38,090 nt of DNA, taken from the IMG/VR virus record IMGVR_UViG_3300029319_007156, positions 1 through 38,090 of that record; one strand, written 5' to 3'. The DNA is from a virus. The position numbers and the translations under genes were made by a program. The first letter of the stretch is position 1, and each line of letters begins with the position of its first letter. Below are positions 1 through 38,090 of this stretch, one piece after another. Below the pieces are notes generated by a model that saw nothing but the letters and a program-made list of their open reading frames with translations, had not been told where the DNA came from and did not search any database.

Positions 1-121
1 CCCGATTACCCCACTTGAGGACTTGGATGAATGGCTTGAGGCAGGGAGAGGCGTATGCCTTGTACCTGAGCCAAGGATTTCATTATTGTGTACTAAGGGT
101 ATTGATTTTTGCGTCGTAGTC
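1..121. other. Left-edge segment, unassigned
   Basis: These bases lie downstream of the last minus-strand gene and look visibly more GC-rich than the rest of the window. An open frame on the plus strand enters from the edge and runs on into the antisense of the next gene; a minus-strand frame is also open to the edge but has no start codon. I recognise neither translation and see no terminator-like hairpin with a T-tract. It may be the edge of a gene or an untranslated spacer. Confidence 0.25.
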
Positions 122-403
122 TTACGTGAACATATCGTAGAACATCTTGCCGAAGAGACCCATAAATGCTGCGCTTATCGTTGTTCTCCATTTCTTCGTT
201 GATATTCTAAAGGCGCTATTCTCTTTTGTCTCGGCCCATAAGCCTTTGTGAGGGTCGAATAGATTTTCTTTGATGAACTTGATGTCCTGATATGATTTGA
301 TGTGTGCTTGGTCCATAGCCTGTTTTAAATCGTCTATGTCCTCTTTGATTGTATCTATCTTGTTGTGAATTAATTCAAACTCTTTTCTGTCTGCTTGATT
401 CAT
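122..403 (-). CDS. Small coiled-coil protein with C-terminal membrane segment
   Basis: Predicted protein of 93 residues, not recognised. The first half is strongly charged with heptad-like spacing (residues about 5-35), which suggests a coiled coil. The last 20 residues (from about W72) are hydrophobic and aromatic and could be a single membrane anchor. The ATG is preceded 10 bases upstream by a GGGGAG Shine-Dalgarno site, the strongest support for the start. It is separated from the upstream gene by 56 bases that contain an inverted repeat covering this site. A tail-anchored phage membrane protein is possible, but no function can be given. Confidence 0.65.
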   Translation of the reverse strand: MNQADRKEFELIHNKIDTIKEDIDDLKQAMDQAHIKSYQDIKFIKENLFDPHKGLWAETKENSAFRISTKKWRTTISAAFMGLFGKMFYDMFT

Positions 404-410
404 GGTTTTT

Positions 411-452
411 GGTCTCCCCTGTTTAGATAATCATATATAAATAGAAGAGACC
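411..452 (-). promoter_or_regulatory. Inverted repeat covering the ribosome binding site of the 93-residue gene
   Basis: Arms at 411-419 and 444-452 can pair on the minus-strand transcript as nine pairs (GGTCTCTTC with GGGGAGACC, two of them G-U), with an AT-rich loop of 24 bases. The downstream arm contains the GGGGAG Shine-Dalgarno of the gene ending at 122. Folding would hide that site, so the element could act as a translational switch, an mRNA stabiliser or a processing site. The pairing is seen in the sequence; the role is inference. The loop contains TATATA-like bases that could instead be a promoter box. Confidence 0.35.
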
Positions 453-459
453 GACCATT

Positions 460-672
460 TTAGTCCGAGACTACATCAACTATTTTTGATTTTTTAGATG
501 ATATTACCTCATAGGAATATGGACTATCTGTGAGCCATTTATATACCATCGCCTCACTTGCCGTGACGCTCTGAGCATTGACTAAATAGTTTCTTCTCAC
601 TTTTCTTAGCTTGATTCCTGACTTTGAAGATACCTCTTCTTCAAAAAGTACCTGTACTTCATAGTATTCCAT
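460..672 (-). CDS. DUF4494-like small phage protein
   Basis: Protein of 70 residues beginning MEYYEVQVLFEEE. The pattern (Y-x-V-x-V, a charged turn, then R-x-Y-L-V-x-A-x-S-V-T-x-x-E-A) resembles DUF4494, a short beta-rich family of unknown function found in Bacteroidota and marine T4-like phages. This assignment is from memory of the pattern and is tentative. The start follows AGAGG closely upstream. The gene sits 14 bases after the stop of the glycosyltransferase gene and is followed by the hairpin at 411-452. Confidence 0.6.
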   Translation of the reverse strand: MEYYEVQVLFEEEVSSKSGIKLRKVRRNYLVNAQSVTASEAMVYKWLTDSPYSYEVISSKKSKIVDVVSD

Positions 673-686
673 TACTACCTCTTTTG

Positions 687-2036
687 TTAATTTATTTCGT
701 AACTCAATATGACATCGTTACTTGCTTCTTGATATATGTCTTGATGATAGATTGGCCACTTGCCTTCTGTCCATTCAGGGTCTTCAAAGCCAAGTTCTAA
801 TATACGCTCGTGTATATCATATTCATAGGCCTCGTGAAATTGTCTTGACTTCTTATTCAAGTCCCAAGCATTTAAATCTTGACTATTCGTTCCCTTGTCT
901 ACATCTTTGGCTCTTTGTGTTGACCTGTATTGTATGTAACCTAATTTATTTAAATGTATCATTCGTGTGGCCAGGAACGTTCTTATTATTAACTCGTGGT
1001 CATCCATTATAGGTACATTTGAATTATGTCCTCCTACCTTGTGATACAATTCACGTTCCCATATTCTCACGTGATTAGGCATTCCTATATTGAATCTAAT
1101 TGATTTAGGTGTAATAGGAGCATTGACAGATGTAAGTATACCTGTGTCTTTGTCATAATCAGTATAGCCTGAGGCCCATTGATAACCATTTATCACGTGA
1201 CCATCTGCATCATAGTTACGATTTCTATGTGTCCATTTACCCCAATAGTTAGTGTATGACCTTATCTGATTCTCGGGTGATATCTCAACTGCATCAGAGT
1301 ATAAGAATCCTGCATCAGGATGTTTCTGAAATGCTTTTAATGAACTCTCTAATAAATCAGATAAAATATAATCATCGTGGTCAAATTCAACAAGATACTT
1401 GCCACGACATAGTGAGGCCGCTCTATATTTGACTTCTCCTATGTTGCCACCTGAGTAAGGAGTCATCTCAAATACTTTGACTCTGTAATCCTCTTCCTCT
1501 ATTCCTCTTGCTATATCTCGTGTCTCTTCATCGTCACTATCTAAAAGTATTACCCATTCCCAATAGGGATATGTTTGTAATTGTAAACTCTCAAAGGCTT
1601 TATACATTGGCCTACCTGTCATATATGCAGGAGTAAAAATAGAGAATAATGGAGTGTCTGAGTGTAGTTTTAAATTAATTTCTTCACGTATGAATTTACC
1701 ATATTGTGAATCAATATAAGTGGCCATGGTATCAATGTCTTGAAGCTCATTAAGGATGTGTCGCCATTTTATTTTGATGAGTGGGTTCTCTTTAGCTCTT
1801 AAAAGTTTACCAAAATCTTTCGTGTTACTCCCAATACTTAGAATAATATCAGGTTGTATGTGAGCCATATCACTCTCTAAATTTCTATCGGTAGATTTAC
1901 AATACATATAGACTTCAGTAGGATAATTTCCGTGAGTATTCCTTTGAGTTATGTGATAGGATGTTCCTATCTGTAGGCCGTCCCATTGACTCCCATATAC
2001 GAGAGCAGTGGTTCTTTTTGTAATTTTACCTGCCAT
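687..2036 (-). CDS. GT2-family glycosyltransferase with unassigned N-terminal region
   Basis: Protein of 449 residues. From about residue 130 it shows a GT-A fold of glycosyltransferase family 2: SIFTPAYMTGRPM at the first strand, a QTYPYWEWVILLDSDD segment that binds the nucleotide sugar, and EFDHDD as the metal-binding DxD-like motif, followed by an acceptor-side PIMDDHELI motif like the ED acid region. Residues 1-125 are not recognised and may be a separate small domain. It probably transfers a sugar onto a growing glycan in the cytoplasm. Its start overlaps the previous stop as TAATG, so it is translationally coupled. Confidence 0.85.
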   Translation of the reverse strand: MAGKITKRTTALVYGSQWDGLQIGTSYHITQRNTHGNYPTEVYMYCKSTDRNLESDMAHIQPDIILSIGSNTKDFGKLLRAKENPLIKIKWRHILNELQDIDTMATYIDSQYGKFIREEINLKLHSDTPLFSIFTPAYMTGRPMYKAFESLQLQTYPYWEWVILLDSDDEETRDIARGIEEEDYRVKVFEMTPYSGGNIGEVKYRAASLCRGKYLVEFDHDDYILSDLLESSLKAFQKHPDAGFLYSDAVEISPENQIRSYTNYWGKWTHRNRNYDADGHVINGYQWASGYTDYDKDTGILTSVNAPITPKSIRFNIGMPNHVRIWERELYHKVGGHNSNVPIMDDHELIIRTFLATRMIHLNKLGYIQYRSTQRAKDVDKGTNSQDLNAWDLNKKSRQFHEAYEYDIHERILELGFEDPEWTEGKWPIYHQDIYQEASNDVILSYEIN

Positions 2037-2302
2037 TAGTAGTCAAACTCGTCATCAGGTCCTGAAGGTTCATCCTTCCACCATTCATATTTTCTCTTTT
2101 CTAATTGTCTATTCTGTAGACTATTTTTAAAGTGGAATTCATATTCTGTATTGGTCATAACTTTCCATATTTTGTCAAATTCTTCTTCTTCTAATTGTTT
2201 TACACCAAGAAAGTATGCCTTTGCACTAACTTTACCATATCCTGAATGTAACTCAGCTGATGTATTTATATTGTCATATTTATCTACTAACACCCATTTC
2301 AT
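2036..2302 (-). CDS. Hypothetical acidic protein, 88 residues
   Basis: Not recognised. The protein is acidic, with W residues near both ends (MKWVLVDKYDN at the start, YEWWKDEP near the end) and a predicted helical middle. A GGAG site lies just upstream of the ATG, four bases after the lipoprotein stop. It is coupled to the following GT2 gene by TAATG. No membrane segment or signal peptide is visible. No function is offered. Confidence 0.6.
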   Translation of the reverse strand: MKWVLVDKYDNINTSAELHSGYGKVSAKAYFLGVKQLEEEEFDKIWKVMTNTEYEFHFKNSLQNRQLEKRKYEWWKDEPSGPDDEFDY

Positions 2303-2306
2303 TTTA

Positions 2307-2852
2307 TCACTCCAAATGTATTTTCAAACTATCTTCTACTCTTTCACTCCTCCATTCATCATAATAACTATAATATAAAACAAAAGTCTCTCCCCTCATA
2401 GACCTTACAGGCGCTATCCAATTTGATGTCTCACCATCTGTTCCTGTCATTGATGAGATGTTAGTTGTAGGTACTAAATCGTGTACTCCTCCTCCTGTGA
2501 CATATGTGGTATCATACGCAACATATTCTACATTATCAGTTAAATTTCTATGTATAAAATAACCTAACGTGTCATTCAACTGCCAAAACAAATTAGAGGC
2601 AAATCTTATAGGCACAAACTCTTCGGGTACACCATCTCGTGTAACTGAAAAGTCTACCTTTGCTAATGTTTGCCAATTACTGCCACTTAATTCAAGTTCA
2701 TATATACCATCACCATTTGCATCAGGCATATTACAATAAGGCTTTACGTCTAAAGGACTATATTCTTCAGGTCCTAATGAACAGCCTATTAGTAATAGAC
2801 TATAAACGGTTAGAATGCTTCTTATTAAACTTTTTCTTACGTTTAGGTTCAT
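2307..2852 (-). CDS. Predicted lipoprotein of unknown function
   Basis: Protein of 181 residues with a classic type II signal peptide: positive N-terminus (R6, K7, R11), hydrophobic run, and lipobox L-I-G-C with the lipidated cysteine at C24. The mature part is rich in beta-type residues, T, Y and D, and contains a calcium-loop-like DANGDG near residues 44-49; I do not recognise a family. A strong AAGGAG site precedes the ATG, and the first 53 bases overlap the gene upstream. Known phage lipoproteins often block superinfection at the cell surface (for example T5 Llp); that role here is inference. It implies a diderm host with lipoprotein export. Confidence 0.75.
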   Translation of the reverse strand: MNLNVRKSLIRSILTVYSLLLIGCSLGPEEYSPLDVKPYCNMPDANGDGIYELELSGSNWQTLAKVDFSVTRDGVPEEFVPIRFASNLFWQLNDTLGYFIHRNLTDNVEYVAYDTTYVTGGGVHDLVPTTNISSMTGTDGETSNWIAPVRSMRGETFVLYYSYYDEWRSERVEDSLKIHLE

Positions 2853-2970
2853 AGTTTGATTTCTCCTTCTTTCTTTTTACTTTGTTTTTAGTTCTTTGTT
2901 CTTTAACCAACTCATCTTCTAAATCTTGTATGTATGGGTCAAGATAATCATCTATGTATTCTTCCATCAT
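2800..2970 (-). CDS. Small acidic/basic bipartite protein, 56 residues
   Basis: The frame opens with GTG at 2985, but I prefer ATG at 2970, which overlaps the previous stop (ATGATG over TGA) and has AAAGGA just upstream. The N-terminal half is acidic (MMEEYIDDYLD) and the C-terminal half is extremely lysine/arginine rich, so the peptide is strongly bipolar and could bind nucleic acid or a membrane surface. It overlaps the lipoprotein gene by 53 bases in another frame, so it may be a low-complexity open frame rather than a translated gene. Confidence 0.45.
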   Translation of the reverse strand: MMEEYIDDYLDPYIQDLEDELVKEQRTKNKVKRKKEKSNYEPKRKKKFNKKHSNRL

Positions 2971-3197
2971 TGCGTCCTTTGCCACTTTAGTTTACTCGTT
3001 TCAGTTAGAAACTTGCCAACACTCATTCTTTTGTTTGCCGAGTTGATTATTACTATTGAATCAACTAAGCCATTGTCAACGAGTTTCTGCATCGTTACCA
3101 TAGCAGTAGTAGGATAAAACTTACCATAAGACTCTTCTCCAATCTCAAGAGGATTGTCTTCGGTAATTAATTGGTCACAGGTTAAATAATAATTCAT
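2967..3197 (-). CDS. Hypothetical protein, 76 residues
   Basis: Not recognised. The ATG at 3197 shares one base with the preceding TGA (TGATG), giving translational coupling to the kinase/glycosyltransferase gene; an in-frame GTG one codon earlier is less likely. The sequence (NYYLTCDQLITEDN, then PTTAMVTMQKLVDNGLVDS) looks like a small alpha/beta protein with a helix typical of winged or ribbon folds. There is no signal peptide or membrane segment. Confidence 0.55.
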   Translation of the reverse strand: MNYYLTCDQLITEDNPLEIGEESYGKFYPTTAMVTMQKLVDNGLVDSIVIINSANKRMSVGKFLTETSKLKWQRTQ

Positions 3198-4936
3198 CAC
3201 TTGAAAACAGAATTTACTAATAAATCTACCTGATTGTCAAGTCTTTTTATTTTTATTTTTAAACAATCTATTGCTGCTTCCATATCCTGTTCACCACTAT
3301 CTTTTATTATCAAATTTAAGTTTTGTATCACGTTTTGAAATGTTGCATCATTGATAAGATTACCATCAACTTCTACCTCAATATCATTGAAACACTTTGA
3401 ATCATACTTCAACATCTTGGCACCTAAATCATAATGAGTCTGAGGCTGTTCCTTGTTAATGTATTCTTGTATCAACTTCTCATCTTCTAAATATATGTTA
3501 GAGAACCAAGGCTCAAGAGCTGTCAACAACTTCATATTACAATTAGTAATCTTTAGACCTATGTTGTACTTAGGATTGATTATAGGATGTAATAATTGGT
3601 CGTGATTTACCATAGAGCCCCATTTTCTGATAAAGTTTCTCGTTGACCTCATATTCTGAACTAACCATTCATCACTTTCCCTATCTTTCATAAATACTTG
3701 ACCATCAGGATTCCTCTTGGCTCCATCTTTGAATCGTGAACCTCTACAAGTCATATGATATACAAAGCCGTTCCACGTTTGAATAAATTCGTATCCTGCT
3801 AATTTGAATCTATTGAAGATGTCCGAGTCTTCTTTTGATTGAGGAGCAAACAATGGGTCGTGACCTCCTATTTTCAAAAAGTCATCTTTGTATATGGCCC
3901 AAGGAGCAAATATACCATTGGTAATCTTATCATCCTTTTTGCCTCGTAGCCAAGTCATTAACTCCTGTTCTTTGAACTCTTCAGGTTCTATACCAAAGTC
4001 TTGTAATATTTTTTCAGGACCATCAGGATGTAGAGGAGGTTCTATTCTCGTTAATGATACAACTCTTCCCGGTTTGATGTATTTATTGACCTCTTCATCA
4101 AGACCTGGACAAGCGTACATATCAGCGTGATATATCATCACGATATCATTTGTCGCCATATCTACCAATGTATCATATAGTATTGTGTGTCCTAATCTTG
4201 TAGGCCCTTCATTCCTATGTATCTTTACATTAGGGTCTTTTTCTTTTATCTCTTGCATCCATTCCCACGTGCCATCATCAGAGAAATCATCGGCCCAACA
4301 TATTTCGTGTACGTATCCTAAATTCTTTCTGATACTATTATATGACCATTGTAAATACTTTAAATTGTTTCTACTTGGTTGAATAAAACTTATTGGTTTC
4401 ATATTGACTCTTTGTATTTCTTTTATTAGATTTGTTTGTAACTTGTATGGCTTTAGTTCGCCTTGTTCTTCGTTCATTATATGTAAGTCTTGGACATTAT
4501 AACAACTCTCTAAATCAATTAGACTTATTTTACCATCAGGAGTCTTTATTATATTTATGGGAACAAAATCGTAAAATACAATATTTTTTTCAATGGCTGT
4601 TTTCTTATACAACTCTACAAAGTCCTGAGGTATCGTTGTTGTAGTTAATACTTGACCTTTCACCGTCACGTATCCTATCATCATACCATCATCATCACTA
4701 ATCAAGTGTGTAAGTGCTGGTGCCAATTCTTTGAAGAAGCCTTTCATCAAAGCCTCTTGAAAGTTCCAACGTCTTATGTAATCAGGGTGAAATATCTTAT
4801 AACACTTTTCACCATCTGTGTACGTCACACGACCATGGTTCTGTCCATTTCTCTCGTCTAATACCCTATCATATTTGTTATTGCCTAAGACTTCAAGTGA
4901 TGAAAAGTCTATATCTTTTAATTCAATGATGTCCAA
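3197..4936 (-). CDS. Kinase-like domain fused to GT2 glycosyltransferase
   Basis: Protein of 579 residues starting with TTG, preceded by a GGTGG-type site. Residues 1-150 resemble a small protein-kinase fold: K47 in CYKIF (beta-3 lysine), a catalytic-loop-like D123 with N128 in FYDFVPINII, and D141-L-E in place of DFG. From about 180 a GT2 domain follows: FIQPSRNNLKYLQWS, WADDFSDDGT, and YHADMY as the metal site (about 269-274), then the acceptor region with a GGHDPLFAPQSKEDSD motif. The C-terminal 150 residues are unassigned. The kinase part may phosphorylate a sugar or be a degenerate regulatory domain. Its start overlaps the oxygenase stop by 19 bases. Confidence 0.8.
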   Translation of the reverse strand: MDIIELKDIDFSSLEVLGNNKYDRVLDERNGQNHGRVTYTDGEKCYKIFHPDYIRRWNFQEALMKGFFKELAPALTHLISDDDGMMIGYVTVKGQVLTTTTIPQDFVELYKKTAIEKNIVFYDFVPINIIKTPDGKISLIDLESCYNVQDLHIMNEEQGELKPYKLQTNLIKEIQRVNMKPISFIQPSRNNLKYLQWSYNSIRKNLGYVHEICWADDFSDDGTWEWMQEIKEKDPNVKIHRNEGPTRLGHTILYDTLVDMATNDIVMIYHADMYACPGLDEEVNKYIKPGRVVSLTRIEPPLHPDGPEKILQDFGIEPEEFKEQELMTWLRGKKDDKITNGIFAPWAIYKDDFLKIGGHDPLFAPQSKEDSDIFNRFKLAGYEFIQTWNGFVYHMTCRGSRFKDGAKRNPDGQVFMKDRESDEWLVQNMRSTRNFIRKWGSMVNHDQLLHPIINPKYNIGLKITNCNMKLLTALEPWFSNIYLEDEKLIQEYINKEQPQTHYDLGAKMLKYDSKCFNDIEVEVDGNLINDATFQNVIQNLNLIIKDSGEQDMEAAIDCLKIKIKRLDNQVDLLVNSVFK

Positions 4937-5559
4937 TATCCACCTACTTCCATTTCTGTTATATCGTTTATTGACCTCTTGCCTTTTGTATCAAGTTCAG
5001 ATTCATCTACAACTCTAAAATCCAAAGAGATTCGTGTTTGACCTGTAGTGTTCTGTACGTTACCATGTTTGATTACAGAGCCTTTCCATAAATAATATTC
5101 ACCATATTCTGCCTCAAGATTAGTAATCATAGACTTAGGATACTCAACAAATATGGTTGAAGTATCGTAGGCGTCTGTGAAGGGTAAAAATATATTCCAT
5201 TCGTGTTTTGAATGATTGTAATCAGAATCTACGTGCCACTCTCCTACTGCCTTACCTCCGGGAGCGTGAACTCTAAATGTTGGTATGGTTTGATACAATG
5301 GATTCTCATAACCAAGTTCTTCACATATTGGCTCTACAAAGGGAACGTATATCTTCATAAACTCTTCCCATTCAGGAGTCTTATCGTGAAAGTGACTATA
5401 GAATCTTTTGTGTAACTCTGTGCTTTGGTCCTTTTCCCTATCAAGAAGGACTATGTCCATTCTTTCGTGTATAGTAGGAAAATCAATTTCGCCTATCATC
5501 TCCTGTACAGGTATGATGAAAGGAAAAACTTTGGTATCGTAATGATAGTGACTAATCAT
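4918..5559 (-). CDS. StrG-like 2OG-Fe(II) oxygenase
   Basis: Protein of 213 residues with a double-stranded beta-helix oxygenase signature: iron ligands H109-x-D111 in GEWHVDSD and H165 in IKHGN, and the 2-oxoglutarate arginine R176 in TRISLDFR. The pattern, including the following NIFLPFTDAYDTS, resembles StrG-type proteins of streptomycin clusters and related carbohydrate-linked oxygenases. It would hydroxylate a small molecule or sugar in the cytoplasm using O2 and 2-oxoglutarate; the substrate is unknown. It begins directly after the previous stop and sits among glycosyltransferases, so a sugar or sugar-nucleotide substrate is a reasonable inference. Confidence 0.75.
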   Translation of the reverse strand: MISHYHYDTKVFPFIIPVQEMIGEIDFPTIHERMDIVLLDREKDQSTELHKRFYSHFHDKTPEWEEFMKIYVPFVEPICEELGYENPLYQTIPTFRVHAPGGKAVGEWHVDSDYNHSKHEWNIFLPFTDAYDTSTIFVEYPKSMITNLEAEYGEYYLWKGSVIKHGNVQNTTGQTRISLDFRVVDESELDTKGKRSINDITEMEVGGYWTSLN

Positions 5560-6363
5560 CTACTCAACCTCTGTCTCTATACCTCTCAAGTAATCAATAA
5601 AGACATCAGGTTGAACATTTAATTGTTCCATAATTCTTCTATTTAATTTTATGTTATCGTCTCGTACACTTTCTATTGATACGTTTGATTCTCTCGCAAT
5701 CTTTCTATCAGGTCTTGTAATCATATCTCTTGAGCCTGCCCAATGATGATAAACTAAGTCATCATAGACACCGAAATATAGAGGGTGTAAGTTGACCTCG
5801 TTTGTTCTTTCAAGTGGATGCCATTTGATGTTATTTTCTTCTAACCAATGAACTACACCTCCCCACCAATTAGAGTGATGGTCTTCTAACAACTCACTCA
5901 TTTGATAGGCTAATTTTGTATTTAACAACTCCACAGGAAAGGCCCATAAGGCAGGATGTGGTGTATGATATGTAGTGTCCCATTCGTGTTCAGGTTCTTT
6001 GAGTGAAACAAATTGATGTTTATTTACCAATTCTATGAAGGACTCATCAATATCATTTATTAAAAAGGCATCAGAATCTAATCTTAAAAATATATCACCT
6101 GGTTCAGCGTGTTTCAAGATTTCAGGTATGATATATCTGTGACCATCTGTCAAATGAAAGTTACCACTTTTATGTGCGTGTTTTCCCTTTTCTTCAACTA
6201 AAAAAACATCCCATTCATTCTCCCACTTTCTATAACTATCCTCATCCATATGTGAATATACAGAATATGTTTTATATGGTACTTTAATATGTTTGTGTAT
6301 TGATTTTATTTGTAACTCTGACCATTTGTCATCGCCATAATGTAGACTAAAAACGTGTATCAT
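5560..6363 (-). CDS. Putative GT-A fold glycosyltransferase
   Basis: Protein of 267 residues. An N-terminal strand/helix (MIHVFSLHYGDDKWSELQI) is followed by a central DxD motif in IFLRLDSDAFLI (about residues 91-102), which in GT-A enzymes binds the metal and nucleotide sugar. The WGGVVHWLEE segment and the later LVYHHWAGS histidines resemble the acceptor and metal-ligand region of small capsule and LPS transferases. I do not recognise the exact family. It is coupled to the nucleosidase gene by an ATGA overlap. Confidence 0.6.
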   Translation of the reverse strand: MIHVFSLHYGDDKWSELQIKSIHKHIKVPYKTYSVYSHMDEDSYRKWENEWDVFLVEEKGKHAHKSGNFHLTDGHRYIIPEILKHAEPGDIFLRLDSDAFLINDIDESFIELVNKHQFVSLKEPEHEWDTTYHTPHPALWAFPVELLNTKLAYQMSELLEDHHSNWWGGVVHWLEENNIKWHPLERTNEVNLHPLYFGVYDDLVYHHWAGSRDMITRPDRKIARESNVSIESVRDDNIKLNRRIMEQLNVQPDVFIDYLRGIETEVE

Positions 6364-6953
6364 AATTTATTTACTACCTTTCCGATAAACTCTTCTATGC
6401 CATCAGCTAAGTTGGCTTCCCAATCTTCGTGAGCCTGTTCATCGGCTCCATCTGTAATATATTTAAAAGATATAAAAGGAATGTCAAAATGATGACAAAC
6501 TTTGGCTAAGGCATAGGCTTCCATATCTACAACTTCACCATAGTATTGACTCCTATCCTCTACAAAAGAATCTCCTGTACCACAAGTAGCTTTTCTACCT
6601 ATCGGGTTGAATTCACTCGTAGATTGTATCGTGATAGGAGGCTTGTCTTCAAAAGGAGTTTCACCTCTCATAAAACCAAGACCTGTAACATCCATATCCC
6701 TTTGTATGAATTTTGTACAATCAACTAAAGTTTTCTTTTTTATCTTTCTTGAACCAGCAGTTCCATAGTTTATGACAAGATTTAATCTTGCATCATAATT
6801 TATACTACCTTCAACTGCCAATCTTCTTGTTAAATTATAAGCCGCATTAACTTTTCCTACTCCTGTAATTAATAGATTATGCGGCTTCCAATCATCTAAT
6901 TTACCCTGCGTTTCTACCTCGAGGGCTGAAACAATCAAAACATTACTTCTCAT
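6360..6953 (-). CDS. MTA/SAH-type nucleosidase (PNP_UDP_1 family)
   Basis: I chose ATG 6953 (GGAG site 8 bases upstream); this 197-residue form starts MRSNVLIVSALEVET as in the family. The catalytic residues of 5'-methylthioadenosine/S-adenosylhomocysteine nucleosidase are present: acidic E12, the ribose-binding M144-E145 in VVDMEA, and the general acid D168 in YITDGAD. Such enzymes split adenine from MTA, SAH or 5'-deoxyadenosine. A futalosine hydrolase or another nucleosidase is possible. The adenine phosphoribosyltransferase gene lies three genes upstream in the same transcript, which suggests adenine recycling. It overlaps the 64-residue gene by 11 bases. Confidence 0.85.
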   Translation of the reverse strand: MRSNVLIVSALEVETQGKLDDWKPHNLLITGVGKVNAAYNLTRRLAVEGSINYDARLNLVINYGTAGSRKIKKKTLVDCTKFIQRDMDVTGLGFMRGETPFEDKPPITIQSTSEFNPIGRKATCGTGDSFVEDRSQYYGEVVDMEAYALAKVCHHFDIPFISFKYITDGADEQAHEDWEANLADGIEEFIGKVVNKL

Positions 6954-7137
6954 CAAATAACTCCATTTGTTTAGGGTTCGGTTTATTCCAATACTTAAAC
7001 CATTTACCATCTTCATCAATCCAATCATCCCAATTATATTCTGCCATCTGTATTTGTATCGCCTTTAACATATCAGGTGTCAAGTGGTCTGCCGAATGTA
7101 ATATAAGTGGTAACTTACTATGTCTTATTGTTTTCAT
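6943..7137 (-). CDS. Hypothetical protein, 64 residues
   Basis: Small hydrophilic protein (MKTIRHSKLPLILHSADHL at the start, tryptophan-rich WDDWIDEDGKWFKYW in the middle, KQMELFDEK at the end). No family recognised and no cysteine motif. It sits between the DUF5522-like gene and the nucleosidase and overlaps the latter by 11 bases, so it is probably co-translated with the purine-salvage genes; whether it helps them is unknown. Confidence 0.55.
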   Translation of the reverse strand: MKTIRHSKLPLILHSADHLTPDMLKAIQIQMAEYNWDDWIDEDGKWFKYWNKPNPKQMELFDEK

Positions 7138-7144
7138 TCTGCCA

Positions 7145-7420
7145 TCATCTATTCTTATCTTGTATTGAAATTACACGAACCATCTCATCCCAAACTTCAT
7201 CTCGTTTATCTCTACGTTCTTGTACTTTAGGTCCCCACTTAGTCATAAACTCTTTTATAGTCTGTTCTAAGTCTGTTATTCTTTTATCTAACTTGTCAAG
7301 TTTCTCTACAGCTTCTCTTGTCATAGTATTACCTTTTTTGTGTTTAGGGTCGTAGGGACACATTAAACATCCGTGTCCACAACAATACCCTCTCTCTAAT
7401 AAAAATTCTCGGGATAACAT
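7145..7420 (-). CDS. DUF5522-like cysteine-rich motif plus coiled coil
   Basis: Protein of 91 residues. Residues 8-27 hold a compact cysteine motif, GYCCGHGCLMCPYDPKHKKG, very like the core of DUF5522, a short conserved family of unknown function whose cysteines may bind metal. Residues 33-75 are charged with heptad spacing (AVEKLDKLDKRITDLEQ), indicating a coiled coil, so this looks like a metal-binding knob with a dimerising tail. The start overlaps the adenine phosphoribosyltransferase stop as TAATG. The family assignment is from motif memory only. Confidence 0.6.
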   Translation of the reverse strand: MLSREFLLERGYCCGHGCLMCPYDPKHKKGNTMTREAVEKLDKLDKRITDLEQTIKEFMTKWGPKVQERRDKRDEVWDEMVRVISIQDKNR

Positions 7421-7923
7421 TAATCATATTTGATTACTGATTTTACGTTTAAATCAAACCCTTCTACTCTTGGCACGTATTTTAAATCAATTAATACTAA
7501 ATTGCCAATTACTTCATAACCTGCCTTCTTGGCTAATTTATTAACTGCCATCATAGTTCCTCCTGTAGCCAATACATCATCTACAATAACAATTTGGTCT
7601 TTCATTGAAGTGGTCTGTAATTCTAATGTCGCAGTACCATATTCTAAATCATATGTTTCTGTTACTTTTTCTCCTGGAGTCTTGCCTTCTTTTTTTGCAC
7701 ATATCACTCCACCACCAAAGTATGTAGCAAGTCCTGATGAAAACAAATATCCACGTGAATCAATACCACACCAAAGGTCAGGTAATAAATCGTCAAAATT
7801 TCCTCCCATATCCACAAGTGCAGACCTGAAAGTTTGTTCATCTGCTAATAAAGGTGATATATCTTTGAAGTTTACACCTTCAATTGGAAAATTAGGATAC
7901 TCTCTTATAAATCGTTTATACAT
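7420..7923 (-). CDS. apt: Adenine phosphoribosyltransferase
   Basis: Protein of 167 residues, close to the usual 170-180. It opens with IREYPNFPIEGVNFKDISPLL, typical of adenine phosphoribosyltransferase, has the GIDSRGYLFSSGLA flexible-loop region near 53-66, a K-K-E-G-K-T-P-G segment near 77-84, and the PRPP-binding loop VIVDDVLATGGT at 112-123. The enzyme converts adenine and PRPP to AMP in the cytoplasm. It overlaps the aminotransferase stop by 8 bases. With the nucleosidase downstream it would form a complete adenine-salvage pair, unusual for a phage. Confidence 0.93.
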   Translation of the reverse strand: MYKRFIREYPNFPIEGVNFKDISPLLADEQTFRSALVDMGGNFDDLLPDLWCGIDSRGYLFSSGLATYFGGGVICAKKEGKTPGEKVTETYDLEYGTATLELQTTSMKDQIVIVDDVLATGGTMMAVNKLAKKAGYEVIGNLVLIDLKYVPRVEGFDLNVKSVIKYD

Positions 7924-9007
7924 TTAACATCTCCTTAATAAATTTTGTGTTCTCTAATCCTGGTCCTACCGTGAGTCTTAACCAATTATCTCTACCATCA
8001 TATGGTATCTTACATCCTGCCTTATATGAAATATCATACTTGTCCAATATATCAGTATAAAAATCGTTGTCTAACCAATCGTGAAGATGTATCCAATTAC
8101 AATCCCCACCTATAACATTTGCCTCTGTTGGTTCAAACATCTCAATCAACTTAGCCTTTGATTCATTCGTAGCCTTTACATAGTTCTCAACTACATCATA
8201 GTTATCCAATATATGGATACCAAATTTAGCAGCAGGTCCTGTTATCTCGTGCATTATTCTGAATTTCATCAATTTTTCAATCATAAATTTATTTGATATG
8301 ACATAACCTATCCTCACACCTGCCGCGCCTTTCGCCTTACTGAAAGTCCTACTCGTCATAACATTATCATATAATAGACCTGTCTTTATACAGGTATCTT
8401 CTTGTCTCTCTACAAACTCTGCGTATGCCTCATCAATCAAAACAGGTATACCCATATCTTGAGTCTTCTCAAATATTTCTTTCATCTCATAACTTGGTTT
8501 GAAATCACCTATAGGATTATTCGGATTTGCTATGATGACCAAAGATGTCTTTTCATTGATTCTATCCAACATTATATCAATAGGCCAATATAGTCCTTCT
8601 GTTTGTGGCCAATCCGGACCATGCTCATATGGCACTTGTCTGAACCTCGCCTGATATAATTGTGAGTAAACTTCATACATTGGAAAACAGGGAAATGTAG
8701 ATAAGACTTCTGAACCTGGAGTGACAAATACATCAAACATTGTCCTTATACCTATATCGCTACCTGGAGTAATAAATACATTTTCGTTCTTTACTCCATA
8801 ATGTTCACTAAGTCTCGTCTTTAACTGATTGACATACGGATAGGTAATGAAATCAGTTTGTTTGATTGAATCAATCCAATCATCCCAAAACTTTTTTGGA
8901 AACTCTGTTATTCTTTCACTTTGGTCAAGTCTCCATTCATACTGAGACTTGTCTTTATCAACCTCGTACCTGACTATATCGTCAAGATACTTTTTGTATT
9001 TTATCAC
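7916..9007 (-). CDS. HisC-like PLP aminotransferase (class I/II)
   Basis: I place the start at GTG 9007, which shares one base with the radical SAM stop (TAGTG) and has AGGAGTG 8 bases upstream, giving 363 residues; the longer frame to 9070 uses a TTG inside the upstream gene. Fold-type I motifs: LVIIANPNNPIGDF (substrate/PLP loop), VLIDEAYAEF, and the PLP lysine in SRTFSKAKGAAGVRIGY, as in histidinol-phosphate aminotransferase and threonine-phosphate decarboxylase (CobD). The context of nucleotidyltransferase and kinase genes suggests that it makes an amino compound for glycan decoration, not histidine. The exact substrate is unknown. Confidence 0.85.
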   Translation of the reverse strand: MIKYKKYLDDIVRYEVDKDKSQYEWRLDQSERITEFPKKFWDDWIDSIKQTDFITYPYVNQLKTRLSEHYGVKNENVFITPGSDIGIRTMFDVFVTPGSEVLSTFPCFPMYEVYSQLYQARFRQVPYEHGPDWPQTEGLYWPIDIMLDRINEKTSLVIIANPNNPIGDFKPSYEMKEIFEKTQDMGIPVLIDEAYAEFVERQEDTCIKTGLLYDNVMTSRTFSKAKGAAGVRIGYVISNKFMIEKLMKFRIMHEITGPAAKFGIHILDNYDVVENYVKATNESKAKLIEMFEPTEANVIGGDCNWIHLHDWLDNDFYTDILDKYDISYKAGCKIPYDGRDNWLRLTVGPGLENTKFIKEMLNV

Positions 9008-9954
9008 TAATTGTTCACTCCTAAATGTGATAGTATTGGTGTAAGTTCCTTGTAAGAACAATTCAAACAATGTTCTGTTGGGTTCTTTGTTTTACAACCA
9101 TTCTTGATAGCCTGATAACCAGGACTTCTATGTATTTCATCAATGTGTTCTTCAAATAAATTACCTAATGGTGTAGCGCCTGTGTTCATACAACATACTT
9201 TTACGTTTCCTTCCACGGTGACGTAAAGACCCTTGTCTACCCAAAAACAATCATCAAAGTCCCATACAGCCTTACCCATAATTTTGTCCTGATAATTATC
9301 CATTAAATATTTCAATTGTTCTTCTGAATATCCTGAAGTGGCTATGTCGTCCTTCATTGAAGTGTTTTCATCCCATATCTGTGCTATGTTCAATCTGATA
9401 CCATCAAGTTTGTATTCATCAACAAAAGCCTCTACTTTAGGTATGTCATCAACGTTGTAGGCATTGACTACATAATTTATAGGCACTTCACAACCATGCC
9501 TTTCAATTGTCCTAAAATCTTCTAAGAATTTCATCAACACACTCCATCTTGCCGGAGCTCTATCTCTTTCATAATGTTCACCCCAACCATCAATACTCAA
9601 ATACAACATATCAATGTATTTCAAGGACTCTTGAAATTTCTTTCTAAATTTAGAGCCTTCGGTTATCTTGTATTGACAATTTGTAGCCACAATGATTTTT
9701 GCCTCGGGAAATGTTTCTTTGAACATTCTACAAACTTCATCAAACTGAGGATGTAACATAGGCTCACCCATACCCATTAGTTTAGTTTCGGTGATAGGAT
9801 GATGGCTTATACCATCTAATAATTTTTGCCAATTATCAAGACTCATATGTTTCAATGGTCCTATCACATCCATTCTATTGCAGAATGAACAATCAAGATT
9901 ACAATAATTGGTAGTTTCAAGGTAAGCGTAAGTAATGTGACCTGTTTTATTCAT
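9007..9954 (-). CDS. Radical SAM enzyme with SPASM-like C-terminus
   Basis: I use ATG 9954, overlapping the sulfotransferase stop, rather than TTG 9966; this gives 315 residues. The cluster motif C18-x3-C22-x2-C25 (YCNLDCSFC) binds the 4Fe-4S/SAM site, followed by GMGEPMLHP and YLSIDGWGEHY typical of the family. A cysteine-rich C-terminal end (VKVCCMN, then NGC, then EHCLNC) is a SPASM or twitch-type auxiliary cluster. It likely performs radical chemistry on a small molecule or peptide and releases 5'-deoxyadenosine or methionine. Coupled genes on both sides include a sulfotransferase and an aminotransferase. Substrate unknown. Confidence 0.88.
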   Translation of the reverse strand: MNKTGHITYAYLETTNYCNLDCSFCNRMDVIGPLKHMSLDNWQKLLDGISHHPITETKLMGMGEPMLHPQFDEVCRMFKETFPEAKIIVATNCQYKITEGSKFRKKFQESLKYIDMLYLSIDGWGEHYERDRAPARWSVLMKFLEDFRTIERHGCEVPINYVVNAYNVDDIPKVEAFVDEYKLDGIRLNIAQIWDENTSMKDDIATSGYSEEQLKYLMDNYQDKIMGKAVWDFDDCFWVDKGLYVTVEGNVKVCCMNTGATPLGNLFEEHIDEIHRSPGYQAIKNGCKTKNPTEHCLNCSYKELTPILSHLGVNN

Positions 9955-10648
9955 AAGTGTATCCAAACATTTTTATATCATTGTGAAAAGCATCTGATAT
10001 GATATCAACACTTTCACTATTATACATATCGTGATAAGTTTTTATATTAAAAAATTTTCCTTCGTGTGTTTTCACATCACTTCTCATCTGAGGTATCTCT
10101 TCTAACTGAACATCTATCCCAAGCCTCCTCATAACACAACTGAAACCTATTGATAAAAACTTAAAATCTATAACGTAGTCTACACCTATTTTACCATCGT
10201 CATCTTTGATGTAAGAATACACCTCATCTATATTTCGTGTGCCATCGTGTTCTCTTTCGTAGACACCACCTTTATGTGAATATCTTTCATCAACTCTTAC
10301 TTTATACTCAGGAGTTTCTTTGTCAACAAATGCCATCTTTACCCAATCATTGAACTCTGCATCTACATATGGTGCGGCTATAGGATTACAAACATTCTTC
10401 CTATAATAACTCACCATCCTATCCCAAGGATTTCTTGATATACTAAATTTGTAGTAATCGTCAAAGTCTCCTGTTTTCATTATCTCCTGTAAAGTCCAAT
10501 GTTGTGAATGTGGGAAGTTTATTGATTCGTGGTCATACTCATAATCTGCAGGGTATTTGAAACCATAAAGGTCAAGTGCCTTGTTGACAGAATTACCTCC
10601 TGTCTTATTAGCGTGAACAAATATGAATTTATGTGTTTCTGATATCAA
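9947..10648 (-). CDS. PAPS-dependent sulfotransferase family protein
   Basis: Protein of 233 residues starting with TTG at a TTGA overlap with the previous stop. The 5'-phosphosulfate loop is seen as FVHANKTGGNS (about 10-20) and the 3'-phosphate motif as FSISRNPWDRMVSYYRKN (about 68-85), the two hallmarks of the sulfotransferase family. It probably transfers sulfate from PAPS to a carbohydrate hydroxyl or amino group. No signal or membrane segment is visible, so it would act in the cytoplasm on a glycan precursor. The host must supply PAPS, as no sulfate-activation genes are in the window. Confidence 0.85.
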   Translation of the reverse strand: MISETHKFIFVHANKTGGNSVNKALDLYGFKYPADYEYDHESINFPHSQHWTLQEIMKTGDFDDYYKFSISRNPWDRMVSYYRKNVCNPIAAPYVDAEFNDWVKMAFVDKETPEYKVRVDERYSHKGGVYEREHDGTRNIDEVYSYIKDDDGKIGVDYVIDFKFLSIGFSCVMRRLGIDVQLEEIPQMRSDVKTHEGKFFNIKTYHDMYNSESVDIISDAFHNDIKMFGYTYE

Positions 10649-11169
10649 GAGGAGAATACCACTCCATAAAGCTGTAATAACTCAACGTTGTATTCCTCAC
10701 AAGTTTCGCCTACTCTATTTTTTAGATTCAAAAATAATTCAACATCGTTTCTTACATCAGTATACAAATCTTCACTATCAAGCATAATGTGATTAATCTT
10801 TCCTGTATCAAATAATTTGTCCAAGTTCAAAACACCTTTTAGTGTTTCAATTTTAGGTACAAAACTTACATCATCAGGTAACATTTCACATATCAGATTT
10901 ACCTCTGCAACTTCTTCTATGTTTGATGTAGCGAAGTATTTTATGTTTTTGTATTTATGAGTAAAAGTTATTGCATCAGTAAGTGATAAAGATGGAACAG
11001 GTGGTTTAGACCTACCTTTAGGGTAATCTAAAAACACATCATAATCTCTATCAACAAACTTCTTCAATTCTTTCATATCTTTAACGTGTGCCATATTGAT
11101 TCTTATGACTACATCTTCGACCTTCTGAAATTCAGGTAAGGTCAATAAGTGATTTGATAATAATATCAT
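10645..11169 (-). CDS. Short HpcH/pyruvate-kinase-like TIM-barrel protein
   Basis: I choose ATG 11169 (GGAG 6 bases upstream, ATGA overlap), giving 174 residues. The region FVPKIETLKGVLNLDKL followed by INHIMLDSEDLYTDV mirrors the strand-loop pattern of citrate-lyase-beta/HpcH aldolases and pyruvate kinase (K-I-E, then D-G-x-x-x-x-x-x-D-L). The protein is much shorter than a full barrel (usually 250 or more residues), so it may be a minimal or degenerate enzyme. It might cleave or form a C-C bond next to a phosphate or carboxylate. The match is by pattern only. Confidence 0.6.
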   Translation of the reverse strand: MILLSNHLLTLPEFQKVEDVVIRINMAHVKDMKELKKFVDRDYDVFLDYPKGRSKPPVPSLSLTDAITFTHKYKNIKYFATSNIEEVAEVNLICEMLPDDVSFVPKIETLKGVLNLDKLFDTGKINHIMLDSEDLYTDVRNDVELFLNLKNRVGETCEEYNVELLQLYGVVFSS

Positions 11170-11885
11170 ACGTATCTCCATTGTGCTGTGTTATGTTCTT
11201 CTTCTCCTTCGGGAGCGTGTTTTGTGAAATAATATAATGCAACAGACCATCTTTGTATATCAGGTGGTGTATTCAATGGTCTTGGATGACCATGAAAAGA
11301 TTTAGATGTCGTGTTAAATATAACACACCTGTTTTGCACAGGACTAACGTCTTGAATCTTTTCTGTTGTATCTTCATTCCACATTTCAAAATTACCTCCC
11401 CATTCTTCTTGCCAATCAGGAGTCAAATAAAGTAATAAATTTATTCTACGATACCAAGGCTCCACGGGATGTAACATATAATCGGTATGTACATTTAAAT
11501 GTCCGCCTGTATGTATTCTATGTATGCCTCCTCCTGCAAAATATGGGTCGGCAAATAAGTTTGTTATGCCGGTCATCTCACCTAATTTTTCTAAAAATTT
11601 GTCTGAAGTCAAGTCATTAAATATTTGTCCAACGTGTGGACATATTGATTTCATATCATTCACACGTTTAATATACACTTCCGCTTCTTCATTACTATTT
11701 CGATAGGGATAAAATTTTTTTTTATTTTGTTCTCTTTCACTATTAGGGTCTATGGCATAAGCCCAATCGGGCCACACTTCTATCAGTTCTCTGTAAGCTC
11801 TATTGATTAAATCAATAGGGGCAAAGTTATCTACGACCATATGTGGAAAAGGTTGTTGTGAATAATATTCTTCTCTACTTACCAT
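11166..11885 (-). CDS. Prolyl-hydroxylase-like 2OG-Fe(II) oxygenase
   Basis: Protein of 239 residues. The iron site is H133-x-D135 in LNVHTDY and H198 in KSFHGHP, with R212 in IQRWSVALYYF as the 2-oxoglutarate contact; the YLTPDWQEEWGGNFEMW strand is typical of the P4H/2OG-FeII_Oxy_3 class common in marine T4-like phages. It would hydroxylate an unknown substrate, either a glycan building block or a protein side chain. It is distinct from the StrG-like enzyme at 4918. The start overlaps the previous gene by 11 bases. Confidence 0.88.
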   Translation of the reverse strand: MVSREEYYSQQPFPHMVVDNFAPIDLINRAYRELIEVWPDWAYAIDPNSEREQNKKKFYPYRNSNEEAEVYIKRVNDMKSICPHVGQIFNDLTSDKFLEKLGEMTGITNLFADPYFAGGGIHRIHTGGHLNVHTDYMLHPVEPWYRRINLLLYLTPDWQEEWGGNFEMWNEDTTEKIQDVSPVQNRCVIFNTTSKSFHGHPRPLNTPPDIQRWSVALYYFTKHAPEGEEEHNTAQWRYV

Positions 11886-12213
11886 TTCGTATTTTTGTTG
11901 CTGATATTTGTTTTATTTCTTCAGGTGGTACTAATTCATTTATAGCATAACCAACATCCCTACCATAGTTAACCGACTCTATAGCTGGTATCGTTATCAC
12001 TTCAACGTCACCTACGTTTACTTCATCAAAAAGTCTTAAAATGATTGACTTGCGAACTGATTCAGTTGGAAATGGATTGTTCTCAGGTTCTTCATCGTGA
12101 ATATCCATAATGGCAATACAAACTTTTTTACCCTCATCCAACATTTGTCTAACACACCATTCGTGACCATCGTGAAAAGGTTGAAATCTTCCGATGTATA
12201 ATGAATATCTCAT
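11875..12213 (-). CDS. Small HIGH-motif nucleotidyltransferase
   Basis: Protein of 112 residues with the cytidylyltransferase-like fold: GRFQPFHDGH at 8-17 (HxGH-type motif) and ISATKIR at 103-109. These are the nucleotide-binding ends of the family that includes NadM-type NMN adenylyltransferase, TagD and phosphopantetheine adenylyltransferase. The length is at the short end, although both motifs are intact. It would join a nucleotide to a phosphorylated metabolite: either NAD synthesis or activation of a polyol or amino-alcohol phosphate for the glycan. It is coupled to the gene upstream by ATGA. Confidence 0.82.
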   Translation of the reverse strand: MRYSLYIGRFQPFHDGHEWCVRQMLDEGKKVCIAIMDIHDEEPENNPFPTESVRKSIILRLFDEVNVGDVEVITIPAIESVNYGRDVGYAINELVPPEEIKQISATKIRNGK

Positions 12214-13112
12214 ACTATTCTCCTCGTCTTAAATCCTGCTACTTCAGGGTTAACATCAGGTGTGCCTTTGAATCTTGTCAATACTTCCTGATTTTGTCTT
12301 ACGTATTTTTCTTTAAATCTTTCATAATTGTTAATATCAAAATCACCTTCACGTAGGTGTGGGTCTTTATACAAGGCCCTGATAGCCTCTGTTTCTATCT
12401 CTCCGAAAAAGTGCCAATCAACTTTGTTCCATATGTCGTGTCTTTGTAATTGTAAACATATTTCGTGATGTGGTGTAGTGATTGAATTTGTATCTAATTC
12501 GTTATACGTCTCTGCGTATATGTCAATGTTTTCACTTTTTGAAAATATAAATGAATCAAAAACTCTATCGTTAGGATGTAAATTAAATTCTCTTCTCTTT
12601 TCCCAAGTGGATAAATCTACCTCTTCTGTAGTATCAACTATTCCTATGTTATCTCCTTGTCTAACTCCATCAATCCAACCAACAGGTCTTCTGTATCTGA
12701 ACCATATTCTGTCCATATCAAATTTACTAAAATCTAAGGGTACCATAAAGACGTGGTCGTATCTGAAAAACATAACAGCATCGTATTTGAATCCATGCCT
12801 CTCTTCATATTCTTGTCTTAACCTATTACACATAGCTGTAGAATACCATCTTGAAATTATAGCATTATCACGTATTGTTTCCATACCAAAATCAATCTGT
12901 TTTTCATAGATAGAGCCTTTAGGTTCGTACAACTTTTCAAGACCTTCACGATGTTCTATTGACCAAGAGTGCATAAAGACATCAACATCATTGATATCAA
13001 AAATGTTTTTCTTATTCCAATAATGAGCCAAACGATAGTCTATATCTCTACCAAGGCCCATACCATGTTCACAGGCCCCAACGATTCCTACTAAACAATA
13101 AGCTACTCTCAT
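12210..13112 (-). CDS. Putative glycosyltransferase-like protein, 300 residues
   Basis: No firm family. It opens with MRVAYCLVGIVGACE, has a VDVFMHSWSIE segment and then a YDAVMFFRYDHVFMVPLDF stretch that resembles the acidic metal-site region of small capsular sugar transferases. The ordering (N-terminal strand, V-D-x-F-x-H-x-W, then y-D-x-v-x-x-x-R-x-D) is shared with the protein at 33817-34641, suggesting a common family. It lies between a membrane peptide gene and a nucleotidyltransferase gene, with ATGA overlaps on both sides. Confidence 0.6.
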   Translation of the reverse strand: MRVAYCLVGIVGACEHGMGLGRDIDYRLAHYWNKKNIFDINDVDVFMHSWSIEHREGLEKLYEPKGSIYEKQIDFGMETIRDNAIISRWYSTAMCNRLRQEYEERHGFKYDAVMFFRYDHVFMVPLDFSKFDMDRIWFRYRRPVGWIDGVRQGDNIGIVDTTEEVDLSTWEKRREFNLHPNDRVFDSFIFSKSENIDIYAETYNELDTNSITTPHHEICLQLQRHDIWNKVDWHFFGEIETEAIRALYKDPHLREGDFDINNYERFKEKYVRQNQEVLTRFKGTPDVNPEVAGFKTRRIV

Positions 13113-13282
13113 TTTTTATCCTTTTTATTAAGATTTCTCGGATTGCCATTTGAGAATAAACTAAGTATTGTAGGAGGTAGAAACTTATCAGCATAATTTC
13201 TAACAATTATAAATTCGTAAAATAATATAGCAGGTACCATTATTATAACTGCTATGATTATTGCCAATACTTCATTACTCAT
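13109..13282 (-). CDS. Small single-span membrane protein, 57 residues
   Basis: Short gene filling the space between two larger ones; its ATG overlaps the upstream stop (ATGA, 13279-13282) and its own stop overlaps the next start (ATGA, 13109-13112), which strongly supports translation. Residues 5-27 form a hydrophobic helix (VLAIIIAVIIMVPAILFYEF and beyond), followed by a basic tail ending NLNKKDKK. The likely topology is N-out, C-in. It could anchor a glycosylation complex to the inner membrane; no family recognised. Confidence 0.7.
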   Translation of the reverse strand: MSNEVLAIIIAVIIMVPAILFYEFIIVRNYADKFLPPTILSLFSNGNPRNLNKKDKK

Positions 13283-14328
13283 TTCATAAAGTCCTTTAAG
13301 TTATTACTATTACGTGGTATGTTTACAGATGAACAAGTAGGGTATTTGTTACTCTTTGAAAAGTCGTTGATGACAATTCTTTCAGCGTGAGGTAAGTCAA
13401 ATATAATATCGTGATACTTGATACCTTCTCTATCCAATTGACTTATCGTAACCTCTTTGAATGATGATTTTCTTGAAGTCGTAATTATTATTCTACACTT
13501 ACCTGAATCATAAAGGTCATTCATATAATCAACGTTTTTTTGTATAGCCTCGGTTGTTCCCCATATAGGCTCAAAGTATTCAGCTGAATTGTGTACAAGA
13601 ACACCATCTAAATCGGTAAAGATTGTTTTGTATTCAGATTTATATTTGTTCCAATCCTCTAAGGTTCCCCAATCGGAATACCTATCTACTTTTTGTGCCT
13701 TGAAAGTAACACCATCTAATAATTGTTGATAGATTATATGGCTGATATATAACTCACTTGATACCTTATCTACAATTTTATCATAAGTGATTAAGAATTT
13801 TTCAGCATCTGCGAACGAGTAACCACCAACACAAAACAAATCATTGATGACACTCTTTTCAACTATATCTGTAATGTTACCCATCGTATCAGTTATTACA
13901 TAACTTTTATTCCTGGCTATGACCTCTTCCATATCGTGTAAGGAATACACAAGAACCGAATCAGGTTCAACTATATCACAACTTAAATAATCGTCACAAT
14001 CTTTTATTATGATGTGGCCATCTATATTAGCGTTTTCTATACTCTTGACCACGGTTTCACTTTGACTCTTTGTACGTGTATCTAATAAAATAATATCAAA
14101 GGGTATCTGTATTTCCTGTAATGATGTTTTTATAGCCTTGTTCAAGTTCCACGTATCAACATCACCTTCATAAGCAGTTAGGACAATTTTTTCTACGTTT
14201 GACAAATCCATACCACTGATACCTTTTGTGACCATCATTGAACCATCAGGATGATTCAAGGCCCATTTAGGTCTCATATTAGGATATCGTGAACTTGCTC
14301 CAGCGCAAGGTAATATTAATGTTGACAT
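13279..14328 (-). CDS. Sugar-type nucleotidyltransferase fused to HAD phosphatase
   Basis: Protein of 349 residues. Residues 1-230 form a nucleotidyltransferase: the signature LILPCAGASSRYPNMRPKW (4-22), then IIKDCDDYL, FCVGGYSF and YSDWGTLEDW near the end. Residues 233-349 form a HAD domain with DLDG (TIFTDLDGVLV) and later TTSR and INDFSK motifs. Such fusions occur in capsule clusters and could activate a phosphorylated group as an NDP derivative and trim a phosphate. The next gene in the transcript encodes a small nucleotidyltransferase and the previous one an APH-fold kinase, forming a phospho-activation set. Overlaps the kinase stop by 13 bases. Confidence 0.82.
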   Translation of the reverse strand: MSTLILPCAGASSRYPNMRPKWALNHPDGSMMVTKGISGMDLSNVEKIVLTAYEGDVDTWNLNKAIKTSLQEIQIPFDIILLDTRTKSQSETVVKSIENANIDGHIIIKDCDDYLSCDIVEPDSVLVYSLHDMEEVIARNKSYVITDTMGNITDIVEKSVINDLFCVGGYSFADAEKFLITYDKIVDKVSSELYISHIIYQQLLDGVTFKAQKVDRYSDWGTLEDWNKYKSEYKTIFTDLDGVLVHNSAEYFEPIWGTTEAIQKNVDYMNDLYDSGKCRIIITTSRKSSFKEVTISQLDREGIKYHDIIFDLPHAERIVINDFSKSNKYPTCSSVNIPRNSNNLKDFMK

Positions 14329-15113
14329 AATAATCTTATCTCCTTCATCAGATAATCAACTACCGATTTGTTTTTTGCATAAGGTATGATTCGTAATAAA
14401 TTTAACAACTGAAACTCTTTGTAATATTCTTGAAAATTTGTATGTAATTCTTCCTTCAACATATTGTCAATGTATGTGAGTGCAAGTTCAATCTTGGTCT
14501 TGTTCTGTACATTACTAAAGTTCAATGACCATTTATGTTTTGTGTCCTGCCGTAATTTAACGTAATCTTGTATAGGATTTTCTAAGTATGTATCTAAGAA
14601 GTCTATCAAAACCATTTCCGATTTGTCAAATAAAATATTTGAAAAGGTCATATCACCATGACATTGACCTGTTATCAAATATAAATATTCGGGTAAATCA
14701 TAAAAATGAAAATTAAGTTCTGAGACGAGTATGCCCCATCTTCTAAATATTTGATTTGATACCTTCTGATATTTGTTTTGTATTATCTTACTTGATACTC
14801 TTTTCCTATTTTTCTTACACTGCGTCCGTATGTAATATACTAAACTTTCACCTATAAAGTCAAGTTCTTTTTTACCTGAAAATTGTAAAAAATCATCAAA
14901 GTTTTTATAAGGTTCATAGTCCATAGTAATGTAACCATGACCTACATTTTTGACTTTAGCCGCCCTAAAATTACCTATAGGTTTGAACTCCATTTGTTTT
15001 GCAGCTTGTCTGAACAATCTATCATTGTAATGTTTAGGGCAGGTCTTATGTACTCTACCTTTAGAATTTAATTCTATTTTACAACCTGAATGTCCTTTAA
15101 ACAGGTTCGGCAT
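14316..15113 (-). CDS. APH/choline-kinase-fold phosphotransferase
   Basis: I prefer ATG 15113 (GGAGGA 11 bases upstream), giving 265 residues; the frame extends to a GTG at 15146. The kinase catalytic loop CHGDMTFSNILF with HGD and N, and the metal-binding VLIDFLDTY (DFG equivalent), show an active aminoglycoside-phosphotransferase/choline-kinase fold. The substrate is probably a small alcohol or sugar. Adjacent nucleotidyltransferase genes recall the LicA/LicC arrangement that attaches phosphocholine to surface glycans, but this is only an analogy. It overlaps CapF-like by 17 bases. Confidence 0.75.
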   Translation of the reverse strand: MPNLFKGHSGCKIELNSKGRVHKTCPKHYNDRLFRQAAKQMEFKPIGNFRAAKVKNVGHGYITMDYEPYKNFDDFLQFSGKKELDFIGESLVYYIRTQCKKNRKRVSSKIIQNKYQKVSNQIFRRWGILVSELNFHFYDLPEYLYLITGQCHGDMTFSNILFDKSEMVLIDFLDTYLENPIQDYVKLRQDTKHKWSLNFSNVQNKTKIELALTYIDNMLKEELHTNFQEYYKEFQLLNLLRIIPYAKNKSVVDYLMKEIRLLCQH

Positions 15114-16158
15114 ATGTGTCAGGGTCCTCCGGTATGTGTTTCTCACTTACCCAAAATATAGCTCTCATCTTTGTCTTACCCACGTTCTCTATATTATGAG
15201 TATAAAATATTGGCATATCAATAAATTGTATTTCATCACCTGATACTTCGTATTCGATGATATCATCCGAGTCTATCTTTCTCAATCGTATTACAGCCTC
15301 ACCATCAAGAACACAAAATCGTTCAAACTTTCGTGTATGAAAATGTTGACCACGTATGTATCCTGGATTAGTAAATGATGTAAACACTAATCCTTCACTC
15401 ATATCAACATTAACAAGTTCAGCCAAATCACCTCTATCATCTGAGTGAGTTATAGTAGGAAACAATCTGTCTTCGTGATTCATATATGACCTAAAAGTAT
15501 TGAATAAATGTTTCTTAAAGTTTGTATCTAAATTAGGTATCTTACCTCCAAAGCCATATTGTGCTTTATAGCCTTTCAACATTTCTAATACTTCTGTTAC
15601 TTTTATAAACTCGTGTGGTAAAGGACTAATCGTGTCTGTCTCTATTTGTTCTATGAACATTTTAACCACATCTGTAACAAAGGTCAACTGAACAATATTG
15701 TCTACCATTACTTCAGGTTCTTCATCATTACATAACTTATGACAGAAAGTAGCCACAAATGAATTGTAATTAGGTTTACAGAATGGACCGAACACATTTG
15801 GTATTCTTATTGACCTGTGTAATGGATTAGCCCCTCTCAGCATCTCTTCACATTCTCTTTTTGAGGCTCCATAAAGATTGTCCTCTTCAGCCTGAAGTGA
15901 TGATGCAAATAATATTTTTGTATCTTCTGCAATACTTTCAAGTAAATAAGCTGTTAGCCTTATGTTTGTTTCATAGATTTCATTTTCATCGCCTCTGTTC
16001 ATACCTGCTAAATGAATGACCCAATCACATTCTTTTATTCTAACATCCATGCCAAAGTCTTTGTCAAGTTTTATCACATCGTGGTCTGTGGCATACTTCA
16101 AATATGTATAAGTGTGATAGCCTATAAAACCATCACCACCTGTTATACCGATAATCAT
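15097..16158 (-). CDS. CapF/FnlB/WbjC-like bifunctional reductase-epimerase
   Basis: Protein of 353 residues. The N-terminal SDR domain has GGDGFIG (7-13) for NAD(P) and the catalytic Y96-G-A-S-K100. From about 235 a cupin domain follows, with H272-F-H274 in RGQHFHTRK as metal ligands. This two-domain order is characteristic of CapF/WbjC, which act in UDP-L-FucNAc synthesis after CapE, C-3 epimerising and reducing the 4-keto sugar. The CapE-like gene is directly upstream with an ATGA overlap, which strengthens the assignment. The final 2-epimerase (CapG/FnlC) is not in the window. Confidence 0.88.
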   Translation of the reverse strand: MIIGITGGDGFIGYHTYTYLKYATDHDVIKLDKDFGMDVRIKECDWVIHLAGMNRGDENEIYETNIRLTAYLLESIAEDTKILFASSLQAEEDNLYGASKRECEEMLRGANPLHRSIRIPNVFGPFCKPNYNSFVATFCHKLCNDEEPEVMVDNIVQLTFVTDVVKMFIEQIETDTISPLPHEFIKVTEVLEMLKGYKAQYGFGGKIPNLDTNFKKHLFNTFRSYMNHEDRLFPTITHSDDRGDLAELVNVDMSEGLVFTSFTNPGYIRGQHFHTRKFERFCVLDGEAVIRLRKIDSDDIIEYEVSGDEIQFIDMPIFYTHNIENVGKTKMRAIFWVSEKHIPEDPDTYAEPV

Positions 16159-17117
16159 AATAGAACTCCATTGTCAATTAAAAATTGTAAACACTCTGAT
16201 TGTGGCATCAGAGAATCTTTTGAATTATATGACCATCCATCAAATGGTCTTACTTGTTCGTGACCTATGAGATAACCATAGCTACATTCTTTTGTACGTG
16301 TCCACTCTTCAGCTGATATCATCTCCTCGTGAAGTTTCTCACCCTCCCTAATACCTATTTCTTTTAAATCTATTATCATCTCAGGTCTCATCTCATCAAT
16401 TATAGTTTGTGCTAAATCTGTAATCTTGAGTGACTTGACTTTAGGTATGGCAATCTTACCATGTGCGCTATCGTCATTAAAGGCATTATCAATCAACTCA
16501 ACTGCCGTGTCCAAAGACAATAAAAATCTTGTCATTTTAAAATCAGTAATAGGTAGATGAGTTACCTCATCACTAAGTAATAAATTTTTGAAAAATGGAA
16601 TAACTGAACCTGTTGACTCCAACACATTTCCATATCTAACCATCTTGACTCTTAAAGACATATCATTATGTACGTTAGCCATATTCATATAAAGTTGTTC
16701 ACTAATTGATTTACACATCCCATATACATTGATAGGTTTACAGGCTTTATCTGTTGAAACAAATATCAGATTGTCACATAGTGCATATTCTTCCATAGCC
16801 TCAATCACATTTTGATGACCTAATATATTTGTCTTTACGCTTTCAAAAGGATTCTCCTCACAAAAGTGAACGTGTTTTAGAGCGGCCGCGTTGATTACTA
16901 CCGTAGGACTATACCTTATCAAGGCAGTTCTTATTGCAGCTTTATCTCTTATGTCACCCACAACATATTTCACATTAGGATATTCACTCCTCATATGGAA
17001 GTGTTTATGTTCGTCTCTTGATAAAACTATAATTTCATTGTCATCATAATATTTCTTGACCAAAGATTTACCTAAGGCTCCTGTGCCTCCTAATATTAAG
17101 ATTGATTCTTGATACAT
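16155..17117 (-). CDS. CapE/FnlA-like UDP-GlcNAc 4,6-dehydratase (5-epimerase)
   Basis: Protein of 320 residues of the extended SDR family. Nucleotide-binding GGTGALG at 10-16, substrate-family motif INAAALKHV, FVSTDKA, and the catalytic-type Y132-G-M-C-K136. The family includes PseB and CapE; the CapF-like partner immediately downstream favours CapE, which makes a 4-keto-6-deoxy sugar from UDP-GlcNAc. It starts at ATG 17117 with AAGGAG just upstream. A late-promoter-like TATAAATA lies at 17138-17131 inside the upstream gene, but such octamers are expected by chance here. Confidence 0.88.
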   Translation of the reverse strand: MYQESILILGGTGALGKSLVKKYYDDNEIIVLSRDEHKHFHMRSEYPNVKYVVGDIRDKAAIRTALIRYSPTVVINAAALKHVHFCEENPFESVKTNILGHQNVIEAMEEYALCDNLIFVSTDKACKPINVYGMCKSISEQLYMNMANVHNDMSLRVKMVRYGNVLESTGSVIPFFKNLLLSDEVTHLPITDFKMTRFLLSLDTAVELIDNAFNDDSAHGKIAIPKVKSLKITDLAQTIIDEMRPEMIIDLKEIGIREGEKLHEEMISAEEWTRTKECSYGYLIGHEQVRPFDGWSYNSKDSLMPQSECLQFLIDNGVLL

Positions 17118-18610
17118 ATCTTACTCCTTGTATTTATACCTTCACCATCTTGTAGACTCCAAGTCCACCCGTGACCTAAACAGGTTAGCTCTTTACCATC
17201 TTCACTAACTTTTCCGTGATGTTTTAAATCATAATATTGATGTGGACAATATCTTTGAACTTCACAACCATTTAGATTAAAGGTCTCATCTAATATTGAG
17301 GTATCTTCTACTGAATCTTTAATTCTGTTTAATTTATCAATTTGAAGATTTCTAAAAAATCCTACTATCATTGGATTATACTTATCAGGACTTCTTTCAA
17401 AAGTACATCTCATACTCAGGAAAGCCTCTTCCCAATCTGTAATATTATCTTCTTGTATTTCTATAAATACACGTGAAGGCATCGTAATTACATAAAACAT
17501 TTTTGTTGTGTTTAAACGTTCTTCTACAATTACTCCATTCTTAAAATCAAATCTAAAAGAATCATAACCTTGAACTTGTAAATATAGTTTTTCAACTATG
17601 TGTTTTTTCAACCAAGTAGATTCTTTCATTATATTATTCATTTTTGATAAAAACATAATTTTCGCCATCTCGTACAAATCTCTATCACCTAAGATATTGT
17701 AAGTATTTAGTTTTTTGTTTTCATAAACAAATCTTTCTTTATCAGGGCCTTCAGGTCTATCTTCAATTGTATCAAACGTAAATGTATCTCCTGGTAAAAC
17801 TCTAAAAATAGAATCATCTTCATCAAATTCTTTGACTTGCCAATGGTCGTGAAATACACTTGCGTTGTCTCCATAATGATTCAAGTGAGTCATATGCTCA
17901 TCTAATATAATAGGAGGTCCTGCAGTAACAATTGATTTCTTAACATCCAACTCTTCTTTTATTTTCATAAATCTTTCAATTGTTCTGTCCCTATGTAAGT
18001 CACATTTTTCCTTCTTTACCGACATATCATAATCATATGAGTTTGGATGATAACTTGCTCCTGAGGCTTGACACGCCATCATATCAATACCACATTGAAA
18101 ACTTGGTAAGTAAGTATCTATCCATTCTTTATGTTCGGGTAAAATCTTTGAATCATTTATATTTAAAAAACTCTGATGATTATCAATAACCAATAATGCT
18201 GAATCTTCTCTTTCTCTATCAATCGTTTCACAAACAAAAGTTCTAAAAAAAGTTTCTCCCTGTTTTACACCATGATAACCTTGTTCTATAAACTTTTCAG
18301 CTCCTATGTCAATAAATCTTTGATGTAAATCAGCATATTTATAATCAGGTAATATTACTTTTAAATCAGGTCTTTCAGTAAACAACTTTTCTAAATATAC
18401 CTCATCAAAGTGGTCTCTGTGAACGTGTGAAACAAAGAGGTGTGTTACTTCGTCTTCAATCATTTTCCAATCTACTGATTCTTCATTAGGAGGATAGACA
18501 TACCACGATTTAAAAAAAGCAGGATTACTATGTAACCAAGGGTCACATAAAATTTTACAATCTCTCGTTTCTATAAAAAGTCCTGCGTGTCCTGTATAAG
18601 TTATTTTCAT
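17096..18610 (-). CDS. Metallo-beta-lactamase-fold plus C-terminal Rieske protein (CMAH-like)
   Basis: Using ATG 18610 (ATGA overlap), 504 residues. The N-terminal domain has the MBL motif H62-x-H64-x-D66-H67 (SHVHRDHFDE) and the UlaG-like opening ITYTGHAGLFIET. The C-terminus has a Rieske 2Fe-2S signature, C455-x-H457 and C477-x2-H480. Vertebrate CMP-Neu5Ac hydroxylase carries both modules but with Rieske first, so the order here is reversed. A sugar or sugar-nucleotide mono-oxygenase is the natural guess; the substrate is unknown. Electron-transfer partners are not visible in the window. Confidence 0.82.
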   Translation of the reverse strand: MKITYTGHAGLFIETRDCKILCDPWLHSNPAFFKSWYVYPPNEESVDWKMIEDEVTHLFVSHVHRDHFDEVYLEKLFTERPDLKVILPDYKYADLHQRFIDIGAEKFIEQGYHGVKQGETFFRTFVCETIDREREDSALLVIDNHQSFLNINDSKILPEHKEWIDTYLPSFQCGIDMMACQASGASYHPNSYDYDMSVKKEKCDLHRDRTIERFMKIKEELDVKKSIVTAGPPIILDEHMTHLNHYGDNASVFHDHWQVKEFDEDDSIFRVLPGDTFTFDTIEDRPEGPDKERFVYENKKLNTYNILGDRDLYEMAKIMFLSKMNNIMKESTWLKKHIVEKLYLQVQGYDSFRFDFKNGVIVEERLNTTKMFYVITMPSRVFIEIQEDNITDWEEAFLSMRCTFERSPDKYNPMIVGFFRNLQIDKLNRIKDSVEDTSILDETFNLNGCEVQRYCPHQYYDLKHHGKVSEDGKELTCLGHGWTWSLQDGEGINTRSKICIKNQS

Positions 18611-19521
18611 ACGTATGTACACCCTGCTACATAGTTACCACTTTTATATGGCCTCTCTCTACGTTTACCATCAAGTTCTTTACCATGTATAGGACCAAAG
18701 TGAGTGTTACCCAAAATGTATGTATCTGAATACCTCGCAGTCCACAAGTTCATACCTGATTCGTTGCCAAGATTTACAAGTGCCTTAGTCTTTAACATTT
18801 GTTGTTGTCGTATTGTTAGACCCATATCTTTTATCAATACAGGGTCTTTAATAAAATTAAAAGATGTTTGTTCTATTGGGTTTTCACTATAGACTAACCA
18901 TCTATCTACCTTGTCTTGATATTTTTCCCATATTGATATCAAACTATCCGCCTGAGCCGTCTTGTCAAAAGTTGAAGTCATACAAATGTAACCATACCTA
19001 TCGAAGTCCTGTTTCTCAAACCAATATCTCTCTCCATCAGTAGGATAAAATTCAGGGTCTACATCATCTGTGTTCACACACCAAAAGTCCATCATTTGTT
19101 TTAGTAGAGGAACTCTATCTTCATCAGGGTCAAATATTTTATAATGGTCGTGAAATATTTCTTTCTGATACGAATCAACAAAATCATCTACGTGTGGATT
19201 GTTTTTAAATATCATTTCAGGAACCATTGAAGCGTCAAAAGTACCATACCCCCAATTTTGTAACATATTACCATATATCTTTTTCATTAATTTTTGTGAA
19301 GGGACATATACTTTACAATCAGGATATTTTTCTTTCAAAAGTCTCGGCATCGCTGATAATAATATCCAATCACCTATACCATGACACGTTCTCATAACCA
19401 TAAATTCTTTATCTTCTACATACTCATCAGGTATGTACATAGGAGACTTTTTAGAAAAGCCTAATTCTTCAGCCTGTAAAGAATATAAAGTGTCGTTGTG
19501 AATTCTAAAAAAGACTTTCAA
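18607..19521 (-). CDS. GT9/heptosyltransferase-like GT-B glycosyltransferase
   Basis: Protein of 304 residues starting at TTG 19521, overlapping the previous stop by 17 bases. The motif CHGIGDWILLSAMPRLLKEK near 51-69 followed by CKVYV matches the G-D-x-x-x-x-x-P-x-l-r pattern of ADP-heptose:LPS transferases (GT9). Its C-terminal half (VNLGNESGMNLWTARY) resembles the donor-binding G-N-E-S-G region. It probably adds a sugar to an envelope glycan; donor unknown. Confidence 0.7.
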   Translation of the reverse strand: MKVFFRIHNDTLYSLQAEELGFSKKSPMYIPDEYVEDKEFMVMRTCHGIGDWILLSAMPRLLKEKYPDCKVYVPSQKLMKKIYGNMLQNWGYGTFDASMVPEMIFKNNPHVDDFVDSYQKEIFHDHYKIFDPDEDRVPLLKQMMDFWCVNTDDVDPEFYPTDGERYWFEKQDFDRYGYICMTSTFDKTAQADSLISIWEKYQDKVDRWLVYSENPIEQTSFNFIKDPVLIKDMGLTIRQQQMLKTKALVNLGNESGMNLWTARYSDTYILGNTHFGPIHGKELDGKRRERPYKSGNYVAGCTYV

Positions 19522-20443
19522 AGATTCTACCCATATGTTTTATGAAGGCTTGTTCACTATAATATAAATCGTATCTTTGTGTCATAGTCTTAACACACAA
19601 GTCATAGAATTTGTCATCTTTTAACTTTTCAGCTACTTCTTTAGCCGATTCTATATCACCTGGTTCTACCGTTGTCAAGGGATGTAATAGTCTTTGTGTG
19701 TTTACATTTGAGTATCCAATACAAGGTGTACCGTGAAAGGCGTGATTAAGATTAAATGTTCCTGCACTCGGTGTGCCAAGTTGAACACCAGCATTGAATT
19801 GTGATAAGTAACTCATCCATTCTTTCCACAATAACCATGGAGTATGAGTGATTGGCATTTGTTTCTCAAGTTCAGGCATTCTACCTGTTGAAGGAGCGTG
19901 TATATTATCAGTAAGTTGAGAGGCTACAATGTAACTATCAAACCCACCATAGGCCCAAACAAAATTACCTCCTAAGATTACTGCATCACCCCATTCACTT
20001 TTACCGACAAGGTCATCTGTAATCATTAGTGATGGCATCACGTCAGCTCTTTTACCTGAAAGACCTTGATAGTAAATGACATCACAATCATTATGACATA
20101 AGATGACATCCATTTCTACTATAAAATTATAGTACCACACTTGCCAATCAACAGGGTCATCTTGCCAATAATTGTAATAAGACTCTTGCATCATCAGAAC
20201 TTTTTTACATACTCTTTTATAGTGTTGTAACAACTCTTCGCCTCTGTCAACAAGAGCTTGTTTAGACTTTGGCATAATCATTATACCAATATCATACGTG
20301 TTATCAGGCAACTGCCACAACTTAGGTATAGGATGATGAGTAGCCTCTAAGGCAATCTGCCAAGCAATATCAGTTCTTGCATTAGGATGATTTCTTGGTA
20401 CTTTACCCTCGTGTCCTGCCTCAGTAAAAAATCCTATTTTCAC
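19505..20443 (-). CDS. Putative GT-B glycosyltransferase
   Basis: Protein of 312 residues with a GTG start overlapping the deacetylase stop (GTGA). The N-terminal MKIGFFTEAGHEGKV is a glycine-rich first strand, and the C-terminal part has VQLGTPSAGTFNLNHAFHGTPCIG followed by a block spaced like the donor-binding half of GT-B enzymes (GT4-type E/S-x-x-x-x-x-E replaced by variants). No exact family is recognised. It sits between two other glycan genes, supporting a transferase role. Confidence 0.6.
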   Translation of the reverse strand: MKIGFFTEAGHEGKVPRNHPNARTDIAWQIALEATHHPIPKLWQLPDNTYDIGIMIMPKSKQALVDRGEELLQHYKRVCKKVLMMQESYYNYWQDDPVDWQVWYYNFIVEMDVILCHNDCDVIYYQGLSGKRADVMPSLMITDDLVGKSEWGDAVILGGNFVWAYGGFDSYIVASQLTDNIHAPSTGRMPELEKQMPITHTPWLLWKEWMSYLSQFNAGVQLGTPSAGTFNLNHAFHGTPCIGYSNVNTQRLLHPLTTVEPGDIESAKEVAEKLKDDKFYDLCVKTMTQRYDLYYSEQAFIKHMGRIFESLF

Positions 20444-21063
20444 GAAAAACTCTCCACGATTCTATATGATTCTACAACATCAACGCCACGTTTACTCGCC
20501 TGATAATTAGAATGAAAATTGTCTATCGCCTTATTTTTAAAATATGGAGCGTGTTGTTGTGATGTAAATAATTTTAACATTTTCTTTTTATCTTTTAATG
20601 TTTTACTATTAAGAGATACAAAATGATTAGGTATCCAAGTATTCAATGCACTCGGTGTTCTGTATTCTATCAAGTTCATAGGCTTTCGTCTACAAAGAGC
20701 TGGACCTATATTGTTTACCATTCTATGTTCAAAGTGACTATCAAGTTGAGGTGTTGTAAATATTGTACTCATCATTTTATACATTCTACTTTCAACAAAA
20801 TCTACCATAGCGTCTTCGGATTGGTCTCTAACAAATCCATCTTTGACCTCACCAACAACATTAGGTAAAAGTTCCCATACACTTTCGTTCTCACCACGTC
20901 TGTCACTTTCTGTTGTTGACTTATCAAAGTCACCTCCACCACTCAATACTATGATTCTAAAATGTGTATCAGTAAACTTTAAAAAAGTACCTAACATCCC
21001 ATATTCAATATCATCGGGATGAGCTCCTATAACTATAGCGTGTGTACTATTAAGAAATTTCAT
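20440..21063 (-). CDS. PIG-L/LmbE-family N-deacetylase
   Basis: Protein of 207 residues. The zinc motif A-H15-P-D17-D18 (VIGAHPDDIEYG) and the distal H110-x2-H113 (DSHFEHR) are the hallmarks of the LmbE/PIG-L family, which removes N-acetyl groups from amino sugars or similar compounds. The catalytic Asp and zinc ligands are intact. Its start overlaps the acyltransferase stop by 14 bases; the pairing of an acyltransferase with a deacetylase would allow one acyl group to be exchanged for another on an amino sugar. Confidence 0.85.
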   Translation of the reverse strand: MKFLNSTHAIVIGAHPDDIEYGMLGTFLKFTDTHFRIIVLSGGGDFDKSTTESDRRGENESVWELLPNVVGEVKDGFVRDQSEDAMVDFVESRMYKMMSTIFTTPQLDSHFEHRMVNNIGPALCRRKPMNLIEYRTPSALNTWIPNHFVSLNSKTLKDKKKMLKLFTSQQHAPYFKNKAIDNFHSNYQASKRGVDVVESYRIVESFS

Positions 21064-21937
21064 ACTTTTCTTGTTTATATGGTAACTCTATAGATTGGAA
21101 TGGTTTGTCTGTATAAATTTTTATCCCGTGTCTTCTCAAAAAATCTCGTAAATCTTCTGTTAAAGGCGATGTTTCATCAGAACAAGTTTTGTCTATGACA
21201 TTTAACCAAGTGAAGTTTTCACCTTCAATCAAGGTTATCACTCCATTGTTATACGACATAGTAAACCTATCCCTACCCTTAAATTTAATATGATTTTGCC
21301 AAGAAGTCAAGATATTTTTCATCTTTTCTGTAACATCAACATCGTGTGGATACATATTTTCTCTGATGACTTTACAAGGTTGACCTGCAGCAAGTGAGCC
21401 TTCAGGTATACTTTTATTGATGAGTGAATTAATTCCTATTACACAATTATCACCTATCTCTACGTTAGGTAGTACGATACACCTTGCAGGCAACCATACA
21501 TTTTTACCTATCGTCACAGGACCAAAGTCGTCAGGAAAACCTTCTAAAACATTTAACCAGGCTCCGTGAGTCCATATCATTACTTCAGAACCTATACCAC
21601 AATTGTCTCCTATTTTTACAGGACTATTAGGATTGATTACCACGTGGTCAAAAATACCAACGTTGTCTCCAATGTCAACCGTTGAAAACTCACTACGATT
21701 TCCTCCACGTCCTATTTCAACGTCATTCATACAATATAAATTTTCACCTATTGTCAATCGTCTACATTCTGCCTTGAAGTTTTTATCTATACGTGACATT
21801 TTACCTATAGTCAAACTTTGACCATTGAATTTAAAGTTTTCACCAATGACTACATTAGGTCCTATGTTGACCGACTCAGCAAGTATTTCACAACCTTTAC
21901 CAATCTTTGCTGTTGCGTGTATATTAAAGTTCTCCAT
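21050..21937 (-). CDS. Hexapeptide-repeat (LbH) acyltransferase
   Basis: I use ATG 21937, which has GAGGAG 7 bases upstream; a start 12 bases earlier is also open. The 295-residue protein shows repeats of the I-G-x-N-x-x hexapeptide type through about residue 180 (VNIGPNVVIGENFKF, MSRIDKN, VEIGDNCVIGINSLI), forming a left-handed beta-helix as in O- and N-acyltransferases of the XAT class. The C-terminal 100 residues are unassigned. It probably transfers an acetyl or similar group from acyl-CoA to a sugar. Overlaps the previous gene by 14 bases. Confidence 0.85.
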   Translation of the reverse strand: MENFNIHATAKIGKGCEILAESVNIGPNVVIGENFKFNGQSLTIGKMSRIDKNFKAECRRLTIGENLYCMNDVEIGRGGNRSEFSTVDIGDNVGIFDHVVINPNSPVKIGDNCGIGSEVMIWTHGAWLNVLEGFPDDFGPVTIGKNVWLPARCIVLPNVEIGDNCVIGINSLINKSIPEGSLAAGQPCKVIRENMYPHDVDVTEKMKNILTSWQNHIKFKGRDRFTMSYNNGVITLIEGENFTWLNVIDKTCSDETSPLTEDLRDFLRRHGIKIYTDKPFQSIELPYKQEKYEIS

Positions 21938-22724
21938 ATAACTCCTCATACGTTCTTTTTATCCAATAATGTGAATCTCTACCCATACCATTCTGTGGTA
22001 TAGCATTGAAATGATACACATATCCATTTTTTAGAAAGTGTAATTCGTCTGTCCACCATTGTCTTTCGTCATAATATAATAAATTCTTACGTGCCAAATC
22101 TTGTAGATTAAAACAATTAGGTAATATGTGTAGACCTGGATGGTCACCATCATTCTCGTATTCTCTAAAAAAGTTTATACAAGTTTGGTCACACGAGTTC
22201 CATTTACCAAATACTTGTAATAATCTTTCTTGATTTTTAAAGTACCAATCTCGTAAACTTTTCAAATAGTTTTTATGTTTTCCTGTAAATATTTGAAATC
22301 CACCATTGACATATAAATGTGTTTTAAATGAAGGTTGATTAAAGAAAGCAGGACCATATTGAGAAATACTTTTATTTACCCACTCATAATCACCATCATT
22401 TGCTACAGCCATATAGTCATATTCACTATTTGCTGTAAAGAAATTAGGACACTCAGGGTGTACGATGGTATCAGAATCAACCACTAATACTTGTTCGTAA
22501 TTTATTTCATTATGTTCAAGTATGTCTAAGACGTAATAACGTTGCCATACAATAGGCATCTGTTTAGGGTCTGTTACAGGCTCTTCTAATAAAAATACTT
22601 CACAATCATTCTTTTCTGCAAAGTGTTTCCAAGAGGCTATTGAATATTTATACGAGTCGCTACGACCATTACCCAAATCAATGCTGGGTATGAATATTAT
22701 ATTTTTACCTATTTTGTTTGCCAT
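21924..22724 (-). CDS. GT-A fold glycosyltransferase (DxD type)
   Basis: Protein of 266 residues. It contains VLVVDSDTIVHPEC near 98-111, the D-S-D metal site, and YVNGGFQIFTGKHKNYL, the substrate-side pattern of galactosyl- or glucosyltransferase-like families. The C-terminal LHFLKNGYVYHFNAIPQNG has a histidine typical of the metal-binding end of GT8-like enzymes. It overlaps the NTase-like gene by 16 bases. Confidence 0.72.
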   Translation of the reverse strand: MANKIGKNIIFIPSIDLGNGRSDSYKYSIASWKHFAEKNDCEVFLLEEPVTDPKQMPIVWQRYYVLDILEHNEINYEQVLVVDSDTIVHPECPNFFTANSEYDYMAVANDGDYEWVNKSISQYGPAFFNQPSFKTHLYVNGGFQIFTGKHKNYLKSLRDWYFKNQERLLQVFGKWNSCDQTCINFFREYENDGDHPGLHILPNCFNLQDLARKNLLYYDERQWWTDELHFLKNGYVYHFNAIPQNGMGRDSHYWIKRTYEELYGEL

Positions 22725-23632
22725 TTGTCCATAGTCAATTCATCAAAAGGATAACCTTGATATCCTTTACGTTCAAGAAATGTATTTATACCCTTCCAAT
22801 CTGAAAGGTCTCTTTCTGTAACTTTATTTTTTCTGTCAAAGTAAAATCTTGGTTCAAGAAACTTATAACCATCAACTGAAAAGGTATAATTGTGAATTAA
22901 ATCGTCATCATCTGTAACGCCATTGACCATAAACTTATCATAATTTTTAGGAAATATTTCAACAACATTATCTATTTTAGCGTGTCCATCTCCTATTGCC
23001 AAATCTTTTCTCAATCTTGATGTTATGATAATATCTAAATCATCATTTTGCCTTATACCCATTAGTGTTAATATGGCTGATTGAGTCAAACAATATTGTG
23101 ATATAGGTAACCTTGCTAACTTTTCTAAATGCCTAAAGTTCCACATTGGGTTCTTCATTATTTTACTTTGCCTCATATAAAATGGTATGTAACTTTCACC
23201 TCTTATTAGTCTACCAATCATAGCGACTCCTCGGTGGTAACCATGTTTAATATATCTCTCATCAAAGTCTACAGGATTTTCTTTTAAGGCAATGGCTATT
23301 TGTCTATCTGTCATTTTAGATAAGGACTCATAGTATTCTTTAGTCATATTTTCCCAACCTCTTTCGTGATGGTCAGCTACATTATGTCTAAAGCCTGCCA
23401 TCATAGCATTATAATATTGCCAATTCTTAGGTGTTAATGTTTTCTCAACTTTTTTAATATTTTCTTCTGAACTAAAAAACTTTATTACATCTTTTACTTT
23501 TAATAAAGTGTTATTTTGTTTTATTATTTCTTTACCCCCACCGCCTTGAGCTAACTCCATTTCTAAAAAGTAATCAAGGCTTATTGGTGCATATGTATTT
23601 TCTTCATTATGTTTTGGTGGCCATACGAACAT
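22709..23632 (-). CDS. Unrecognised protein with nucleotidyltransferase-like patch
   Basis: Protein of 307 residues. A patch near the middle, QSAILTLMGIRQNDDLDIII, resembles the nucleotidyltransferase fold (G then D-x-D), and earlier HGYHRGVAMIGRLIRG is a notable basic/histidine motif seen in some ATP- or sugar-binding proteins. It could transfer a nucleotide to a sugar or alcohol, or be a capsule-modification protein. The start is ATG with GAGG upstream; it overlaps the GT2 gene by 26 bases. The assignment is weak. Confidence 0.5.
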   Translation of the reverse strand: MFVWPPKHNEENTYAPISLDYFLEMELAQGGGGKEIIKQNNTLLKVKDVIKFFSSEENIKKVEKTLTPKNWQYYNAMMAGFRHNVADHHERGWENMTKEYYESLSKMTDRQIAIALKENPVDFDERYIKHGYHRGVAMIGRLIRGESYIPFYMRQSKIMKNPMWNFRHLEKLARLPISQYCLTQSAILTLMGIRQNDDLDIIITSRLRKDLAIGDGHAKIDNVVEIFPKNYDKFMVNGVTDDDDLIHNYTFSVDGYKFLEPRFYFDRKNKVTERDLSDWKGINTFLERKGYQGYPFDELTMDKWQTK

Positions 23633-24257
23633 TTTCTATAACCTCTTCGTAAAAATTATTTTGTGTTTTTTGTTTATCTATTGTTTTATGATGATATAAA
23701 GCAAACATTTCGTCCCAAGGTAAATTAGTACTCGTTTTAGCACCTACTACAAGTTCGTGTACAGGTCTTACCCATTGTATCGTTTCAATGTTTTTATAAA
23801 TTCTTGCCTGTGGGTCAGGCCAATTTATCCAACCTCTCTCATCAACTCTCCATCTAAAATTCTTTGCATCATCTTCTGTCATACCATCAACCGTATTGAC
23901 TCTCGGTACCCAAAACAACTCGACATTTTCATTGTTCATCAATATGGCTTTGATGTTAATCAATAAGTCTTCATTGGGTATTTCGTCTGCATCTAAGTTA
24001 AAAATATACGGCTTTTTACATATACTATTCAAGTAATTTTTTTGACTTGCAAAGTCCTTATTCAAAGCTCTCTGTTCAAAGGTATTTACTAATCCTGAAT
24101 CAACGTGACCTTGTATCATTTCAACGTGTGAATCATAACTGAAGTCGTCAAGAATTACTATTTCATCGTCATCAGGGTCTTTAAAATTAGATAAAAATTT
24201 AAGTAACTTGTCAAGTTCCCAAGTCTCATTGTGACTTGTTATAGCGTAACTAATCAC
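23607..24257 (-). CDS. Small GT2 glycosyltransferase (WaaE-like)
   Basis: Protein of 216 residues with GTG start, GTGA overlap. Motifs of GT2 are present: MISYAITSHNETWELDKLL, VILDDFSYDSHV and IFNLDADEIPN (DxD-like), with Q-K-N-Y-L-N-S near 69-75 as in LPS core beta-1,4-glucosyltransferase WaaE/KdtX-type enzymes. It probably glycosylates a lipid-linked or LPS-core acceptor on the cytoplasmic face of the inner membrane. Confidence 0.85.
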   Translation of the reverse strand: MISYAITSHNETWELDKLLKFLSNFKDPDDDEIVILDDFSYDSHVEMIQGHVDSGLVNTFEQRALNKDFASQKNYLNSICKKPYIFNLDADEIPNEDLLINIKAILMNNENVELFWVPRVNTVDGMTEDDAKNFRWRVDERGWINWPDPQARIYKNIETIQWVRPVHELVVGAKTSTNLPWDEMFALYHHKTIDKQKTQNNFYEEVIENVRMATKT

Positions 24258-24700
24258 GATTTCATATCCTTTTCTAATCTATTCATAATTGATGCAGATA
24301 CCTTCACAGGTTCCTGAAACACTTGATTAGCTCTAACTTTCGTATAATCAAAAGTTCTATAGATTCCATATCGTTGTATAATTTGCCTTGTCCTACTATA
24401 AACCTGTTGACTTCTACCTTCTATTATCAACTTCTCAACTCCCTCTTCAATCAAAACAGGTATACCTACTTTTCTAAAAAGTTCTATGAGAGCATTACCT
24501 CTTACTAAAGGAAAGTTCCTATCCTCTAATTGATAACCATGCATCAAATGTTTGGTAGTAGGATTCTTTGCCTTGTTTATTAACTTAGGTTCTAAGACTA
24601 AAAATAAACGTTTAGTGGATGTACCACCTTGTTTAGTTTTATATCTGAAAGAGATAATATCTCCTCTTTCTACTTTAGCCCATGCGTATGGTCGTCTCAT
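24254..24700 (-). CDS. Conserved-looking basic phage protein, 148 residues
   Basis: Starts MRRPYAWAKVERGDII. The first third looks like an SH3-type beta barrel (ISFRYKTKQGG, KRLFLVLEP), the rest basic with helices (YSRTRQIIQRYGIY). I have a faint memory of similar hypothetical proteins in cyanophage and pelagiphage T4-like genomes but cannot name a function. Coupled by ATGA upstream and GTGA downstream. Confidence 0.55.
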   Translation of the reverse strand: MRRPYAWAKVERGDIISFRYKTKQGGTSTKRLFLVLEPKLINKAKNPTTKHLMHGYQLEDRNFPLVRGNALIELFRKVGIPVLIEEGVEKLIIEGRSQQVYSRTRQIIQRYGIYRTFDYTKVRANQVFQEPVKVSASIMNRLEKDMKS

Positions 24701-25170
24701 TTATCTACTGCTATTCCCATTTCTTTGCAGGCTTCTAAGAAATCATATCTACCATATTCTGTAGCACCTTCTATGTCTAACCTGGATTTATAAAACTCTC
24801 CCTCTTTGTTAGGTACAGGAAAGTTTTCTCGTTCGCTTTCAGGTATATCTACCAACTTAGCATATTTCCATTTCCAATTATCCTCAGAGCCTTCAGGAAA
24901 AATCAGACCTTTAGGACCCATATTTATTACTGCAGGATACCATACAAGTTTTCTTTCATAGTCAACTATTTTTAATTCATTGATTAATCTCGAATGGCTA
25001 CTCTCTCGTTGAAGTTGCGTATCAGCTCCTACCTGTAAATACGAGTCTGTAGTCCAACCACATTTAAAACACATATAAGATTCAAAGGGTTGATTGTTAA
25101 CTTCGGTCTTTTCAACAAAACAGGAATCGTCTTGTTTTAAGACGCAAGGACACGTTGTTTTTTCTTCCAT
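24697..25170 (-). CDS. Zinc-ribbon-like protein, 157 residues
   Basis: N-terminal cysteines CPC (7-9), C17, C34 and C37 form pairs that could bind zinc (YMCFKCGWTT at 32-41). The rest is hydrophilic with W and Y residues (WKWKYAKLVDI) and an EYGRYDFLEACKEMGIA ending, suggesting a small structured domain. It starts one base after the GT4 stop, so it belongs to the same transcript. Function unknown. Confidence 0.55.
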   Translation of the reverse strand: MEEKTTCPCVLKQDDSCFVEKTEVNNQPFESYMCFKCGWTTDSYLQVGADTQLQRESSHSRLINELKIVDYERKLVWYPAVINMGPKGLIFPEGSEDNWKWKYAKLVDIPESERENFPVPNKEGEFYKSRLDIEGATEYGRYDFLEACKEMGIAVDK

Positions 25171-25171
25171 A

Positions 25172-26494
25172 TTAGACCTTCTTTAATTTAGGTAATTTAA
25201 TTTCAGGTTTCTTTTCTACTTTCTTCAACTTAGGTAAAGATACTTGAACTTGTTGTGTCACTCCTGAAAGAGTCTCATCAACAATCTCTCCTAATTTCTC
25301 TTCCATATTTTTCAATGTAAAATCTTGACTATACAATGATTGTTTATAACCCATCGTTTCCCATTTAGAATAGTTTTGAAACATATCAGCCATAACTTGA
25401 GATGCCACATTGTAATCTGATGTGAACCATTGGCTTTGTTCTGTGTAATACTCTTTAGGTAAAGCACTCTTATCAATGTTAGCCAAGTTTCCTGGTAATA
25501 AAAATGAAGACTCTCTATCAAGAAAGTCAACGTGACCTGACCAGGCTGTTGTCATAATAGGTTTTTGAGACCTTGTAAATTCAAGTAGAGGTCTACCGAA
25601 TCCTTCACCTTTAGTCAAAGATACCATAGCCTTAACTTTAGGATAGTTATACAATTCATTCATCTCGTCATCGTGCAACTCTCCATGCAATAAATAAATA
25701 GGAGGTGTTTTACCTTGTACAGCCTGCCGTATTTCATTAATTTTTTGAAAGATTACATCTCTATCAATAACAGAAAACCCTGCCGAACTCGTTTTCATAA
25801 TAAGTGCAGGAGGATTATCTATGTTTTTAAATGTCTCAAGAAATACTTTTACTAACATACCTGTATCTTTTCTATCGTGTCCTAAGTTACCCTGTAACCA
25901 ATGTCCAACATATAAAAAACAGAAGTCTTCTTTTACTACAGATAATTTATCTGCCAACTCTTTCGTAAAGTCATCGGTTGGCTTAAAAATATCCTCATCA
26001 TATCCTTCAAATAATACATCAACAGGAACGGTACATTTTACATCACCCATATTTTGACCTGTTTGTTTATCCTGTTTATTGTAAACCGTTTGTGTAAATA
26101 CATCTCTTACAAAATTACTTGGTACAATAACTCTATCCATTCTATTACAAGAATCAAGCCAATCAGGATTAGGATTAGTCCATTCAACACCGGCGGTTAC
26201 TCCAATGTTTTTTATACCAATTTTATTGAACTCTGTTGGTATGGTGATGTGCATATGTAAGTCAGGTTGTTTAGGTAGTTTTGTATCGCTCATCAATGTT
26301 GATATGATAACATCGTCTCTTTCGTTTCCTTCATTAAGTGCATTAGGCGGAGTGTTGCCCCATCGTACAGGCATCGTTTTTACATCGTAACCTAAATTTA
26401 CTAATGAGTAAACGATATCACGTGAATGTGAACCATATCCTGAACGTGTTGCGACAGGAGCTGTTACTAATATTAATCTATCTTTTCTACTCAT
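25172..26494 (-). CDS. GT4-family glycosyltransferase with repeated C-terminal tail
   Basis: Protein of 440 residues. The first strand RLILVTAPVATRSGYG and the donor-side E-x7-E motif near the C-terminal half (LTKGEGFGRPLLEFTRSQ) define a retaining GT-B enzyme of family GT4. The C-terminal 25 residues carry an unusual duplicated unit, LPKLKKV...LPKLKKV, which is basic and might bind a membrane or partner. The next gene upstream, 26496-27866, is a related GT4 enzyme, so this is a tandem pair. It probably extends a glycan from a nucleotide-sugar donor. Confidence 0.88.
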   Translation of the reverse strand: MSRKDRLILVTAPVATRSGYGSHSRDIVYSLVNLGYDVKTMPVRWGNTPPNALNEGNERDDVIISTLMSDTKLPKQPDLHMHITIPTEFNKIGIKNIGVTAGVEWTNPNPDWLDSCNRMDRVIVPSNFVRDVFTQTVYNKQDKQTGQNMGDVKCTVPVDVLFEGYDEDIFKPTDDFTKELADKLSVVKEDFCFLYVGHWLQGNLGHDRKDTGMLVKVFLETFKNIDNPPALIMKTSSAGFSVIDRDVIFQKINEIRQAVQGKTPPIYLLHGELHDDEMNELYNYPKVKAMVSLTKGEGFGRPLLEFTRSQKPIMTTAWSGHVDFLDRESSFLLPGNLANIDKSALPKEYYTEQSQWFTSDYNVASQVMADMFQNYSKWETMGYKQSLYSQDFTLKNMEEKLGEIVDETLSGVTQQVQVSLPKLKKVEKKPEIKLPKLKKV

Positions 26495-26495
26495 C

Positions 26496-27866
26496 TTATA
26501 CCTCGTACACTTTGTATCTGTCTATTGGTTTCCATTCGTCAAACGCTTTATTCATATCTTTTATAAAACGTTTTCCCATATTGATTGCTGAAATACCTGT
26601 TTCATCTAAAAGACAATATTCACGACCTTCTAATCCTGCCTTATCACGTTCTTTTTTAGGTGTCTTATACCATTCCATTATGGCATCAGCTGCATCTTCC
26701 CACTTACATCTATCATCAAAAATGTATGGAGTTGGTGGTGAGCCTTGTAGATTTCTTGACGCTGGCCAAACAGGCTTTACCCAAGAACCACATTCTTTAT
26801 ATTTACCATCGTGATTAGAGCCCCACTCTTTTGTGTAATCATTTTCTGAAAGTATTTTACCATCATCATTTTTAAATCCACATTGGTCTTGTAATCCACC
26901 TGTGACATTTACTATTATTGGAACACCTGCCATCAAAGACTCTGCAGTACCAAGTCCGAAGCCTTCATTTGAAGCTATATTAATTGTTACATCGGACATA
27001 TTGTACAACATATTCATTTGTTCTTCTTTGTAATTTTGACTATCAAAAACAATGTGACAATTCTCTGTATTCATTCTTGCCACAGCAGGTAAATCTGTTC
27101 CATTATCATCAATAGGTTGAGTGTGCATCACTAATACACATTTTTCACGTTCTTCAGGAGTTAATTTATTAACGAACATATTCCATGCCAATATAATATC
27201 TCCTGGATTCTTTCTTCTTATATTTCTATTATTATATAATAGTATAAATTCAAAAGGTCTGTTGTTGAGGACATCGCCTTTGAATTTCAAAAATGTCTCA
27301 TCTGTTTTATCAAGTGGTCTAAAAACGTCTTCATTGATACCATGTGGGACGCAAGTAACTTGCCAATCTTTAGGAGGAAACTTTGTCCAAACATTTCTAA
27401 CTATGTTATGAGTCTGTTTTGAAATATTCATAATCAAATCACAACTCTCATAGAAAGGTTCATTCCAATGTGGATAAGGTAAGTTATCCCATATGTTGTA
27501 ATAAAATACAGGTATCTGCATCCTTACTTCGTGTCCCATTTCAAAAAACCATTTCCAAAATCTCGGGTCTGTATAAATCATAACAGCATCAACTTTTTCG
27601 ATACCCATTATGTCCCTTAACATATCTTCATTACCATAACCTGATGTGGGATATAACTTTAGATAAGCGTCTTTTACACCTGTCTCTTTTGCCATATCAG
27701 AAGATAAATCAAACATCTTACCTTGTTCGGGATGTTTTATAGCACCGGCTATCTGTACCCAATCATATTCTTTTATAGTCTGCCTCACTATTTCACGAGA
27801 CATTGTACCTACTCCTGATGACATTCTTAAATCATCAGCAAGTAATAAAATCTTTTTCTTAGCCAT
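26496..27866 (-). CDS. GT4-family glycosyltransferase
   Basis: Protein of 456 residues. The N-terminus KKKILLLADDLRMSSGVG mirrors the gene downstream. The donor-site region IASNEGFGLGTAESLMAG (E-x7-E) and FEFILLYNNRNIRRKNP are typical of GT4 transferases. An insertion with basic residues in the middle is normal for the family. It overlaps the upstream 78-residue gene by 8 bases. It is the first large glycan gene after the small-protein block, at the transition from replication to glycan genes. Confidence 0.88.
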   Translation of the reverse strand: MAKKKILLLADDLRMSSGVGTMSREIVRQTIKEYDWVQIAGAIKHPEQGKMFDLSSDMAKETGVKDAYLKLYPTSGYGNEDMLRDIMGIEKVDAVMIYTDPRFWKWFFEMGHEVRMQIPVFYYNIWDNLPYPHWNEPFYESCDLIMNISKQTHNIVRNVWTKFPPKDWQVTCVPHGINEDVFRPLDKTDETFLKFKGDVLNNRPFEFILLYNNRNIRRKNPGDIILAWNMFVNKLTPEEREKCVLVMHTQPIDDNGTDLPAVARMNTENCHIVFDSQNYKEEQMNMLYNMSDVTINIASNEGFGLGTAESLMAGVPIIVNVTGGLQDQCGFKNDDGKILSENDYTKEWGSNHDGKYKECGSWVKPVWPASRNLQGSPPTPYIFDDRCKWEDAADAIMEWYKTPKKERDKAGLEGREYCLLDETGISAINMGKRFIKDMNKAFDEWKPIDRYKVYEV

Positions 27867-28095
27867 TTAAAACCTCTTTACTACCACTATTTTTTAGTGG
27901 GAAATATTTTTTAAGAACTTCTAATTTGTCATCATATTCTGCCATTATCTCAAGTTCTTTTTCTATCGTATCCATAATGTCAGGATGTTCAGCGACGCCA
28001 ACACCTTTTTCTAAAAGAGTCTCTACATTCACACGATGTTTTTCAACGTGTGCTTTAAAATGTAGTTTACTCGCTTCTATTAAATCTTTTCTCAC
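27859..28095 (-). CDS. Small helical protein, paralogue of the 72-residue neighbour
   Basis: Protein of 78 residues with GTG start in a GTGA overlap. It contains NVETLLEKG, HPDIMDTIEKELEIMAEYDDKLEVLKKYF; the neighbour encoded upstream (28092-28310) has NIENILSSN and AEKELDEMLKYHDRLELMQNYF in the same positions, so the two are tandem paralogues. Similar short proteins occur in cyanophage-type T4-like genomes, from memory. Acidic-helical; function unknown, and a coiled-coil or hetero-oligomer is likely. Confidence 0.65.
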   Translation of the reverse strand: MRKDLIEASKLHFKAHVEKHRVNVETLLEKGVGVAEHPDIMDTIEKELEIMAEYDDKLEVLKKYFPLKNSGSKEVLNG

Positions 28096-28310
28096 TCCGA
28101 ACTCCCTGTTACTAAAAAGTAGTTTTGCATTAATTCTAATCTGTCGTGATATTTTAACATCTCATCAAGTTCTTTTTCTGCTTTAGCTGTTACATCAAGT
28201 GAACTCGTAACCGAAGTATTAGAACTTAAAATGTTTTCTATATTAGTTTTATAATTATTAATCTGTTCCACGTAAGAACTACTCATCGCTGTTATTGTGG
28301 TATCTCTCAT
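28092..28310 (-). CDS. Small helical protein, 72 residues, paralogue of the next gene
   Basis: Starts MRDTTITAMSSSYVEQI. Its C-terminal helix KELDEMLKYHDRLELMQNYF aligns with KELEIMAEYDDKLEVLKKYF of the gene downstream. The ATG overlaps the TGA of the 58-residue gene (ATGA). Low hydrophobicity and helical repeats suggest a coiled-coil dimer. Function unknown. Confidence 0.65.
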   Translation of the reverse strand: MRDTTITAMSSSYVEQINNYKTNIENILSSNTSVTSSLDVTAKAEKELDEMLKYHDRLELMQNYFLVTGSSE

Positions 28311-28483
28311 AATGCACTCCCACTAACTTTTAATAATTTATATTCCATTATTTGTTGCCTAAAAGAACGGTCATTGATGTATAAGTCCATTGACCTGTTC
28401 ACAAGTTTTTGTAAAGTTATATCTGAACTGAATTTGAATTTATCATATATGGTAGGTAAGACCTTTACCGATGTCAACTTCAT
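28307..28483 (-). CDS. Ribbon-helix-helix-like small protein, 58 residues
   Basis: Short gene with AGGAGAAGG immediately upstream of ATG 28483 and an ATGA overlap downstream. The opening strand MKLTSVKVLPTIYDKFKF followed by helices (ITLQKLVNRSMDLYIND, then SFRQQIMEYKLL) resembles the ribbon-helix-helix arrangement of Arc/MetJ-type DNA-binding dimers, in which a strand pair binds the major groove. It may be a phage transcription regulator. Similar proteins exist in marine T4-like phages from memory. The first gene after a short AT-rich gap, it may head a transcript. Confidence 0.6.
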   Translation of the reverse strand: MKLTSVKVLPTIYDKFKFSSDITLQKLVNRSMDLYINDRSFRQQIMEYKLLKVSGSAL

Positions 28484-28497
28484 AACCTTCTCCTATG

Positions 28498-28524
28498 TAT
28501 TTATATATAAATATAAATATATAC
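28498..28524 (-). promoter_or_regulatory. Possible T4 late-type promoter upstream of the RHH-like gene
   Basis: On the minus strand TATAAATA occurs at 28505-28498, in the AT-rich 41-base gap between the SLOG-like stop and the RHH-like start; the octamer is followed by CATAGGAGAAGGTT then ATG. T4 late promoters use TATAAATA as the -10 element. The spacing leaves a leader of only about 9 bases, which is short. The non-coding location is suggestive, but at this base composition roughly six such octamers per strand are expected by chance in the window. Confidence 0.35.
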
Positions 28525-28923
28525 CTAATCTATTATAATAAACTTTTTTTCCTTCTTTATACAATAATTTATTGCAGAACGTGTACCGTTTGTCAATTTG
28601 CCTTTACAGAAAGCCACTACAACATCCGAGTTATCAACTATTTTCATATTTCTTAAATGATAATTTCCTACGTTGTAAGGTTTGTTAAAAACAAATGATG
28701 GTTGAATACAATACATATTATGATTTTCGTGTACCGGAGGATACTCACCATAATCAACACTCATTTCTAAAGAAAAATTCTTTGCATACTTATCAGCTCC
28801 ATACTTAGCACCACCTGATATAATTTGTAATTCTTTCCCATACTTATTTTTTGCCTGCCATATAAAATCTTTTATTTTATTTTTTGATTGATATTCTCTA
28901 CTCCCAATAATGGCTATTTTCAC
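28525..28923 (-). CDS. SLOG/DUF2493-like nucleotide-binding protein
   Basis: Protein of 132 residues, GTG start in a GTGA overlap. It begins MKIAIIGSREY (GSR loop), then IISGGAKYGADKYAKNF, and has VVAFCKGKLTNGTRSAI near the end: the pattern of YspA/DUF2493 SLOG proteins, Rossmann-like folds that bind nucleotides or nucleotide-derived ligands. Functions range from lysine decarboxylase-like enzymes to signalling sensors. No substrate can be named. Confidence 0.75.
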   Translation of the reverse strand: MKIAIIGSREYQSKNKIKDFIWQAKNKYGKELQIISGGAKYGADKYAKNFSLEMSVDYGEYPPVHENHNMYCIQPSFVFNKPYNVGNYHLRNMKIVDNSDVVVAFCKGKLTNGTRSAINYCIKKEKKFIIID

Positions 28924-29312
28924 TTTTTTGGTTTCTCCGATGTTACGAACTTTGCAGCTTTTCTAAATTGACTTATACCCAACACGATGTCTACATTATT
29001 TTCATCGTATTCAAAGGCATAAAAACTTTGTAGGTCATATTGTTTTTTTCTAATATCAAACCATACGTGGTCGTATTGAGTCATATCACTACGTTTAATA
29101 AATGTAGTACTTTTTAATTTAGCCTCGGCGTCTTTGATAAACTTTTTCAGTTCACTTGTTTTAAGGTCTTCATAATAAAAAACGTAATTAATGGGTACCT
29201 TTATCATAGGTTCTGATTCACTTAACATATCCATTACCATACTATATAATGGCTCTTGTATAAAGTCATCTATTTTTAGCCTGAGACTTATTTTAATTGT
29301 GTCGTATTTCAT
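28920..29312 (-). CDS. Hypothetical protein, 130 residues
   Basis: No family recognised. The sequence is mixed alpha/beta with a strand-rich N-terminus (MKYDTIKISLRLKI) and a FAFEYDENN-like turn. The ATG shares a base with the nuclease stop (TAATG). It lies in the nucleic-acid block between the Cas4-like nuclease and the SLOG gene, so a role in replication or DNA maintenance is possible but not shown. Confidence 0.55.
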   Translation of the reverse strand: MKYDTIKISLRLKIDDFIQEPLYSMVMDMLSESEPMIKVPINYVFYYEDLKTSELKKFIKDAEAKLKSTTFIKRSDMTQYDHVWFDIRKKQYDLQSFYAFEYDENNVDIVLGISQFRKAAKFVTSEKPKK

Positions 29313-30148
29313 TATAGTGTTTTGCAGTTAGTGAAAGCCTTACATTTTGATGTACACTTTTCATATTCAATATTTCTCACGTTACCATTTTCGTCATAAC
29401 AGGCATCCAAAAACTCTTCAAATCTTGCTCTCATTTTATTCATACTTGGCTTACCATTTGCCGGTACGTGTTTCTGTACCCTTGGTTGAGGGAAGTCAAC
29501 ATTTTCATACAACATCCTTTTGACGATAAAGAATTCAATGTCAATCATTTCAACCGGTACATCGTGTTTTTTAGAATAATATTCTTTGTATAATAATAAT
29601 TGGTCATTCTTAACTTCATTGGCTTTTTGATATTTATTCCAACCTCTTGAGGCAGTTTTGATGTCTATGATTTTTATCTTACCACTAATCTCATCCTTCA
29701 TTACAACATCCATGAATCCAAGAAAGTGTAAATCGCCACGAATAGGAATAGCCAATCTTTCTTCTATGCCGAGTAGTGACCAACTTCTTTTATTAAAATA
29801 ATTACCTCTCTTCTTTTTGAACCAATCTAATATTGTTACACCCTGTTGAAAAAAAGTAACCATATCTTCTTGTTCTATCATATGGGTTTGTTCTTTTTCA
29901 ACTACATCCTTGATATAGAATTCTTTCATTTTACGTCTAAGTAAATCATTCAAATCAATTTCATCAGCTTCTTTAACGGTGAAATTATACATACACCCTA
30001 AATAAGTTTGTAGAACTTCGTGCATAGCTGAACCAAATATTAAGTGTATAGAAGGGTCAGTAGGTTTTATTTTATCTACGTATTGTAACTTCCATTGATA
30101 TGGACATTGTTTCCACAATGAATATTGGCTATAGCTTACTTGTTTCAT
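29312..30148 (-). CDS. RecB/Cas4-like PD-(D/E)XK nuclease with probable Fe-S cluster
   Basis: Protein of 278 residues. SQYSLWKQCPYQWKLQYVDK at 7-26 and HLIFGSAMHEVL give the first motif, LGFMDVV and IKIIDIKTAS the PD-(D/E)XK core (D and D-x-K), then QLLLYKEYY the QxxxY motif. A cysteine at C15 and C-terminal C265, C269, C275 form the four-cysteine pattern of 4Fe-4S nucleases such as Cas4 and AddB. It likely degrades or processes DNA ends in replication or recombination. Coupled by ATGA to the 32-residue membrane peptide gene upstream. Confidence 0.85.
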   Translation of the reverse strand: MKQVSYSQYSLWKQCPYQWKLQYVDKIKPTDPSIHLIFGSAMHEVLQTYLGCMYNFTVKEADEIDLNDLLRRKMKEFYIKDVVEKEQTHMIEQEDMVTFFQQGVTILDWFKKKRGNYFNKRSWSLLGIEERLAIPIRGDLHFLGFMDVVMKDEISGKIKIIDIKTASRGWNKYQKANEVKNDQLLLYKEYYSKKHDVPVEMIDIEFFIVKRMLYENVDFPQPRVQKHVPANGKPSMNKMRARFEEFLDACYDENGNVRNIEYEKCTSKCKAFTNCKTL

Positions 30149-30243
30149 TTCTTAAATTTATCTTGTATTTTATCTGCTAACCAATCAATGCCATCTACAC
30201 TAAATAACATTAATAATATTCCAAAGATGTAATACCACTCCAT
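30145..30243 (-). CDS. 32-residue single-span membrane peptide
   Basis: Very short gene whose start shares the TAATG with the Nmad1-like stop and whose stop is ATGA with the nuclease start, an arrangement hard to explain unless it is translated. Sequence begins MEWYYIFGILLMLFSVDG, with a hydrophobic helix at residues 4-18, then a charged tail ending KIQDKFKK. Small membrane peptides of this kind occur in cyanophage-like genomes from memory; the role is unknown. Confidence 0.6.
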   Translation of the reverse strand: MEWYYIFGILLMLFSVDGIDWLADKIQDKFKK

Positions 30244-30641
30244 TACTTACCCCACTTTCCACGACCAACTAATGTAGCCATTATTCCATAATTACTTACG
30301 TCAAGATAGGCATCTTCAAGAGGTTCGTCATCAACAGCATTTTCTCTACCACTCATCAATAAAGTTTTGACTCGTTGCAATTTATCATTCATACGAAACC
30401 AAAGTCCTGTAAGTGATAACTTCACTTCTTCAGGTGTAATTAGTTGAGTGCCAACTGATATATTACCTGGACCATAATCGTGCTGTTTTTTACAAAACAA
30501 TTCGTATTGTTCCCTTTGTAACTTTTTGAACTCTGCAGTCATCTCGGGCCATTCCTTTTCCATCAAGGAGACTATATCACTTTGTTCTGATATATGTACC
30601 TTGCCGTTATACTTGGCTTTTGAACTTGATTCTTTTATCAT
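30243..30641 (-). CDS. Nmad1/DUF1599-like protein
   Basis: Protein of 132 residues. FCKKQHDYGPGNISVG, then LTGLWFRMNDKLQRVKTLL and DEPLEDAYLDVSNYGIMA match the pattern of nucleotide-modification-associated domain 1 (DUF1599-like) with conserved D, K, E and W positions, an all-helical fold related to MazG-type nucleotide hydrolases in shape. It may hydrolyse or bind modified nucleotides. The ATG follows the ClpP stop by three bases. Confidence 0.75.
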   Translation of the reverse strand: MIKESSSKAKYNGKVHISEQSDIVSLMEKEWPEMTAEFKKLQREQYELFCKKQHDYGPGNISVGTQLITPEEVKLSLTGLWFRMNDKLQRVKTLLMSGRENAVDDEPLEDAYLDVSNYGIMATLVGRGKWGK

Positions 30642-30644
30642 ATG

Positions 30645-31220
30645 TTATACTCCTATGATTTCATCTATGATTCCTACTTCAAGTGCCTCTTCGGCTGTGA
30701 AGTAACTATCAAATTTACTCAAACTATTCCAATAATCAAAGTCTTTTTTTGTACATTCTGCCATTAATTTATTGCCACGTTCTGTAAGTTCTTTGAAGTG
30801 TTCAGAGGCTCTTTGAAAGTCAGCTACTTTTTCTTGTATACCAATCTGTCCATCGTGAACCATTATACTTGAATGTTTATGTGCCTTACGAGTACCTGTA
30901 CCAGCTGCAAGTATAACAGCTGCTGCACTCATACACGTTCCAACACATATTGTATTTACATTAACCTTGTTAGTCTCTTTTATATACCTCATCTTATCAA
31001 CAATTCCAAACATAGCATACGTGTCTCCACCGAAAGAATTAATGTTAAGATTTATATCTTTTTCGGGATTGATTCTTAATAAGGTATCTAAGTGAACTAC
31101 CATCGAATGTAAGGTCTCGTTTGCAACATCACCTGCTAAAAAGAGACTATTAGTTTCACTATTAATACCCCACTCAAGTTCCCTCATTATCATTTCTTGT
31201 TTTTTAGGATTCATAGTCAT
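30645..31220 (-). CDS. clpP: ClpP-like serine protease
   Basis: I choose the ATG at 31220 (AAAGG just upstream), giving 191 residues; a frame start at 31253 lies inside gp62. The catalytic triad pattern is intact: Ser in CVGTCMSAAAVILAAG (aligned with GQAAS of ClpP), His in HSSIMVHDG, and an Asp in the LSKFDSYFTAEEALEVGIID region. N-terminal NINSFGGDTYAMFGI fits the ClpP handle and oxyanion loop. Phage ClpP homologues may process head proteins or alter host proteolysis; no ATPase partner is in the window. Confidence 0.9.
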   Translation of the reverse strand: MTMNPKKQEMIMRELEWGINSETNSLFLAGDVANETLHSMVVHLDTLLRINPEKDINLNINSFGGDTYAMFGIVDKMRYIKETNKVNVNTICVGTCMSAAAVILAAGTGTRKAHKHSSIMVHDGQIGIQEKVADFQRASEHFKELTERGNKLMAECTKKDFDYWNSLSKFDSYFTAEEALEVGIIDEIIGV

Positions 31221-31665
31221 ACACCTTTGATATCTCTTTATCTTGAACTCCATATCTATTCAGAATCTCTTTCAATTCTAATTTACCACCTGGTGAAATC
31301 ATATACATTTCACACGCATCTTGCGCCTCTCTCAAAGAAACTTCAAAGTGTTTGGCTACAACTTCTAAAAATAATTTAGGCCAATCCATAGTTTTTTTCC
31401 TTTTAACGTATCTTAAATAAATGTTGTTTTTAGGGATAACTTCAGAGAAGAATAAAAAATGATGTTTATCAGATACTTTATATTTCTGAAAGTCATTAGC
31501 GATATCAATAAACTCGGGAGCCATACTGATATATCTGTTGACCATATATTGACTATATTTTTTAACTTCTCTCTCATCCAAACTATCCCAAAATTGTTTG
31601 TTTTGTATTACATTGAACTTTTGTATTCTTTTGATAAAATCAAAAAAACTCTTAACTGCCTGCAT
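31204..31665 (-). CDS. 62: Clamp-loader small subunit (gp62-like)
   Basis: Protein of 153 residues, shorter than T4 gp62 (187). The opening helices (MQAVKSFFDFIKRIQKFN, then DEREVKKYSQYMVNRYIS) and the C-terminal EAQDACEMYMISPGGKLELKEI resemble gp62 of T4-like phages. With gp44 it loads the sliding clamp. The position next to gp44 and the zinc-ribbon gene supports this assignment, which the sequence alone would leave moderate. Starts inside the zinc-ribbon gene (14-base overlap). Confidence 0.8.
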   Translation of the reverse strand: MQAVKSFFDFIKRIQKFNVIQNKQFWDSLDEREVKKYSQYMVNRYISMAPEFIDIANDFQKYKVSDKHHFLFFSEVIPKNNIYLRYVKRKKTMDWPKLFLEVVAKHFEVSLREAQDACEMYMISPGGKLELKEILNRYGVQDKEISKVYDYES

Positions 31666-31906
31666 CAGGTGTCATCATCTTTGAAACGTGACCACAATTA
31701 CCACAGGCAAATGCTTGTATTGGAATCAAGGCTTCTTGTCCTGTTGGACTAACTAATGCCGAAAGTCTTTTTATGAAATACGTTTCTATGAAAGTGTGAT
31801 TACCACATTTTTCACAAGTAACTGATTCGGCATCCTTCAAATCTACTTTGACTTGAGCCTGTGGAGGCTGTTGTCCTGGTAGAGGTTTCATTGGTTTTGT
31901 ACTCAT
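31652..31906 (-). CDS. Zinc-ribbon protein, 84 residues
   Basis: Two cysteine pairs, C31-x2-C34 (CEKCGNHTF) and C68-x2-C71 (CGNCGHV), form a zinc ribbon after a proline-rich N-terminus (MKPLPGQQPPQAQ). Comparable small zinc proteins occur among replication genes of cyanophage-type T4-like phages. The ATGA overlap with gp44 and its position before gp62 suggest a link with the clamp loader or transcription, but no direct evidence. Confidence 0.75.
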   Translation of the reverse strand: MSTKPMKPLPGQQPPQAQVKVDLKDAESVTCEKCGNHTFIETYFIKRLSALVSPTGQEALIPIQAFACGNCGHVSKMMTPDAGS

Positions 31907-32844
31907 TTTATCTCTCCTAATAATTCTACGAACATAGCCATGGCATTGATTTCTTTATCAATACTTGATAAATCTTTTTGTTGAAAGTCAGCAAGTATTA
32001 AAATAACCTTTGCTACAGAACTCTGTGAATCTGTATAATCATCCATTTTATCAAATAATAAAGTGAACAAATCTGCATAGTCACGTACATTGTTGTCAGC
32101 GATACACTTACGTATTTGTTTGAAGGCATCACCTTTATTGATTTTTCTATCTTTCAGTATTTCAAGTATTTTGATTTTATAATCTTGTAATGCTAATTCT
32201 TCTTTTTGAACTACAAGTTTACCATCTACTACTTGTCTTTGAGCATAGTTTACTATCTTTCTCAAATCAGGATAACAACTATCAACCACTAAAGCCATCG
32301 TTTCTAAATCATAATTATCTTTGCCAATCTCGTTATCTAATATCTGAGAAAGTCTTTGAGCCATATGACTTTTACTTGGAGGTACAATGTTATAAGATTG
32401 ACACCTACTCTGTAGAGGGTCAATGACTCTTTCAATGTAATTACAAGTTAGAATAAACCTCGTGTGTTTAGAAGTTACTTCCATAATGTTTCTAAGTGCA
32501 GCTTGAGCATTAGGTGAAATGTAATCCATCTCATCTAATATTACAATTTTATTAGGTGAAAAAGATACTGCAGTAGCAAAACTTTTTACTTTTGTCCTAA
32601 TATTATCAACGCTTGTTTCGTCACTTGCGTTTACATACAAATGGTCACACTCTAAATTTGAAACTATAAGTTTAGCTAATGTAGTCTTACCTGTACCAGC
32701 TCTTCCATATAATAACAAATGTGGAACGTCTGCCTCATCAAGATAACTTTGCACTTTACCTTTTAGATGGTCGTTGCCTACATACTCATCTAATTTAGAG
32801 GGCCGATATTTTTCAACCCATAGTGTGTTTTCTTTTTTTAACAT
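31903..32844 (-). CDS. 44: Sliding-clamp loader ATPase subunit (gp44)
   Basis: Protein of 313 residues (T4 gp44: 319). AAA+ features: LWVEKYRPSKLDEYVGND at 8-25, Walker A GRAGTGKTT at 47-55, Walker B KIVILDEMD at 99-107, sensor and arginine-finger region ILTCNYIERVIDPLQSRC at 131-148 with the SRC motif. It uses ATP to open and load gp45. Starts with TAATG after gp45. Confidence 0.95.
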   Translation of the reverse strand: MLKKENTLWVEKYRPSKLDEYVGNDHLKGKVQSYLDEADVPHLLLYGRAGTGKTTLAKLIVSNLECDHLYVNASDETSVDNIRTKVKSFATAVSFSPNKIVILDEMDYISPNAQAALRNIMEVTSKHTRFILTCNYIERVIDPLQSRCQSYNIVPPSKSHMAQRLSQILDNEIGKDNYDLETMALVVDSCYPDLRKIVNYAQRQVVDGKLVVQKEELALQDYKIKILEILKDRKINKGDAFKQIRKCIADNNVRDYADLFTLLFDKMDDYTDSQSSVAKVILILADFQQKDLSSIDKEINAMAMFVELLGEIK

Positions 32845-33557
32845 TATTTATCTAAAGGTAATAGGAAGTATGTTGACATAAAATCAGAGCCTACACACTT
32901 AACTTCCATTATGCCATCATTACTAACTTTGATGTTTATGGACTCTGCATCTTTATTGGCTACTAACATATTTCTCAAGTGCTGAGAGGCAAATGATAAT
33001 TCTTCTATACCATCATTTGTAATAGTAGTCATAGGTATTGAAACTTTATCAACGTTTCTATTCTTCTCATAATTCAGAACTATTTGAACTGAATCAGTAG
33101 TGATGAATGTGAAGTGAACCGAATCACTTAAGGCTCCACAACCATTGATAAATTTATTAGCCGCGGATGAATCCATTTTAAACTCACCTGTCCATTCAGG
33201 TTCTACTTTTAAAGGACCACTCACAGGTATGATGTCTTTATCGGCTAAATTAAAAGTTATTGTTGTGTCTTTATCTTTAGCGTTTACAGCAATAGGTGTG
33301 TCATCCATCTTCTGAACGTTTAATGTCACGTCACTTTCTAATACTGAAAATAACTTAGTAAGTTTATCAGTATCGTAAACAGGCAATTGACAATCTTCAA
33401 CGTCAAACTCTTTCATAGCTACCATTGCCTTGAAAGAAGTTCCGTCACCATCAACTCTTGTTGTGAGTACGTTATTCTTCACATCCCATAAAGCATTTTC
33501 TACTAAACCTCCTAAGAAATACTTTTCAATGAAACGTGTTATCTTTGTTTTCTGCAT
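32844..33557 (-). CDS. 45: Sliding clamp (gp45)
   Basis: Protein of 237 residues (T4 gp45: 228). It shows the domain-repeat character of PCNA-type clamps (two similar beta-alpha-beta halves, about 1-120 and 121-237) with family-typical spans such as TRFIEKYFLGGLVENALWD, VAMKEFD and ISVSN-type strands. Confirmed by position with gp44 and gp62. It holds gp43 on DNA and could also, in T4 style, help late transcription. Confidence 0.88.
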   Translation of the reverse strand: MQKTKITRFIEKYFLGGLVENALWDVKNNVLTTRVDGDGTSFKAMVAMKEFDVEDCQLPVYDTDKLTKLFSVLESDVTLNVQKMDDTPIAVNAKDKDTTITFNLADKDIIPVSGPLKVEPEWTGEFKMDSSAANKFINGCGALSDSVHFTFITTDSVQIVLNYEKNRNVDKVSIPMTTITNDGIEELSFASQHLRNMLVANKDAESINIKVSNDGIMEVKCVGSDFMSTYFLLPLDK

Positions 33558-33845
33558 TTATATAACCTCATATTGTTTTAAAAAATCAAGTATTTTGTAT
33601 TCTGTTGCTACAGGTTCCCAACCTGTGAATCCTACTACACCATCTATAGTAAACATTGGCATTATACCCGTGTCGTATCCTTGGTCACTCAATAACTCGA
33701 TGGCCTTTGAATAGGACTTAGCGTTTCCAGGTTGATTAATATCAACTATTTCGTGTTGTAATTTATAGCGATTCATAAAACTTATTGCGAAGACGCAGTA
33801 TTGACAATCAATACTACTATCTATATATAGTTTCAATATCTTCAT
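33558..33845 (-). CDS. Glutaredoxin-like thioredoxin-fold protein
   Basis: Protein of 95 residues with active-site C14-Q-Y-C17 near the N-terminus, an early strand KILKLYID and a cis-proline candidate P63 in GIMPMF, then a C-terminal helix. It likely reduces disulfides, for example supporting ribonucleotide reductase in the cell. The first 29 bases overlap the previous gene; the stop lies directly before gp45. Confidence 0.8.
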   Translation of the reverse strand: MKILKLYIDSSIDCQYCVFAISFMNRYKLQHEIVDINQPGNAKSYSKAIELLSDQGYDTGIMPMFTIDGVVGFTGWEPVATEYKILDFLKQYEVI

Positions 33846-34641
33846 AATTCAATTTTTTTTCTCCACGTAACAATCCATCAATGTCTACATCATCGTGCGG
33901 ATAAAATATACCATTGACGTGTATGTTTTTATCAGCCGTTATGAAGAAAGGATTTTTATTAGTTGACCTTATATTTCTACCAAGATGGCTCGTTTGTATG
34001 TGAAACGTATTTGAATCGTAACATCCATTTAGTAAAAAGTCAACTTTTAATTGTTGATTTATTAATGAATCGTACCAATGATGTGTAAGATGTTCTTTAA
34101 CATATTTTTCATCTGTTTGATAAAGTTCAGCAGACTCTTTTATGAGTTTATAATTATTAAGAGCAGCTGATATTTTTTTAAAAACATCTGAATCAGATTT
34201 TACAACATAAAAACTATCCCCAACACGCCTGTGAGTAATCCAATGAATCTCATATTCTCGATGTGGTAATAAAATCTCAAATTCTTTGTTCAAATCTAAA
34301 TGTAAATTTATAGGAGATTTGTATAATAAATCAGGTCTAAGAATGATGTAGTAATCAGAATCTTCACTATTTATAGAGCAATAATCTATAACATCATCGA
34401 ACATTCCTTTTAAAGTAGTGTATGGATTTTTTTCTCTCCAATGTAATGGATATTCGATTACTTCGATAGCACTAAACTCTTTAGCAAAATCTTTGTTATT
34501 TTCTTCTTCCCATAAATGAGCAGATACTTTTATTTTATGTCCCTGTTCCAATAATGGTTCGTGAATCATAGACGTATAATTATTTTTAAATAAGGGCCAA
34601 GTGCCCCTTAGTGAACCTTTAAATACAATGTGTATATTCAT
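33817..34641 (-). CDS. Putative glycosyltransferase-like protein within the replication block
   Basis: Protein of 274 residues. Its opening MNIHIVFKGSLRG, the ISAHLWEEE-like strand and the central YYIILRPDLLYKSPINL followed by later HWITHRRVGDSF match the layout of 12210-13112 (R-x-D, then hydrophobic P). The family is uncertain, and a sugar transferase is the best guess. It is inserted between DNA polymerase and the clamp, an unusual place, and is TAATG coupled to the polymerase. Confidence 0.55.
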   Translation of the reverse strand: MNIHIVFKGSLRGTWPLFKNNYTSMIHEPLLEQGHKIKVSAHLWEEENNKDFAKEFSAIEVIEYPLHWREKNPYTTLKGMFDDVIDYCSINSEDSDYYIILRPDLLYKSPINLHLDLNKEFEILLPHREYEIHWITHRRVGDSFYVVKSDSDVFKKISAALNNYKLIKESAELYQTDEKYVKEHLTHHWYDSLINQQLKVDFLLNGCYDSNTFHIQTSHLGRNIRSTNKNPFFITADKNIHVNGIFYPHDDVDIDGLLRGEKKLNYEDIETIYR

Positions 34642-37154
34642 TAGAAAAACTTCCCTGCGTTTCGTTTAGTGGCACGAGGCTCATCCCATTTCAAAGCATC
34701 GTAAAACATTTTTAATTTCTTCTGCAACATAGCAGTATACATTTTATTATAATCAATATTGTTTGCTATGAACTTCATAATTTCAGGAGGGTCTTCAAAT
34801 CCTCTGTAAGCGATTGTTTTCAAACCTAATGGATTAGGATGTAAGTATACCCACTTGATTTTATCTGCCGACATAATGGGTAAATATTGTCTTGATATTT
34901 TATAGTGTCTCAACAGGTCATTGTATGAATGTGCAGCTTTTACGTGAACAGGAGCTCCTGTTTTAAAAGTAGAGAACGTGTCACCTGGTTGTCTTGGTTC
35001 TATATACTTTGCCAAGTTCTTGACACCTATAGGTATAGCCACTTTATCAATGCCCAATATTGGCATAGACTTTTTAAAGGTCAATATTCTATCATCAACT
35101 TTTTCTTTAGGTACATCTAAAAGAATATCATCAAGAACGTTCTTCAATAACTCTCCCATAGCCGGAGGAAAACTTGAACGTACCGTATCAATACCCTTAA
35201 TTAACATCTTGTCCACATCAACGCCATTATCATTGATAATCTTTACACCATATCGTTTTTTAGTAATGAACAATCCTGCTTTACCAATCAACTCCTGTTT
35301 TATATCGAATCTGTGTTCATTGATGTTTAAGAATTTCTTAGCAAAGTAGTCATATGATTGATTTAAAAAAGTTTGTAATTCATTGGCTATTTCAAGGATT
35401 CTCTTTGTCATCATAGCTTCAGATTTAACATTAATGTCAGGATGCCTTTTCTTAACTAAGGGAACTGCCGAAGCAAAGATTGAATCAGTATCAATGTAAA
35501 TCACATAATCTTTATCATCATCTAATTCTTTATTGTAAAAATGATTTGTAATCTTTTTACTAAACTTAATCAATGATTGACCTGTCATTGTTGTAGCCTC
35601 GGCATTATCAACATCATAAAATCTAAAGACAGGTAGTCCAAGAGCACCATAGAGTGAGTTTAACATAATCTTTTGTATTAATTGTCGCCTATCAAAATAT
35701 CTATATTTATCATCGTCACCTTGTTGACCAAACTTCTTTGCCAACTTTCTATATTCAACTCTTTCTTCAAACCATTTCTTTAAAATAGAAGGTATCAAAC
35801 CTTGTTTGTCAACTCTGTACAATATACCATTTGATGAAATACTTATTTCGTTGTCTTCCAAATATTTTCGTAGTTCTGAAGTAGTCATCTTCGCTATTAC
35901 TTCGTCTTCTTGTATTATCTCGTGTGTATCTTCAATACCTCTTAAACTCTCTTTAGCATCCCAAGGAGTTACCTTACCCACCTTAGTCTCGGGCGATATG
36001 TTCAAACTCATAATAACAGAAGGATACATTGATGTAATATCTAAGTCAAAAACCCAATCGTGTTTTCCTGATTGAGGTTCTTGCACATAGGCTCCTGTAA
36101 ATTGTTCATCGTTCTTAGGTATAGATTTATGTTTTTTATTAGGAGCTACTACACCTAACTTTCTCATATTAGCTAATATAGCCCCTTCAAGATATCTTGA
36201 CGATGTAAATACATTTTCATAAGGAACATAACCAGCGTGACATACAGCTCTCGCAATATCAATAAAATCTAACTTGTCATTCATTCGTTTTACAAGTCTA
36301 ACATCGTGTATATTATACAAAACAAATTTAGTTCTATCATTATCATATAAATCATTCAACGTGCCTTCATACTCAACTTTAGACTCTCCTAATTCAAATT
36401 CTGCCACGTCACCTAATCTGTATGATGAACGTTCTGAATATGTAAAGTTTTTGTATAGAAACAAATAATCTAAATGTGATACTCCTGCTATCTTGTGACG
36501 TTCTTTATATTCAGACCATCTAACAATACCTATGGGACTCAATGTAGATGCTACACCTGCACCTACTACCTTACAGGCTCTATTGTATAAATAAGGTATG
36601 TCGAATCCTTCACTATTCCAACCTGTAACTATTGTAGGTTGAATCTCTTGATACTTTTTAAAAAAGTCTTGTAGTAATTCAAATTCAGAATCATATCTAT
36701 AGACTTCAACTCCTTTTCTTAGAAAGTCAGGATAGTTCAAATCTACTTTCTTATCTTTGTCTACAACTAAACAAATGTATTGGTCTAATAAACAATCATA
36801 ATAGGCTATTGAAGTAATTGTATTTTCTGCCTTAGCCGGAGAAGGAAATCCTTCTGTAACTTCTACCTCTATGTCAAAATAAAATATTTTATGACCTTCA
36901 CTAACCTCTTCAGAGTCTCCATATGTATCAATTAAAACTCTCGTCTCAACCGGTACATCAGATTCAAACAAGTTAGGGTCATCTTTGTCATACTGATACG
37001 TTTTCTTTAACTTGTCACCAAATAAAGAAACGTGTTGACCTTGACTATCTTTTAAATAAGCGTAAGGCTTGTATACTTTAGATTGATGACCACGTTTGTC
37101 ATCCCATATGTGAACTTTTTTACTTTTTAAATCAAAGAATATATCTTGATACAT
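34641..37154 (-). CDS. 43: Family B DNA polymerase (gp43)
   Basis: Protein of 837 residues (T4 gp43: 898). Exonuclease motifs: FYFDIEVEV (D94, E96), GWNSEGFD (D185), and YNIHD (Y280, D284). Polymerase motifs: A, LDITSMYPS (D372), B, KIMLNSLYG near 495-503, and C, YIDTDS (D555, D557). All catalytic acids are present, so this is an active proofreading replicative polymerase. Starts with TAATG after dUTPase. Confidence 0.97.
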   Translation of the reverse strand: MYQDIFFDLKSKKVHIWDDKRGHQSKVYKPYAYLKDSQGQHVSLFGDKLKKTYQYDKDDPNLFESDVPVETRVLIDTYGDSEEVSEGHKIFYFDIEVEVTEGFPSPAKAENTITSIAYYDCLLDQYICLVVDKDKKVDLNYPDFLRKGVEVYRYDSEFELLQDFFKKYQEIQPTIVTGWNSEGFDIPYLYNRACKVVGAGVASTLSPIGIVRWSEYKERHKIAGVSHLDYLFLYKNFTYSERSSYRLGDVAEFELGESKVEYEGTLNDLYDNDRTKFVLYNIHDVRLVKRMNDKLDFIDIARAVCHAGYVPYENVFTSSRYLEGAILANMRKLGVVAPNKKHKSIPKNDEQFTGAYVQEPQSGKHDWVFDLDITSMYPSVIMSLNISPETKVGKVTPWDAKESLRGIEDTHEIIQEDEVIAKMTTSELRKYLEDNEISISSNGILYRVDKQGLIPSILKKWFEERVEYRKLAKKFGQQGDDDKYRYFDRRQLIQKIMLNSLYGALGLPVFRFYDVDNAEATTMTGQSLIKFSKKITNHFYNKELDDDKDYVIYIDTDSIFASAVPLVKKRHPDINVKSEAMMTKRILEIANELQTFLNQSYDYFAKKFLNINEHRFDIKQELIGKAGLFITKKRYGVKIINDNGVDVDKMLIKGIDTVRSSFPPAMGELLKNVLDDILLDVPKEKVDDRILTFKKSMPILGIDKVAIPIGVKNLAKYIEPRQPGDTFSTFKTGAPVHVKAAHSYNDLLRHYKISRQYLPIMSADKIKWVYLHPNPLGLKTIAYRGFEDPPEIMKFIANNIDYNKMYTAMLQKKLKMFYDALKWDEPRATKRNAGKFF

Positions 37155-37633
37155 TATACTCCTGTAGAACCTAAACCTGAGGTTCCTCTTTTTGTGTCAC
37201 TTAATGTTTTAACTAATTCTATTCTTATAGGTCTGAGACCAGGCTCTATTACTTGAAACAATCGTGTACCTCTTTCAATTTTATATTCTTCATCTGAGTG
37301 ATTGTCTATTGGAACCATTAAGTTACCTCTATAACCTGAATCAATGACACCTATACTATTACTTTGTCTAAGAGGTGTTTTATAAATAGATGACCGAGGA
37401 GTCAAAATAAAAGAAATGTTTGGTATCTCCATATCAACATCTTCGGGTAAATCAAGGTCAAGAATCATTTCAGTTTGAATATTAAAGTCTACCAATGTTC
37501 CTAAACTATGAGGTGGTAAAATGACATTTTCAGGAAAGTATAAATCAACTCCTGCATCTCCTTCTACATTTGCCTTCTTTGAATAAAAGGTCTTTAAATC
37601 GTTATCTAATAATTTTATCTTCAGTATGTTCAT
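37154..37633 (-). CDS. dut: dUTPase
   Basis: Protein of 159 residues with all five trimeric dUTPase motifs: DAGVDLYFP (26-34), LTPRSSIY (78-85), GVIDSGYRG (95-103, catalytic D98), ERGTRLFQVI (120-129) and KRGTSGLGSTG (149 to end). It hydrolyses dUTP to dUMP, limiting uracil in DNA and supplying dTMP precursor. First gene after the terminator and the sigma70-like promoter at 37659-37687. Confidence 0.95.
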   Translation of the reverse strand: MNILKIKLLDNDLKTFYSKKANVEGDAGVDLYFPENVILPPHSLGTLVDFNIQTEMILDLDLPEDVDMEIPNISFILTPRSSIYKTPLRQSNSIGVIDSGYRGNLMVPIDNHSDEEYKIERGTRLFQVIEPGLRPIRIELVKTLSDTKRGTSGLGSTGV

Positions 37634-37658
37634 ATTGTACTCTCACAATTTACATATA

Positions 37659-37687
37659 AATTTAACAAGGATATTTTTAAAAGTCAA
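37659..37687 (-). promoter_or_regulatory. Sigma70-like promoter before dUTPase
   Basis: On the minus strand TTGACT (37687-37682) is followed by a 17-base spacer and TAAATT (37664-37659), close to the -35/-10 consensus TTGACA/TATAAT (five of six and four of six). It sits in the only intergenic space between the terminator and dut, so it is a plausible start for the replication transcript. No matching activator site is seen. Confidence 0.55.
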
Positions 37688-37689
37688 GT

Positions 37690-37714
37690 AAAAAAGGGGG
37701 AGTTTCCTCCCCCT
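37690..37714 (-). terminator. Rho-independent terminator of the TonB-receptor gene
   Basis: The minus-strand reading gives a perfect 8-bp stem AGGGGGAG/CTCCCCCT with a GAAA tetraloop (37714-37695), followed by T5 (37694-37690). The stop of the receptor gene is 11 bases before it. It would end transcription from the receptor side and isolate it from the dut operon. The GNRA-type loop adds stability. Confidence 0.9.
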
Positions 37715-37724
37715 AAATTACTAT

Positions 37725-38090
37725 TTAGAAATTGACCGATAGGCCAAGGTTGAAGCTTCTTGGAGTACCAAGAAAGACTTCAGCATTATGAGCTAAGTGC
37801 ATCTTATCACCATACCCATTATACTTTGAGTTGTCAACAGCATCTTGGATGTAAACATCGTCAAGAGCATTGAATAAATGACCGTGTAAGGTCATATTAA
37901 GTCCTGCAATTTCAGGTAACTTATAAGAAGCGTGTAAGTCTAACTTACCATAAGATGGAGTTTTCCATACTTGCGCTCTATCAGCATCACCTTCAACTTC
38001 ACGACTATCAGGACTCCAATCAGAATAATGATTGTCGTACCATCTGTAAAGACCTTGAACACTTAAACCTTTAACAGGCTTAATTGTAAG
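37725..38090 (-). CDS. TonB-dependent receptor, C-terminal end (partial)
   Basis: The frame is open from the right edge of the window to TAA at 37725 (121 residues; the rest lies outside). It ends ...VFLGTPRSFNLGLSVNF, the hallmark last beta-strand with terminal phenylalanine of TonB-dependent outer-membrane receptors, preceded by MTLHGHLFNALDDVYIQDA and DLHASYKLPEIAG, typical last barrel strands and loops. The family imports siderophores, cobalamin, saccharides or similar across the outer membrane using TonB/ExbB energy. It is on the same strand as the phage genes, 91 bases from dUTPase, and appears richer in GC than most of the window. A host fragment or assembly join must be considered. 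Confidence 0.9.
   Translation of the reverse strand, partial: LTIKPVKGLSVQGLYRWYDNHYSDWSPDSREVEGDADRAQVWKTPSYGKLDLHASYKLPEIAGLNMTLHGHLFNALDDVYIQDAVDNSKYNGYGDKMHLAHNAEVFLGTPRSFNLGLSVNF

Follow-up and report, generated by a model that had tools for sequence, protein, structure and literature searches.

A large family of T4-like phages, which are uncultured marine viruses, carries a gene of about 910 codons for a TonB-dependent receptor (TBDR), located between a ribonucleotide reductase gene (RTPR) and the genes for dUTPase and a family B DNA polymerase (PolB). It is close to certain that this receptor gene is phage-borne and functional. The receptor family is real and widespread, and it represents a new variant of phage auxiliary gene. 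We propose, with a probability of about one half, that its product is an active importer of the outer membrane that keeps the substrate of the host orthologue. The findings suggest that the virus controls the uptake of the infected cell while copying its own DNA.

The receptor gene among T4-like replication genes

The window, i.e. the whole stretch of DNA analyzed, is the 38,090-base IMG/VR record IMGVR_UViG_3300029319_007156, which stops inside the receptor gene. An open frame on its minus strand (38090-37725) encodes 121 residues with the C-terminus ...FNLGLSVNF and runs off the window. This fragment alone matches no Pfam model; its full-length relatives contain Plug and CarboxypepD_reg domains, which bears out the original prediction that the residues are the end of a TBDR with its terminal F. 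The following features were identified in this part of the window:

37725..38090, minus strand: 3′ end of the TBDR gene, the last 121 of about 910 codons; the gene continues past the window
37695..37714, minus strand: intrinsic-terminator-like stem-loop (stem and T run) that closes the receptor transcript
37659..37687, minus strand: promoter-like site TTGACT-N17-TAAATT for dUTPase/PolB, downstream of the receptor
37154..37633, minus strand: dUTPase (PF00692, 8.8e-17; phrog_135, 3.5e-32)
34641..37154, minus strand: T4-type family B DNA polymerase, PolB, gp43-like (PF00136; phrog_262, 6.4e-186)
33558..33845, minus strand: glutaredoxin-like protein; the counterpart at the same place in the related locus L003 has a weak glutaredoxin match (3e-4), below the cut-off
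32844..33557, minus strand: probable sliding clamp (gp45 position), located between PolB and the clamp loader and without a strong family match
31903..32844, minus strand: clamp loader large subunit, gp44-like (phrog_168, 1.2e-74)
31204..31665, minus strand: clamp loader small subunit, gp62-like (phrog_225, 1.4e-15)
30645..31253, minus strand: ClpP-like protease (PF00574, 5.2e-35)
29312..30148, minus strand: PD-(D/E)XK nuclease (PF12705, 8.7e-22)

A terminator after the receptor gene, a distance of 91 bases to the dUTPase gene and adjoining T4-like replication genes had been predicted as well. The terminator-like stem with its T run is found at 37714-37695, the gap between the receptor stop codon and the dUTPase start (37633) is exactly 91 bases, and dUTPase, T4-type PolB and the gp44 clamp loader are recognized by profile matches. 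Five terminator-like sites, three of which are overlapping readings of the 37714-37695 stem, were counted in the region against 0.4 expected, and a stem of a G run and a C run lies 3′ of the receptor stop codon in the aligned relatives. The number of promoter-like sites across the region is overall not above chance; the pattern TTGACN-(15-19)-TRNNNT is present ahead of 95 of 144 related pol genes. The nearest cultured relative of the window polymerase is that of Microcystis phage Mel-JY01 (45%), followed by those of Vibrio phages (about 32%). Between the replication genes and the left end, about 27 kb (687-27866, minus strand) are occupied by glycan and small-molecule genes, which by eye are glycosyltransferase-, epimerase-, 2OG-oxygenase-, radical SAM-, aminotransferase- and phosphoribosyltransferase-like; several of them have no PHROGs match.

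It had been asked whether the receptor is truly phage-borne and whether phage genes continue to the right of position 38,090. A scan of IMG/VR for the receptor yielded 306 candidate stretches, 302 of which encode a relative, and the best 80 of the 302 (79-98% identical) were kept. All 80 kept loci contain one or more T4-like replication genes in addition to the receptor, the polymerase being present in 77, and in 48 of the 80 the receptor is flanked by phage genes on both sides, by RTPR on one and by polymerase or clamp on the other. The same gene order recurs in independent contigs from many metagenomes: RTPR, DnaB, UvsX and gp32 lie upstream of the receptor, and dUTPase, PolB and clamp lie downstream. 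In L003 the order is gp32-like SSB, UvsX/RecA, epimerase, 5′-3′ exonuclease, DnaB helicase, ribonucleotide reductase, receptor, dUTPase, PolB, glutaredoxin-like protein, clamp, clamp loader and ClpP. Within the window no gene for a capsid protein was recognized; a 165-kb relative (L247) encodes the receptor together with the T4 Gp23 major capsid protein (2.6e-74). The phages are thus T4-like by their replication genes of the gp43, gp44, gp62, gp32 and UvsX/RecA types and by the Gp23 of the 165-kb relative. The latter also contains a phage tmRNA gene (L247:9378-9797; RF00023, 85.7 bits) with a tRNA-Gly nearby. A tblastn search in annotated phages gave no close relative of the receptor; the best matches, about 30% identical, are on unannotated faecal contigs.

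The gene upstream of the receptor is RTPR in all 41 loci with readable upstream sequence, at a distance of 36-93 bases in 37 of them. Its product belongs to the class II reductases, which depend on adenosylcobalamin (TIGR02505, 371.9 bits with the cut-off at 340.05; PDB 1l1l, 3.7e-101). Among 60 loci selected for similarity of the polymerase and having more than 1 kb of sequence upstream, the receptor was present in 47 and absent in 13, and this distribution requires at least three changes on the polymerase tree. In the TBDR-less loci inspected, the polymerase or its promoter comes immediately after RTPR. The TBDR-less locus L198 keeps the last codons of the receptor and the terminator as well as the pol promoter. 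Compared with L039, L198:2419-4557 shows a clean deletion of the leader pseudoknot described below and of nearly all of the TBDR between two copies of the 8-base repeat ACCAAGAA, one of which is in the end of RTPR and the other in the end of the receptor gene. The 13 relatives without the gene and this clean loss show that the receptor is dispensable.

Origin and exchange of the receptor gene

The nearest cellular genes belong to Marinimicrobia / Neomarinimicrobiota (SAR406, now Fidelibacterota) and are up to 66% identical to the phage receptor. A tree built from 85 rows places every one of the 45 phage copies in a single group (SH-aLRT 100) nested within the Marinimicrobia genes, which answers the call of the original prediction for a receptor phylogeny. 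The tree shows an origin among the Marinimicrobia orthologues, and the phage gene was apparently taken from this lineage. A single acquisition, considered at first sight, was weakened once the divergent phage copies L229, L184 and L203 were added: the 23 of 23 phage rows were then grouped together with the MAG contig L082 (support 91), which was placed between two phage groups. Because of this position, either one or two acquisitions by phages may have taken place, or L082 may represent a phage contig that was binned wrongly or a gene that passed back to a host. On this 4.3 kb contig, the TBDR (L082:986-4266) is followed by the start of a second TBDR.

In a sample of 100 genomes of the phylum, 50 contained the receptor orthologue, almost always as a single copy. 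That every Marinimicrobia genome has one orthologue (12 of 12) was not upheld, as this figure came from a selection-biased sample. The host orthologue is chromosomal and stands alone among housekeeping genes; no operon names its substrate. Only the ancestry of the receptor points to Marinimicrobia as the putative phage host. In 245 genomes of the phylum, no match to the phage polymerase exceeded 34% identity (two matches at 32-34%), and the phage tmRNA of L247 was matched in none of 120 genomes of this presumed host phylum.

The original prediction had feared a host fragment or a chimera. The window does end inside the receptor gene, and the receptor fragment shares 98% identity with its L002 counterpart, against just 65% for the neighboring polymerase, as might be expected if an assembly had joined unrelated DNA or a bacterial contig ended beside phage genes. 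Such an artefact is hardly credible: the order recurs in contigs of many metagenomes with phage genes on both sides, which refutes it for the family, and the mismatch between receptor and polymerase identity is general, the two being independent of each other across 57 loci. The mismatch between the window and L002 is instead attributed to gene exchange between phages. Synonymous divergence between these two is 0.11 for the receptor fragment, 1.28 for dUTPase and 1.42 for the polymerase.

The replication genes correlate mutually in their identities (rho 0.53-0.93), whereas the receptor is decoupled from them (rho -0.17 to 0.05). This shows that the receptor is traded between phage backbones by recombination, partly with RTPR. 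The latter is likewise decoupled from the replication genes (-0.02 to 0.20), and its identities correlate with those of the receptor (rho 0.41); the two genes thus tend to move together. Adjacency alone fails to explain this link, since DnaB-RTPR (-0.01) and receptor-polymerase (-0.07; rank correlation, 62 loci) are also neighbors. High DNA conservation may itself promote the exchange.

The pseudoknot leader

The region ahead of the receptor gene lies past the right end of the window and was read in the relatives. The pseudoknot found there, the RTPR partner and the exchange between phages were all out of sight of the original prediction. The leader GCGGACAGGCAGACGACACACCTGTAGAAAAATGTGTC is common to the full-length phage copies inspected, mostly about 28 nt ahead of the ATG and 12-24 nt upstream of the ribosome-binding site. 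It can be read as an H-type pseudoknot with helix 1 ACAGG/CCTGT, helix 2 GACACA/TGTGTC and an A-rich third loop:

L003:7564-7608: pseudoknot before the phage TBDR gene, present also in more than 100 further IMG/VR loci

In 34 distinct sequences, all 374 of 374 pair cells are standard pairs. Compensatory changes occur in both helices, from C-G to U-A and, at two positions, from A-U to G-C. Double-changed cells number 13 against 2.3 expected, a value reached in 0 of 500 shuffles; in all, three of five measures were unmatched by shuffles (0 of 500), and the two cruder ones, the number of covarying pairs and further pair types, gave no excess over shuffles. Nested folding of the leader is no better than that of shuffles (z 0.31); covariation counts were used because nested folding cannot represent a pseudoknot.

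In a pattern scan of IMG/VR, the receptor follows 113 of the 115 occurrences among the matches listed; the other two are at contig ends, so that the association holds in 113 of 113 readable cases. A covariance model gave strong matches before receptor genes only, the pseudoknot being absent from hosts and from TBDR-less phages, and in 244 genomes of the host phylum the pattern occurs at chance level. No credible Rfam match was obtained at the leader with a permissive E-value, and none at gathering level in seven loci apart from a manA RNA elsewhere. This manA RNA (RF01745) lies at L016:438-638 in a receptor-carrying phage locus.

The leader is reminiscent of small H-type pseudoknot leaders such as preQ1-I, SAM-II and that of T4 gene 32, in which two short helices interlock and an A-rich third loop lies close ahead of the ribosome-binding site. 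They differ from the phage leader in sequence and loop lengths, and the phage leader is tied to one gene family. We regard it as a new candidate cis-regulatory RNA. A far bolder proposal, which we consider unlikely, is that the pseudoknot would be a new phage riboswitch or translational operator sensing the imported nutrient or the phage replication state, and that RTPR, pseudoknot and receptor would together form a mobile module to "feed the replisome" by securing a cofactor for dNTP synthesis in T4-like phages.

The receptor protein and its proposed function

Complete receptor copies are 908-941 amino acids long as read and consist of a hydrophobic start, CarboxypepD_reg, Plug and barrel, in this order. 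The N-terminus of the full-length rows is hydrophobic after basic residues and signal-peptide-like by inspection. The Plug domain (PF07715) was detected with 7.2e-14 in L004 and 8e-13 in L058, and all aligned rows end in F. The AlphaFold2 model built from 46 rows (mean pLDDT 74.8, pTM 0.70) has about 22 long strands after residue 233, and its fold matches in PDB are the monomeric small-ligand TBDRs PqqU, Fiu, FhuA, FoxA, FecA and BtuB, the last at rank 40. Profile matches, model and fold matches thus show both marks of a TBDR, a Plug domain and a barrel of about 22 strands with an aromatic end. Compared with the E. coli FhuA/BtuB/PqqU class, plug and barrel of the predicted fold can both be aligned (probability 1.00); the phage protein differs by its low identity (12-15%) and its N-terminal CarboxypepD_reg extension. 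A SusC/RagA type was rejected: the host orthologue reaches a TIGR04056 score of 57, far short of the cut-off at 368, and no match to this model was obtained for the phage protein. No SusD-like gene was identified beside the receptor in the phage and host loci inspected.

The full-length receptor is under purifying selection (dN/dS about 0.1-0.15), and the protein is therefore used. The single-copy Marinimicrobia receptor, e.g. that of MAG contig JABMOV010000124 (L083), is 60-67% identical to the phage protein over the full length and has the same order of CarboxypepD_reg, Plug and barrel and the same TonB-box-like segment LEVLASRA ahead of the plug; it differs in being chromosomal, among housekeeping genes and without a pseudoknot leader. 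The plug is 88% identical between phage and host. In the extracellular loops, delimited from the predicted strands, 0 of 285 sites carry a fixed phage-host difference, and loop identity is 0.594 between phage and host and 0.590 between hosts. Import is favored over mere masking because of the conserved plug, the shared TonB-box-like segment and the lack of a fixed loop difference.

We propose the following course of events. The receptor gene would be transcribed together with the replication and RTPR genes, since the gap is short and no separate promoter was seen by eye, and the receptor would consequently be made while phage DNA is copied. The pseudoknot would set its translation. The protein would be exported to the outer membrane, where it would use the TonB-ExbB-ExbD system of the host and continue to take up whatever the host orthologue imports, probably a small cofactor or a metal chelate. 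This import would sustain the supply of nutrients during the shutdown of host expression.

FhuA and other TBDRs are well-known receptors for phages. The phage version might serve superinfection exclusion or receptor replacement by displacing or diluting the host receptor or competing for TonB, which would keep out rival phages and bacteriocins. FhuA is blocked by a phage lipoprotein, Llp (structures 8b14 and 8a60, both among the fold matches), and the presence or absence of the gene among close relatives together with the shuffling of its alleles between backbones is as expected for a gene in phage-phage conflict. However, the loops carry no fixed phage-specific changes and are as similar between phage and host as between hosts, and the plug and TonB-box region, unneeded for a mere mask, are the best kept parts. 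Exclusion is for these reasons rather unlikely, yet it is the rival that we take most seriously. The original prediction had offered three functions, namely restored or altered nutrient uptake, replacement or masking of the phage's own receptor, and blocking of rival phages and bacteriocins. Nutrient uptake is the best fit in view of the kept plug/TonB-box region, the purifying selection and the lack of fixed phage-specific changes in the loops; all three functions are putative.

In a narrower version of the importer reading, the receptor would import vitamin B12 for the adenosylcobalamin-dependent RTPR, so that the two genes would form a B12 module for dNTPs. The constant RTPR neighbor (41 of 41 loci, TIGR02505 above cut-off), the correlated identities of the two genes decoupled from those outside, and BtuB among the fold matches are in its favor. 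In the host, however, the cobalamin riboswitch controls a different TBDR followed by a gene for a DUF5074 protein, a BtuB/BtuG-like pair, and this lowered B12 import as the main answer. No cobalamin riboswitch was found near the host orthologues or in the phage loci scanned, and TBDR-less phages keep RTPR. The receptor thus has neither the cobalamin riboswitch nor the BtuG/DUF5074 partner of a BtuB-type protein, which lowers its membership of that type and not the possibility that it moves cobalamin. We consider B12 import quite improbable. The locus with the riboswitch, a distinct TBDR of 664-705 amino acids and the DUF5074 (BtuG-like) gene, observed in the host genomes G013-G024 (L233-L246), is a probable Marinimicrobia B12 uptake locus. 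The receptor could finally be a virion or decoy component, carried on particles or shed in vesicles and acting outside the cell. Outer-membrane proteins can be shed in vesicles, and nothing supports this role directly; the position of the gene in the replication operon behind RTPR and away from structural genes, the signal-peptide-like start and the conserved TonB-box region all speak against it and make it very improbable.

Phage-encoded outer-membrane importers appear in the sources searched here as isolated annotations only. The marine megaphage Mar_Mega_1 has an annotated "TonB-dependent receptor SusC" (PMC9723777); it differs in being SusC-like by annotation, and the passages on it mention neither a conserved phage family nor a gene order or an RNA element. 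In a viral structure library, the like-named marine phage protein A0A8D9FQQ5 ("SusC"; 12% identity) alone matches the fold over the whole protein. The pelagiphage Polarivirus skadi has an annotated "TonB-dependent receptor protein" (PMC10504331), which differs in its location among tail and capsid genes, taken as pointing to adsorption; its record is absent from the tblastn matches of the receptor in annotated phages. ExbB has been reported for Lentisphaerae phages (PMC11361711). A literature search, with most subscription journals outside its reach, found no paper on this receptor-carrying phage family or its RNA element.

The present case is a whole family: the receptor is carried by about four fifths of the readable close relatives, is under purifying selection with the same reductase alongside and is traded between phages. 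It is tied to a conserved, covarying RNA structure that is missing from Rfam. The natural deletion L198 and the RNA element offer direct handles for tests, and it becomes testable whether phages govern the entry of nutrients at the outer membrane while DNA is being replicated. If the host is indeed Marinimicrobia (SAR406), the finding bears on a major uncultured lineage of the ocean.
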